DNA of 49,589 bases from Thermoplasmatales archaeon (lineage in GTDB: Archaea; Thermoplasmatota; Thermoplasmata; Thermoplasmatales; Thermoplasmataceae), in NCBI GenBank assembly GCA_026127925.1, contig JAJSLM010000008.1, positions 1 through 49,589 of the forward strand, written 5' to 3'. A program made the translations under genes and the position numbers. Shown piece after piece: positions 1-49,589 of this stretch (the stretch's first letter is position 1; each line of letters opens with the position of its first letter). The notes under the pieces were generated by a model. It ran no database searches. It saw only the letters and a list, made by a program, of their open reading frames with translations, and was not told the DNA's origin.

Positions 1-99
1 AGAGGATATTGAAGAACAGAATGGAGAAGAGAAGGAGGTTGAAAGAAAATGTCTCATAAAACAGCGGAAAAACTGTCCAAAATTAGAGGGCGCAGATCA
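1..99 (+). mobile_element. 3' end of an IS3-group insertion sequence, cut by the window edge
   Basis: Positions 3-99 are the exact reverse complement of 49493-49589, and the shared block ends at ...GCGCAGATCA. The block contains the C-terminus of a basic transposase and resembles the 3' end of the complete IS3-type element at 7261-9333, which also ends in CAGATCA. I read it as the right end of an IS3-group element whose body lies outside the window. The flank from 100 on is chromosomal. Confidence 0.75.
3..59 (+). CDS. IS3-type transposase OrfB, last 18 residues only
   Basis: The reading frame gives RILKNRMEKRRRLKENVS and then TAA. This lysine/arginine-rich tail matches in character and position the C-terminus of the OrfB at 9296 (KKMKDKEMERRKNKKR...). 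The rest of the gene is beyond the window. The same tail is encoded on the minus strand at 49533-49589. Confidence 0.6.
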   Translation, partial: RILKNRMEKRRRLKENVS

Positions 100-458
100 A
101 TCCTGTTACTTATCTAATCAGCAACACAGTGGCCGATTTCGAGTGTTGTGGCATTTACTATTCCCCGTGAATTCCTCCTAATGATTCCTGCATATTTTCA
201 CTATCTTCCTTATGGTTGACCTAGCGTCATATGCGATTCATTTCTCCAGGGAGTTTTGCTATGGCACACAACATTCGAAGTGCAATTCTGAAATGGTATG
301 TCCTTCATGTCTAAAGATCAAAAACGCGTATCCCTGACCAGTTCATGGAATCAGAACTGGCTAAAAAGAATATACAAGATCAGAGAACAGTTCCATATAC
401 CGGTTATATGTTAAATAGATCCTGGTATTCCACAACGTTAAAAAATTTTATCTAACGG
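100..458. other. Intergenic, no gene seen
   Basis: No frame on either strand gives a recognisable protein. The last part (about 437-449) is A/T-rich and lies about 15-20 nt before the start codon of the sugar kinase, so it may be its TATA-like element. Confidence 0.5.
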
Positions 459-1454
459 ATGAATACCTTCTGCATGATTCTTGCACTTGATGGAGGTTCC
501 ACTAAGACTCTGGCGGTGGTTATGGACGAGAAATCGCTCGAATTGAAAGGGGTTGGCCTCGGTGGATCAGCTAATTATACCACCGGCTCTCCTAAACATG
601 CCAGCATTGAAATGGAAAATGCAATTAAAGGAGCTTTAAACATGTCGCATATTAAACTCTCGGAAATAAAGAAGAGAATTTTTGCAATCGCTGGAATTGG
701 TGACTCATTAGATGCCACTAATCAAGGCAGATCGATTGTCAATGATCTTATAGGCGATAATTTCGAGGTAATGAACGATGGAATAAGTGCTTATTATCTT
801 GGGAATCTGAATCATGATGGAATCGTGTTTGCTCCAGGAACAGGGAGTGTTGGATATGTAAAGAAAAGAGATAACATGCGCAGAATAGGAGGTTGGGGAT
901 GGGCAATAGGCGATTTTTCGGCTGCTATATGGATTGTCAAAAAAGGGATCGAGGTAGCAATGTTTGAAGAAGATTCGGGCGAAAAAGATCGATTAATCTC
1001 TAAAAGGTTAAACACTTTTTTTGGGTGTAGCTTAAGGGAATTAGTATGGAAAGTTGAAACGAAAACAATACCAAAGGATAAACTATCAAGTTTTGCTCCA
1101 GAATTAGCAAAATTAGCTAGTGAAGGCTACCCACCAGCTTTTTATATATTCAAGAAGTCAGCCGAATATATATCATCACTCACTAACGAAATAATTAACG
1201 AGTTTAGGGAGGAAGAGATAGAAGTATCACTAGTGGGTGGTACAATGCTTGCCGGAGATTTTTATTTAAATCTTCTAAAAAAGAATATGACACACAAATT
1301 TCAAACCTTTTTTGGTTATCAGGTAGTAATTGGTGCCCTAATCTACGCGCTGAGAAAATTTGATTCTGGATTGAGAGAAAGTCTCGCCAAGCAATTAGAT
1401 ACTATCTTATTAGCTGTCCCACAAAAAAAACTTCAAGAGTACCTTAAATTCTAG
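459..1454 (+). CDS. BadF/BadG-type sugar kinase (N-acetylglucosamine kinase/hexokinase-like)
   Basis: Predicted ATP-dependent sugar kinase of 331 residues in the BadF/BadG/BcrA/BcrD ATPase family (ASKHA fold). What is visible is the N-terminal phosphate-1 loop LALDGGSTKT (residues 8-17), a central FAPGTGSVGYV loop matching the 'GTGS' sugar/phosphate motif of archaeal hexokinases and GlcNAc kinases, and a GGWGWAIGD segment typical of this family. Archaeal members phosphorylate glucose or N-acetylhexosamines; which one is used here cannot be told. The start could also be ATG 474, just before the phosphate loop. It stands upstream of a GH31 glucosidase, which fits a role in phosphorylating released sugars. 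It ends in TAG and is followed by a T-run at about 1478-1486 that may stop transcription. Confidence 0.8.
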   Translation: MNTFCMILALDGGSTKTLAVVMDEKSLELKGVGLGGSANYTTGSPKHASIEMENAIKGALNMSHIKLSEIKKRIFAIAGIGDSLDATNQGRSIVNDLIGDNFEVMNDGISAYYLGNLNHDGIVFAPGTGSVGYVKKRDNMRRIGGWGWAIGDFSAAIWIVKKGIEVAMFEEDSGEKDRLISKRLNTFFGCSLRELVWKVETKTIPKDKLSSFAPELAKLASEGYPPAFYIFKKSAEYISSLTNEIINEFREEEIEVSLVGGTMLAGDFYLNLLKKNMTHKFQTFFGYQVVIGALIYALRKFDSGLRESLAKQLDTILLAVPQKKLQEYLKF

Positions 1455-1600
1455 CTCTTTTTCGGTATTTGTTATTTTTTTTTGATCTCTAACCGATACC
1501 GATTCTTATTGGTACCCTTCAGGAATATCCTGCCCAATAACCAGGATATCGAAAATTTATTTTCCACACTTTGCACTTTAACGCGTTTATACATGACAAC

Positions 1601-2608
1601 TTAAGTTACTACGCATATGTTTCTTAGTTCTTTGTTGGGTTTGAGATGTCTGTTGAATTCATCTGAAAGTGCAGTCCTTAGGTTGCTCAATAACTGGAAA
1701 TACCTGTTGTGTGTTGCGTGCTTTTTTACGAGCGTCAATACCCGTTCTATTGGAGTCAACTCCGGTGAATCCGGGCCAGGAAAGAGCAGATCAATACCGG
1801 CGAGGTATGCATAATCAGTAATTAAACTGGCATGGTGGTACAGTGCGTTGTCAAGGACAAATATACAGTCCGGGAATCTTTTGCGATCCAGGGAGAGGAA
1901 CTCCAGGAGTGTTAATGCATTGTACTTTTCCGTGATCTCCGACAGGGGACTGCCATCGCTTATCCTCACTGCACCGAATACACTTATTCCTTTTCTGTTT
2001 GGTTCATGCAGTACTATAGGATCTGCGTCTTCGGGCGGATACCATGCCCTTATCCTGCTTCCATGCTGGTAGAAATGGCATTCGTCAAAAAAAGCGACTT
2101 TCCTTCAAGAAGAAGAGCTACTATTTTTTTCTAAAAGACTCTCTCTTGACATCATCACCTTTTGCGATTACAGGTTTGGGTTTTCTTAGTCGAAAACCTA
2201 ACTTTCAAAATATCCTCTGGCACTGTCTTGTTCCAAGAACAATACCGTATTTCTCCTTAATGTGATGGCTAAGGATTTGCCGTCCCACGGATTCTGCTTG
2301 TAACCAAGATCCATAGGATTCTTCCTCAGGTCTCTTCCTATGGCATCCAGCATGTTTGACAATCTTGGGGACCTGCCCGATCTGATTGGTTCCCTGATGC
2401 CTTTAAAACCTTCTTCCAAGAATATATTAACCCATGTCTCTACACTCTTTGGGCTGTTTCAAAGGATATCGGACACCTCATATGGACTCATCCCGTTTGC
2501 CACGAGTAGAAGCCCATGAAGCCTATGATCATACTTGGAATCATCGCTGTGTCTTATCTCCGCTATGATCTCGCTTTTTCTATCCTCAGGAATTGCTAGT
2601 TTCTTCAT
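1601..2608 (-). pseudogene. Degenerate IS630-family transposase
   Basis: Three pieces in order on the minus strand make one broken DDE transposase. The N-terminus from ATG 2608 has a helix-turn-helix region, then the REPIRSGRSPRLS and RDLRKNPMDLGYKQNPWDG segments typical of IS630/Tc1-like proteins. The middle reads LLLEGKSLFFDECHFYQHG (first catalytic Asp) and the C-terminus has FVLDNALYHHA (second Asp) and PGPDSPELTPIERV (final Glu). An in-frame TGA at 2459-2461 and further stops and frame changes between about 2198 and 2080 mean it cannot be translated whole. No clear terminal inverted repeats could be assigned. It separates the sugar kinase from the alpha-glucosidase. Confidence 0.85.
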
Positions 2609-2718
2609 GGTGTAAGTAAGTGATTGAAGTATTTAAACTACCGAATTAACTTATGACGCTATGTATAATAGGATTGCCTACGAAAAAATGATTAAATAGC
2701 AACAGATGATTATACCGT

Positions 2719-4626
2719 GTGACGGTCAGAATTCTAGAAACAGTAGATTATTATAAAATATCAATTAATGGGTATACGCCAATTGTAAACTTTTCTTTGA
2801 ATCAAGAAGAAAAGGAAATTAATAAGGACATTCAAATACTCCAAGACTATGGATTTAAGATAGACAACTCAGGAAACGATCTAGAAATATTTTTCTCATT
2901 CGAAATAGGGACTCATGTTATTGGACTCGGAGAGAAAGCCTACGGTATCGATAGGAAACGAAAAAAATTTGTTTTTATCAACACAGATCCAGCTGGTTAC
3001 GTTAGGGATAAAGATCCCATATATTTGTCAATACCTTTTTTTATGCAAGTACTAAAGGGAAAAGCCTTAGGAGTTTTTGTCAATTACCCAGGAGAGGTTG
3101 CATTTGACTTTGGTGTAGAGATCTATAATGAAACTAAAATAACAATTAAAGACTCTATGGCCGAACTATTCATATTTAAATATTTTAACGTTCAACAGAT
3201 ATTAAAGGCTTATTTTCGGCTAACTGGAAAGCCGTTTCTCCCACCTAAGTGGAGTATAGGACATACCGTTTCCAGATACTCATATTACCCAGAATCGGAG
3301 GTTATAAAAATTCTAGATGAATATCTAAAGACAACACATGTTGAGGCTATATATTTGGATATTCATTATATGAATGCTTATAGATTGTTTACATGGAACA
3401 ATGAGCTATTTGGCGATGTAAAACACTTGATAGAAGAATTGCACCGGAGAGGAATAAGGATACTAACTATAATTGACCCAAGCATAAAGTTTGATCAAAA
3501 ATATAAAATATTTAAAGAAGGATTGGGGCATTACATAGAGACTAAGAATGGAGATGTTTACCATGGACCGATGTGGCCCGGAGATTCTGTTTTTCCTGAT
3601 TTTCTTAATGATGCTGCAAGACAATTTTGGAAAGCAGAAATCAAAGAATGGGTCTCTCAAGGAATCGATGGCATATGGCTTGATATGAATGAACCAACTG
3701 TTTTGACAGAAAGTCATTTGTTCTCCGAAAACGCCATTCATAATTTAGACAACGGAGAAAAAATTCAACATCTAAAGGTCAGAAATTCCTATCCGTATTT
3801 TCAAAACATGGCAACATATGAAGCATTCAGTGATATTTCCAAAGAGCCATTTATTTTAACTAGATCAGGTTATGCTGGCGTTCAAAAGTATGCAGCAGTA
3901 TGGACAGGAGATAATGTGTCAAGTTGGGATGACATTAAAATGCAAATTTCAATTGTGACAAGTCTCTCTATTTCTGGGATAACAGTTGTGGGGTGTGACT
4001 TGGGAGGATTTTTTGGGGATAGCTCTCCCGAGATGATTTCGGCTTATTACAAAATGGCCCTTTTTTTCCCCTTATTTAGAAATCATAAGATAATAAATGG
4101 TAATGACCAAGAAATTTTCCTGTTACCATCAACTGCAAGAAAACAGATAAAGGAGAGTGTTGATTTAAGATATGATTTTATTGATTACATATTTAGTGTG
4201 CTTTACATGTCGCACAAAGAAGGTCTACCGTCTGTAAGCCCATTGGCATATGAGTTTTCGAGTGATGATGACACGTATTATGTTGAAGATGAATATATGC
4301 TCGGGGGGGCTCTTCTTTATGCGCCACAAATATATAAAAATCAATCTTTGCGCGAAGTGTACTTGCCCAAAGGAAGGTGGATCGATTTCTGGGACAAACA
4401 AGCTATAGAAGGACCAGTATATATCAAAACCTCTGAGGACTACCCGATTTACATGCGAGAAAATTCTTGTGTTATTTATCAGAAAAAGATATTTGTTTAT
4501 GGAATAGGTAATTTTCTATTATACTTGTCTGACAAAGAAGTTCATGTGACTTCAGATGGAAAGAGCATAAAGCTCAGTCCCTTTATTTCGGGTTATTCGG
4601 TTGAGCTGGTTGAGTCTGGCAGATAG
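2719..4626 (+). CDS. malA: GH31 family alpha-glucosidase (MalA-like)
   Basis: Glycoside hydrolase family 31, 635 residues, slightly shorter than the roughly 690-residue MalA of Sulfolobus. The start is GTG 2719. A beta-rich N-domain (about 1-170) is followed by the barrel. The nucleophile is Asp322 in GIWLDMNEP and the acid/base is Asp398 in WTGDN, both in the family context; IYLDIHYM (about 211-218) forms part of the substrate pocket. There is no signal peptide, so it probably acts in the cytoplasm on maltose or short alpha-glucans. It lies upstream of a permease remnant and a TrmB regulator, the normal company of a maltose/trehalose uptake locus. Specificity (glucosidase versus xylosidase) is not settled by the sequence. 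Confidence 0.9.
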   Translation: MTVRILETVDYYKISINGYTPIVNFSLNQEEKEINKDIQILQDYGFKIDNSGNDLEIFFSFEIGTHVIGLGEKAYGIDRKRKKFVFINTDPAGYVRDKDPIYLSIPFFMQVLKGKALGVFVNYPGEVAFDFGVEIYNETKITIKDSMAELFIFKYFNVQQILKAYFRLTGKPFLPPKWSIGHTVSRYSYYPESEVIKILDEYLKTTHVEAIYLDIHYMNAYRLFTWNNELFGDVKHLIEELHRRGIRILTIIDPSIKFDQKYKIFKEGLGHYIETKNGDVYHGPMWPGDSVFPDFLNDAARQFWKAEIKEWVSQGIDGIWLDMNEPTVLTESHLFSENAIHNLDNGEKIQHLKVRNSYPYFQNMATYEAFSDISKEPFILTRSGYAGVQKYAAVWTGDNVSSWDDIKMQISIVTSLSISGITVVGCDLGGFFGDSSPEMISAYYKMALFFPLFRNHKIINGNDQEIFLLPSTARKQIKESVDLRYDFIDYIFSVLYMSHKEGLPSVSPLAYEFSSDDDTYYVEDEYMLGGALLYAPQIYKNQSLREVYLPKGRWIDFWDKQAIEGPVYIKTSEDYPIYMRENSCVIYQKKIFVYGIGNFLLYLSDKEVHVTSDGKSIKLSPFISGYSVELVESGR

Positions 4627-4716
4627 ACAAAATAGCCTAATGATACCGCTTCTGTAAATTTTCGAGGTTAAATGCCTCCAAAGCATCTTCTTATATTTTG
4701 TAAATTTGCACTTTGA

Positions 4717-5046
4717 ATGGTGCTTCCTATGATATGGCGCGGGAATGAAATGTTTTTCTCAAATTTCTCATGTCGACTTAATAATTATGGGTATTCTAGG
4801 ACACATGCTCTCTTCAAAGTTCTTATACCAAGTGCTTTTCTAGCTCTATGGTGGGTCGCATCAGGACCATACACAGATTACGCTCTTGCTGGGCAATTCC
4901 TGACAAGTGCACATCTTTACACGATGGCCATCGGAATGTACTACGTTTCAACGGGAACAGTGTCAATGAATTATAACGTCTTCGCAGCGTTTGCAGTATT
5001 GATGGATATTCCAGAAGTACCTTGTATCAGGATTCTCAATTGGTAA
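4717..5046 (+). pseudogene. Remnant of a MalG-type sugar ABC transporter permease
   Basis: About 75 residues (roughly 4786-5017) look like the C-terminal part of a binding-protein-dependent sugar permease. GYSRTHALFKVLIPSA matches the EAA loop that contacts the ATPase, followed by two hydrophobic segments and YTMAIGMYYVSTG as in MalG-like proteins. The usual protein would have about 280 residues; both flanks of the matching part (before GYSR and after AVLMDIP) are unrelated sequence. I judge it a truncated gene. Its position between an alpha-glucosidase and TrmB suggests a lost maltose/trehalose ABC transporter. Confidence 0.65.
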
Positions 5047-5304
5047 GTATAAATTAGTAAAGAAAAATACGATGCACAATCGATTTGGAACTTGCTAATG
5101 AGATTTAAATACTGTGGCTTTCAAATAAATAATACAGCAGAGCTATCACTTGTTGCCCTGTATGAATCAGTACCTTTAAGACACCCCAAGACGCTGGCAC
5201 TCCTATAACGCGGCATAGAAACGCAGACATCGACCATAGTAGTATTAAGGAATTTTAGGTAATTGTTATTTAACATCTCGGGATATGTTCGATGGTGAAC
5301 TTCA

Positions 5305-6342
5305 TCAATCACTTTTTGCAGTGATATTGGTACTCTTCGTATTTAACCTCAATTCAATCATTCTGGCGTCTTCCAATCTCGCGGTTCTTCCACCAACTGA
5401 ATAAATCTTATCGCGAACTTTAATGAAAAATGTGTGCCTCATACCCAATATCCTTTTGGTTCCGGTGATTATTCCGCTAAGTGTTTGCTCTCTTTTATCC
5501 ATTATGCATTTCATAACTGCGTAGATATTTGATCCTTCTTTTTTGATTTGATCAATAGCTTCACATGCTAGCCAGGTTGTTGATAAAAGTACCGGTTTGG
5601 TTAGATCAAAAGCTGTTACCTGTTTTGAAGGTACCCAGATTGTGTGAAAGAAGTAATAATTGGAGATGTGGATCAGCTCACTGTCATCGAAATAAAGCGC
5701 ATACTTACGATCTGAAACATCGTCTCCGACATTGAGTAAAGCAGAATTTCTGTCAACTATCAATACCTCTGAAGCAGGCGAGGGTCTAATTCTGGATACC
5801 GATCCCTTCAGTTCCAGTAATTTTTGAACAGGCGTGTCAGGAAACATGACTAAGGCAACTGTAACCCCTCTGGCAATTGCTTTTTTCAGATGTTTAAACG
5901 CCAGATCAAATGTGTCGGAGTTTGCAGAAAAAATGACTTCTGTTGAAGCAGAATCGATCATCTTTCTTATCCTTGAAGATATTTGTCTATCATCTTCCAC
6001 CAGCCACACAAAAGGTGTAGGAACCCTGTTCCTGCTTTTATGCAATTCTACGAAATCATCTATTCTGGTGCTCAAGTCTCTGAGCTCATCTATTTGCCTT
6101 TTTGAAGAAACAGACAGGGGGACAGCGCGGTATATCTTTTTCTTTCCAGGGCTGACCTCTATGAATCCTTTCCGCTTGAGTGAATCAAATATATCATAGA
6201 TTCTTGGTTGAGGGACCCCGGAAGCTCTAACAACCTGAGTTGAAGTCTGTTCTCCTTCTATCAACAGTGTCGAAAGAACTTTTATTTCGTACGGGGAAAG
6301 ACCAAATTTTGATAGCCCTTCAAAAATATTATCCGCAGACAT
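5305..6342 (-). CDS. TrmB-family sugar-responsive transcription regulator
   Basis: 345 residues. The N-terminal winged helix (about 10-75) contains LSPYEIKVLSTLLIEGEQTSTQVVRASGVPQPRIYDIFDSL-type TrmB sequence, where 'PQPRIYD' is the recognition helix. The middle (about 105-235) is the PLD-like effector domain and the C-terminus is the sugar-binding domain of TrmB/TrmBL proteins. Known members bind maltose, trehalose or glucose and control sugar ABC transporters or glycolysis. Here its natural target may be gone, since only a permease fragment remains beside it. A TATA-like sequence lies about 20-28 nt before the start codon. Confidence 0.85.
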   Translation of the reverse strand: MSADNIFEGLSKFGLSPYEIKVLSTLLIEGEQTSTQVVRASGVPQPRIYDIFDSLKRKGFIEVSPGKKKIYRAVPLSVSSKRQIDELRDLSTRIDDFVELHKSRNRVPTPFVWLVEDDRQISSRIRKMIDSASTEVIFSANSDTFDLAFKHLKKAIARGVTVALVMFPDTPVQKLLELKGSVSRIRPSPASEVLIVDRNSALLNVGDDVSDRKYALYFDDSELIHISNYYFFHTIWVPSKQVTAFDLTKPVLLSTTWLACEAIDQIKKEGSNIYAVMKCIMDKREQTLSGIITGTKRILGMRHTFFIKVRDKIYSVGGRTARLEDARMIELRLNTKSTNITAKSD

Positions 6343-6360
6343 AAATAAGGATTCATGTAA

Positions 6361-6370
6361 AGTATAAAAA
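6361..6370 (-). promoter_or_regulatory. TATA-like promoter of the trmB gene
   Basis: Read on the minus strand, TTTTTATACT lies 19-28 nt before the ATG at 6342. Such spacing fits a leaderless archaeal transcript. Confidence 0.45.
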
Positions 6371-6405
6371 TGATCTAATTTAATACTTCACTTCTGAGAA
6401 AATTG

Positions 6406-6430
6406 ATATGGCGTCAGAATAGGGCTAGAT
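6406..6430 (+). repeat. Left terminal inverted repeat of the outer IS
   Basis: 15 identical bases (ATATGGCGTCAGAAT) and then AGGGCTAGAT against TCGGTTAGAT in the right copy, about 22 of 25 matching. Confidence 0.8.
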
Positions 6431-6547
6431 TTTCCTGTCATTTCTTTTCATGAGAGCACATGAGGAATGCCTAAATAACGTGGTTTTTCATAGAACTCTG
6501 AGACACATCGGTAGTTTATAATAGTAGTGTGCATATACACTACTACA

Positions 6548-7260
6548 ATGTCGTTCAAAAGAAGAATAAAGAGGGGTGACCGGATATATTACGACGAAGT
6601 TGAGAACGTCAGGGTCAACGGAAAGGTTGTTCAGAAGCATCTGAGATATATAGGAACCAATCCTGACGAACCCACCAACTTCCCCATCGATCATGTTCAT
6701 TTTGGCTACATCGCCATGAGATTAATGCAGGGTGATCTGTCGGCGAATGAGATCCTTGACATGATAGAGAAGATGGGGCACCATGTCCTCAGGGATGACC
6801 TCGAGGCTGTCGGGATAAGGTACCGTTTTAAAAAAAAAGATATTACAGTCTCCCTTTACTACGCCAGGAAATCGAGGAGGCGCAAAGATGCAGAGAATGC
6901 GGGAAAAAACTGAAGAGTGTGAAGACACGTGAAAGGTGTGTCAGAACACTCTCAGGGGAAACACATCTCCGCTTCACACTGAAAAGATGCAGCTGTCGCG
7001 GTATCGATAACAGGCAGATCCTGAAGGCAATTGTTCCGAAAGATTCCAACTTGGACACGAAGTTGATGATCGGCATAGGCATTCTTCGGTGGATCATGGA
7101 CTACCAGAGATCAGAGATACAGACACTCATGGAATCCCGTGGAGTACGTGTATCCACTGGAGAGATATCGAATATGTCAAGGGAATTCCTTCTCCGTTTT
7201 TATTGCATCCACAGAAGGCACATGAAGGATCTCCATCTGGATGAATACATCCTACACCTG
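6548..7260 (+). pseudogene. N-terminal part of the outer IS transposase, frameshifted and truncated
   Basis: From ATG 6548 the frame reads MSFKRRIKRGDRIYYDEVEN and continues to a run of nine A residues (about 6832-6840). Beyond it the meaningful frame is shifted: it continues RYYSLPLLRQEIEEAQRCRECGKKL with a CxxC zinc-binding pair and runs through to ...HLDEYILHL, where the IS3-type element begins. The shift at an A-run could be a mutation or the slippage site used by many transposases. The catalytic core is absent because of the insertion at 7261. Family not recognised with confidence. Confidence 0.65.
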
Positions 7261-7396
7261 TGATGCGACCCATCATTGAGCTGGAACATTATAAGGATAC
7301 TTATATAGAAAAGAGGGAACAGATAGGTTTATATAGGGGGAGAGTCAAGAGAGGGGGAAATTTTAATCTCCTCCTGAATTCTCTGGAGGTGCACGC

Positions 7397-7687
7397 ATGA
7401 CAGGCAAGTTCACAGTTGAACAGAAGTACGAGATCTTGATGGAATCGCTCAACTCTGACGAATCGATAGCAGAAATATGCAGGAAACATGGGGTGGCGCC
7501 TGTGAACTTCAGGAAGTGGAGGGAACGTTTCCTCGAGGGCGGAAAGAAAGCCCTCGCAGATGGACCTTTGGGAAACGAGTACGAGAAGAAGATCGATGAG
7601 CTTACAAGGATCATAGGGGAGCAAACACTTGTTATAAACGAGTTAAAAAAACATCGGCAGGGAGGAGATCAAGATGATATTCCTTAA
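7397..7687 (+). CDS. IS3-family transposase OrfA (DNA-binding)
   Basis: 96 residues. The N-terminus has the IS3 OrfA helix-turn-helix (FTVEQKYEILMESLNSDESI...EICRKHGVAPVNFRKWRERF), followed by a coiled-coil-like leucine region near the end (EKKIDELTRIIGEQTLVINEL). It binds the element's ends and partners OrfB. A strong Shine-Dalgarno GGAGGTG lies before the ATG. It overlaps orfB by 14 nt. OrfB has its own GGAGG at 7661-7665, eight bases before ATG 7674, so it may be translated separately rather than only by frameshifting. Confidence 0.9.
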   Translation: MTGKFTVEQKYEILMESLNSDESIAEICRKHGVAPVNFRKWRERFLEGGKKALADGPLGNEYEKKIDELTRIIGEQTLVINELKKHRQGGDQDDIP

Positions 7688-9296
7688 TCTCTCTGAATTC
7701 ATGACTGTGAGGGAGATTTCAAGGATATCCGGAATCCCCCTGTCCACCTATTATTATCAGCCAAGATCGAGAACAGTTAACAGGATCGATTCGGTGAGAG
7801 CCAAGAGAATCACAGATCTCGCCCTTGAGAGGCCCACATACGGCTACAGGAGAATATGGGCTGTTCTCAGGAATGAGGGGACCCGGGTCAACCGAAAGAC
7901 TGTTGCGAGGATACTGAATAAAAACAATCTTTCCTTGCCGGCGGCAAAGCACAAGAATCGGACAAAGAGGAGGAATCTCTTCACTCCAGATGCTCCCGAT
8001 CAATTGTGGGAGACGGACATAACCTATATCCCAACCCTTTCTGGAATGACCTACCTGATGTGCATCAAAGACTGTTTCAGCAAGGAATGGCAGGGGTATC
8101 TCGGTTCCGCGGCATGCACTGCTTCTGATGCTGTCGGATCTGTGGATGACGCTGTGTCAAGAACGTTTGATGGCAGCTTTGCATACGGCTCGCTCAGAGT
8201 TGACAACGGACCTCAATATTGCGCGCCGAGGAATATATATGACTTGCCAATGGAAGTTTGGTTTCGGAAAGTGTGGGAACATCCGAATAGCTACGGGCAC
8301 GGTTATGTCCGTGAGGACATGGCTGAAGCTGCCCGGATGCAAAACCGCAGGCCGCATCAAAGGAGAACGCATACCAGCACCGTTAGGCCGTATATGGGAG
8401 AGCCGAGCAGGTTGTATGCTGCGAAGGCCATACTGCATTTCTCTAATTCCCACAGAAATGCAGCCTCCCCGGTGTCGTGGCGGTGGCATGCGGTGAAAGC
8501 GATGTGTAATAACTCGGGAGACCTTGCAGTGTCCATGAACATGCCCCGAGAGGTGGTTGAGTAATGGTAGCCCAGTCTATAACCGTAAGGGAAGTGATGG
8601 GCGAAGCACTTCAAGGAGTCGGAGGAGCCCATAGTACCGCTGATCCCGGAGACAGCACAACTCCGGAGAAGGAAAGGGGCTCTGCTTGTCTGCATGAGCA
8701 TTGGGATGTCATGAGGAACTCCATTCCCCAAAGGGGTACGAGGATATGAAAAGGCTTGAAGACATTCAGAATGCCCTGTATCAGGCAGCCAAAACAGATA
8801 GGAAAAGAATATCCTATCTGCATGATGCTGCCAGATGAAGCAGCTCGTAAAGCCGTATGACGGAAAACGTCCCGTACGGTTTGATGTGGAAGGGTCTGGA
8901 GAAATCCAGACCTTTACCCTACCATCGAAGCTGTTCAGGAAGGCAATGAAACTCCTTGGAATAAGACTGGAGTATATACAGAAGCAGACACTGGAAGACA
9001 ACGGCAATATCGAGTCCTTCCACAACTCGATAAAGACTGATTACATCTGGCCAGTAGACATCAGCGATTTCCAGGAGAGGAGGGACATTATCGATCATGC
9101 ATTCGTGGACTATAATGAGAAGAGACCACACTCATCAATAATGTTCCTGAGTCCAAGGGCGTTCAGGAAGAGATGGGATTCTGATCCTGGATTCCGTCTT
9201 GAATACAAAAATTATGTGAAGAAGATGAAAGATAAAGAAATGGAAAGGAGAAAAAATAAAAAGAGGACGGAGGTCGAAAGAAATGGAATCTTATGA
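7674..9296 (+). CDS. IS3-family transposase OrfB, split by a group II intron (join 7674-8220, 8923-9296)
   Basis: As genomic sequence the frame runs from 7674 into the intron and stops at 8564. Joining 7674-8220 (547 nt) to 8923-9296 (374 nt) gives 921 nt, an unbroken 306-residue protein. The joined rve-type integrase domain has Asp115 (WETDITYI), Asp177 (RVDNGPQY) and Glu213 (GNIESFHN). There are exactly 35 residues between the last two, the DD35E spacing of IS3 transposases. The junction codon is T+CA (Ser), giving DNGPQYSSKLFRK. The protein ends in a basic tail. Transposition would depend on removal of the intron RNA; whether that occurs is unknown. Confidence 0.85.
8746..8838 (+). pseudogene. 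30-codon remnant of the intron-encoded reverse transcriptase
   Basis: ATG 8746 opens a 30-residue frame beginning MKRLEDIQNALYQAAKTDRK and ending in ...LHDAAR then TGA. This resembles the first residues of bacterial group II intron reverse transcriptases, which typically read ...AK.D..RRFYSLYDKV.R. Domain V follows 12 nt after the stop, so nearly the whole RT/maturase has been deleted. Any splicing or mobility would need a maturase supplied from elsewhere. Confidence 0.6.
8850..8882 (+). other. Group II intron domain V
   Basis: AAGCCGTATG pairs with CGTACGGTTT across a GACG/CGTC upper stem. The AGC triad at 8851-8853 and the GAAA loop region at 8863-8866 are the ribozyme's catalytic features. 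Confidence 0.88.
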
Positions 9297-9333
9297 GATG
9301 CCAAAATGTTCCAGTTTTTCCTGGGTCAGATCA

Positions 9334-9500
9334 AATTAAACAAAGCGAAGAAACTCATAAGACCGATCCCACGAGAATCGATCATACGCAGGGACGAGAA
9401 CAGGAAGCCCGTCCTTACCGCCTTTGTGAAGATTCTCGAAACGAACGAAGACCTGCCAGAGGAAGCGGTCAAAGTTTGGGTGAAGTCAACAAACATCTAA
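9334..9500 (+). pseudogene. C-terminal tail of the outer IS transposase
   Basis: After the IS3 right end the frame continues LNKAKKLIRPIPRESIIRRD and ends KVWVKSTNI followed by TAA at 9498-9500, next to the right inverted repeat. The position right before the terminal repeat is what is expected for the end of the outer transposase. It cannot be joined directly to the 7260 side without missing several hundred residues of core. Confidence 0.5.
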
Positions 9501-9519
9501 CCGAATTCTGACGCCATAT
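9495..9519 (-). repeat. Right terminal inverted repeat of the outer IS
   Basis: Reverse complement of 6406-6430 with 15 identical terminal bases; overlaps the transposase stop codon region. Confidence 0.8.
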
Positions 9520-9734
9520 TTTTTGGCATAAGGTATAAAAGTTGACTTAATAAACCGGGCAAGGATAGAGATACTATTTCTCGTCTTTGACAAGTTAGCT
9601 GACACCTTTAAATGATCGTAATTTTTATTCAATTACGAGCAAACAAGATAAATAGTAGAGTCGCAGGTACGGTAGAAGATTTATATCGGATTTATGCAAC
9701 TAAATCTTATACTTTCCTTCAATTTAGGCATTAA
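9520..9734. promoter_or_regulatory. Intergenic with hairpin and TATA-like element
   Basis: CGTAAT at 9617-9622 and ATTACG at 9632-9637 can form a 6-bp stem. TCTTATACTTT at about 9703-9713 lies 22-32 nt before ATG 9735 and is a plausible promoter of the next gene. Confidence 0.35.
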
Positions 9735-11324
9735 ATGAATCATAAGAAATTCGGCGCCGCAGAAAAGATTCTAAGGTCTCCCATATTTATTATTGTCGTT
9801 ATTCTGTAGGTACTCTTCTCCATTTCTCTAGCTGATGTACCGCAACCAGCATCATTCTATACCGATTTTATAAGTGATTCTGGAGGAGTTCCGCAGTATC
9901 AATCATCGGTTTTAACAGTCACCCACGGTGCTAACATGACCGTATATAGCCAAACATTTAACTTGTATGGAAACCCGGCCTCAGGCTGGGAAGTCAACTA
10001 CAATCTCTCCCTTATTTCTCAAGGAAAAAACGTACATATTGAATCAGGTTTTGCAGGTATCACGAATAATTCGGGCATGCTGCGTTATAACTTAACTGGA
10101 GTTTTTGACTTTAACATGTACCTCCTCTCCGAAACCGTAAGTAATCATAATGGAAACTGGGCTAACTATAGCATGACAATAGTTTCCTTTTTAAATTCTG
10201 GGCCACATTATTTATATGCTAGTCTTAGCGCTCTCTCTATAACTCCAGTCCTTTCTACAAGTAACTCAAAATATTTTGCTCTTCATATATGGAAGGTCCC
10301 ACAGAATGAGAGCGAAAATTATTCTATAGTTTATGGGATAGCTTCAGGTAACAGCCTTTCTACTGCTTATAACTGGACTCAAACAGGAACGTTTCCTAAC
10401 AATCTTCTCAATTTCAGCATGAAAACTCAAAAGAATATTCAAACGCCCTTCGATTATGTTGGAGAGCCTTACTATTATGGAGTAGGTGTTAAAAGTGCAA
10501 ACGGAAACATCGTCAGAACAGTTGTATTCGGTTCGATGGTGAGTAATCATTCCAAGATGAAAGATTATGAATTTCTCTCATTTATTTCTCTTTCAGTATT
10601 TTTAGCTTTTATAACAAGCAGTGTTAGCATTTATCTCTGTATCACGCCCAAAAATGCTCAGAAAATTGGGAGAATAAGGAAATTTTTGATCAGGGGGGTC
10701 TACAGGCCAAAGTATAGTACATCGTTAGAGAGATTTAAAGGGACTTTGTCCGCAACTTTACTTCTATCTGTTCCATTCGTCCTTATAACATCAATAGTGG
10801 TCTATGTATCTAGTAAAAATTTTTATGGCGAAGCCCCTGACATTGCCATACTTTTATCATATTCGCTCGCCGCTTTCATGACAGCAGCGTTCCCTGCTTC
10901 TTTAACAGTACTTGTCATTCAATCTAGGCTCGGCAAAATTCTAAGACTGTTTACTGATAATGTCGAGGGAAAGTCCGGCATTAAAATCCTGGCATTGATT
11001 TCCTTGTATCTTCTCACATATTTCTATTTCAGCCTTATTATGAATGCTGGATTATTATCTGCTTTTATAAGTTCTGCAAAGACAGTTGAAATACTAACGG
11101 TCATTCTTTACTCAGTGAATCCACTTTCATACCTTTGGCTACTTGGTTCATATCTAAGCAAAAGTCTTTCTTCAAATGGTTTATTCATCTTTGATCCTTC
11201 ATCAATTTCCCTCAGTCCCATATACATAGCATCTATAGGTATAACCTGGATTATCTTGCTCATAGTCCTACCCTGGGCTATTTTCAAGAAGGGAGATGGA
11301 CCTAAAAACACAACCACAACGTAA
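9735..11324 (+). pseudogene. Large multi-pass membrane protein with an in-frame TAG near the N-terminus
   Basis: From ATG 9735 the frame is open to 11324 except for one TAG at 9807-9809 (codon 25). The upstream part reads MNHKKFGAAEKILRSPIFII followed by VVIL, the stop, then VLFSISLADV: one continuous N-terminal membrane anchor broken by the stop. An extracytoplasmic domain of about 220 residues rich in N-x-S/T sequons follows. Then come about six hydrophobic segments (first one KDYEFLSFISLSVFLAFITS), an arrangement like ABC-2-type permeases with a large outer loop. Without readthrough translation could restart at ATG 9936, losing the anchor. Function is not recognised; no ATPase lies beside it. 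I favour a pseudogene by point mutation, but the absence of further decay over more than 500 codons is notable. Confidence 0.6.
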
Positions 11325-11612
11325 AATAGGTCTCGAACATGGATCGGTTCATCACAACGAAAAAATTTCACTCGCATTTAGAAGATCTCCTTTTGTTTAC
11401 TGCAAATCGAGTACACTATCTGATTATATATGAAACATTACAATTTTTCGCCGATTTTTGGAAAAATTTTATACTGCAAACCATTTAGAGAATCATGATG
11501 AGTGTAACGGTATCAGGGGCGGATAGATCATCGTGATCTGGAAAATATTTTTAGAGGTAATGTTTAGGAGGTATCGTATGTAAAAGTCAATAAATCCGAC
11601 AATGTAAAAGCA

Positions 11613-11849
11613 TTGAACATGACTGGTTTAAGTTATTTCCTCAGAAGTAACGGCACAATAGGATTCATCCTTCTTTCCTTCTACAATGGTTCTGAGCAGA
11701 GGATAGATTTCGGCAGAGTAGGTGGAGGGTCGGATCTGGTTAACATAAGATGGGGTGCAGGAAATAAGATAAAAGAAAGTGTACTACAGGACATAAAGCA
11801 GGCCGCAGAAAATATAGGTGCCAATGTGACCGAATCCAGAATAGAATAA
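11613..11849 (+). CDS. Small conserved-looking hypothetical protein, start uncertain
   Basis: 78 residues from TTG 11613 (or ATG 11619); not recognised. It has glycine-rich FGRVGGGSDLVNIRWGAGN in the middle and a helical C-terminus. The frame is open upstream to 11571. A perfect Shine-Dalgarno AGGAGGT at 11566-11572 precedes ATG 11578, but that ATG is followed at once by TAA in its own frame. One missing base just after that ATG would put it in frame (ATG NTA AAA GTC), so the gene may carry a one-base deletion at its start. Confidence 0.45.
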   Translation: MNMTGLSYFLRSNGTIGFILLSFYNGSEQRIDFGRVGGGSDLVNIRWGAGNKIKESVLQDIKQAAENIGANVTESRIE

Positions 11850-11890
11850 ATCTCAGTGAGTGAACGATTTATCTAAGTTTTCGCAGTGAA

Positions 11891-11964
11891 AGCCACTGGA
11901 GGGTTTCGATCCCCCGACCTGCTGATTACAAATCAGCTGCTCTGCCAGGCTAAGCTACAGTGGC
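11891..11964 (-). tRNA. tRNA-Thr (UGU)
   Basis: On the minus strand GCCACTG pairs with CAGTGGC, and the discriminator base is U. The anticodon stem GCTGA/TCAGC holds the loop TTTGTAA with anticodon TGT. The T-arm contains GGATCGAAACCC-type sequence. No CCA is encoded. A TATA-like AAATTTATGA lies upstream (about 11990-12000). Confidence 0.93.
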
Positions 11965-12100
11965 GACGTACCGTCATTCCCAAGTACGTCATAAATTTTT
12001 CAATAGAAGGCATTGGAATTCCAGCTCTTGTAGCATCGTTATTACTTTGCTGTTATCACTACAAAGGGTTTATGAAATAGGATGAATTGTTAAATTTAGA

Positions 12101-12334
12101 ATGGAAACAACGCTAATAGATGACGTTCTACCCCCATCTGCGAGGCTTGTTTTGAATGTGCTTATGAATCGGAAGATTCTCCGATTCGAGGAAATCATGT
12201 TGCTGACAGGGTTGTCCAAGAGATCGCTACTATACGCTATAAAGGTGCTTCGTGAAAAAGGTCTTGTAGAGGTTGAGGTTTGTATGAGCGATACCAGAAG
12301 AAGATTTTACTGTCTTGAGCCCTCGAAAACATGA
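12101..12334 (+). CDS. Small winged-helix transcription regulator
   Basis: 77 residues forming a single winged helix. LRFEEIMLLTGLSKRSLLYA is the helix-turn-helix, followed by IKVLREKGLVEVE and the wing DTRRRFY. It resembles MarR-type or ArsR-type archaeal small regulators with no ligand domain. It precedes the GlcD/GlcF-like operon in the same direction with a 45-nt gap and may control it. Confidence 0.7.
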   Translation: METTLIDDVLPPSARLVLNVLMNRKILRFEEIMLLTGLSKRSLLYAIKVLREKGLVEVEVCMSDTRRRFYCLEPSKT

Positions 12335-12378
12335 ATGATCGAGTGAAACAAATTAATAACAATTAGTCATCGTTATCT

Positions 12379-13773
12379 ATGGATTTTGTTTCTGAACTTA
12401 AAAAAATTCTCCCAGGGAAAGTTTTAACAGAAAAAGAGAGAAAGATACCTTATACGGCCGATGCTTCATATTTCACTGGAAACGAACCTCTCGCAGTCGC
12501 GCTGCCTGATTCTGCAGAGGAAGTATCTAAGTTGCTTAAATTCTGCTATGATAACGGAATAAACGTTGTTCCCCGAGGGGGAGGGACATCGTTGACCGGT
12601 TCTTCTGTTCCTATGAAAGATTCTGTTGTTCTGAGTATGTCGAAATTTGATAAGATCTTGGAGATCAGACCGGAAAACATGTACGTTATTGCGGAACCAG
12701 GTGTCAGGCTGGATGATCTGAATAATAGTCTCAAGAAATTTGGATTTTTCTATCCACCCGATCCTGCAAGTTCTGTTGCGGCCACTGTTGGTGGTTCGAT
12801 TTCTACCAACGCAGGGGGCCTCAGAGCTTCTACTTACGGTACAACAAAAAACTGGGTACTTGGTCTTGAGGTCGTCCTTCCGGATGGCGCATTAATAAAA
12901 ACTGGAGGAAAAATCCTGAAGATCTCGGCAGGTTATGATCTTACTGCATTATTTATTGGCGCGGAGGGGACTCTTGGTATTGTCACAAAGGCAATACTTA
13001 AGATATGGCCGATTCCGGAGGCTGTTGGGCGGATGCTCGCTTATTACGACTCCATAGACAAGGTTGGGAAAGCCATAGCAAAGATGAAAGAAATGGGCAT
13101 AATTCCACTCATTGCTGAATTTCTTGATAGGATAACCATGGATTCCCTTGAGAGAACAAGAAAGATCGAATTCCCGAAGGATGCACAGTTTGCACTTATA
13201 GTTGATGTTTCTTCCACGACCGAAAGTATAAAGAGTCTCATGGAAAGAACTAAAAAAATTCTTGAGGATTTTCAACCGATTTCTATCACCGTTACAACCG
13301 ATCCAGACGAAATGCAAAAGGTTTACGAAGCGCGGAAAGGAGCTTATTCATCCCTTCTAAGTGAAAGGAACAACGAAAATGAGAGGGTCATTATAGGTGA
13401 TATTGTCGTACCAGCTTCCGAGCTGCCAATAACTCTAATCGAAGCCGAAAATCAGATCAAGGAGCATGGTCTGAAGGTTGCACTTTTTGGCCATATAGCG
13501 GATGGGAATATTCATATGAACATATACGCAGATCTGAGCAATAAGAATCAGATGGATTCTGTTGATTCTTTCCAGAGCACAATGGGCATGATTGCAGTGA
13601 AGCATGGAGGCTCTGTTTCTGCTGAACACGGTATAGGATTGGAAAAGAAAGGGTTATTGGAAATGCAGGCCAATGAAGAAAATAACGAGGGGGAGCTTCT
13701 GCTTATGAAAAATATAAAGAAGCTCATTGATCCGAAAAATATTATGAACGGAGGAAAGATTTTTGACATTTGA
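12379..13773 (+). CDS. glcD: FAD-linked 2-hydroxyacid dehydrogenase, GlcD-like (glycolate or D-lactate)
   Basis: 464 residues, VAO/PCMH-type flavoprotein. The FAD-binding domain has VPRGGGTSLTGSSVP (about 61-75) and the VGGSISTNAGGLRASTYGTT loop, and the C-terminal FAD_oxidase_C domain has LFGHIADGNIHMN (substrate/metal site) and GSVSAEHGIGLEKK near the end. The family oxidises D-lactate, glycolate or other 2-hydroxyacids and passes electrons to an Fe-S partner and then to quinone. The next gene supplies that partner and overlaps it by 11 nt. The exact substrate is not determined by the sequence. Confidence 0.85.
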   Translation: MDFVSELKKILPGKVLTEKERKIPYTADASYFTGNEPLAVALPDSAEEVSKLLKFCYDNGINVVPRGGGTSLTGSSVPMKDSVVLSMSKFDKILEIRPENMYVIAEPGVRLDDLNNSLKKFGFFYPPDPASSVAATVGGSISTNAGGLRASTYGTTKNWVLGLEVVLPDGALIKTGGKILKISAGYDLTALFIGAEGTLGIVTKAILKIWPIPEAVGRMLAYYDSIDKVGKAIAKMKEMGIIPLIAEFLDRITMDSLERTRKIEFPKDAQFALIVDVSSTTESIKSLMERTKKILEDFQPISITVTTDPDEMQKVYEARKGAYSSLLSERNNENERVIIGDIVVPASELPITLIEAENQIKEHGLKVALFGHIADGNIHMNIYADLSNKNQMDSVDSFQSTMGMIAVKHGGSVSAEHGIGLEKKGLLEMQANEENNEGELLLMKNIKKLIDPKNIMNGGKIFDI

Positions 13774-14989
13774 TCTTGTGGAACTTTTAAAGGACGAAAC
13801 TGGAAAATGCATAAACTGTGGCTTCTGCGAGACAGTCTGCCCTACACTTGAGCCATCGGGGTATGATTTATGGAAAGGGGCCAGAGGGCGAGTCATGGAA
13901 GCTAAGGAGCTGGTAAAGGCCGTTGAGTCCGGGACGGAGTCTCTGAGATCTGGTGACAGTTTCTATTCATGTCTTGACTGCCACGCCTGCTTTTACATCT
14001 GCCCTGCGGGTGTCAATGCAGGGATTGCAAGTCATCTTTCGAGAGAAATCATAACTACTAGGCACATAAAAAAGAATGAAAATCCGACAGCTGCCATGAT
14101 GACTTCTGTTACAATGAAATACAATAACCCACTGGGTATCAGAAAAAAATGTGCGTCCTGGTCTAATGGCTTGCAATTTGACAGAGATTCCACCGATCTT
14201 CTATTTACAGGAAACATGTACCAGTTAATGTCTTACGAGAAAGGCATGAATTCTCTCAGAGGGATTATAGGCAAAGGTCTCACTCAAAGAATCGCCTCTA
14301 TGGTTACAAAGCACCCCTCCCTGATAAAATTGTCTCCAAAGCCAAAAGATAAAGAACTCGATAAAAAGATGTCGACAAGCCTGAAAAACATTGTCCGCAT
14401 ACTCAATATGTCTGGAATTTGCCTTAATTATCTTGGCGAGGATGAACCATATCCAGGTACGTTTCTTTACGATCTCGGTTACCTCGAAGAATTCAAAGAG
14501 TATGCAAAGAGAATCTCGTATATCTTTCACAGGGCCAAAGCCAGGCGAATAATAACCGTCGATCCACACAGTTACGATCTATTAAAGAACGTTTATCCTC
14601 TGTATGTGAAAGACTTTGATTTTTCTGTTGTTCACTATCTGGATCTAATAGATGTTCCACTGCTCTTCAAGGAGAGAAATATAACCCTCCATGAGCCATG
14701 CCACTTCGCGATGAGATCACCAGAATACACTGCGGAAATAAAAATACTCAGGAGCACTGCAAATCTCGTACTTCCAGAAAGAAGTGGAAAGAAATCGAGA
14801 TGCTGTGGCGGTCCAGATGAGCTTCTCTTTCCAGATATATCAGAAAAGGTATCTCAGGAAAGGTACGCTGAACTTGAAAAAACAGGAGCATCGCAGATCA
14901 TAACTGCCTGCCCGATCTGTTTTTCCAATCTGGCTAAGAGCGATAAGGTAACCGATATAAGCGATTTCATCGTTCGGTCTGTGCTTTAG
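13763..14989 (+). CDS. glcF: Fe-S oxidoreductase subunit, GlcF/heterodisulfide-reductase-D-like
   Basis: 408 residues from TTG 13763, overlapping the end of glcD. Two 4Fe-4S motifs stand near the N-terminus: CINCGFCETVCP and CLDCHACFYICP. Two C-terminal CCG-type regions follow, the first near EPCHFAMRS and RCCGGPDEL, the second TACPICFSN. This pattern is shared by GlcF, D-lactate dehydrogenase Fe-S subunits and HdrD. The pairing with glcD implies electron transfer from hydroxyacid to the membrane quinone pool; no membrane segment is visible. It converges on the next gene with a 5-nt gap. Confidence 0.85.
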   Translation: MTFDLVELLKDETGKCINCGFCETVCPTLEPSGYDLWKGARGRVMEAKELVKAVESGTESLRSGDSFYSCLDCHACFYICPAGVNAGIASHLSREIITTRHIKKNENPTAAMMTSVTMKYNNPLGIRKKCASWSNGLQFDRDSTDLLFTGNMYQLMSYEKGMNSLRGIIGKGLTQRIASMVTKHPSLIKLSPKPKDKELDKKMSTSLKNIVRILNMSGICLNYLGEDEPYPGTFLYDLGYLEEFKEYAKRISYIFHRAKARRIITVDPHSYDLLKNVYPLYVKDFDFSVVHYLDLIDVPLLFKERNITLHEPCHFAMRSPEYTAEIKILRSTANLVLPERSGKKSRCCGGPDELLFPDISEKVSQERYAELEKTGASQIITACPICFSNLAKSDKVTDISDFIVRSVL

Positions 14990-14994
14990 TGACT

Positions 14995-16980
14995 CTATCT
15001 ACCTTTGTACTCCGGCTTTCTCTTCTGGACAAAGGCGGATATCCCTTCCTTTAGGTCATCTGTTCCAAATAGGAGTCCCATAGCCATCGATTCCATCTCA
15101 AGGCCATTGTCCGCTGGCACTTCCGATCCCTTATTCATGAGTCTTTTCGCAAGAGCGGCTGATATCGGTGCAACAGATGACGCGAGGGATGCTGCGAATT
15201 CGGAGGTCTTTTGTTCAATCTCATCCGCAGGGAAGACCTTTGAAACAAGGCCAATATTCTCAGCGTAGTTTCCATCAAACCTCTGCCCGCTGAGTATGAG
15301 ATATGATGCTCTCGATAGTCCCAAAAGCTTTGCTAGTCTCTGGCTGCCCCCCCATCCAGGTACTAGGCCGAGTGTAACTTCCGGGAAACCTATCACCGCA
15401 TCGGGAGTTGATACCCTTATGTCGCACCAGGTTGAAAGTTCAAAACCGCCACCAAGAACGTATCCTTTCATCTCCGCTATAGTGATCTTAGGGATCTCGG
15501 AAAGCATTCTGTAAGTTCTTTCGCCATTCCTGGACATTTCTGCAAAATCCATGGGGCCACTGACAAATTGTGTTAATTGTGCACCTGCAGAAAGGTTTTG
15601 TCCCTTGCCGCGGATCACTATGACATTGATCTCTTTGTCGTTCCACAAAGTTTCCAGATGCCCTTTTAATGCATTCATAACATCTACGCTTATCAGGTTA
15701 TTTCTCGTGCTTGAAATTTCTAGATAAGCTACTCTAGCAGTGGTGTCTCTAATCAGTGAGACGAGCGATTCTTCGGATTTCGCTGTTTCAGGCTGTGCCT
15801 GTACCTTTTTCTCTGCGCTTACTGGTTTACTTGATATTATTTGTTTCAGCTTTCCATCTTCTATCGATTTTGCCGGAGAGAATATATCGGTTCCAAATTT
15901 TTTGCTTAGAGCCATAAGACGGTTCTTTACTTCGGAGTTTGTCAATCCCTCGGCGGCAGATATAGGGCCGAATGGCCTGTTCATACCCAATTTTATACCA
16001 GTCTCTATGTCATTCGGGCTCGTGATTCCCTCCTCGAGCACCTTTACTGCCTCATTAATCTCTATGCAAATTATGTCCATCATATCTATTGCTGAAGTTG
16101 GATTTGCCTGCGGTACCTTTGCGTGCCCATTTTCCCATATATAGAATCCTTTTCCTGATTTTGCGCCAAGTGTTCCGTCCTTCATGAATTTATCATAATA
16201 GCTGCACTTATTGTAATCTGGGCTCAACGTATCCCCATAATACTTTAAAGAATGGTACATCGTGTCGATTCCAACATAATCTATGAGCTCATAAGGACCC
16301 ATGGGAAGACCCATCGATTTTCCCAAAGCGTCTACCTCTTCAGGTTTGGCAAAACCGTTCTGGACGACAAGACATAGCAACAGTGCTTCTGGGGCATTAA
16401 TCCTGTTAACAACAAACCCGGGCGTGTCTTTTAATACACTTATTGGCGTCTTTCCTATCTTTTTGATGAAGTCAAAAGTTTCGTTGAATACTTTATCAGA
16501 GGTTTTATCAGATTTTATGACTTCAACAAGTTTCAGTACAACAGGAGGATTAAAGAAATGTGCACCGAGTATTCTTTCAGGTCCGATTGCGTCCTCTGAT
16601 AGAGTTGATATAAGGATATTTGACGTATTTGATGCAATTATTGCGTCTCTCCGGCATTTTTCGCTAATTTCCTTCATTATCTTAATCTTTAAATCTGGTA
16701 TTTCAGGAACTGCTTCAATGATCATGTCAGAGTCTTTAACGCTTTCACCCAGATCGCTGCTGAATCTTATATTTGACATAATTCGTTCTGATTCGCCCTG
16801 CTTTATTTTTCCGGATTTTTCAAGCCTCTGCAAACTGTTATTAATGGACGTTTCAGCTTTTTTCAGTGCCTCTGGGTATGCATCTTCTATCACAACAGGA
16901 ATACCAGATATCGCTATGACTTCGCCTATGCCATGACCCATCGTTCCAGCACCGATAATGGTGATCTTTGAAATAGCCAT
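14995..16980 (-). CDS. 3-hydroxyacyl-CoA dehydrogenase/enoyl-CoA hydratase fusion
   Basis: 661 residues from ATG 16980, which has a good ribosome site (AAAGGTGAT); an upstream ATG at 17007 is possible but unlikely. The N-terminal half is 3-hydroxyacyl-CoA dehydrogenase: the NAD-binding ITIIGAGTMGHGIGEV, IIASNTSN and AHFFNPP motifs, then two helical C-terminal domains. The last 240 residues are an enoyl-CoA hydratase with GGGFELSTWCDI and FPEVTLGLVPGWGGSQRL, which keep both catalytic glutamates. The order (dehydrogenase first) is the archaeal arrangement, reversed from bacterial FadB. It would carry two steps of beta-oxidation or of a related CoA pathway. An SCP2 protein is encoded directly upstream. 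Confidence 0.92.
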   Translation of the reverse strand: MAISKITIIGAGTMGHGIGEVIAISGIPVVIEDAYPEALKKAETSINNSLQRLEKSGKIKQGESERIMSNIRFSSDLGESVKDSDMIIEAVPEIPDLKIKIMKEISEKCRRDAIIASNTSNILISTLSEDAIGPERILGAHFFNPPVVLKLVEVIKSDKTSDKVFNETFDFIKKIGKTPISVLKDTPGFVVNRINAPEALLLCLVVQNGFAKPEEVDALGKSMGLPMGPYELIDYVGIDTMYHSLKYYGDTLSPDYNKCSYYDKFMKDGTLGAKSGKGFYIWENGHAKVPQANPTSAIDMMDIICIEINEAVKVLEEGITSPNDIETGIKLGMNRPFGPISAAEGLTNSEVKNRLMALSKKFGTDIFSPAKSIEDGKLKQIISSKPVSAEKKVQAQPETAKSEESLVSLIRDTTARVAYLEISSTRNNLISVDVMNALKGHLETLWNDKEINVIVIRGKGQNLSAGAQLTQFVSGPMDFAEMSRNGERTYRMLSEIPKITIAEMKGYVLGGGFELSTWCDIRVSTPDAVIGFPEVTLGLVPGWGGSQRLAKLLGLSRASYLILSGQRFDGNYAENIGLVSKVFPADEIEQKTSEFAASLASSVAPISAALAKRLMNKGSEVPADNGLEMESMAMGLLFGTDDLKEGISAFVQKRKPEYKGR

Positions 16981-16984
16981 AAAA

Positions 16985-17320
16985 TCACCTTTTGATCTTT
17001 GATGCAAGGGTGGTGATTTTTTGGGCAGACATTATATCGCCCGATACCTTCAGTTTTCCGGACATAAAAGCAGAAACTGCGTTGAGCTGTCCTGATAGAA
17101 CATCTGAAATAACTTGATCAGTCGCAGAAACTGTTGCAGATGCCCCTTGTTTCTCTCCCTTTTCAAGAACTATTTCCCCGGATTTGAACTCAACATAATA
17201 TGCGGGCTGATCCGATGGCTTAAACTGGAAAGATTTATTCATACCAGATACTTCCTTCATCGCGCTTTCAGAAGCTTTTACTTTTGTCACTAAATCTTGT
17301 AACACTTCAAAAGATGTCAT
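16985..17320 (-). CDS. SCP2 sterol-carrier-domain protein
   Basis: 111 residues covering a single SCP2 domain: YYVEFKSGEIVLEKGEKQGA and the typical ATVSATDQVISDVLSGQLNAVSAFMSGKLKVSGDI. Such proteins hold acyl chains or acyl-CoAs in a hydrophobic tunnel. It is the first gene of a two-gene unit; the downstream fusion enzyme starts 4 nt after its stop, so a role in presenting fatty acyl substrates is likely. Confidence 0.85.
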   Translation of the reverse strand: MTSFEVLQDLVTKVKASESAMKEVSGMNKSFQFKPSDQPAYYVEFKSGEIVLEKGEKQGASATVSATDQVISDVLSGQLNAVSAFMSGKLKVSGDIMSAQKITTLASKIKR

Positions 17321-17596
17321 AGTTAGATAGCGTTACAAGAATTAAATATCTTTCTGAAAGTTATGTAGGTTGAAAATATTAGGCAATAACGATATAGTCC
17401 TTCTATCTGGATTCAACCTTTGCTAGCACAGGCAGTCCATTCGTTAGGTCGAGGTATCTTCATATAGAGGACCGCTTTCCTAGGGGATTTTAAATTTTTA
17501 GGTAGATAGAGATAAAATTGAATTAAATTGAGCGATGTTGATCGAGTATTGAAATTCTGATATCAAAGGTTAAATAATGTAAAAAAATGCACGTGT

Positions 17597-18253
17597 ATGG
17601 CTTGGATTAAAGAAGAAGATCAAAAGTACCTGAAACAGGAGTTTGAAAAATATCTTAAGGATGACGTTGATTTGAATCTTTTCGTCTCCCGAAACGATGA
17701 TTGCAAGTACTGCAAGGAAACAGAAGAGCTATTGAACGAGCTCGTTGTAATAGATAAGCGTCTGCATCTCAACGTTTATGACTACAATAATTCTCCGAAA
17801 GAAGTAAAAGAATATTCTGTCGAGAAGTATCCGGCAACGATTATTTCAAGACACGGTATTGTTGATGGAAGGATAAAGTATTACGGTATGCCCTCTGGTT
17901 ATGAGTTCGGTTCATTGATAGAAGACATAAAGAATGTCTCGAAATGGGAAGTTGAGGTTTCCTCTAAGGCACTTACCTTGCTGAAGGAAGTCAAGAAACC
18001 AATAACCATCAAGGTTTACGTAACACCAACTTGCCCGTACTGCCCGAAGGCGGTAGGCACAGCGCATAAGTTTTCAATTGTGAACGAAAACATAACCAGT
18101 GAAATGATTGAGGCCCTTGAGTTTGAAGAAGAGGCTGAGGAAGTTGGGGTCTCTAGTGTCCCTCATATAACAATCAACGGAACAGTGCAGTTCGTGGGAG
18201 CCCAACCCGACGATAATTTCGCTGAATATGTATCAGAAGCTAATAGCTCCTGA
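17597..18253 (+). CDS. Protein disulfide oxidoreductase with two thioredoxin folds (PDO)
   Basis: 218 residues, two glutaredoxin/thioredoxin-like units. The first has the redox pair Cys36-Lys-Tyr-Cys39 (DDCKYCKE), the second Cys146-Pro-Tyr-Cys149 (TPTCPYCPKA) followed by a SVPHI cis-proline loop. The double fold is the hallmark of archaeal PDO, which makes and reshuffles disulfides in cytoplasmic proteins of thermophiles. It is transcribed alone. Confidence 0.9.
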   Translation: MAWIKEEDQKYLKQEFEKYLKDDVDLNLFVSRNDDCKYCKETEELLNELVVIDKRLHLNVYDYNNSPKEVKEYSVEKYPATIISRHGIVDGRIKYYGMPSGYEFGSLIEDIKNVSKWEVEVSSKALTLLKEVKKPITIKVYVTPTCPYCPKAVGTAHKFSIVNENITSEMIEALEFEEEAEEVGVSSVPHITINGTVQFVGAQPDDNFAEYVSEANSS

Positions 18254-18318
18254 GGAAACAATATTTTTCTAAATTTTTAACAAGATTTTATATTCTTTTT
18301 ATTTCAGTACTATAATTA
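18254..18318. terminator. T-rich convergent termination region
   Basis: Between two convergent genes the plus strand carries ATATTTTTCTAAATTTTTAA and further T-runs, and the minus strand has A-runs, a typical archaeal terminator arrangement. Confidence 0.45.
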
Positions 18319-18942
18319 TTACTGCTTCCACGACTTGGTTATTTCTGCCGATCTTGAAACAATAACTTGTGTCCTCATTACTTCTAATGCAGCTTCGTGC
18401 ATATCTTTGTTGGAGGATGAAACGCAATCTTCAACCACGACAGGGTAGAATCCACGATTCCCTGCGCTTCTAGCAGATGATTCAATGCCGAATTCAGTAG
18501 CAATGCCTGTAAATATTATTGTTTCTATTCCTGCATTCCTCATCATTAACTCAAAATTTGTTCCGACAAAAATGTCTGCAGTATTCTTCGGAAGTATCAA
18601 GTCGTCCTTCTGAGGTTCAAATTCCATATAGATTTCTGCTTCTGGTGAACCAGGTTCCATAAATTTCATCTTTTTTGGATCTCTTGCGCCATACCTTTTC
18701 ATTGATGAATAAAGACGATAGCCAGACTCAAACCTGAATGGGAGTGGCGTTATTTTTGTATAGGTAATTGGAACACTGTTCTCCCTGGCCTCTCTGATAA
18801 GGCCTTTCAAAGACGAAACAAAGTCATTCTTATTGAATACAGAATTCACAAGCGCATTCTGAACATCCCACACAACAAGTACAGAATGTTCAGGATTTAC
18901 AATATCTTTAATTTCTTTGTAAATAACTTTTTCTTCAGTCAT
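18319..18942 (-). CDS. Isochorismatase-fold hydrolase lacking the catalytic cysteine
   Basis: 207 residues of the isochorismatase/cysteine hydrolase fold: the Asp in [14 protein letters not shown] (about 24-37), a Lys in LPKNTADIF, and the C-terminal core [20 protein letters not shown]. In active enzymes the last motif reads GVATxxCVESTARDA; here glycine occupies the cysteine position. Family members without the cysteine act on other substrates, use another mechanism, or are non-catalytic. No neighbour hints at a pathway. Confidence 0.8.
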
Positions 18943-19308
18943 GATTAGTAATTACAAAATCATATTTTAGGTTACATGTCTGAAAGAGTGTGGGAAAACC
19001 TCAGTGCGCTCTAATAGAGTAAAAGCAATGCACGAAATATCTATGGGCGTAAACTACGATAGCCATAAAATGAGAAATATTAGCCTCTACGGACAGGATG
19101 CTGGGATGCATTCTTGAGTGAAAATTTAAATTGTTCGTACACCAAGGGATCCAAGTAAGACTGAGCGTTTTAAGTGATATCCATTTATTTTTTATACAAA
19201 AAGTTTTACTAATACCAAGCATTCTATTCAATATGGGTGATAGAATAAAAGTGCTAGATATTGCAATCAGGGCAATTCGTTTAACTTTTGCAGGAGGCGC
19301 TGTTGAAC
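18943..19308. other. Intergenic, no gene seen
   Basis: No supported reading frame. A possible Shine-Dalgarno AGGAGG at 19292-19297 belongs to the next gene (ATG 19309). Confidence 0.4.
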
Positions 19309-19860
19309 ATGACCAAGAGAAAATTTTTGTGGGTAGTTACCGTCTTGTTTATGATACTTACCCCCACTGGTGTCTATGAGTACTATACTTTACCCTAGCC
19401 TATATCGTTAACCTCCGAGAAAACAACTTCAGGATTAATAGACAACAATTCATATTCTACAAAGGCTATAGCTAATTTGAGTGCTCTTGTACGCAGTGAA
19501 TCTGTGCTTATCGGAGTCGATGAAGCCAAAAATATTGGAGTGGCTGAATACTCGGGGATATCCATATTTGTGACAAAAATATCACAGAACGTTAACTTTC
19601 CATTAACCGGTCTCAGTTACGTTGTTAACCATGTAAGTTTAAAGTATGATGATTTAAATTCTACATTGCCGTCTCCTGTTAGGACAAAATATACTGGGTC
19701 CGGTCTGGAAAATATTTACATGTACGAATATGATATACCTGGGAGTTTCACATTAACCTTCTATGTGCACATTACTCCTATCGCCGAATTAGGCATATTT
19801 CACTTTCCCTCGGAAACAGTAACTGCCAACGTATCTGTTGATGTTGCAATTAGTAGCTGA
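19309..19860 (+). pseudogene. Secreted or membrane-anchored protein with an in-frame TAG
   Basis: AGGAGG 11 nt upstream supports ATG 19309. The frame reads MTKRKFLWVVTVLFMILTPT, a clear signal peptide or anchor, reaches YYTLP, then TAG at 19396-19398 (codon 30). It continues open (PISLTSEKTTSGLIDNNSYS...) for another 153 codons to TGA 19860. The rest is a beta-rich extracytoplasmic domain with no family I recognise. Without readthrough nothing useful is made, apart from a possible restart at TTG 19477. Either a recent nonsense mutation or a sequencing error; compare the similar case at 9735. Confidence 0.6.
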
Positions 19861-20228
19861 AACTTTTGATAAATTGCTCAAATTATTTTATTGGAAAGTG
19901 AATCTTCGCGTTTTGCTCTTTCTTAAGGCTTCTAGTGAAGACAATTTAATGTTAACTTCATGCTTTTTTTTGGTGAATGGAACTAAACTATCGCATCAAA
20001 GAAATAACAACTAGCTATGGTATTACATTATAATATTTCAGGAACGGTAGAAGTGTGACAACGCAAGCATGTTCAGTCGAGAAAAAGGACACTCGGATTC
20101 ATGCAGACATTGATGGATTCTCTAGTTTTTGGGCGTGAAACAGATGATTACTACCAATATGGACGTTAATAGGTCCTATGAAAACCATAATCTAGAAACA
20201 ATAAATAAGATGAACTGTTAACTAACAC
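19861..20228. other. Intergenic, terminator-like T-run, no gene seen
   Basis: GCTTTTTTTT at about 19961-19970 may end transcription of the preceding gene. No protein frame is supported. An A/T-rich AAACAATAAATAAGA at about 20196-20210 sits about 20-30 nt before ATG 20229 and may be the promoter. Confidence 0.35.
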
Positions 20229-21470
20229 ATGGTAGACAACAAGAAAAAGAAAGTCCTTATTGTGGGTGCAGGATTTGCAGGTTTGAGATTTTTTTATGAT
20301 TTGATAGAAAAACTTTCTGCGGATACTGAAGTTACAGTAATAGATGAAAGAACTACAAGTTTAGAAAAGCCATCTCTTCCTGAAGTTGCTTTGGATGGAA
20401 AACCAGTATCACTTGTGCAAATCGAACTCGAGAACATAATCCATTCTCGTGGTGCCAGTTTTGTAAATAAAACTTTAGTCGAGGTTAAACCTGATGAAAA
20501 CACAGTTGTCTTCTCAGACGGGCAGTCGATGAGTTACGATTACCTTGTGGTTGCAACAGGTGCAGTAAAGGATTATGATGCCATTCAAGGGTACAGAGAA
20601 TTTGGTTATTCGGTATGTGACGATACCGAAGCTCCAAAACTGTGGGGTGCATTGAAATCCTTCAAAGGCGGGAAAATAGTGATCGGTTCGGCCAAAACAG
20701 ACTGGAGTCCGGAAACTACTGATTTAAGGCTTGCAGCCCCTTGTGAGGGCCCCATTGGTGAGATTCTATTCATGATCGACCATTATCTTAGAGAAAAAAA
20801 TCTTAGGGACAAATCATCAATAACCGTTTTCTCCCCCGGTCATATATTTTTCGAGGATGTAGGAGAAAACGTCCATTCAAAAATAGAACCTCTTCTTGCT
20901 GAGCGTGACATAAAAGTGTTAACGGACAAAGTTCTAAAAAATATAAAAGCAGACAGAGTGGGGTTCGAAGATGGTACGGATCTACAAAGCGATTTCACCA
21001 TAGTTATCCCTCCATATACAGGTACGGATATCCTTAAAAAATCTGGCCTTGGAGACGAATTCGGATTTGTGAGAACAGATCTTGAAATGCGTTCCATAAA
21101 ATTCAGAAATATATTCGTTATAGGTGATTCAAATGCTAACTCAATGCCAAAATTAGGGCACATAGCAATAATGCAGGCTGATGTCGCATTTTCTTCCCTT
21201 GTAAAAGAGATAAAGGGCGCTGGTTACATAAAGAAATTTAAGCCTGAAATATTCTGTATTATGAACAGGGGAGGATCAGATGCAACTCTGATACTTTCCG
21301 ACGTGCTTTATGGTGGAGCAACAGATGTTACCTTGGACGGTTCTATTGCACATACAATGAAGTGGGGTTTTGATTCATATTATTATTACATGAGGGGTCG
21401 CATGCCCCCAGAAATTCTACAGGAACCGCTGGAGAGGATATTGAAGCTGGTAGAAGAAAAAGGTACATAA
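20229..21470 (+). CDS. FAD/NAD(P)-dependent oxidoreductase, SQR/NDH-2-like
   Basis: 413 residues. The N-terminal FAD motif is VLIVGAGFAGLRFFYDL, then YDYLVVATGAV, a second-dinucleotide region (GGKIVIGSAKTD) and the late FAD motif NIFVIGDSN (about 296-304) before MPKLGHIAIMQADVAF. The C-terminus MKWGFDSYYYYMRGR is typical of sulfide:quinone oxidoreductase and type II NADH dehydrogenase relatives. It probably reduces membrane quinone. The conserved cysteines of true SQRs are not evident (only three Cys are visible, in VCDD, APCEG and FCIM), so NDH-2-like or other donor use is possible. Confidence 0.75.
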   Translation: MVDNKKKKVLIVGAGFAGLRFFYDLIEKLSADTEVTVIDERTTSLEKPSLPEVALDGKPVSLVQIELENIIHSRGASFVNKTLVEVKPDENTVVFSDGQSMSYDYLVVATGAVKDYDAIQGYREFGYSVCDDTEAPKLWGALKSFKGGKIVIGSAKTDWSPETTDLRLAAPCEGPIGEILFMIDHYLREKNLRDKSSITVFSPGHIFFEDVGENVHSKIEPLLAERDIKVLTDKVLKNIKADRVGFEDGTDLQSDFTIVIPPYTGTDILKKSGLGDEFGFVRTDLEMRSIKFRNIFVIGDSNANSMPKLGHIAIMQADVAFSSLVKEIKGAGYIKKFKPEIFCIMNRGGSDATLILSDVLYGGATDVTLDGSIAHTMKWGFDSYYYYMRGRMPPEILQEPLERILKLVEEKGT

Positions 21471-21477
21471 TTCAATT

Positions 21478-22002
21478 TCATGCATTTGACAGGATTTCTC
21501 GCCTCTTTCGAAGATCACGCTCACATGTTGGACAACATGCGTAGTAAGTCCTGCCACCAACTTCTACTATTATCGGCTTGCCAGTTATGTCATTTCCGCA
21601 GTAGTCACAGTGTAGGTGAGCTAATCTTCCGGGGTTATCGCCCAAGACTCGTCCTCGCACTACCTTGACGTCAAGGATAGGCAAGTTCTCGACATCCAAT
21701 AAATCCTCGTAATACATTACGAGCATGAAAGTCTGATCGATCAGTTCAAAGTATTCTACAATGCGGTTTAACGGAACTCCCGTTAAATCATTAACATGAA
21801 CAAGAACCATGTCGCGTAGATCGTCATCAACGGTAACTGTGAAGCTCTTTATTTTTTTCTCAGCGATGAGGTTGTCCATGGCCTTCTTTGCGGTAATCCT
21901 GCTTATTCCCAGTTCTTTTGAAAGGTCAGAAATGCTCTTTCTGGAATCTTTCTTTAATATTACTATCATTCTTTGCTCTATTTCTGTAAGATTTCTTTTC
22001 AT
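21478..22002 (-). CDS. copT: Metal-responsive regulator with HTH and TRASH domain (CopT/CopR-like)
   Basis: 174 residues from ATG 22002 (an upstream in-frame extension has no support). The N-terminus is an Lrp/AsnC-like helix-turn-helix (IEQRMIVILKKDSRKSISDL, ELGISRITAKKAM). The C-terminus is a TRASH zinc-finger-like metal sensor with HCDYCGNDITGKP and YYACCPTCERDLRKR cysteines. In Sulfolobus the related protein represses or activates the copper operon copTMA. Here it diverges from a YHS protein and a CopA-type ATPase with only 75 bp between, which strongly suggests it controls them. Confidence 0.87.
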   Translation of the reverse strand: MKRNLTEIEQRMIVILKKDSRKSISDLSKELGISRITAKKAMDNLIAEKKIKSFTVTVDDDLRDMVLVHVNDLTGVPLNRIVEYFELIDQTFMLVMYYEDLLDVENLPILDVKVVRGRVLGDNPGRLAHLHCDYCGNDITGKPIIVEVGGRTYYACCPTCERDLRKRREILSNA

Positions 22003-22010
22003 AATGTATA

Positions 22011-22077
22011 ATTGACTTAGTCTATTAATACATTTTGTATAGTTAACTGTTATTAGCTTATAGACAATAGTGTCAAT
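22011..22077. promoter_or_regulatory. Divergent copper-operon control region with paired operator-like repeats
   Basis: ATTGACttaGTCTAT at 22011-22025 lies by the copT start. ATAGACaatagtGTCAAT at 22060-22077 lies by the YHS-protein start. Each is an inverted repeat of the half-site AT[TA]GAC, and the two are also inverted relative to each other. They are natural candidates for binding of the TRASH regulator. Confidence 0.5.
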
Positions 22078-22218
22078 ATGGCAATAGACGTTATTTGTGG
22101 AATGAAAGTGAAAGAAAGTACAGAATTTAAGAGCGAATTCCAGGGGAAAAAATTCTATTTTTGCAGTCAAAGATGTAAAGAAGAGTTTGATAAAAATCCT
22201 TTGAAGCACTCAAGATGA
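22078..22218 (+). CDS. Small YHS-domain metal-binding protein (CopM-like)
   Basis: 46 residues: MAIDVICGMKVKE, then FYFCSQRCKEEF. The cysteine pattern (C7, and CxxxC in the second part) is that of a YHS/TRASH-like metal-binding fold. It repeats the N-terminal domain of the ATPase encoded 5 nt downstream. The position between regulator and ATPase matches that of the copper chaperone CopM in Sulfolobus, although CopM itself has another fold. ATG 22078 follows the operator-like repeat directly, so the transcript is probably leaderless or short-led. Confidence 0.75.
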   Translation: MAIDVICGMKVKESTEFKSEFQGKKFYFCSQRCKEEFDKNPLKHSR

Positions 22219-22223
22219 TCTGA

Positions 22224-24308
22224 ATGCCGACAGATCCTGTTTGTGGCATGTTTGTTTCGGAGGATTCTGATCTTTTCTTGGATGTGGATGGTCAACGGTA
22301 CTATTTTTGTTCTAAAACTTGTCTTTTGAAATATTCATCCCCTGAGAAGGAGTCTCGAAGGCTTAAAAATAGGTTGATTGTCGCGTGGTCTTTGGCAATA
22401 CCAATCATAATCATTACATATCTTCTACCATACACTGTTGTCTTTCGAGACTACTTGTTACTTGGATTGGCTTTACCAGTTCAGTTCTATTCAGGTTATG
22501 GATTTTACGAAGGTGCGTATCACTCATTAAAGAGCAAATCCGCGAATATGGACCTCCTTGTGTCCTTGGGTACGCTTACTGCTTTTGTATTCTCCGTGTT
22601 CGTTACTTTCTTTCCAAAGGCAATTCCATCATCAAGCGTTTATTTCGATGCCTCGTCGTTCATAATCACTCTAATACTTACAGGTAATTTCATAGAAAAT
22701 CTAACCAAGATAAAAGCTAACAAAGCTGCAAGTGAACTTATAAATATAATTCCGAACACCTCACACATTATTCAGGAAAACGGCGAAATTACAGATAGAA
22801 AAACAAGCGAAGTGAAAGTCTCTGACAACATTCTCGTGAAACCAGGAGAAATCATTCCTGCAGATGGAAGAATATACGAAGGAAAGAGTGAGATTGATGA
22901 ATCTATGCTCACAGGTGAGCAAGAGCCAGTTGTCAAGGCTTCTGGAAATGAAGTGTCATCCGGAACAAAGAACCTGAACGGAATCCTGAAAATAAGCGTT
23001 ACCAGAACTGGAAAGGACAGCACCGTTAGCCAGATATACGAGCTTATACAAAGGGCATCGTCTGGGAGAGCAAAAATTCAAAGAGTTGCCGATGTTTTTT
23101 CATCTGTTTTTGTTCCCGTAGTCCTCGCAGCCGCTATCGCTTCTCTATTATTCTGGTATTTTTATCTCGCGAGTATTGGCAATTCCATTTCTATCGAGAT
23201 AGCAATCCTAGCATTTGTCTCGGTCGTAGTCATAGCGTGCCCATGCGCCATAGGTCTGGCGGGACCAATAACGCTTTTGATTGCATCAAATATATCCTCA
23301 GAAAATGGGATTATAATAAAGAACTCAAGCGCGCTTGATAGGCTCTCCAAGATTACTAGGGCTGTTTTTGATAAAACTGGAACCATCACAGAACCCGATC
23401 CAACGGTTAACGAAGTACTGGTTACGGGTGGCAATTCTGAAGAGACTGTGCTCACTTTAGCTGCTTCAGTCGAATCATTTTCGAACCATCCCGTCGCAAA
23501 AGCGATCGTCAAAATGGCTTTAGAGAGGAAGGTGAATATACCTGAAGCAAGAGATATTAAGGAAAATCCGGGGATAGGCATTAGTGGAACTGTAAATGGA
23601 AAATCAGTTCAGATTTCCAGATCAAAGCATAATGGTGTTTCCGCGGTTTCTGTAAGCGTCGCTGGCGAACAAATAGGCTCATTTGTACTTTCATACCGCA
23701 TAAGAGAAAGCGCGGCCATTGCGATAAGCGAATTAAAGGCAATGGGCGTTAAAGTCTCAATGATCACGGGTGATTCGGTTGAAGAGGCGAAGCGTATTGG
23801 AAAGATAGTAGGCATAGATGACATTCACGCAGAGGTGCTTCCTGATCAGAAATCAGAAATAATTAAACAATTTCAAATGGATGGAGACTATGTCATGTTC
23901 ACTGGTGACGGGATAAACGATTCAGTTGCTCTGGAAACGGCCGATGTTGGTCTTGCTATGGGGTCCGGCACAGATATCGCGAGGGATAGCGGTGACATAA
24001 TTCTTCTTAATAATGATCTAGAGAATGTCGTCAACGCTAAGATCATAGGAGAAAGGACAATAAGGAAGATAAAGCAAAATATAGGCTGGGCGTTTGGATA
24101 CAATACTGTCCTGATACCTATTGCCGCAGGAGCCTTGGTACCGATATTTGGCTTCTCTGTTTATTCTATTCTCCCCATGCTAGCTGCACTGGCTATGGGA
24201 ATGAGTTCCACATCAGTTGTTACGAACTCTTTACTTTTGAGAGGTAAAGTGACCCGTTCCCTAAAAAGATCATCTCAAATTAGAGCACACTCAACTGCAA
24301 CGGTATAG
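22224..24308 (+). CDS. copA: Copper-exporting P1B-type ATPase with N-terminal YHS domain
   Basis: 694 residues. Residues 1-36 form a YHS domain (C7, C29, C33). A transmembrane region follows, with the metal-transport motif Cys339-Pro-Cys341 (IACPCAIGL), the phosphorylation site DKTGT at 383-387, the SNHP motif at 420-423 and the hinge MFTGDGINDS. CPC together with the HP motif classes it as a copper(I)/heavy-metal exporter of the CopA type. No classical HMA (GMxCxxC) domain is present; the YHS domain takes its place. It forms one unit with the YHS protein and perhaps the next gene, which starts 6 nt later. Confidence 0.92.
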   Translation: MPTDPVCGMFVSEDSDLFLDVDGQRYYFCSKTCLLKYSSPEKESRRLKNRLIVAWSLAIPIIIITYLLPYTVVFRDYLLLGLALPVQFYSGYGFYEGAYHSLKSKSANMDLLVSLGTLTAFVFSVFVTFFPKAIPSSSVYFDASSFIITLILTGNFIENLTKIKANKAASELINIIPNTSHIIQENGEITDRKTSEVKVSDNILVKPGEIIPADGRIYEGKSEIDESMLTGEQEPVVKASGNEVSSGTKNLNGILKISVTRTGKDSTVSQIYELIQRASSGRAKIQRVADVFSSVFVPVVLAAAIASLLFWYFYLASIGNSISIEIAILAFVSVVVIACPCAIGLAGPITLLIASNISSENGIIIKNSSALDRLSKITRAVFDKTGTITEPDPTVNEVLVTGGNSEETVLTLAASVESFSNHPVAKAIVKMALERKVNIPEARDIKENPGIGISGTVNGKSVQISRSKHNGVSAVSVSVAGEQIGSFVLSYRIRESAAIAISELKAMGVKVSMITGDSVEEAKRIGKIVGIDDIHAEVLPDQKSEIIKQFQMDGDYVMFTGDGINDSVALETADVGLAMGSGTDIARDSGDIILLNNDLENVVNAKIIGERTIRKIKQNIGWAFGYNTVLIPIAAGALVPIFGFSVYSILPMLAALAMGMSSTSVVTNSLLLRGKVTRSLKRSSQIRAHSTATV

Positions 24309-24314
24309 AATCAC

Positions 24315-24884
24315 ATGAGAAGGAACAATGATGGTAAAAACGGAAACGACACGAGTCTCAGGGAAGGTACAAATATTAGAAAACTTTATTTTTACCTTTT
24401 ATCCCTCTTTCTCGCTGTGATTTTGATCCTTATCTCCATCACGATTCTCGTAACCGTGATTTATTTGAATGGACATATAGGTGCAACAGCGCTTTACCTG
24501 TTGCTCGCGGTAGTGCTTTCAAACATTTCCATAGCCGGAATTTCACTGAGGGGCATAGCTATAAATTATTCCAACATACTTTTCCTGAACAAGAGGACAA
24601 ATATAGTTGTAGTTCAGAACTCGGATAGTCATGTTTTTACAGAAAAAATTCCAGGTAATGAGAAATTAACAACTGAATTTTTTACAGAAACTGAGCTCGA
24701 AATAATCGATCTTCTTATGAAAAACAACAACCGAATGCTCCAGAATACCATAGTACAAAACATTGGGCTCTCAAAAGCTTCCGCTTCAAGAGCCATATCC
24801 TCCCTCGAGAACAAAGGAATCATAATCAAAACAAGAAGAGGAGTGACAAACGAAATCATACTGCCTGAAACCTATTTCAAATAG
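24315..24884 (+). CDS. Membrane-anchored winged-helix regulator
   Basis: 189 residues. Two transmembrane segments (about 24-52 LYFYLLSLFLAVILILISIT and about 58-80) stand in front of a cytoplasmic C-terminal winged helix (TELEIIDLLMKNNNRMLQNT, NIGLSKASASRAISSLENKG). The arrangement is that of archaeal membrane-bound MarR-like regulators. It starts 6 nt after copA, suggesting a link to metal stress. A palindrome overlaps its stop codon and precedes the SHOCT gene, a candidate operator for this protein. Confidence 0.75.
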   Translation: MRRNNDGKNGNDTSLREGTNIRKLYFYLLSLFLAVILILISITILVTVIYLNGHIGATALYLLLAVVLSNISIAGISLRGIAINYSNILFLNKRTNIVVVQNSDSHVFTEKIPGNEKLTTEFFTETELEIIDLLMKNNNRMLQNTIVQNIGLSKASASRAISSLENKGIIIKTRRGVTNEIILPETYFK

Positions 24885-24903
24885 TTTCATGAAACGTGTT
24901 TCA
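24868..24903. promoter_or_regulatory. Palindromic operator-like site
   Basis: GTTTCATGAAAC at 24884-24895 is a perfect 12-bp palindrome. It is flanked by GAAACCTATTTC on the left and GTGTTTC on the right, so the half-site TTTC/GAAA occurs repeatedly. It begins at the last base of the membrane regulator's stop codon and lies about 45 nt before the ATG of the SHOCT-protein gene at 24941. Confidence 0.5.
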
Positions 24904-24940
24904 AAGATAGATTAAGAACCTTTTCAGTATTCTTAACTTT

Positions 24941-25315
24941 ATGGAAAACAAGATAAGGAATTTAATATTCGCGTTGGTCGGCTTGGTGGCTATAGTTGCA
25001 GTAATTTCTGTAGTAGCGTTTGTTGTATTTGGTGGGCGCTATTATAATGGGTATTACGGACCTTATGGGATGATGGGTGGCTATGGATTCTTTGGTATGG
25101 GTATCCTAATGCCTATAATAGCAGCAATAACACTTATATTCATTATACTGTTTGTATATCTCATAATTGGAGCATTTCACGAGCCAGAAAATGAGGATCG
25201 TATCACCCATTCTTCGCAGGTAAAAGATGCGGAACAGATAGCAAAACAGAGATTTGCGCGTGGAGAGATAACAGAAGAGGAATACACAAAAATAATTGAA
25301 ACTCTTAGGAAATAA
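24941..25315 (+). CDS. Membrane protein with C-terminal SHOCT domain
   Basis: 124 residues. A first membrane segment (about 8-30), a Gly/Tyr/Met-rich loop (YYNGYYGPYGMMGGYGFFGM), a second membrane segment, and a C-terminal SHOCT motif (DAEQIAKQRFARGEITEEEY). The methionine- and tyrosine-rich loop could bind metal, which fits the neighbouring copper genes, but this is inference. SHOCT domains often mark membrane or secreted oligomeric proteins of unknown function. Confidence 0.75.
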   Translation: MENKIRNLIFALVGLVAIVAVISVVAFVVFGGRYYNGYYGPYGMMGGYGFFGMGILMPIIAAITLIFIILFVYLIIGAFHEPENEDRITHSSQVKDAEQIAKQRFARGEITEEEYTKIIETLRK

Positions 25316-25326
25316 GCTGATTGGCC

Positions 25327-25662
25327 ATGGGCGGAAAGAAAATCAAAATGTCTATCGGGAAAGGTAATATCTACGTTGATAAGTCAGTGGTAGAATCAGG
25401 CAATAGCCCTAATTTAATTCTCGAGCTTGAGAAAGAACGGGGACCGTGCACAGATGTATCCTGCCAGATCATTGTTAAGCTTTTAATCCATAAGGCAGAT
25501 GGAGAAACGGATCCCAGCTTTGTACATATAATGAACGATTCAATATCCTTATATCTCAGTCCAGAGGTTTATGATTCTATTGACAAGGGAAGGCAGGACG
25601 TGGAGATTACTACAACACTTGGGAAAAAATTTGTAGCTAAAGGATTCATTTACACACCCTGA
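25327..25662 (+). CDS. Hypothetical protein with a GPCTDVSCQ motif
   Basis: 111 residues from ATG 25327 (TTG 25321 is also in frame). The sequence is beta-rich with one CxxxxC pair (GPCTDVSCQIIV), reminiscent of small HesB/IscA-like or disulfide-containing proteins, but I do not recognise a family. It starts 11 nt after the SHOCT gene and is probably co-transcribed. The cysteine pair might bind metal or be redox-active. Confidence 0.55.
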   Translation: MGGKKIKMSIGKGNIYVDKSVVESGNSPNLILELEKERGPCTDVSCQIIVKLLIHKADGETDPSFVHIMNDSISLYLSPEVYDSIDKGRQDVEITTTLGKKFVAKGFIYTP

Positions 25663-25814
25663 TACTCCACGTTGAGTGAAGAGTTCAACAAGTAATTCGA
25701 GTTAATCGAATTTTGAATTGTAAAAAATTACTGAATTGCAGATTTTATTACTCATAGAACATTCTCGCATTTAATTACAAAACTAATTTATACGATCTAC
25801 CCGATTATTTGCTG

Positions 25815-27767
25815 ATGGGCTCAATTAAAAAGATTGTTTCTATAGTGATAGTCGTTGCTGTAATTGCGGTTGCTGGGTACGGTATTTACCGATTTGTTAA
25901 CAACAGCAATACTTCTGTCTACAATTCTTCTCCGAAGAATTCAAGCGAATTGATAGATGTAGCACAGGTAAATTTGCCGGATGCACTTGATCCAGCTACC
26001 GGATTTGAAGATCAGGACGAGCCGGTTTTCACATCGGTATTCCAGGAGCTCGTTGATTTCAATGGAACAAACTACACGCAGATCGTTCCGGTGCTTGCAT
26101 CTCACTGGACCGAAAAGAACGATCAGAATTACACTTTCTACTTGAGGCCCTACCTAAAATTCAGCAACGGTCAACCCGTTAACGCCTCTGACGTATGGTT
26201 CTCATTTTACAGGACAATAGTAATGGGGCAGGGTCCTGGGGTAACAAACTACGAGGGCATACTTTTTAACACAACAGAGTACTCAAACACATGCATACCA
26301 GTTCCATTTGGGGTGAGGCATGCTATGATCTCGGCCGGGGTTGACATCTCTGGAAACTATACTCAGCAGATCAACGAGACTGCAACGTACCTGGCCAAGA
26401 TGCTATCTGATTTTAATTTTAATGCAACGGAAAAAAAGATTATGGAATATCCGGATCAAGCCGTCGAAGTAATCAACAGTACGATAGTGAAGATAAACTC
26501 TATCCAGCCTTACATGTATCTTTTGGACAGCATAGCGGGCGAAAGCTGGGGGGCAATTGTAGATCCATCCGCAATCGACAAGGAGGGAGGCGTTCAGGTC
26601 AACTCCCAAAATAGCCAGATAAACTCCAACTCGACAATCGGTACCGGACCGTACATGATAGAACACATTGGCGCAACCTTTTCAACAATCGTTCTGGTCA
26701 GGAATCCAAATTACTGGGCGAATACTGAATGGAACACCACAGGCCATGATGGCATCCCTGCTGTAGCACAACCTGCACACATAAAAACCATAGTTATAGA
26801 CTATTCACTGGATCATACGGGAAGGGTATCCGAATTTATTGGAAACAGTGCCCAGATCAGCTATGTAAGTCCAGGTAGTATAACTTCAATATCTTCTGCA
26901 TTTGCTAAGAGTGTTCCTTATTCCTCATATTTCAGGTCTTTCGCCAATCAACCGGGCATGAATTATCTCTCAATGAACAACGGTCGTTATCCATTGAACA
27001 TAACAGCCCTAAGAGAGAGTATAGTTCATGCAATTAACTATTCCCAGTTGCTCCAGTTGTACGATGTTAACGGGAAGGCTTTAGCGAGTGAATTCCTTGG
27101 TCCAATTTCCCCAGGTTTTGGGAACTATTCGGATCCTATTGGTGTTTCAAATTACTCCTACAATATGGCACTGTCTCTTAGCTTCATGAAGGAAGCTGCT
27201 AAGGAGGGAGATTTCTCTGTAACCCTTCCGAACGGTACAAAGATCGGGACCGGAAAACAATTGCCATCAATTCCACTATATACCGAATCTCCCGTTACAA
27301 CACTAAATGAAGCTGAACTTACTATGATTGCTGGCTATCTGCATAACATAGGACTCAAGACCTCTATAAAAGAGGTGTCTGCAGCGGTTACTGACACATG
27401 GACAAACTCAAGCAATACGCCACGCTTGCTTTTCTGGAACTGGGTTCCGGATTTTCCTGATCCGGTTTACCAGGAGCTCATGCCGTTGACAAACATTGTA
27501 GGTGGGGGCTACGGTGGTGATATGGCTTATGTTAACAATACAACACTTCAGAAATATTATGTGAACGATAGTCTTCCGTTCATTAATAACAAAGCTAAGC
27601 AGCTTGAACTCGTCAAGAAGGCATATCAAATCATATACGATCTGGCACCTTATGCCTGGTTGCCTTATCCTGAACAATACTATTTCTTCCAGCCATATGT
27701 CCATGGTGTTCAGTACAACTCATTTACAGGTTACATCTATAACATGATGTACTATTCACCGACGTAA
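25815..27767 (+). CDS. Extracellular solute-binding protein, family 5 (peptide-type)
   Basis: 650 residues from ATG 25815. A single N-terminal anchor (IVSIVIVVAVIAVAGYGIY) is followed by an S/N-rich linker and an SBP_bac_5 domain: NLPDALDPATGFEDQDEPVF, YTFYLRPYLKFSNGQPVNAS with DVWFSF, GTGPYM, and LRESIVHAINY near residue 400. Many N-x-S/T sequons suggest glycosylation. The domain order is that of peptide or oligosaccharide binding proteins of ABC transporters. No permease or ATPase genes are adjacent, so the transporter must be encoded elsewhere. Confidence 0.85.
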   Translation: MGSIKKIVSIVIVVAVIAVAGYGIYRFVNNSNTSVYNSSPKNSSELIDVAQVNLPDALDPATGFEDQDEPVFTSVFQELVDFNGTNYTQIVPVLASHWTEKNDQNYTFYLRPYLKFSNGQPVNASDVWFSFYRTIVMGQGPGVTNYEGILFNTTEYSNTCIPVPFGVRHAMISAGVDISGNYTQQINETATYLAKMLSDFNFNATEKKIMEYPDQAVEVINSTIVKINSIQPYMYLLDSIAGESWGAIVDPSAIDKEGGVQVNSQNSQINSNSTIGTGPYMIEHIGATFSTIVLVRNPNYWANTEWNTTGHDGIPAVAQPAHIKTIVIDYSLDHTGRVSEFIGNSAQISYVSPGSITSISSAFAKSVPYSSYFRSFANQPGMNYLSMNNGRYPLNITALRESIVHAINYSQLLQLYDVNGKALASEFLGPISPGFGNYSDPIGVSNYSYNMALSLSFMKEAAKEGDFSVTLPNGTKIGTGKQLPSIPLYTESPVTTLNEAELTMIAGYLHNIGLKTSIKEVSAAVTDTWTNSSNTPRLLFWNWVPDFPDPVYQELMPLTNIVGGGYGGDMAYVNNTTLQKYYVNDSLPFINNKAKQLELVKKAYQIIYDLAPYAWLPYPEQYYFFQPYVHGVQYNSFTGYIYNMMYYSPT

Positions 27768-27948
27768 TCTCAACATACAAAAAAATCTTTAACATTTACT
27801 GCAATGAATTTACTTTCAAGAGAAAATTACTAAACCGAGCTAGAAATCTTTGAGGGAACAAAGAGCCTGTAAACTGTAAGGGAAAAATTGCTGTATAGAA
27901 AGGTCTTTAAAATGCAACTTTTTTTAACGCTAGTTAAATACAGTATCT

Positions 27949-28668
27949 ATGACCGAGAAGCTGTTTTGGCCAGATATGTATCTTAAGGAGTTCGATGCTA
28001 AAGTCTTGAAGATTAATGGAAATGAGATTACTCTCGATAAGACAGCCTTTTATCCAACAGGGGGCGGGCAGCCGAATGATACTGGATCGATCGCCTCAGG
28101 TAGTCTTTCCATTAGGATAACAGATGTTAGGAAAGAAGGAGACGATGTTATTCATGTTTCCGACCAAAATGTGCCATTCAAGGAAGGCGATAATGTTCAC
28201 GGCGTCGTTGACTGGGCAAGAAGATATGCCCATATGCGCTATCATTCTGCAATCCATGTTATTGATGGAATCGTATCAGTAAGGCATGGCTACTCTGGAC
28301 TGCTTACAGGAAGCCAGATATACGAAGATAGAGCCAGAGTGGATATAAATATGGACAACTTTACAAAAGAATTTATAGACCAGATCATAGAAGAATGCAA
28401 TGAGTTTAATTCAGAAGGGCACAGGATATATCAGAGGGAGATCAGCAGGGAGGAAGCGCTCAAACTTCCAGAACTAGCAAGGACTGAGCCCGGACGCGAT
28501 CTAATCAACTCGCTCGATGTGGTAAGGACAATAGTTATAGAAGGCCTGGATGAACAATCAGACGGCGGAACACACGTAAAGGACACAAAGGAAATTGGGA
28601 AAATTGTTGTAGACAAGATAGAAAACAAGGGAAAAAGGAACAAGAGAATCAATTTCCATTTGCAATAA
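27949..28668 (+). CDS. alaX: Alanyl-tRNA editing protein AlaX (AlaX-M type)
   Basis: 239 residues. The N-terminal segment FYPTGGGQPNDTGSI is the beta-barrel seen in AlaRS and AlaX. The editing site has HSAIHVIDG (HxxxH) and DGGTHVKDTKEIG. It hydrolyses Ser-tRNA(Ala) or Gly-tRNA(Ala) mischarged by AlaRS. The usual zinc cysteine before GGTH is Asp here, a variant I believe is found in a subset of AlaX proteins. It converges with the DtxR-type gene. Confidence 0.88.
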   Translation: MTEKLFWPDMYLKEFDAKVLKINGNEITLDKTAFYPTGGGQPNDTGSIASGSLSIRITDVRKEGDDVIHVSDQNVPFKEGDNVHGVVDWARRYAHMRYHSAIHVIDGIVSVRHGYSGLLTGSQIYEDRARVDINMDNFTKEFIDQIIEECNEFNSEGHRIYQREISREEALKLPELARTEPGRDLINSLDVVRTIVIEGLDEQSDGGTHVKDTKEIGKIVVDKIENKGKRNKRINFHLQ

Positions 28669-28671
28669 TAA

Positions 28672-29289
28672 TTATAAGTAAAGCCGAAGAGACATGGCAA
28701 CTGGAAACTCGATCTTCATTGTACCGTTTGGACCAGTTAGCTCAATGTCGTCTGCATCTTTTATGACATAGACTTCCTGATCAGGAATTGCGCCGATGGA
28801 GGCCAGTTTCTTCAACAGGCCTATTTCCTCGAATGAAACCCTTCTTACGAGATATTTTCCGTCATCAGCAAAAGGGAGCGGTATCTCCTTGACCTTGTAT
28901 TCCGGATTTATGGGGTTTCCATGCGGACATGTTTCCGGTCGTCCAAGATTCTTGTATAATGCTTCTCCCTTGTTTCCAGAGAACAGGTGCTCAAGTTCCA
29001 TAACTGAAACGTGTACGTCTTCCCACGGGATTTCAAGGAATTTGTAGGCAAATACTTCAGATATTCTGTGCATTCGAATCAGCTTCAATGCAAGATTTTT
29101 TCCACTTTGGGTAAATTCTATATTCCTTCCATTTCTGCTTATTATACCCTCCTCCTGCAATTTTGTGAGATATTCATAAGCAGTCGGAGGACTTATGTGG
29201 AGTCTATTCGAGATATCTTTCTCCTGAACCTTGTCAAAAGCTTCAAGATACTCCCATATGACGAGCATGTAGTCTTCACGATTAAGCAT
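28672..29289 (-). CDS. DtxR/MntR-family metal-dependent repressor
   Basis: 205 residues. The N-terminal winged helix (NREDYMLVIWEYLEAFDKVQEKDI, SPPTAYEYLTKLQEEG) precedes a dimerisation and metal-binding domain (LIRMHRISEVFAYKFLEIPW; ELEHLFSG; GRPETCPHGNPI) and a C-terminal FeoA/SH3-like domain. It probably represses iron or manganese uptake genes when the metal is bound. Its targets are not evident in this window. Confidence 0.88.
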   Translation of the reverse strand: MLNREDYMLVIWEYLEAFDKVQEKDISNRLHISPPTAYEYLTKLQEEGIISRNGRNIEFTQSGKNLALKLIRMHRISEVFAYKFLEIPWEDVHVSVMELEHLFSGNKGEALYKNLGRPETCPHGNPINPEYKVKEIPLPFADDGKYLVRRVSFEEIGLLKKLASIGAIPDQEVYVIKDADDIELTGPNGTMKIEFPVAMSLRLYL

Positions 29290-29426
29290 TCATTTACAAT
29301 TTTCTCTTTGTTAATAAACATTGCCGCTTAGGATCAATTCATAGATGATTTAAGTTGGGTAGCATTCTTTTCGATCTTAGGAAAGGACAGCAAAAGAAAT
29401 ATATCCTCAGATTGTGTATTGAATCT

Positions 29427-29960
29427 ATGTTTACGAGAAAAGGTGATCTTGGGGCAACAGACACAGGTTTGAAAGAACGTGTTAGTAAATCGTCACCCCT
29501 TATAGATGTCGAAGGTACAATTGACGAACTTAATTCATTCATAGGTTTTGCTAAGTCGAACACCCAGTGGGATGACATAAGAAGTGATCTTGAAACATGT
29601 CAACGTGACCTCTTCCTGCTTGGTGAGCACCTCACGGCACATGCGCAGAGAAGAACAATAACGGAGGATCGCGTTACTTGGCTCGAGGAACGAACAATGG
29701 TCTACAAGAGGGAAATAGGACCACTTCGCCTTTTCGTTATTCCTGGCGGATCAAAAGAATCGACAAGCGCCCATATGGCAAGAACTGTAGCAAGACGCCT
29801 TGAAAGAGCTGTGGTAGAAGCCTCATCCGACATAGAGGTAGATAAGGTAATCCTCTCATATCTAAACCGGATTTCCTCACTCCTTTTCCAGATTGCAATA
29901 GTATCGAACAAGCGTCTTGGAATAAGTGAAGAGATCTGGGACATCCGACGGACGATCTAG
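29427..29960 (+). CDS. Cob(I)alamin adenosyltransferase, PduO type
   Basis: 177 residues from ATG 29427 (MFTRKGDLGATDTG). The ATP-binding N-terminus KGDLGATDTG, the core EGTIDELNSFIGFAK and the RRLERAV motif (ARTVARRLERAVVE) identify the PduO-type ATP:corrinoid adenosyltransferase, a trimer of helical bundles. It makes adenosylcobalamin. The upstream ATG at 29355 would add 24 unsupported residues. No cobalamin-dependent enzyme lies beside it here. Confidence 0.9.
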   Translation: MFTRKGDLGATDTGLKERVSKSSPLIDVEGTIDELNSFIGFAKSNTQWDDIRSDLETCQRDLFLLGEHLTAHAQRRTITEDRVTWLEERTMVYKREIGPLRLFVIPGGSKESTSAHMARTVARRLERAVVEASSDIEVDKVILSYLNRISSLLFQIAIVSNKRLGISEEIWDIRRTI

Positions 29961-29998
29961 CTGAATAGCTGAGTTATTTGGAATTTTCCGGAAGCAGA

Positions 29999-30673
29999 TT
30001 ATTTAAGCGATATTTGCTGAACCATATTCTTGAACTTATCAACTTCTATGAACTGGAATTCCCCAAATGATTCATTAAAACTCCTTAAGAGGGCAGATAT
30101 CATTTCTTCCCTACTGGCATCAATATATCCCATGACTTCCGGATCCATACCACACGGTCTTATTTTATTAAACCCTTCAAGAACCTCGCTGGAAAGATTT
30201 ATCGATATGCCATGGTAAGATATCCCCTGGTCTATAGCCATTCCGATTGATGCTACCTTCTTTTTGCTTCCGTCAACTTCTATCCATATCCCAGGTTCTT
30301 CGCCCACAAATGAATGCACCCCCAGATAGGATAACGCATTCATTATGGTCTGTTCTATTGAAGTCACAAATTTGCGCACATCAATCCTGCTCGGATCGCC
30401 AATGTGAAAAATTGGATATATAACAAGTTGTCCCGGCCCATGGTACGTTACATCACCACCTCGATCAGTTTTGACTACGTCAATACTTCCAAAATTATTC
30501 ACGTCAAATTTTCTTCCCACAGTGTAAACCGGTTCATGCGTCAGAAAAAGCAGTATCCTGCTATAGACATTGCTACGTACCTTTTCAATGCACTCCTTCT
30601 GCAGAGCGAAAGCCTCATCATAACTGATCCTGTTGAGATCAACTGCGAGGTTTGAAGTGTAAGGGTTTTCCAT
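29999..30673 (-). CDS. lipB: Lipoyl(octanoyl) transferase
   Basis: 224 residues. Motifs: RGGDVTYHGPGQLVIYPI, the lysine motif KKVASIGMAIDQGISYHGIS and the catalytic cysteine in IRPCGMD. It transfers an octanoyl group to lipoyl domains before LipA inserts sulfur. It is the last gene of the lipA-E1a-E1b-E2-E3-lipB unit and overlaps the E3 gene by 35 nt. Archaea lack a fatty-acid synthase with ACP, so the octanoyl donor is not obvious. Confidence 0.9.
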   Translation of the reverse strand: MENPYTSNLAVDLNRISYDEAFALQKECIEKVRSNVYSRILLFLTHEPVYTVGRKFDVNNFGSIDVVKTDRGGDVTYHGPGQLVIYPIFHIGDPSRIDVRKFVTSIEQTIMNALSYLGVHSFVGEEPGIWIEVDGSKKKVASIGMAIDQGISYHGISINLSSEVLEGFNKIRPCGMDPEVMGYIDASREEMISALLRSFNESFGEFQFIEVDKFKNMVQQISLK

Positions 30674-32000
30674 AAACTCCCTCTGCGGATTCCTTTACTC
30701 CCTCAGATATAGTGGGGTGCGGATGTATGGTAAGTCCTATATCCATGGCGTTCAGTCCTGATTCAACGGCAAGTGACAATTCGCCCATTAGTTCAGAGGA
30801 ATGCGGTGCTACCACAGCTGCGCCGGACACATTGCCCTTCTCGTCGTGGTAGATCCTGTAAAAGCCCAGTGAACTGTTCATTCCCAGAGCCCTGCCATTC
30901 GCTGCAACAGGAAAGTAGCTGAAGTTGCCTTCAAGGTTCCCTGTATATGATATCTCCGGATCGGAGTAAATTACAAATGGCATTGCCCTGTAGTCAACGA
31001 TCGTATCTATGCCACATATATTGTCCGCAGCAACATCAGCATCATAGTACGCCTTATGCGCAAGCATCGGTCCACCGGAGACATCACCCACAGCGTAAAC
31101 ATTGCTGACGCTCGTCATCTTTCTGTTATCCGTCTTTATGAATCCGTGATCGAGCTCCAATCCCAGATTCTCAAGACCAAAACCTTCTGTGTTTGGTTTT
31201 CTGCCAACACTGAGAAGCACGTAGTCTGCCTGTAGTTTCTCCCCACTCTCAAGCGAAACCTCAAAGATCTGTCTCTTGGCTGCAGGCCCTTCCTGAGGTG
31301 CCTCATACTCTTCGTTCTTCTTAACGGACATCACCTTAGTGGAGACCCTTACATTGATACCAAGTTCCTTCAACTTTCTCTCAACCGGAACTGCAAGATC
31401 ATGGTTTACTCCAGGAAGTATAGTGTCCATTATTTCTACTATCGTAACGGAAGAACCGAGTTTTGCGAATGCAGTACCAAGTTCGATTCCTATGTATCCC
31501 GCTCCAATTATTACAAGATTCTTTGGTATCTCCTTCAGATCAAGGACGTCTCTGTTTCCCAGAGCTTCGTTCATGTTATCAAAAACGCTCTGTCTGGAGC
31601 CAGTTGCTATGACAAGATTTTCGCATTCATAGTCTTTCCCGTTGACTGATACCGTTTTCTTATCCTTTATTGTCGCGTCCCCCCTTACAATCTCAACCCC
31701 GTAGGATCTGCAAAGAATTTCCACCCCTCCGGTGAGTTTGTTGATCATGGACCATTTCCACTTCTGCCATTCTGGCATATCTATATTTATTCTGGCATCG
31801 ATTCCAGGCATTGAATGAAGGTAGGAAATAGAATGCGACAGTTCAATAAGCGCCTTGGATGGTATGCATCCGTAGTTGAGGCATTCCCCGCCAATCTTAT
31901 CCTTTTCAATAAGCAGGACTTTTCTGCCCTTCTGGCCTAATCTAAGGGCCGTAGCATATCCACCAGGCCCAGCTCCTATTATTATTGCGTCATAGACCAT
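30639..32000 (-). CDS. lpd: Dihydrolipoamide dehydrogenase (E3)
   Basis: 453 residues from ATG 32000. FAD motif AIIIGAGPGGYATALRLGQKG, redox-active GGECLNYGCIPSKAL, NAD-binding region LVIIGAGYIGIELGTAFAKL, and the C-terminal catalytic HPHPTISEG. It reoxidises lipoyl groups of the E2 core with NAD+. The fifth gene of the operon; E2 ends 4 nt upstream. Confidence 0.93.
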   Translation of the reverse strand: MVYDAIIIGAGPGGYATALRLGQKGRKVLLIEKDKIGGECLNYGCIPSKALIELSHSISYLHSMPGIDARINIDMPEWQKWKWSMINKLTGGVEILCRSYGVEIVRGDATIKDKKTVSVNGKDYECENLVIATGSRQSVFDNMNEALGNRDVLDLKEIPKNLVIIGAGYIGIELGTAFAKLGSSVTIVEIMDTILPGVNHDLAVPVERKLKELGINVRVSTKVMSVKKNEEYEAPQEGPAAKRQIFEVSLESGEKLQADYVLLSVGRKPNTEGFGLENLGLELDHGFIKTDNRKMTSVSNVYAVGDVSGGPMLAHKAYYDADVAADNICGIDTIVDYRAMPFVIYSDPEISYTGNLEGNFSYFPVAANGRALGMNSSLGFYRIYHDEKGNVSGAAVVAPHSSELMGELSLAVESGLNAMDIGLTIHPHPTISEGVKESAEGVYGKPLHFKPRS

Positions 32001-32004
32001 ATCA

Positions 32005-33225
32005 TCACTCCACAAAAAGCATGACCGGATTCTCAAGAATGTTCTTGACCCTCACGAGAAAACGGGTTCCCATAGCACCATCAATAAGCCTGTGGTCACA
32101 CGATAGCGATATGTATGTGGAGTACCTCTTTTCTCCACCAACTGTTTCTTCACTTACCTTATGCACACCTAGTATTGCGACTTCAGGGTAATTGATGATC
32201 GGAGTCGACATTAATCCACCTATAGTCCCAACGTTTGTTACAGTGAAAGTTGCATCCTGCACGTCCTGCAAAGAAAGAGTGTTGTTTCGGGCCTTTTCTG
32301 CCAGGTCACGAACTTCGCCAGAGATCTTGTTTATGCTCTTCCTATCCACGTTTTTCAAAACTGGAACAGTGAGTCCGTCAGGTGTATCAACTGCAACCCC
32401 AATATTATAGTATTTCTTCAGGGTATAATTCTTCTTACCTTCATTGTATATGGCGTTGATGTAAGGGAACTCCTTCAATGCAATTGCAGCGGCTTTAACG
32501 AAGAATGCGGTATATGTTACCTTGATCCCTGCAGCCCTGTAATCCTCAATCATTCCAGAAATCTTTGTAACGTCTGCAAGCTCCACGACGGTATAATGAG
32601 GAATCGTCTGCTTCGACTTTGTCATCTTGTCGAAGATGAGTCTCCTTAAGCCATGCATTTCCAGGATCTCTTCTTCTCCAACCAGAACAGGAGCTTCTAC
32701 CTTTGGTTTCTCTACATCCACAGGAACTTCTTTCTGGGTCTCGAGGGCTTTACTCTGGTTGTCAACAAATTTCCACAGATCATCCAGCGTTACCCTTCCG
32801 TTTTCACCAGAAGCAGGAACAAGGGCAAGATCTATATCATTCTCCCTCGCAATTCTTCTCACGGCAGGACTTGCTAGAACCCTTGTCTGTGTGGTCTCAT
32901 GGATATTTTGTTCCATAACCTTTGATGGTTCTTCCTTTTGTGTAATAGTTTGTTCTTTGGTCTCCTTTTCAGGCACTGATTCTGAAGTTTCTATCTCGAT
33001 TATTACATCTCCAACCTTGGCCATTTGCCCCTCTTTAAATTTTAGTTCCTTAACTATTCCGCTAACAGGGGATGGTATTTTTACAGTGACCTTGTCGGTC
33101 ATGACTTCGACCATGTCCTTTTCCTTCTCTATGCGGTCTCCGGGTTTGACATCCCACTTCACTATCTCCCCCTCAGAAATGCCCTCGCCAATATCTGGAA
33201 GCTTAAACTCAAACACTTCAATCAC
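32005..33225 (-). CDS. Dihydrolipoamide acyltransferase (E2) of 2-oxoacid dehydrogenase
   Basis: 406 residues. N-terminal lipoyl domain with the modified lysine in VMTDKVTVKIPSP; a variable linker; the peripheral subunit-binding domain (ASPAVRRIARENDIDLALVP, GRVTLDDLW); and the acyltransferase domain ending in SCDHRLIDG, which holds the catalytic His and Asp. It forms the multimeric core. In Thermoplasma acidophilum the corresponding complex was shown to prefer branched-chain 2-oxoacids and to use pyruvate; the substrate range here is an inference from that. Confidence 0.92.
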   Translation of the reverse strand: MIEVFEFKLPDIGEGISEGEIVKWDVKPGDRIEKEKDMVEVMTDKVTVKIPSPVSGIVKELKFKEGQMAKVGDVIIEIETSESVPEKETKEQTITQKEEPSKVMEQNIHETTQTRVLASPAVRRIARENDIDLALVPASGENGRVTLDDLWKFVDNQSKALETQKEVPVDVEKPKVEAPVLVGEEEILEMHGLRRLIFDKMTKSKQTIPHYTVVELADVTKISGMIEDYRAAGIKVTYTAFFVKAAAIALKEFPYINAIYNEGKKNYTLKKYYNIGVAVDTPDGLTVPVLKNVDRKSINKISGEVRDLAEKARNNTLSLQDVQDATFTVTNVGTIGGLMSTPIINYPEVAILGVHKVSEETVGGEKRYSTYISLSCDHRLIDGAMGTRFLVRVKNILENPVMLFVE

Positions 33226-34190
33226 CTGTATTCCATCAGCTTGCTCGATGCATTGAGAATCCTTCTCTCATCAGGGAAATAAAGATCCTCTAACCGGTAT
33301 GGGAACGGCGTGTCCAGTCCTGTTACTCTTAGGATAGGTGCGTAAAGATATTCAATGGCCCTCTCAGATATAAGTGCAGATATCTCTGCGCCCATGCCCA
33401 GTGTTCTGGGAGCTTCATGGACAATCATCACTCGGCCGGTCTTCTTTGCTGTTTTCACTATAGAATCGACGTCGAGGGGGGAGAGAGTCCGGAGATCGAG
33501 TACATCCGCATCCAGGCTGTTATTTTCAACAGTTTTCTTTACTACGGGCACCATCGATCCGTAAGTTATGATAGAAAGACTATCTCCTTCGTGTATCAGG
33601 CTGGCTTTTCCTATAGCAACATCAAATCTTTCATCCGGGACTTCTATTTTCTCAGAACGGTACAATTTTTTTGGTTCAAGGAAAATGACAGGATCGCCGT
33701 AACCTATCGAGGAGAACAGCAACCCGGCAGCGTCCAGAGGATTTGATGGCATTACAACCGTCAAGCCTGCAGTGTGAACAAAATATGATTCACCACTTTG
33801 TGAATGATAAAGCCCACCTTTTATCCCGCCACCAACTGCGGTCCTGAGGACTAGAGGTACAGTTACAGTGCCGCCAGTTCGGTACCTCATCTTCGCCATC
33901 TGATTTATTATCTGATCCATCGAAGTGAAAATAAAATCCTGGAACTGAATCTCCGGGATCGGCTTAAGACCAGAAACGGCCATACCTATGGCTGCCCCAA
34001 CTATGCCAAGTTCATTCAACGGGGTATCGATTACCCTCTGTTCTCCAAATTTGGCCTGCAATCCATCAGTGACTCTGAAGACTCCACCATCTTTTCCGAT
34101 ATCCTCCCCAAGGAGAATGACGGAATCATCTTCCGACATAGAAAAGTCAAGGGTATGATTTATCGCCTGCACCATGTTCATGATACTCAT
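33222..34190 (-). CDS. 2-oxoacid dehydrogenase E1 beta subunit
   Basis: 322 residues. Transketolase-type pyrimidine domain (LGEDIGKDGGVFRVTDGL, GVVGAAIG-like GIVGAAIGMAVSG, EIQFQDFIF) and C-terminal transketolase domain (DLRTLSPLDVDSIV, EAPRTLGMGAEISA). It forms with E1 alpha the ThDP-dependent decarboxylase. It overlaps E2 and E1 alpha by 4 nt each, a sign of translational coupling. Confidence 0.93.
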   Translation of the reverse strand: MSIMNMVQAINHTLDFSMSEDDSVILLGEDIGKDGGVFRVTDGLQAKFGEQRVIDTPLNELGIVGAAIGMAVSGLKPIPEIQFQDFIFTSMDQIINQMAKMRYRTGGTVTVPLVLRTAVGGGIKGGLYHSQSGESYFVHTAGLTVVMPSNPLDAAGLLFSSIGYGDPVIFLEPKKLYRSEKIEVPDERFDVAIGKASLIHEGDSLSIITYGSMVPVVKKTVENNSLDADVLDLRTLSPLDVDSIVKTAKKTGRVMIVHEAPRTLGMGAEISALISERAIEYLYAPILRVTGLDTPFPYRLEDLYFPDERRILNASSKLMEYR

Positions 34191-35200
34191 CTGTACTCAT
34201 CCTCCTCTTCATTCAGCACCCATGTTCTCTCTTTGTAAACATCATCAAACATGGTCGATCTATCCGGTGGAGGTATCTTCTCCTGTTCCTCGAATTTTTC
34301 GTTAATAATTTTTTCGCTTTCCGCCCTTATATTCGCAATCATCTGATCGTTCAGATAGCCATGCTCTTTTAGTATCTTTTCGGTAGCAACTATCGGGTCC
34401 TTCTCGGAACCTTCGGCCACAATATCTGTCTGGTATTTCTTCGGATCGTCAGAAGTTGAATGCGCGCCCATCCTGTAACACCTGACCTCAAGCAACACAG
34501 GTCCTAGACCAGATTTTATGTGCTGCACAGCTTCCTGAGCAACCTTGTACACTTCCATAATATTATTTCCGTCGGCCTTCAGACCAAGCATGCCATAGGC
34601 CTCAGCCTTCTTCCAGATCTCGACCTTTGTCTGTTTTTCAACGGGCAAAGAAATTGCCCATCCGTTATTCTCGCAGAAGAAAAGTACCGGGAGGTTGAGA
34701 TCTGCCGCCAGGTTTAAAGAAGCATGAAAATCAGATGTCGATGATCCCCCATCTCCGAAGGAAGCCTCAACAATTCCACTTTTATTCCTGTATTTCTTGG
34801 CAAAAGCTGACCCGACTGCAAGTGGCAAATTTGACCCTACTGGGCTCGGAATCGACATGAAATTGTAATCAGCAGCAAGCAGATGTATTGGCATCTGCCT
34901 TCCCTTTGCTATGTCATCGCGGTTGCCGAACAGTTGATTCAATATGAGTTCTAATGGAACTCCCCTGTGGATCATCATGGGTAAGTCCCTGTAATACTCG
35001 TAGAATAGTGTGTCTTCGTCCAGAGCCATCGAGAGTCCTATTTGTGCTGCCTCCTGCCCAGAGCTCTGCATGAAAAAACCTATCCTTCCCTGCCTCTGTG
35101 CTGCCATTGCCTTCTTCTCCAGCGCCCTGTATAATACCATTGCGCTGTAGCCTCTAATAAATTTCTGTTTTTCATCCGTATCATTAATTACTTCTGTCAT
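34187..35200 (-). CDS. 2-oxoacid dehydrogenase E1 alpha subunit
   Basis: 337 residues from ATG 35200, supported by AGGAGG about 9 nt upstream. ThDP-binding motif region GDGGSSTSDFHASLNLAADLNLPVLFFCENNGWAIS, with the typical GDG...NN spacing, and the loop RMGAHSTSDDPKKY, which carries the serines that are phosphorylated in eukaryotic homologues. Sequence features resemble the branched-chain type more than the mitochondrial pyruvate type. Overlaps the end of lipA by 17 nt. Confidence 0.92.
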   Translation of the reverse strand: MTEVINDTDEKQKFIRGYSAMVLYRALEKKAMAAQRQGRIGFFMQSSGQEAAQIGLSMALDEDTLFYEYYRDLPMMIHRGVPLELILNQLFGNRDDIAKGRQMPIHLLAADYNFMSIPSPVGSNLPLAVGSAFAKKYRNKSGIVEASFGDGGSSTSDFHASLNLAADLNLPVLFFCENNGWAISLPVEKQTKVEIWKKAEAYGMLGLKADGNNIMEVYKVAQEAVQHIKSGLGPVLLEVRCYRMGAHSTSDDPKKYQTDIVAEGSEKDPIVATEKILKEHGYLNDQMIANIRAESEKIINEKFEEQEKIPPPDRSTMFDDVYKERTWVLNEEEDEYR

Positions 35201-36068
35201 TGATTTCCAACCTCCTGACATAAGCCTCCGCAGCCCTGTATGAGGTTCTTACCAGAGGGCCAGAAGCCACAAAAGAGAACCCAAGTGCGTAGGCAATTTT
35301 CTCAAACTTTTTGAATCGCTCCATAGGAGAATATTCAAAAACCGCAAGTTGTTTTTTAGATGGTCTCAAATATTGACCTATTGTCACAATATCAACTCCA
35401 GCATTCCTCAAATCTGCAAGCGTATCCTCCACTTCATCATCAGATTCTCCAAGGCCAAGCATTATGGACGACTTGGTGATCTGTTTACTGTTGATGGATT
35501 TTACGTATCTCAGGACAAAAAGAGACTGATCGTATGTTGCCCTGGGGTCCCTAACCGAAGGCGTCAAACGCCTGGTGGTTTCAACATTGTGTGCTATGAC
35601 ATCTGGGTGTTCCGAGATTATCCTGTTTAAAAATTCAGTGTTTCCACGAAAATCCGGAATTAAGACTTCAACCTTAACCCCTGTTTTCTTTACGGAAGAT
35701 ATCACGGCAGCAAATTGAGCACTCCCCTGATCTGGAAGATCATCCCGGTCTACTGAAGTAATGACTGCATAATCCAAGCCCATAATTCTGACAGCTTCTG
35801 CGACCTTCTCAGGTTCTTCTGTATCGAGAGGCTTCATTCCACCGTGGGTTACGGAACAGAACCTACACCCTCTGGAGCAGTTGCCGCCGAGGATCATGAA
35901 CGTAGCAGTCCCAGCTCCCCAGCATTCGGCAATGTTCGGGCACCTTGCTTCTTCACAGACAGTATAAAGCGTACGAGACCTCAGTGTACTCTTTATACTG
36001 GCATATCTCTCACCAGATGGGAGGCTAACCTTAGCATATTCCGGAATCACCTTTCCTAATCTCTTCAA
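35184..36068 (-). CDS. lipA: Lipoyl synthase
   Basis: 294 residues. The auxiliary cluster motif CEEARCPNIAEC and the radical-SAM motif CSRGCRFC are both present, with the GGGT-like ILGGNC lead and the C-terminal RTSYRAAE, whose arginine-serine region binds the auxiliary cluster. Inserts two sulfurs into octanoyl-E2. First gene of the complex operon, so lipoylation and the complex are co-expressed. Together with lipB it implies de novo lipoate formation rather than salvage by LplA. Confidence 0.94.
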   Translation of the reverse strand: MKRLGKVIPEYAKVSLPSGERYASIKSTLRSRTLYTVCEEARCPNIAECWGAGTATFMILGGNCSRGCRFCSVTHGGMKPLDTEEPEKVAEAVRIMGLDYAVITSVDRDDLPDQGSAQFAAVISSVKKTGVKVEVLIPDFRGNTEFLNRIISEHPDVIAHNVETTRRLTPSVRDPRATYDQSLFVLRYVKSINSKQITKSSIMLGLGESDDEVEDTLADLRNAGVDIVTIGQYLRPSKKQLAVFEYSPMERFKKFEKIAYALGFSFVASGPLVRTSYRAAEAYVRRLEINDRSN

Positions 36069-36089
36069 TATATTCTAATGTATCGTCAC

Positions 36090-37145
36090 TTATTTTTTAC
36101 GGGAAAGTTTTAAGCAAGCCTCTAAAATTCGGTCTCTAGGACCATTGTATTTTATACCAGTATAGGAAAATCTTGTTCTTCTCGATTCGATACCGAACTC
36201 CATCATCAGATATGCCATTACATCGTCTATCTTTGGTACATCTTTATGGAGATAACTCGCGACATCGCTTAATTCATAAAATAAGGGCATAATATTCTCG
36301 TATTCGGCTTCTCTTATTAATTCTATAGCATCACTGTTAACGTAATTTTCTACTATCTCGACTTCAGGCTTTACTGAGGAAATGTTCCCAAGCCATATTG
36401 GTCCTTCATCGATGTCATCGTAAAAATCCAGTAAATTCTTATTTTTGTTGTACATTGAAATTTGACCAAGTGTCCTGTCCGAAATAGATGCGCCTTTCTT
36501 CACCTGTACAATAACTCTGTAATAATGGGAATTCCAGAAAGATATTATCGGTGTTATGGCCTTGTCCTGTGCAGCAGCCCTTTTTGCTATAAATGCAATC
36601 AACAACCTTACACCCTTCTCGTGCCTGAGTCTGTCATTTATGATATGTGCCCCGTATCTCCTTAAGGTCTTCTTCTGAACCGACCCAGTAAGGGAAGACA
36701 GGTCTGTTGCAGTAAATCCTATATACCCCCCGTTCGTAGCATAGTTCAGCGACACGTCTACGTATGGCACAATGCTTCCATACGGATCAACATCTATAAA
36801 ATCGAAGAACTGAGAGGATACAACGCTCTCAAACCGGCCGTTGATGACTTCAACAGATGCACTGTTGCGCTTTACGTTTTCCTCTATGATACTGATCGAT
36901 TCTCTGTTGATATCTGAAACAACCGAATCTATGGAAAGCTCAAGCGCAGTCCTGATTGCTCTTATTCCGGTACCACCAAAACCATCAAGATATCGTCTTG
37001 GTTTAAGGACAGACAATAATGCCAGGGTGATATCTCTATTCAATCTCTGTTCGGCATTGTAAAATCCAGGACCTTTGACTCCTGGGCCCATGGAAGTTGT
37101 ATCGCTGGAAGAATAGACGCTTGCCAATCCTTCCTTTACGATCAC
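36090..37145 (-). CDS. trm1: tRNA (guanine-26-N2) dimethyltransferase
   Basis: 351 residues from GTG 37145. The family start region FYNAEQRLNRDITLALLS, the SAM motif DGFGGTGIRAIRTALE and the catalytic FIDVDPYGS (DPYG of Trm1) are visible. C-terminal part has the archaeal Trm1 arrangement (PIWLGNISS). It makes m2,2G26 in tRNA. It overlaps the upstream NTPase gene in a GTGA junction and leaves 22 nt to lipA downstream. Confidence 0.92.
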   Translation of the reverse strand: MIVKEGLASVYSSSDTTSMGPGVKGPGFYNAEQRLNRDITLALLSVLKPRRYLDGFGGTGIRAIRTALELSIDSVVSDINRESISIIEENVKRNSASVEVINGRFESVVSSQFFDFIDVDPYGSIVPYVDVSLNYATNGGYIGFTATDLSSLTGSVQKKTLRRYGAHIINDRLRHEKGVRLLIAFIAKRAAAQDKAITPIISFWNSHYYRVIVQVKKGASISDRTLGQISMYNKNKNLLDFYDDIDEGPIWLGNISSVKPEVEIVENYVNSDAIELIREAEYENIMPLFYELSDVASYLHKDVPKIDDVMAYLMMEFGIESRRTRFSYTGIKYNGPRDRILEACLKLSRKK

Positions 37146-37687
37146 GTAACGCCCTCTTCTCCTTTCAATACCTTAAGAACCTTGAACGGAAGTATGTTCC
37201 TGTTTATTGGCGTTATGTCGAATACTCTTATCCCCTCCAGGCTTCGAATCTCCTGAAGGACTGGATTCCTTGATTTCTTGTGTAATGTGACTATGAGTGG
37301 TTTCTCAGATTTCAGCGTTGTCTGAATTTCGCTTCTAATGGTTTTTGTTGTATTCTCAAGTTTTCCTATCTCGTCTATTATTATCACGTCCGCTTCTTCA
37401 CGAGCCTTTTTAAGGCTCGGTATAAGAATCTCTTCAAGAAGCCTGGTATCGACTCCGAGTTTATCTATCTTGACTCTTGAGACTATCGTGGCCTGCGCAA
37501 ACACAATTCTCTTCTTCGTGTTTATGTCGAAAAGAGAATAGCCATACAGTTTGTTATTCTCTACAATTTCCGAAACTAAAACTCCCTGTACAATCTTTCC
37601 GTCCTTTTGAAGCATGTCTATGATCTTTGACACGGCCTCCGCTTTTATAGAACCAACGGGCCCAGTTATTCCTACCTTTACTGCCAT
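37142..37687 (-). CDS. THEP1-type nucleoside-triphosphatase with degenerate P-loop
   Basis: 181 residues, matching the THEP1 family in VGITGPVGSIKAEAVSKII, FAQATIVSR and the Walker B segment DVIIIDEIGKLE, ending in HKKSRNPVLQEI. The P-loop normally reads GPPGVGKTT; here the glycine and threonine of the GKT are replaced (GSIKA). The lysine is kept, so some nucleotide binding may remain. Known THEP1 proteins hydrolyse NTPs with unclear cellular roles. It lies between Trm1 and MptD and is co-transcribed. Confidence 0.75.
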   Translation of the reverse strand: MAVKVGITGPVGSIKAEAVSKIIDMLQKDGKIVQGVLVSEIVENNKLYGYSLFDINTKKRIVFAQATIVSRVKIDKLGVDTRLLEEILIPSLKKAREEADVIIIDEIGKLENTTKTIRSEIQTTLKSEKPLIVTLHKKSRNPVLQEIRSLEGIRVFDITPINRNILPFKVLKVLKGEEGVT

Positions 37688-37695
37688 TGCTATCC

Positions 37696-38058
37696 TTAAT
37701 CCTCCACGTACATTAATGGATAGTCCATTTCCGGGACGTAGCGTAATCTAGCCCTTATTTCCTCATTCTTGTATTTCACTTTGAGAGAGACATCAAGCAT
37801 GTTCCCGGTTAATGTTATGTACTTGTACAGACCCTTGTGTTTGTTTATCATGTTCTTGTCGATTCTGACCGTAGCTTTCTCTACGAACGGTTGAACACTT
37901 ATGCTCTCTTCTATGGCCTTTTCCAGAGATTCGACGTTGGTAAGGTTCAAAGGTGCACCGATGTATTGGTGATAAACCGTTCCAAGTTTTACGCCAGCTT
38001 CGAATATTGCTCTCTCTCTGTCCGAACAGTGAAAAAATTTACTAGCAGGATCGCGCAT
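37696..38058 (-). CDS. mptD: Archaeal dihydroneopterin aldolase (MptD-like)
   Basis: 120 residues. FFHCSDRERAIFEAGVKLGTVYHQYIGAP is typical of the archaeal MptD family, with the late motif YPLMYVED. In methanogens MptD cleaves 7,8-dihydroneopterin in methanopterin synthesis; in a Thermoplasmatales archaeon it would supply tetrahydropterin or folate-type cofactors. First gene of the unit with THEP1 and Trm1. Confidence 0.75.
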   Translation of the reverse strand: MRDPASKFFHCSDRERAIFEAGVKLGTVYHQYIGAPLNLTNVESLEKAIEESISVQPFVEKATVRIDKNMINKHKGLYKYITLTGNMLDVSLKVKYKNEEIRARLRYVPEMDYPLMYVED

Positions 38059-38215
38059 ACTTCACCGTGATTACATAAAAATGCTTAAATGTTTTTGAGT
38101 GCGTTTTTCAACATTAATGCAAATAACGAAGAAAAAGTCCCAGATTCCGAACACTTTTATATTCTGTCAAGGATCGATATAATGAAATAGATGATTTTGA
38201 TAGTCCTTTCAGTAC

Positions 38216-38455
38216 ATGAACAATGACATTGAAACTTCAACAAGGCTCAGTTCGATGAAGAATCACTTCTGGGGTAGATTCATGGGATTTGGATTATTAG
38301 CAATAGGTGTGGCATTCTATCTCTACTGGTCGATTCTGTATAACACGTGGGCCGATGTTGGGGTAACGAGTTTTGTGATCGTTCTTATTGTCTTCGGTAT
38401 TTTGGAGCTTCTTCTCGTACAGGCAAAGATTTCAGAAGAAAACGCAGAGCATTAA
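38216..38455 (+). CDS. Small two-helix membrane protein
   Basis: 79 residues, two hydrophobic segments (about 20-41 FMGFGLLAIGVAFYLYWSIL and about 47-68) with the C-terminus charged. Family not recognised. It converges with the VirB4-like gene, overlapping its stop by 4 nt. Its shape recalls the small membrane partners of archaeal DNA-import machines, but the opposite strand argues against being part of that operon. Confidence 0.6.
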   Translation: MNNDIETSTRLSSMKNHFWGRFMGFGLLAIGVAFYLYWSILYNTWADVGVTSFVIVLIVFGILELLLVQAKISEENAEH

Positions 38456-39852
38456 GAAGACAATATTCTCCTTTCCTCAGAAGTTGATAGGACCCTTATC
38501 TTTTTAACATCTTTTCCACTGGACAATACGCATTCGGAAAAAGAATCCGTTTTTCCTCCGAGAAGGGAATGTACAGGGGCAAAATCAAAATCTTCCAGTT
38601 TCAGGACAGTGTTATGTTCAGTCCTCATGCTCCTTGTCCTGAATACAAAAATTCTGTTGCTGTTATAGGCTATCGAGGCGAGCTCCGGCCTTAGGAAATC
38701 ATCTACATTCTGCGATATATCCACAATCGATGCGTTATAATGCCTTGAGTGTCTGACCATGGAATTCAGTGCATTGAATCCTGCAGGCATCGACGTGATG
38801 ATATGGCACTCGTCGAATATGAGCATCTTCTTCTCGTTTCCAGCAGCCATAAATTGGTTGGCAAGTTTGAGCATTGATGTTATTGCGCGTTCGTTAAAAT
38901 CAACCCCATCTGATGGCCTAACAATAACAACATCCTGATCGCCGGACAAATTTCCCTTTGATTCATCATTCCAAAATCCATTATGGTCTATAGATGGAAG
39001 GATTTTACCCTCTGCGTCTATATACAGAAAGATAGCCTTTCCACCAAATATCTTGGAGGGATATTCATTTAGAGGATCGAATATGAAAAACTTTTCACAT
39101 ACGTGTTTTGTCATCAGTCTGTGAATCAGGAGTTTAACAAGAAACGATTTGCCAGATCCAGTTTCTCCAATAATAAGCATGTTGTGTGAGTTCTCGATGA
39201 AAGGATCTATGTACACCGGTTTCTCATTAATGTCATCGATTCCAACAAGAATGCCTTGAGGAAGAATTTTTGGTGTAAAGTATATCGGGATGATGCTTGA
39301 TAAGGACTTGGAATTCAACAGGTATTTCCCGCCCTTGGAGATGGGTAGAGGGTAATGGCGATTTGAAACGAGTCTGCCTGTATCATTTTTGATTTCCATC
39401 CCCAGATACCCTAATGTTTCGGAAAGGCGATCAAAACGGTCCTTAAGCTCAACAGGATGTTCAGAGGTTATCTTGATATGCATAGATGCGTTGAACAATT
39501 TCGAATTTTCAGCATCGAGTTCTTGAAGGATTCTCTCAGCATCTTCTACCTGTTTCATCAGGGTGGATTTCTCGCCATTCTTCTGATTAATTGAAGTGTG
39601 AAATTCAGTTTTCCGTTCGGCTATGATCTTCTTTATCATCTTTCTCTGAAGATTAGGATTCAGCTTTCGTATACTGAACGCTAACGTTATTGGGAAATCC
39701 AGACTCTCAATCATATTTATGTAATACGGACCAAACTCGTAATCCGCATCATATAGTACGCCGTCTGTCGAGTTTCTGTTTGTCTCAATATATTTTTTCT
39801 TTAACTTGAAATCTATTTTTAATGTCCTTTTCATTGGATCGTACCTAACCAA
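38452..39852 (-). CDS. VirB4/HerA-like ATPase of a type IV secretion-type system
   Basis: 466 residues. The C-terminal RecA-like domain carries Walker A GETGSGKS (229-236), Walker B MLIFDE (343-348) and the QNVDDF segment with a glutamine sensor (about 381), all in the VirB4/TraC/CedB arrangement. The N-terminal 200 residues look like the VirB4 N-domain (FPITLAFSIRKLNPNLQRKM). It is the energy source of the machine encoded by the upstream genes 41894-39845 and is the last gene of that unit; its start overlaps the previous gene by 8 nt. It lacks bacterial VirB4's long insertions. CedB, the Sulfolobales DNA importer ATPase, is the nearest functional analogy. Confidence 0.82.
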   Translation of the reverse strand: MVRYDPMKRTLKIDFKLKKKYIETNRNSTDGVLYDADYEFGPYYINMIESLDFPITLAFSIRKLNPNLQRKMIKKIIAERKTEFHTSINQKNGEKSTLMKQVEDAERILQELDAENSKLFNASMHIKITSEHPVELKDRFDRLSETLGYLGMEIKNDTGRLVSNRHYPLPISKGGKYLLNSKSLSSIIPIYFTPKILPQGILVGIDDINEKPVYIDPFIENSHNMLIIGETGSGKSFLVKLLIHRLMTKHVCEKFFIFDPLNEYPSKIFGGKAIFLYIDAEGKILPSIDHNGFWNDESKGNLSGDQDVVIVRPSDGVDFNERAITSMLKLANQFMAAGNEKKMLIFDECHIITSMPAGFNALNSMVRHSRHYNASIVDISQNVDDFLRPELASIAYNSNRIFVFRTRSMRTEHNTVLKLEDFDFAPVHSLLGGKTDSFSECVLSSGKDVKKIRVLSTSEERRILSS

Positions 39853-40540
39853 GCCACTCGTTCAAATTTGAGAATGCTACATTTTCGTCATCAACAAAAG
39901 ACACGTTAATTCCGCTGCTTGATAGCGTGGAGATCAGTGTGCTCCCCTCCGAAATAAGATGATTTTTCATTTTATCGTCGCTATCGTTCCTACCAGGAAA
40001 AGACAGGAGGATCATGATGGAGTAGCTGTAGTTGTTTTCAACGACGAATCTATCGATCTCGTTATCCCTTTCCAGATCGGTCGGTGGTATTGCTTCGGGT
40101 AAAACTACAACATCAATGTCGGCATCAATAGAATCAAGGATTGAGCGCACTGTTTTAAGCAGTTGATTCTGATCTTTGTGGCTTATTTCAAGGAAATTTG
40201 TTCCTGAACACAACATCATGACGTATATTCTCGACGAAAGGAAAAATAAAGTTCTTTCATTGTGTTTTGAAAAATGGATGTCAATTTCTATTGTGCCCCT
40301 CTTTTTTGTGAAAAGATAGCGAATGTTAATGAATATTAAATCCGAAAGTGGCTCGCCCCCTATCCTCATGAACATAACCAGGAATACCGCAAGTAGTACA
40401 AGCAGCACTGCTAAAGGATTGATCCTTATAATGAGGATACAAACAGAAGCAAATCCGAAAAAGATCAACAATCTTTTCAGCTCTATCCCGAACATCGTAG
40501 GCTTGAAATTGTACAGATTTGATGGTATCCTATATTTCAT
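39845..40540 (-). CDS. PrgI/VirB3-like membrane protein
   Basis: 231 residues. The N-terminal 80 residues read YRIPSNLYNFKPTMFGIELK, then two close transmembrane helices (RLLIFFGFASVCILIIRINP, LAVLLVLLAVFLVMFMRI) and GGEPLSDLIFINIRYLFTKK: the PrgI-family layout seen fused or next to VirB4 in Gram-positive and archaeal conjugation systems. The soluble C-terminal part (about 80-231) is not recognised. It lies between the VirB6-like and VirB4-like genes with 4-nt and 8-nt overlaps. Confidence 0.7.
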   Translation of the reverse strand: MKYRIPSNLYNFKPTMFGIELKRLLIFFGFASVCILIIRINPLAVLLVLLAVFLVMFMRIGGEPLSDLIFINIRYLFTKKRGTIEIDIHFSKHNERTLFFLSSRIYVMMLCSGTNFLEISHKDQNQLLKTVRSILDSIDADIDVVVLPEAIPPTDLERDNEIDRFVVENNYSYSIMILLSFPGRNDSDDKMKNHLISEGSTLISTLSSSGINVSFVDDENVAFSNLNEWLG

Positions 40541-41607
40541 AATTCACTATCTGGCTTCCTGTATTTCATTTCCTCATCCAGGATCTGTTTCCATGGAAGT
40601 GAGTTATCCGGCGATCTCTTCATACTCGCTGTTTTTTGCGGGATTCTATCTTGCAGGGGAGAAAGAGCCATGGTCTTCACGCTCCCTCCGATCGAATCAG
40701 ATAACACTGTCCCCCCCAACCCTGATGTCAGACCGATCCCCCTCGAAACTGCTGTGCCCATTGTTAATCCCCCGACGAAACTGAGAAGTGGAAGGGAGGT
40801 GAGTCCTCTGCCAGAGAAGAAGAGTATTGCCGGTATCACTATCGGTACGAACAGGAAAGCAAGCTGAAGAGGAATGTTGGCAGAAAATATAGATGCCATG
40901 TACAGGGAAAGGAGCACAAGAAAAGGATATACCATCATCTCTGCTATAAATTCCCAAACAATCTTCGCATATTTTTTTCCTATGTTTAAAGAGAATAATA
41001 TAGTTGTGAATGGGAGGATCAGAATCATCAATATCATAAGTGCCTGGCGCATCATTAGCACTCCAAAAAGAGATATGACTGCGATAAAATATGCAGATAA
41101 TACGAGAAATTGAAGGACTTCCTGATTCGTGGAACTTATCGGGTGCGAAACTGAGAATTTTGCAAATCCTCCAGAGAAATTATAGAAACTATACCAGTTT
41201 AACCCTATGTTTTTGAACAGGTAATCAAAACTATATTGTAACTCCATGAGAATGCTCTCCACTATCAAAAGAGAGAGGGCGGCTATGGAAATTGCCGCGA
41301 CCAACTTCATAAGGTTATAGCCGGGATTTAGGGGCTTATAGAAGGCGTTGTAGAAAAGGACGGCCAAGGACGATACGATTATTGCTACAGCGGAAATTGG
41401 CAGGAACGCTGATTTAAAAAGCATATTATAAAGATTCAAGAACGACTGGTTCTTCAGGTCCGGAATAAGAAATGCGTTGCTGGGGGAAAGCCCATATGAA
41501 ATCGTGTTATACCAAAAGTATTGTATCAACGTCTTATAGAGCAGATTTATTGCATCTATTATGTAATACAGTATCCCAGTTGCGATCTTTAGTGAGATCA
41601 TCTTCAT
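40537..41607 (-). CDS. VirB6/CedA-like polytopic membrane protein
   Basis: 356 residues with about seven hydrophobic segments, among them SAFLPISAVAIIVSSLAVLF, YNLMKLVAAISIAALSLLIV, QALMILMILILPFTTILFSL and LAFLFVPIVIPAILFF. A C-terminal glycine-rich tail follows (GLTSGLGGTVLSD). The block around MRQALMILMILILPFTT is the type of conserved region seen in TrbL/VirB6 and CedA. It would form the inner-membrane channel. It starts with a 4-nt overlap after the VirB2-like gene. Confidence 0.7.
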   Translation of the reverse strand: MKMISLKIATGILYYIIDAINLLYKTLIQYFWYNTISYGLSPSNAFLIPDLKNQSFLNLYNMLFKSAFLPISAVAIIVSSLAVLFYNAFYKPLNPGYNLMKLVAAISIAALSLLIVESILMELQYSFDYLFKNIGLNWYSFYNFSGGFAKFSVSHPISSTNQEVLQFLVLSAYFIAVISLFGVLMMRQALMILMILILPFTTILFSLNIGKKYAKIVWEFIAEMMVYPFLVLLSLYMASIFSANIPLQLAFLFVPIVIPAILFFSGRGLTSLPLLSFVGGLTMGTAVSRGIGLTSGLGGTVLSDSIGGSVKTMALSPLQDRIPQKTASMKRSPDNSLPWKQILDEEMKYRKPDSEL

Positions 41608-41894
41608 GAGCCCGTGATTATGAATGTTACAACGGTGTATAGAATTCCACTAACTGCTATGACGTAAATAAACGTCCCTATGAGAGCATTTTTCATTCTT
41701 GCTTTTGCCTCGTACCTCCGATTCTCGTCTGCACCAAAAAAGCTTATTGCAATAGGTATCCAAAGAATTGCTATTATTATGGCTGATACCGAGGCAACTA
41801 TCTCATATATCCTTCCGGTTATGCCTGAAATTTGCGATGGAAGGGACGAAGTAAATGGTCCGAACAATATTGCACTTATTGTAGTAAGTTCCAT
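41604..41894 (-). CDS. VirB2/TrbC-like small two-helix pilin candidate
   Basis: 96 residues. Two hydrophobic helices (about 30-53 IVASVSAIIIAILWIPIAIS and about 71-93 IGTFIYVIAVSGILYTVVTF) are separated by a basic loop GADENRRYEAKARMKN. This is the hairpin shape of VirB2/TrbC pilins and of CedA1/TedC in archaeal DNA-import systems. No signal peptide cleavage site is obvious. First gene of the four-gene operon; a TATA-like element lies 20-33 nt upstream. Confidence 0.65.
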   Translation of the reverse strand: MELTTISAILFGPFTSSLPSQISGITGRIYEIVASVSAIIIAILWIPIAISFFGADENRRYEAKARMKNALIGTFIYVIAVSGILYTVVTFIITGS

Positions 41895-41909
41895 TGTTTA
41901 ATTACATGC

Positions 41910-41930
41910 ATTAGTTGTATAAATTATATT
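41910..41930 (-). promoter_or_regulatory. TATA-like promoter of the T4SS-like operon
   Basis: Read on the minus strand, AAATATAATTTATACAA lies 20-36 nt before the ATG at 41894, overlapping the stop of the thioesterase gene. The operon probably has its own, leaderless transcript. Confidence 0.45.
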
Positions 41931-42418
41931 TCTTTTGGTACCTTCTTTTTTGCCTCTTGCAGGTTTATCAATCTGGCTTCGCTTCTCTTTTTTCCCTCGT
42001 TAAACCGTCGAATGGTATCCTCCTCATCAAGGACCAATGGAGGCACTTCTGTTGGTTTACCATCCTGGGTAATTGCCACGTAGGTAAGGAAACAAGTTGT
42101 GGTGAATTTCTTGTCTCCCGTTAAGCTGTCCTCGGCATAAACATCTACTTCCACTTCCATAGTACTTCTGGTCACATAATTTAGTCTGGATGCTAAATGT
42201 ACTATGTCCCCAAGATGAATGGGAGAAAGGAAAAAGAGGCTGTCTATACTCCCTGTAACATTTCTTCTTCTGGAATGCCGTGCAGCCGTTATTGAGGCAA
42301 CATTGTCTATCCATTCGACTAAACGTCCTCCATAAAGATCATTTATCGGATTCGTGTCTGTAGGCAGCACAATACGTTCAAGCTCGGCGAAGGAATCCTT
42401 CCAAGATTTACTTTCCAT
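41924..42418 (-). CDS. Hotdog-fold acyl-CoA thioesterase
   Basis: 164 residues; single hotdog domain with DTNPINDLYGGRLVEWIDNV (the catalytic Asn/Asp-rich region of the BACH-type thioesterases) and FFLSPIHLGDIVHLASRLNY. It hydrolyses acyl-CoA to the acid. It reads in the same direction as the T4SS-like operon, 29 nt upstream, but its function is metabolic. Confidence 0.85.
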   Translation of the reverse strand: MESKSWKDSFAELERIVLPTDTNPINDLYGGRLVEWIDNVASITAARHSRRRNVTGSIDSLFFLSPIHLGDIVHLASRLNYVTRSTMEVEVDVYAEDSLTGDKKFTTTCFLTYVAITQDGKPTEVPPLVLDEEDTIRRFNEGKKRSEARLINLQEAKKKVPKEI

Positions 42419-42593
42419 GAGGACTGTTATGGTCTTTTTTGTAATAACATTTCTTATTGTTTAATAATATTTTCTAAGTTGTTAAAAATATCTAAAGTTC
42501 TTCGTCTAATATTAAATCTAAGAAACATATTATATTTCAAAAAATAACCATGGACAAAAAACTTAATAATAACTTATTCGTTAATGTCTGACA

Positions 42594-42806
42594 ATGAATG
42601 CTATTCTGAAATTTATCTTGCTTGCTATACCGTATTTTTTTATGGTACTTGGAATAGGTATTTACGACCGAGTAAATCCAACGCTTGGTGGGTGGCCATT
42701 TTTTTATTGGTACCAGCTAGTGTGGATATTTATAGCAGCGATTTTGATCTCCATGGTGTATTTGTTAGAAAGAAAGGACAAGAACCTTGGAGCAGGTGGT
42801 GCATAA
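42594..42806 (+). CDS. DUF3311 small membrane protein, symporter partner
   Basis: 70 residues with two hydrophobic helices: LKFILLAIPYFFMVLGIGIY and FYWYQLVWIFIAAILISMVY, and the conserved RVNPTLGGWPFFYW between. DUF3311 proteins are almost always encoded directly before an SSS symporter, as here; the ATG of the symporter follows the stop codon immediately. Confidence 0.85.
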   Translation: MNAILKFILLAIPYFFMVLGIGIYDRVNPTLGGWPFFYWYQLVWIFIAAILISMVYLLERKDKNLGAGGA

Positions 42807-44309
42807 ATGGGATCATTTGCTCTTGGAGATTACGTCATATTCTTTGTAATAGTAATCGGTGTGCTCGTAGCTGGTTTTCTTGCCTATTTCTGGAGAAAGC
42901 CAAAAACAATGGAAGATATCTCTGAATGGGGTATCGGAGGGCATAGGTTTGGAACGGTTGTCATCTGGTTCCTGCTGGGTGGGGATCTCTATACTGCGTA
43001 TACCCTAGTCGCAGTTCCTGGACTTGCTTCATCCTCTGGTGCTCTCGGAATGTATGCCATAACTTATGGGATTATGATCTATCCAATAGTTTATGCTACG
43101 ATGCCTAGGATGTGGAATGTTTCAAAGAGAAGGGGTTACATCACGGCTGCGGATTATGTGAAGGACAGATTTTCCAGTAGATCGTTGGCTATGATCATTG
43201 CCCTGACTGGCGTCGTCGCTGAAATCCCTTACATTGCATTGCAAATCGTAGGCATAAAATTCGTCATGGAATCCCTGGCCATTCCTGCGACAATTGGCCT
43301 ATCGATTGCATTCCTCCTTGTAGCCGGCTTTACTTTTTTCAGTGGTTTGAGAGCACCTGCACTTACAGCTATAATAAAGGACGCAATAATATGGGCTGCA
43401 GTGATTGTGATAGTCATTTACGTCCCGATAAAGCTGGGTGGATTTGCACATATGTTTCAGAGCGCTGCTGCAATAAGCCCTATAACAGTAAAATTAAGCC
43501 CGTCCCTTGAGCTCGGATATGTTACACTTGCCCTAGGATCTGCACTGGCACTTTTCCTTTACCCACATGCAATAACCGGAACACTTGGTGCAAAGAACAC
43601 CAAGACAATTCGTAGAAATTCAGCCCTTTTGCCTCTATATAACGTTCTTCTTCTTTTTGTGGCAATTATCGGGATAGCCGCCGTTGTTCAACGTGGCTCT
43701 CTCTACCCATCGAACCTCAGTAGTCTTGCATTTCCGGATGTGGTGCTGAAAATGTTTCCATCAGCATTCACCGCATTTGCTTTCGCTGCAGTTGTTGTTG
43801 GAAGTATAGTTCCAGCTTCCATAATGGCGCTTGGATCGGCGAACTTACTTACAAGAAACGTTTACTACGAGTACATAAATCAGAAAGCATCTTCTAAGAC
43901 ACAGTCATGGCTATCTAGATTCCTTGTCATAGTCATAATCGTGCTTGCGCTCTTGTTTTCATTCATTCCGGTTGCTTCTAAGGACATAATATTCCTGCAG
44001 ACGTTTGGTGGTGCATTTATCCTGCAAACTCTGCCTGCGGTCTTTATCTCACTCTATACCAGAAAATTGAACAAGTGGGCTGTTGCTGCGGGATGGTTGG
44101 TCGGACTGGGATCGGCCCTCTATTTCCTGTTCGAGATTTCGTTCGCATCTAGTCTATATAAACCGTTAGACTTCATCTACATAGGTATTTTTTCGCTGGT
44201 CTTGAATCTCGCAACGGTCGGAATAGCTATGCTGATATTTTATCTTACGGGAAAGGTGAAGAACGAGGGAATAATTTGGGACTCAGAATTCCAAGATTTC
44301 GAAAAATAA
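42807..44309 (+). CDS. Sodium:solute symporter (SSS) family permease
   Basis: 500 residues with about 13 hydrophobic segments. Family features include WGIGGHRFGTVVIWFLLGGD near the N-terminus, FTFFSGLRAPALTAIIKDAI in the middle and AVVVGSIVPASIMALGSANL, as in MctP/PanF/ActP-like transporters of monocarboxylates and amino acids. Substrate unknown. Paired with DUF3311. A T-rich stretch follows the stop. Confidence 0.88.
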   Translation: MGSFALGDYVIFFVIVIGVLVAGFLAYFWRKPKTMEDISEWGIGGHRFGTVVIWFLLGGDLYTAYTLVAVPGLASSSGALGMYAITYGIMIYPIVYATMPRMWNVSKRRGYITAADYVKDRFSSRSLAMIIALTGVVAEIPYIALQIVGIKFVMESLAIPATIGLSIAFLLVAGFTFFSGLRAPALTAIIKDAIIWAAVIVIVIYVPIKLGGFAHMFQSAAAISPITVKLSPSLELGYVTLALGSALALFLYPHAITGTLGAKNTKTIRRNSALLPLYNVLLLFVAIIGIAAVVQRGSLYPSNLSSLAFPDVVLKMFPSAFTAFAFAAVVVGSIVPASIMALGSANLLTRNVYYEYINQKASSKTQSWLSRFLVIVIIVLALLFSFIPVASKDIIFLQTFGGAFILQTLPAVFISLYTRKLNKWAVAAGWLVGLGSALYFLFEISFASSLYKPLDFIYIGIFSLVLNLATVGIAMLIFYLTGKVKNEGIIWDSEFQDFEK

Positions 44310-44336
44310 TTTTTTTCTAATTTTTTTAAAAACCTT
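44310..44336 (+). terminator. T-rich terminator
   Basis: ATTTTTTTCTAATTTTTTT directly follows the symporter stop codon, a typical archaeal poly-T terminator. Confidence 0.5.
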
Positions 44337-44503
44337 CACTAATTCTTAATTTTCAGTTTGTTTTACATTCCTTAAATATGGCCTATATTCTTTTTCTTCG
44401 GGCTACATGAAGCTCAATTAAAAATAACATTCCTATGGCTCCCCTAATTGTATCACATATCAAATATGTGAGCCGAAAACCACCAGCAATTAAAAAATAA
44501 TAC

Positions 44504-45220
44504 ATGCTATTACCGAATGTGTCTATCGAGGGGATTGATGCTGAGAAATCGTTGGCTGCCAAGGAAGCTGTGGATCTAGTTAGGGAGAACACAGTGGTCG
44601 GACTAGGTACGGGGTCTACGGTGGCATATTTTATAAAACATCTTGCCGAAAAGGTTTCTGGTGGTCTAAATATAAAATGCGTTGCCACATCGACAGACAC
44701 AAAAACTATGGCAAGAAAACTTGGAATAAAAGTTGTCGAAAGCATACCTGATGGTATTGATTTAGATGTGGATGGAGCAGATGAGATTGATCTACGTGGA
44801 AATATGATAAAAGGTGGGGGCGGCGCTCTTCTGAGAGAGAAGATTGTCGCCAGCAGGAGCAAAAAAATCTGTATCATCATCGACAGTTCTAAACTAAAAT
44901 CTGCAGGTATCGGTAAATTCACTGTACCTATAGAGATATTCCCTTTCCTAAGAAACACAACCGTTGAGATGCTGGAGAATATGGGTGGCAAGTGCACATT
45001 ACGTGATAATGGCACGTTCAAGACAGATAACGGAAATCACATAGTTGATTGCGATTTTGGAATCATAACGAATCCAAAAATTCTGGAAAGGAAAATAAAA
45101 ATGATTCCTGGGGTTGCGGAAGTCGGAATTTTCACAAACTTGTGCGATCTTATAATTATTGGTGAAAAAAATAAGGTTAAAAAAATTGAGGTAAAAAGGT
45201 CTAAACGCGGAATCCTTTGA
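44504..45220 (+). CDS. rpiA: Ribose-5-phosphate isomerase A
   Basis: 238 residues. Phosphate loop VVGLGTGSTVAYFI, active-site DVDGADEIDLRGNMIKGGGGALLREK, and C-terminal GVAEVGIFTNLCDLIIIG. It interconverts ribose-5-phosphate and ribulose-5-phosphate, needed for nucleotide synthesis in an organism that probably lacks an oxidative pentose pathway. It overlaps the 3' end of the convergent winged-helix gene by 20 nt. Confidence 0.94.
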   Translation: MLLPNVSIEGIDAEKSLAAKEAVDLVRENTVVGLGTGSTVAYFIKHLAEKVSGGLNIKCVATSTDTKTMARKLGIKVVESIPDGIDLDVDGADEIDLRGNMIKGGGGALLREKIVASRSKKICIIIDSSKLKSAGIGKFTVPIEIFPFLRNTTVEMLENMGGKCTLRDNGTFKTDNGNHIVDCDFGIITNPKILERKIKMIPGVAEVGIFTNLCDLIIIGEKNKVKKIEVKRSKRGIL

Positions 45221-45557
45221 TTCTGCTGATATTCTCGTTTATCTCGTTAATTTTGTTTGCCTGTGTTTGAATGATTTCATCGAGAATCTCATTGAAGCTC
45301 TTTGAAAGCTTGTATCCGTGTATTGGTCTGCCTTTTCCTTCTCTTTTTAAGTTCCTTTTGGTTATCCAATTCTTTCGTCTCAACCATTGCATTGCAACAG
45401 AAACCTCAGGCTGCCTTAGTCCGGTTTCTCTCTCTATCTCCACACTAGTTACCTCATCTTTGTCCCTGATGTAAACAAGCGTGTAGGCTACGCTACGCGG
45501 GATATCCGAAAGGATGAGATACTTTGCCAGTTTATCACTTAATTCCGAAAGTGTCAT
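45201..45557 (-). CDS. Winged-helix transcription regulator
   Basis: 118 residues: IPRSVAYTLVYIRDKDEVTSVEI, ETGLRQPEVSVAMQWLRRKN (recognition helix), the wing KREGKGRPIHGYKLSKSF, then a C-terminal helix that may dimerise. Similar archaeal MarR/TrmB-like proteins are common; target unknown. Upstream, a long A/T-rich stretch (ATTATAATTATATATATATG, about 45573-45593) forms its promoter region and could hold an operator. Confidence 0.75.
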   Translation of the reverse strand: MTLSELSDKLAKYLILSDIPRSVAYTLVYIRDKDEVTSVEIERETGLRQPEVSVAMQWLRRKNWITKRNLKREGKGRPIHGYKLSKSFNEILDEIIQTQANKINEINENISRIKGFRV

Positions 45558-45652
45558 ACGATCTATCCCTAATATTATAATTATATATATATGTAACTAT
45601 ATTGAATAATTACTTGTATATTTCTTTTACGGAAAACGGAAATTTAAAAAAT

Positions 45653-45913
45653 TTATTGGGATTTAGCCAACGCTTCCAACTTGCTTATAACGGTATAAAG
45701 AGCAGCCCTGCCATGAGAAGGTACATTTGGATCATTCGCCATTTCCTCAAGTACCGACACAGCAGACGCGCACTTAATATCAAGACTTTCCCTTCCCGTC
45801 ATAAGCCTGTTCTTTGAATCTGTCGCGTTTCTTCTCACATTCCTTGGAACTGTAGTATCTTGCGACAATTCATCCAGAAGGAACAGAACCTCATCATATA
45901 ACTGTTTATCCAT
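45653..45913 (-). CDS. UPF0147 family protein
   Basis: 86 residues from ATG 45913 (GGAG upstream). DKQLYDEVLFLLDELSQDTT, VPRNVRRNATDSKNRL and DPNVPSHGRAALYTVISKLE identify this conserved archaeal helical family of unknown function. Encoded 4 nt after the Lrp-like gene. Confidence 0.88.
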   Translation of the reverse strand: MDKQLYDEVLFLLDELSQDTTVPRNVRRNATDSKNRLMTGRESLDIKCASAVSVLEEMANDPNVPSHGRAALYTVISKLEALAKSQ

Positions 45914-45917
45914 AGTA

Positions 45918-46232
45918 TCACGCTCCAATCCTCCTTCCCATCTCCTTCTTTATGGATAGTACCATCATTGTCTTGGATTTCTTAACCCCTTCAACATTTA
46001 CAACCTCTTTGACCAAGAAGTCCTGAAATTCATTGTAATCTGGAAATCTCACCTTTAGCATTACATCATAATCCCCCGTAACAATAAACACGTCCTCAAC
46101 GTGCTTCATTGTGGAGAATTTCTCTCCGACTGCGTCTACCATATCCATGTCAGCCTCGATGCCTATCAAGGCGGTTACTATTCTTTCTCCGTAATACTTT
46201 TCCATTGAAACAGAAAGCTCTTCAGAATCCAT
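45918..46232 (-). CDS. Stand-alone Lrp/AsnC ligand-binding (RAM) domain protein
   Basis: 104 residues from ATG 46232 (GTG 46241 is an alternative). It consists of the Lrp/AsnC effector domain only, with VTALIGIEADMDMVDAVGEK, VEDVFIVTGDYDVMLKVRF and GVKKSKTMMVLS. No HTH is present, so it may bind an amino acid and assemble with a full Lrp regulator. In a unit with the UPF0147 gene. Confidence 0.82.
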   Translation of the reverse strand: MDSEELSVSMEKYYGERIVTALIGIEADMDMVDAVGEKFSTMKHVEDVFIVTGDYDVMLKVRFPDYNEFQDFLVKEVVNVEGVKKSKTMMVLSIKKEMGRRIGA

Positions 46233-46368
46233 ATATATCACTTCAGAAACATACCAACGTTAGTTAAAGGGTATCGAACGATCCGTTTTAACATTTTGTT
46301 AATGTTCCGGCTTGACCGGTTTTAATGTCAATATTTTTAAGGTGTATGAATATTCACGGTTTACAAAA

Positions 46369-46470
46369 CCCGGCTTAGCTCAGTTGGTAGAGCGGCGGAC
46401 TGTAGAGGGAATCCACGGCTGGAAAACCGCCGTAATCCGCAGGTCTCTGGTTCAAATCCGGAAGCCGGGA
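46369..46470 (+). tRNA. tRNA-Tyr (GUA) with a 29-nt intron
   Basis: CCCGGCT pairs with AGCCGGG, discriminator A. The anticodon stem GCGGA/TCCGC holds CTGTAG | A, with anticodon GTA at 46402-46404. An intron at 46406-46434 (after position 37, the canonical archaeal site) separates the halves. Removal leaves 73 nt. A TATA-like AATATTTTTAA lies about 30-40 nt upstream. No CCA is encoded. Confidence 0.9.
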
Positions 46471-46672
46471 TATGTGATCATATACGCAGAGCCTGATATC
46501 TTTTGTATCTCGCATATATTTTTCTTGGCCCATTGATGTTGGTCTACTTCGCAACGTGCATCCCATGTTACACGAAGAGTTCACGTAAGGTCATGTCATT
46601 TCCTAAGAATACGTTTAATAACATGCCATGAACAACGAGACTTCAAACATAAACGGTGAATGTTGGCATCAT

Positions 46673-47011
46673 TCACAATCTATGCAGGGATTTAATTATC
46701 ATGTATCCGACTATGTATGATATAGCTGCCATATGGCCTGCAATTAGGACTACAACAGTGGCCAGTATGTTTAAATCTCCTCGAATGTAAAAGAAGAAAA
46801 AAATTACATAATAGATTGAAAGCGCTATAAGCGTCCAAATAACGTTTTTCTTAAGACCGGATTTAGAACGTGTCAGTGTTATTTTCGCTCTATTTTGGAT
46901 TATAGTTCCCAGGCCAAGGCACACCGGGCAAACATCCTGATGTGAGTTTTCGTCGGTAACAAATCCTGTCCCGTTGCATCTCTCACATATGACCTCTTCT
47001 TTTTTATCCAA
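46673..47011 (-). CDS. Membrane protein with a DnaJ-like zinc-finger motif
   Basis: 112 residues. The N-terminal 35 residues contain ICERCNGTGFVTDE and VCPVCLGLGTII, two CxxCxGxG motifs that form a DnaJ-type zinc ribbon. The rest has two to three hydrophobic segments (VIWTLIALSIYYVIFFFFYI, LATVVVLIAGHMAAISYIVG). Function unknown; possibly zinc-dependent protein binding at the membrane. Confidence 0.7.
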   Translation of the reverse strand: MDKKEEVICERCNGTGFVTDENSHQDVCPVCLGLGTIIQNRAKITLTRSKSGLKKNVIWTLIALSIYYVIFFFFYIRGDLNILATVVVLIAGHMAAISYIVGYMIIKSLHRL

Positions 47012-47074
47012 CGATTAACAATAGATCATCTTACAATATAGAATTTGTCAAATATCTCTCATGGCGACAACACA

Positions 47075-47860
47075 TCAATCAAAAACGATTCCACTCAATC
47101 TCACTGCAAAAACAAGAAACGCAGTATGTCCTATCATGTTGTTGTCCGGTCTTACCGCGGATTCCCTGACCAAGAGATTCCTTTTCACGATCTCGAATGT
47201 TTCAAGATAATAAAATCCAAATTTGTGCAGGGATAGTACTGTTTTCTCAACCTGGTTGAAAGTTGGAAGATAACACGAAACAATAGATCCAGGCCTGACA
47301 TACCTGGAGAGATTTTCGATACTATTCCAAGGCTCCGGAATATCCAGGACTACAGCATCGAATTTGCGATCTAATTTTACAGTGGCAATGTCTTCGTTAA
47401 CTAATGTCCAGTTGTTGAAATCGGAAATTGACGACAGATTCTTTTTTGCAAGTTCAATATATTTCTGTTCCTTCTCAACTGTCACAAGTGTCCCATTATT
47501 TCCTAATGCTGTGAGTATAGAATAGCTCAGCGCTCCAGAACCGGCCCCAGCTTCCAAGACATTCATTCTAGGACTAATTTTGCAGTATCCTATTATAATA
47601 GATGCATCCCAGGCCTGTATGATCTGCGCTCCACGTTCAGCAAAGTCCTTGAAGTAGACGGGACCAGGTGGCATAGCTATGAATTGATCTCTACCAATCG
47701 AAATTGTATCGCCCGGAGAAATTGCAAGATTCGAATCCAGCTGCACTTTTTTTCCCCTTATTATCGCAAGATTTGTCTCCGTATACAATAAGCCGGAAGC
47801 GTCATCTGATTTTAAAAGGAGGATCCTCCCTTTGCTGTCTATTTTAGTATTTTCCGCCAT
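47075..47860 (-). CDS. trmI: tRNA (adenine-57/58-N1)-methyltransferase
   Basis: 261 residues from ATG 47860. N-terminal beta domain, then MPPGPVYFKDFAERGAQIIQ, the SAM site VLEAGAGSGALSYSI and VLDIPEPWNSI, all typical of TrmI. Makes m1A in the T-loop of tRNA, a modification linked to heat stability in archaea. Overlaps the upstream glycerate kinase by 17 nt. Confidence 0.92.
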   Translation of the reverse strand: MAENTKIDSKGRILLLKSDDASGLLYTETNLAIIRGKKVQLDSNLAISPGDTISIGRDQFIAMPPGPVYFKDFAERGAQIIQAWDASIIIGYCKISPRMNVLEAGAGSGALSYSILTALGNNGTLVTVEKEQKYIELAKKNLSSISDFNNWTLVNEDIATVKLDRKFDAVVLDIPEPWNSIENLSRYVRPGSIVSCYLPTFNQVEKTVLSLHKFGFYYLETFEIVKRNLLVRESAVRPDNNMIGHTAFLVFAVRLSGIVFD

Positions 47861-49154
47861 AATAACCAATCATTATGTCTGATACATTATTTTCTGTGAA
47901 GCCAGTGATTATTGCAGACCTTCTTTTGTTTAGGAGATTGTAGGTATCATTTTTCTTAAGAGATTCATCCATCTCAGCTTTTGAAGTTTCTTTCACAAAT
48001 TCTTTATCAACAATACCTCCCATTGCAGGGGAAATCCCATCGATACCGTCTGTACCTATGCTTGAAAACATGAATTCGTCATCCTTATCCATCAACCTTG
48101 CCACTCTGACTGAAAGCTCGCAATTTCTCCCTCCTATCCCATTGCCACGAACATCTACAGTTGTTTCGCCCCCTCCAATAACATAGGATGGGCCCAACAT
48201 GGAACAGGCTTTCTTCATTCGCTCCACAAAGTACTCACTGGCATCCTTTACATTGCCCTGGATGTTTGATCCCAAGTCTACAACGGAATCCCCATCATTT
48301 CTTAGTTTGTCAACAAAGAATTGAACAATATCATGGTTTTTCAGAATGATTTTTTGCTTAACTCTCTCAAACGATTCATGATGTGCCTTATAATCTATAT
48401 ATCTATCATCTATCTTATTCAGGTCTGGGCAGAAAAGCTCAAATTTTCTAATAATGTTCTTTCTTTCTTCTTTCGTTGTTTGTGCCATAACGAGTGGACC
48501 TGAAGCTATAATGTCTTCCCTATCGCCTGGTACGTCTGATATTACAAACGAAAAAACTCTGGAAGGATATAGCATACCTGCGAGTTTTCCTCCCTTAACC
48601 TTCGAAATGGATTGCCTTACAGCATTCAGCTCGTCAATGTCTCCACCATTGTTCATTATGCACTTTGAAATGGAAGCAATGAAATCATAAGTGATCCCAT
48701 CTTCAGGGATCTCAAAGAGTGCAGAACCGCCACCCGAAATAAGTACAATGACAGTATCATCTTCGGACAATCCGCTCAATTTGGAAAGAAGTTTTCTTGA
48801 GGAGACCTCAGTATCCATTCCTATGATAGGATGATTTCCCTTCAAAACCTCAGGGCGTCCTCCGTAATCTCCAGTTTCAAGATTTTTTGGAACAATTACC
48901 CCACTGTATTCTGCCCGTTCCGTTAACGAATCTGGTAAACCCTTGAACATTGACAGAGAGCATTTACCAAATCCTATTATGAAGAGTCTTCTCATATTTT
49001 GAAATTCAGTTTCTAGTGCACCAATTTCCTTGTTCATTATTGTCGCAGGATAGAATTCGGAGATTGAGCGATCAATCAGATCAAGGATTTTCCGGCGTAG
49101 GTTTGAAGTTCCGATTTCTTCGTAATTTTGGATGAGAGATTTTGAATTAGACAT
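47844..49154 (-). CDS. gckA: Glycerate 2-kinase (GckA/MOFRL family)
   Basis: 436 residues. Motifs: IIGFGKCSLSMFKGLPDSL, VLISGGGSALFEIPEDGITY (nucleotide/substrate loop), NAVRQSISKVKGGKLAGMLY, SFVISDVPGDREDIIASGP and, in the MOFRL domain, GGGETTVDVRGNGIGGRNCELS and SIGTDGIDGISPAMGG. It phosphorylates D-glycerate to 2-phosphoglycerate, the key step after the non-phosphorylative Entner-Doudoroff pathway used by Thermoplasma and Picrophilus. This is a further sign of that lifestyle. Confidence 0.92.
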   Translation of the reverse strand: MSNSKSLIQNYEEIGTSNLRRKILDLIDRSISEFYPATIMNKEIGALETEFQNMRRLFIIGFGKCSLSMFKGLPDSLTERAEYSGVIVPKNLETGDYGGRPEVLKGNHPIIGMDTEVSSRKLLSKLSGLSEDDTVIVLISGGGSALFEIPEDGITYDFIASISKCIMNNGGDIDELNAVRQSISKVKGGKLAGMLYPSRVFSFVISDVPGDREDIIASGPLVMAQTTKEERKNIIRKFELFCPDLNKIDDRYIDYKAHHESFERVKQKIILKNHDIVQFFVDKLRNDGDSVVDLGSNIQGNVKDASEYFVERMKKACSMLGPSYVIGGGETTVDVRGNGIGGRNCELSVRVARLMDKDDEFMFSSIGTDGIDGISPAMGGIVDKEFVKETSKAEMDESLKKNDTYNLLNKRRSAIITGFTENNVSDIMIGYYGGKY

Positions 49155-49274
49155 TCATGATCATAAAAGATAATTAATTGTAGGATAAATAAGGTGGTAA
49201 GAGAGGAACATTGGATTGGAATTGATGCCACATAGCCAGGTCAAATTCTATATGGTATCTTAAAATTACTGGTT

Positions 49275-49492
49275 ATGAGCTTAGATCGTTTCTTCTATCC
49301 AGAAAGTGTAGCAGTGGTTGGTGCTTCTAGCGATGAGACAAAGATTGGTTACGAGATAGTTAAAGACCTAAAGGATGGTGGTTTCAAGGGTAAAATAATC
49401 CCGATAAACAAAAAGGGTGGCGAAATTCTTGGGCTCAAAGCATATCCGTCTGTCCTTGATTACTCTGATAAGATAGATATCGCAATACTTTC
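49275..49492 (+). pseudogene. ADP-forming acetyl-CoA synthetase alpha N-terminus, broken by an IS
   Basis: 73 residues: MSLDRFFYPESVAVVGASSD, IGYEIVKDLKDGGFKGKIIP, GLKAYPSVLDYSDKIDIAIL. This is the CoA-binding Rossmann domain of the alpha part of ACD (acetate-CoA ligase, ADP-forming). From 49493 the frame enters the end of an IS3-type element and stops at 49538, so the gene is interrupted after about 70 of roughly 460-700 codons. The rest may lie beyond the window if the IS is simply inserted. ACD makes ATP from acetyl-CoA in archaeal fermentation. Confidence 0.85.
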
Positions 49493-49589
49493 TGATCTGC
49501 GCCCTCTAATTTTGGACAGTTTTTCCGCTGTTTTATGAGACATTTTCTTTCAACCTCCTTCTCTTCTCCATTCTGTTCTTCAATATCCT
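49493..49589 (-). mobile_element. 3' end of an IS3-group element inserted in the acetyl-CoA synthetase gene
   Basis: Exact reverse complement of 3-99, beginning TGATCTGCGCCCTCTAATTT as the right end of the IS read inwards. It carries the last codons of the OrfB transposase (stop at 49533-49535 on the minus strand). The body of the element lies beyond the window. Confidence 0.8.

Follow-up and report, generated by a model that had tools for sequence, protein, structure and literature searches.

A minimal relaxase-less type IV secretion system in the chromosomes of Thermoplasmata, a possible archaeal DNA-exchange machine

The window, a 49,589-nt stretch of the genome of an acidophilic Thermoplasmatales archaeon, contains four overlapping minus-strand genes (38452-41894) that are predicted to encode the core of a type IV secretion system (T4SS), a pared-down relative of the apparatus through which bacteria transfer DNA to one another, and this cluster is a fixed core chromosomal part of nearly all relatives, not leftover mobile DNA. 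The explanation that we favor, with a probability of about 0.5, is a minimal, relaxase-less, monoderm (MPF-FATA-like) T4SS that is a domesticated core component of several Thermoplasmata lineages and powers DNA transfer like that of the Ced and Ted systems. A more far-reaching proposal, to which we give somewhat less than even odds, is an ancestral and retained Thermoplasmata DNA-exchange machine of four to five proteins, which would join Ced and Ted as a third archaeal system of this kind, would need no relaxase, coupling ATPase, or type IV pili, and in which the VirB3-VirB4 link would be a fused and re-split gene.

Gene layout and predicted components

The cluster comprises genes for a putative VirB2-like pilin (41604-41894; 96 amino acids [aa]), a VirB6-like polytopic protein (40537-41607; 356 aa), a PrgI-like protein (39845-40540; 231 aa), and a VirB4-like ATPase (38452-39852; 466 aa, with a TTG start), which overlap successively by ATGA, ATGA, and an 8-nt TTGGTTAG. 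The four-gene order was found again in about 40 genomes, the dN/dS values of the cluster genes (0.05 to 0.15) indicate purifying selection, and the ATPase matches VirB4 models; the cluster thus exceeds chance, and the T4SS-like gene set proposed in the sequence-only reading is confirmed. A TATA-like element, TTTATA (41918-41923, minus strand), is centered about 26 nt upstream of the pilin ATG, just beyond the stop of the upstream thioesterase gene, and a similar element occupies the same place at many family loci; this placement would fit a leaderless archaeal transcript.

The pilin has hydrophobic helices at residues 32 to 50 and 75 to 93 with a basic loop between them; no cleavable signal is evident in the window protein, and orthologues of other families carry one. 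It matches PF18895 (T4SS_pilin) with an E value of 2.3e-4 and a score of 21.6, under the curated cut-off of 26.6, and the pilin-like model NF045849 with an E value of 1.1e-4, and PF18895 also matches 29 of 31 family pilins (best E value, 9.9e-8), which points to a VirB2-like pilin with a dN/dS of 0.064. An HMM search of the PDB with the pilin profile returned nothing relevant, the pilin was absent from the plasmids searched, and the phylum-wide search gave only marginal matches outside the class Thermoplasmata.

The VirB6-like protein ends in a disordered C-terminal tail with the conserved motif EEMKYRK. Pfam and NCBIfam scans gave no match for the window protein and nothing useful for all 35 members, and an HMM search of the PDB with the family profile likewise returned nothing relevant. 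However, the profile matches a VirB6 from a Saccharibacteria T4SS whose genes are arranged in the same order (E value, 9e-12); this VirB6 in turn matches PF04610 (TrbL/VirB6; E value, 3.8e-4). Likeness to VirB6 and VirB2 had also been expected of structural models. In a Foldseek search of the PDB, the top match of the AF2 model of the VirB6-like protein (pLDDT, 78) was indeed a VirB6, that of R388 (7o3v), at an E value of 0.39, which is below significance; the pilin hairpin model matched no pilus and was uninformative, counting neither for nor against pilin identity. The insignificant VirB6 match and the missing pilus match are observations that do not favor the explanation preferred here.

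The PrgI-like protein has helices at residues 24 to 42 and 43 to 61 and is predicted to consist of a PrgI/VirB3 double-transmembrane hairpin (approximately residues 1 to 80) followed by the first VirB4 N-terminal subdomain (approximately 80 to 231). The sequence-only reading had recognized the hairpin and missed that the gene additionally encodes part of VirB4. The window protein matches TcpE (E value, 0.048) and the VirB4 N terminus of NF045975, and PrgI (PF12666) is matched weakly in 4 of 22 relatives (best E value, 0.0023). In Alicyclobacillus, profile positions 5 to 79 correspond to a separate 112-aa protein and positions 68 to 232 to VirB4 residues 27 to 205, which is consistent with a VirB3/PrgI-like membrane protein joined to a piece of VirB4. 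The window ATPase gene starts downstream of that piece, and its product, with Walker A (GETGSGKS) at residue 229 and Walker B (LIFDE) at residue 344, lacks it. This protein matches NF045975 (E value, 3.7e-22) and AAA_10 (7.5e-16), all 36 family members match NF045971 (best E value, 1.7e-62), and the family profile retrieves VirB4 (4ag5) from the PDB at 4.7e-26, arguing for a VirB4-type ATPase. PrgI-like and VirB4 sequences form a single ORF in 16 of 28 family loci. A sequencing frameshift was rejected as the source of the split, because the sister genome G001 has the identical split and TTGGTTAG overlap and the fused or split state switches about six times along the EF-2 tree.

Distribution and inheritance

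VirB4 is present in 55 of 61 relatives, the cluster is single copy in 34 of 36 high-quality relatives, and VirB6 occurs in all family genomes within the class-wide sample. In most of the family, the cluster lies at one chromosomal place with a shared neighborhood. The T4SS and EF-2 trees have 14 of 25 splits in common, where 0.3 is expected by chance (maximum, 2), and the cluster is thus vertically inherited. This is not the patchy, horizontally spread distribution expected of a conjugative plasmid or integrative and conjugative element (ICE). Saccharibacteria and further orders of the class share this gene order, and a Micrarchaeota contig has an identical four-gene layout; the system is not confined to the Thermoplasmatales, the order for which the sequence-only reading had proposed it.

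No relaxase of the family searched, PF03432, was found in the window genome or in 37 family genomes, and the survey of family genomes revealed no relaxase linkage of the kind that the sequence-only reading took as the mark of a conjugative remnant. Its view of a domesticated chromosomal system, a relaxase-less T4SS core, is supported by distribution, trees, and the lack of PF03432, and no relaxase, VirD4, VirB11, or integrase gene is located in the flanks. The absence of VirD4 holds near the cluster and not for the genome, since another contig carries the gene for a TrwB/VirD4-like ATPase; this ATPase is missing in three genera that retain the cluster. Genome wide, no PF00437 (GspE/VirB11) protein was above the cut-off, and the sole weak match resembles a PIN/KH-domain ATPase.

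Relationship to known systems

The published Ced and Ted systems are homologous, share the three core parts, and lack a relaxase; DNA exchange has been shown for Ced (PMC9905601, PMC11868833). The predicted window system resembles them in being chromosomal and relaxase-less and in combining a VirB2-like pilin, a VirB6-like channel, and a VirB4-like ATPase. Equivalence to Ced was not upheld: by the CedB test, the window ATPase does not belong to Ced, with a score of 21.4 bits against the CedB equivalog NF041017, for which the cut-off is 700 bits. The window system also differs from Ced and Ted in having a PrgI/VirB3 hairpin, which contradicts a 2025 paper according to which archaea lack VirB3 homologues. 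Ced partners with type IV (Ups) pili, whereas no platform of a type IV pilus or archaellum was detected in the 98% complete window genome (no T2SSF and no pilus ATPase above the cut-off); the window machine would therefore, unlike Ced, work without one. In contrast to Ted, no herA, rad50, or parA gene is among the neighbors of the cluster, and herA-nurA-mre11-rad50 lies on another contig. The reliance of Ced on pili that are absent from the window genome and the lack of a linked DNA-processing gene both speak against DNA exchange.

The relaxase-less T4SS of Saccharibacteria (Patescibacteria) has the same order of pilin, VirB6, PrgI, and VirB4, and in addition to VirB6, the family profiles match its PrgI-VirB4 N-terminal (6e-18) and VirB4 (2e-75) sequences, so that order and homology suggest a T4SS of the patescibacterial type. 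There, too, the N-terminal piece of VirB4 has an ORF of its own; however, PrgI and this piece are separate genes in Saccharibacteria and are fused here, often joined to VirB4, and the saccharibacterial VirB6 bears an extra N-terminal pilin domain. MPF-FATA conjugation systems (ICEs of the CD1110 and Mbov_0397 types) supply the nearest curated VirB4 models and share the PrgI, VirB6, and VirB4 set, but the window system is without a relaxase, a linked coupling protein, mobility signs, or a plasmid location.

In Cuniculiplasma, Golyshina et al. (2016) reported two clustered membrane proteins with VirB4 and a multipass protein, and a distant VirD4-family ATPase (PMC5155288). These components very probably represent the same system. 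That report was a genome annotation only and did not go into the PrgI/VirB4 split and fusion, distribution, inheritance, or function.

Proposed function, alternatives, and an accessory gene

Since the cluster is fixed in nearly all relatives, it is probably a built-in means of DNA (or protein) exchange between cells, and by analogy, Ced/Ted-style DNA exchange is its likeliest function, at roughly even odds. The 96-aa helical hairpins would be membrane-resident pilin subunits, VirB6 would form a membrane channel or assembly platform, and the PrgI hairpin would link the VirB4 ATPase ring to VirB6. VirB4 may draw pilin subunits into a conduit or short filament and, in the style of Ced and Ted, power the passage of single-stranded chromosomal DNA from cell to cell, with DNA ends supplied, without a relaxase, by the general repair enzymes HerA-NurA-Mre11-Rad50; we infer filament assembly, the DNA substrate, and the direction of transfer. 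The literature found on domesticated T4SS DNA exchange in archaea describes Thermoproteota (Crenarchaea) only. If correct, our reading puts forward a specific candidate for the mechanism by which these acidophiles exchange genes and indicates that such a machine can persist without type IV pili; the cluster is perhaps the smallest T4SS on offer for structural work.

The same machine could instead move protein or make cell contact, as proposed for the Patescibacteria T4SS, which we judge considerably less probable than DNA exchange. In Patescibacteria, a similar relaxase-less T4SS is tied to host-bound life and not to DNA exchange, and some T4SS genes of Saccharibacteria are essential for epibiotic growth (PMC12102498). 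The saccharibacterial system is the clearest bacterial relative found with this order, and the Micrarchaeota layout points the same way. Micrarchaeota live alongside Thermoplasmatales. However, the cluster has no linked effector-like gene and is near-universal among free-living family members, and the functionally tested archaeal relatives move DNA.

An adhesion-only pilus or surface display, with VirB4 and VirB6 serving assembly, is less probable again. The cluster would be the sole recognized filament system of the window genome, because this genome lacks a platform for a type IV pilus or archaellum, and at G040 and DHVE2 loci larger proteins, which have signal peptides and long extracellular regions, end in the pilin hairpin. 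Most relatives, however, have only a bare pilin of 83 to 122 aa, and a system confined to adhesion would not usually be expected to have a VirB6 channel and a complete VirB4 motor.

That the cluster is what remains of a decaying integrated conjugative element is very improbable. VirB4, VirB6, and PrgI are typical of such elements, and one ICE has been reported in Aciduliprofundum boonei (PMC3158045), but the near-universal, single-copy, fixed-position occurrence, the EF-2-congruent tree, the low dN/dS, and the lack of PF03432 in the 37 family genomes all disfavor this reading, which was rejected.

The GC content of the cluster equals that of its surroundings. Convergent with the cluster, and with a 4-nt overlap at the VirB4 stop, is a gene for a 79-aa double-transmembrane protein (38216-38455, plus strand). 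The five loci of three related genera all lack it, and it adjoins VirB4 in 23 of 28 family loci, even in those whose genes further out differ, making it a candidate accessory gene that may contribute to the same machine.

Components of the cluster

The cluster (38452-41894) consists of the four ORFs described in the sequence-only reading; they lie on the minus strand and overlap successively by ATGA, ATGA, and TTGGTTAG. The pilin ATG is preceded at about 26 nt by a TTTATA box, and many family loci have a similar one at this position, which suggests that the cluster has a promoter of its own. The first product, a 96-aa protein, matches Pfam T4SS_pilin (below the curated cut-off), as do 28 of 30 relatives, in agreement with its description as pilin-like. 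In the relative G040, five tandem proteins ending in, or consisting of, the pilin hairpin are encoded at 12826-17685 of locus L043. Four of these, at 320 to 405 aa, have a long secreted N-terminal region, and hairpin-ended versions of 384 to 616 aa occur in DHVE2 relatives (L038 and L050); we read these long proteins as decorated pilins.

The VirB6-like family was recognized by no domain library in profile scans. The AlphaFold model of the 356-aa protein has six to seven membrane helices, with pLDDT values that exceed 85 over most of the membrane region. When it was compared with 350,542 PDB chains, the best match was a chain of the R388 VirB5/VirB6 stalk complex, but with an E value of only 0.39; chains of R388 T4SS stalk structures account for 6 of the 50 structural matches listed. 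In addition, the family profile matches a Saccharibacteria T4SS VirB6 (9e-12) that lies in the same gene order and itself matches TrbL/VirB6. The evidence for a VirB6 identity is thus indirect but consistent. A motif resembling EExKYRK forms the protein end in 16 of the 21 family members inspected, and one guess is that this tail serves docking.

The assignment of the ATPase to VirB4 was borne out. It carries Walker A (GETGSGKS, residue 229) and Walker B (LIFDE, residue 344) motifs and matches the VirB4 models NF045975 (E value, 3.7e-22) and AAA_10 (7.5e-16); all 36 family members match the VirB4 model NF045971, and the family matches the solved VirB4 structure 4ag5 (4.7e-26).

The PrgI-VirB4 junction

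In G040, the counterpart of the 231-aa protein aligns to VirB4 model positions 126 to 273, and the next gene, the ATPase, covers positions 275 to 829. In Alicyclobacillus, profile positions 5 to 79 of the 231-aa family correspond to a separate 112-aa protein and positions 68 to 232 to residues 27 to 205 of a full-length VirB4. These alignments identify the predicted 231-aa protein as a fusion of a PrgI/VirB3 hairpin with the first subdomain of VirB4; the earlier label "PrgI-like" holds for the hairpin but not for the whole protein. The protein and the ATPase form a single ORF of about 540 to 750 aa in 16 of 28 family loci (one broken off at a contig end) and two ORFs in the other 12, including the window, with at least six changes of state on the EF-2 tree. 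Saccharibacteria encode this VirB4 piece in a separate gene, and VirB3-VirB4 fusions are already known from some bacterial conjugation systems.

Conservation and inheritance

The four-gene cluster is a core system. With genes of relatives called mechanically, 55 of 61 relatives had a VirB4; for high-quality genomes the figure was 34 of 36. These counts take in a few weak extra-family matches, probably HerA. In a 200-genome class sample, VirB6 occurs in every family genome and in two more families, f14 and f15, that belong to the class but not to the order; there, the arrangement pilin, VirB6, PrgI, VirB4 is retained. The synteny survey showed that most family loci share thioesterase and ribose-5-phosphate isomerase genes on one flank and dihydroneopterin aldolase, NTPase, and Trm1 genes on the other. 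The pilin-VirB6-VirB4 tree has 14 of 25 splits in common with the EF-2 tree (random mean, 0.3), and dN/dS values against the sister genome are 0.064 (pilin), 0.046 (VirB6), 0.145 (PrgI), and 0.102 (VirB4). All Thermoplasmata group together in the VirB4 tree (support, 91), except that one WOR-3 MAG contig is nested next to DHVE2. This contig (L170) carries a DHVE2-like cluster (VirB6, 3e-43; PrgI, 2e-29; VirB4, 1e-107), reflecting either wrong binning or transfer. Micrarchaeota live alongside Thermoplasmatales, and a Micrarchaeota contig (L205, 2746-5963) encodes, in the same order, 123-aa double-TM, 345-aa six-TM, 236-aa double-TM, and VirB4-like proteins.

A convergent plus-strand gene (38216-38455) that touches the VirB4 stop encodes a 79-aa double-TM protein for which no Pfam model scored above cut-off and is a candidate fifth part. 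It adjoins VirB4 in 23 of 28 family loci, even where the genes beyond vary, and is absent from genera g10, g18, and g19.

The components had been listed for Cuniculiplasma in 2016 (PMC5155288), and a VirB4 for E-plasma in 2023; the arCOG numbers of these components appear in no other paper of the literature searched. A 2011 paper claimed one archaeal ICE, in A. boonei (PMC3158045). We found no paper describing a class-wide system of this kind or its fused PrgI-VirB4 arrangement, which does not prove novelty, since most subscription journals lay outside the search.

Predicted function and distant components

Ced and Ted have the same parts as the Thermoplasmata cluster, and the tested function of Ced is relaxase-less DNA exchange (PMC9905601, PMC11868833); Ced imports DNA, and some of its parts were lately found necessary for export too. 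On this likeness, DNA exchange is our first choice for the cluster, at a probability of about one half. The main rivals are a role in protein transfer or cell contact, of the kind proposed for Patescibacteria (PMC12102498), and a filament for adhesion only. A remnant of a conjugative element, named beforehand as one of the refuting outcomes, is nearly excluded; a search with the relaxase model PF03432 found no match in any of the 37 family genomes.

As had been claimed, no VirD4 flanks the cluster, but a TrwB/VirD4-like ATPase (644 aa, no membrane helices; PF10412, 35.7 bits; cut-off, 20.5) is encoded on another contig of the same genome and is followed there by a 306-aa protein without a Pfam match (L075, 7286-10141). 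This ATPase occurs in most family genomes and is not indispensable, because it is absent from g10 (sampled by two single-contig genomes), g18, and g19. In family f3 (L039, L040, L044, L046, L047, and L049), a second HerA/TrwB-like ATPase of 677 to 700 aa follows VirB4, and the cluster adjoins genes resembling topoisomerase VI subunits.

No VirB11 or pilus ATPase scored above cut-off in the window's genome; the sole weak match reads as a PIN/KH-domain ATPase rather than a pilus motor. The type IV pilus platform PF00482 was not found in this genome, its sister, or g10, g18, and g19, and the T4SS is retained in each of these; genomes with the T4SS and without a type IV pilus or archaellum platform are G000 (the window's own), G001 (its sister), G010, G018, G019, G026, G034, and G035, from four genera. 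The HerA, NurA, Mre11, and Rad50 genes are clustered together on a further contig of the window's genome.
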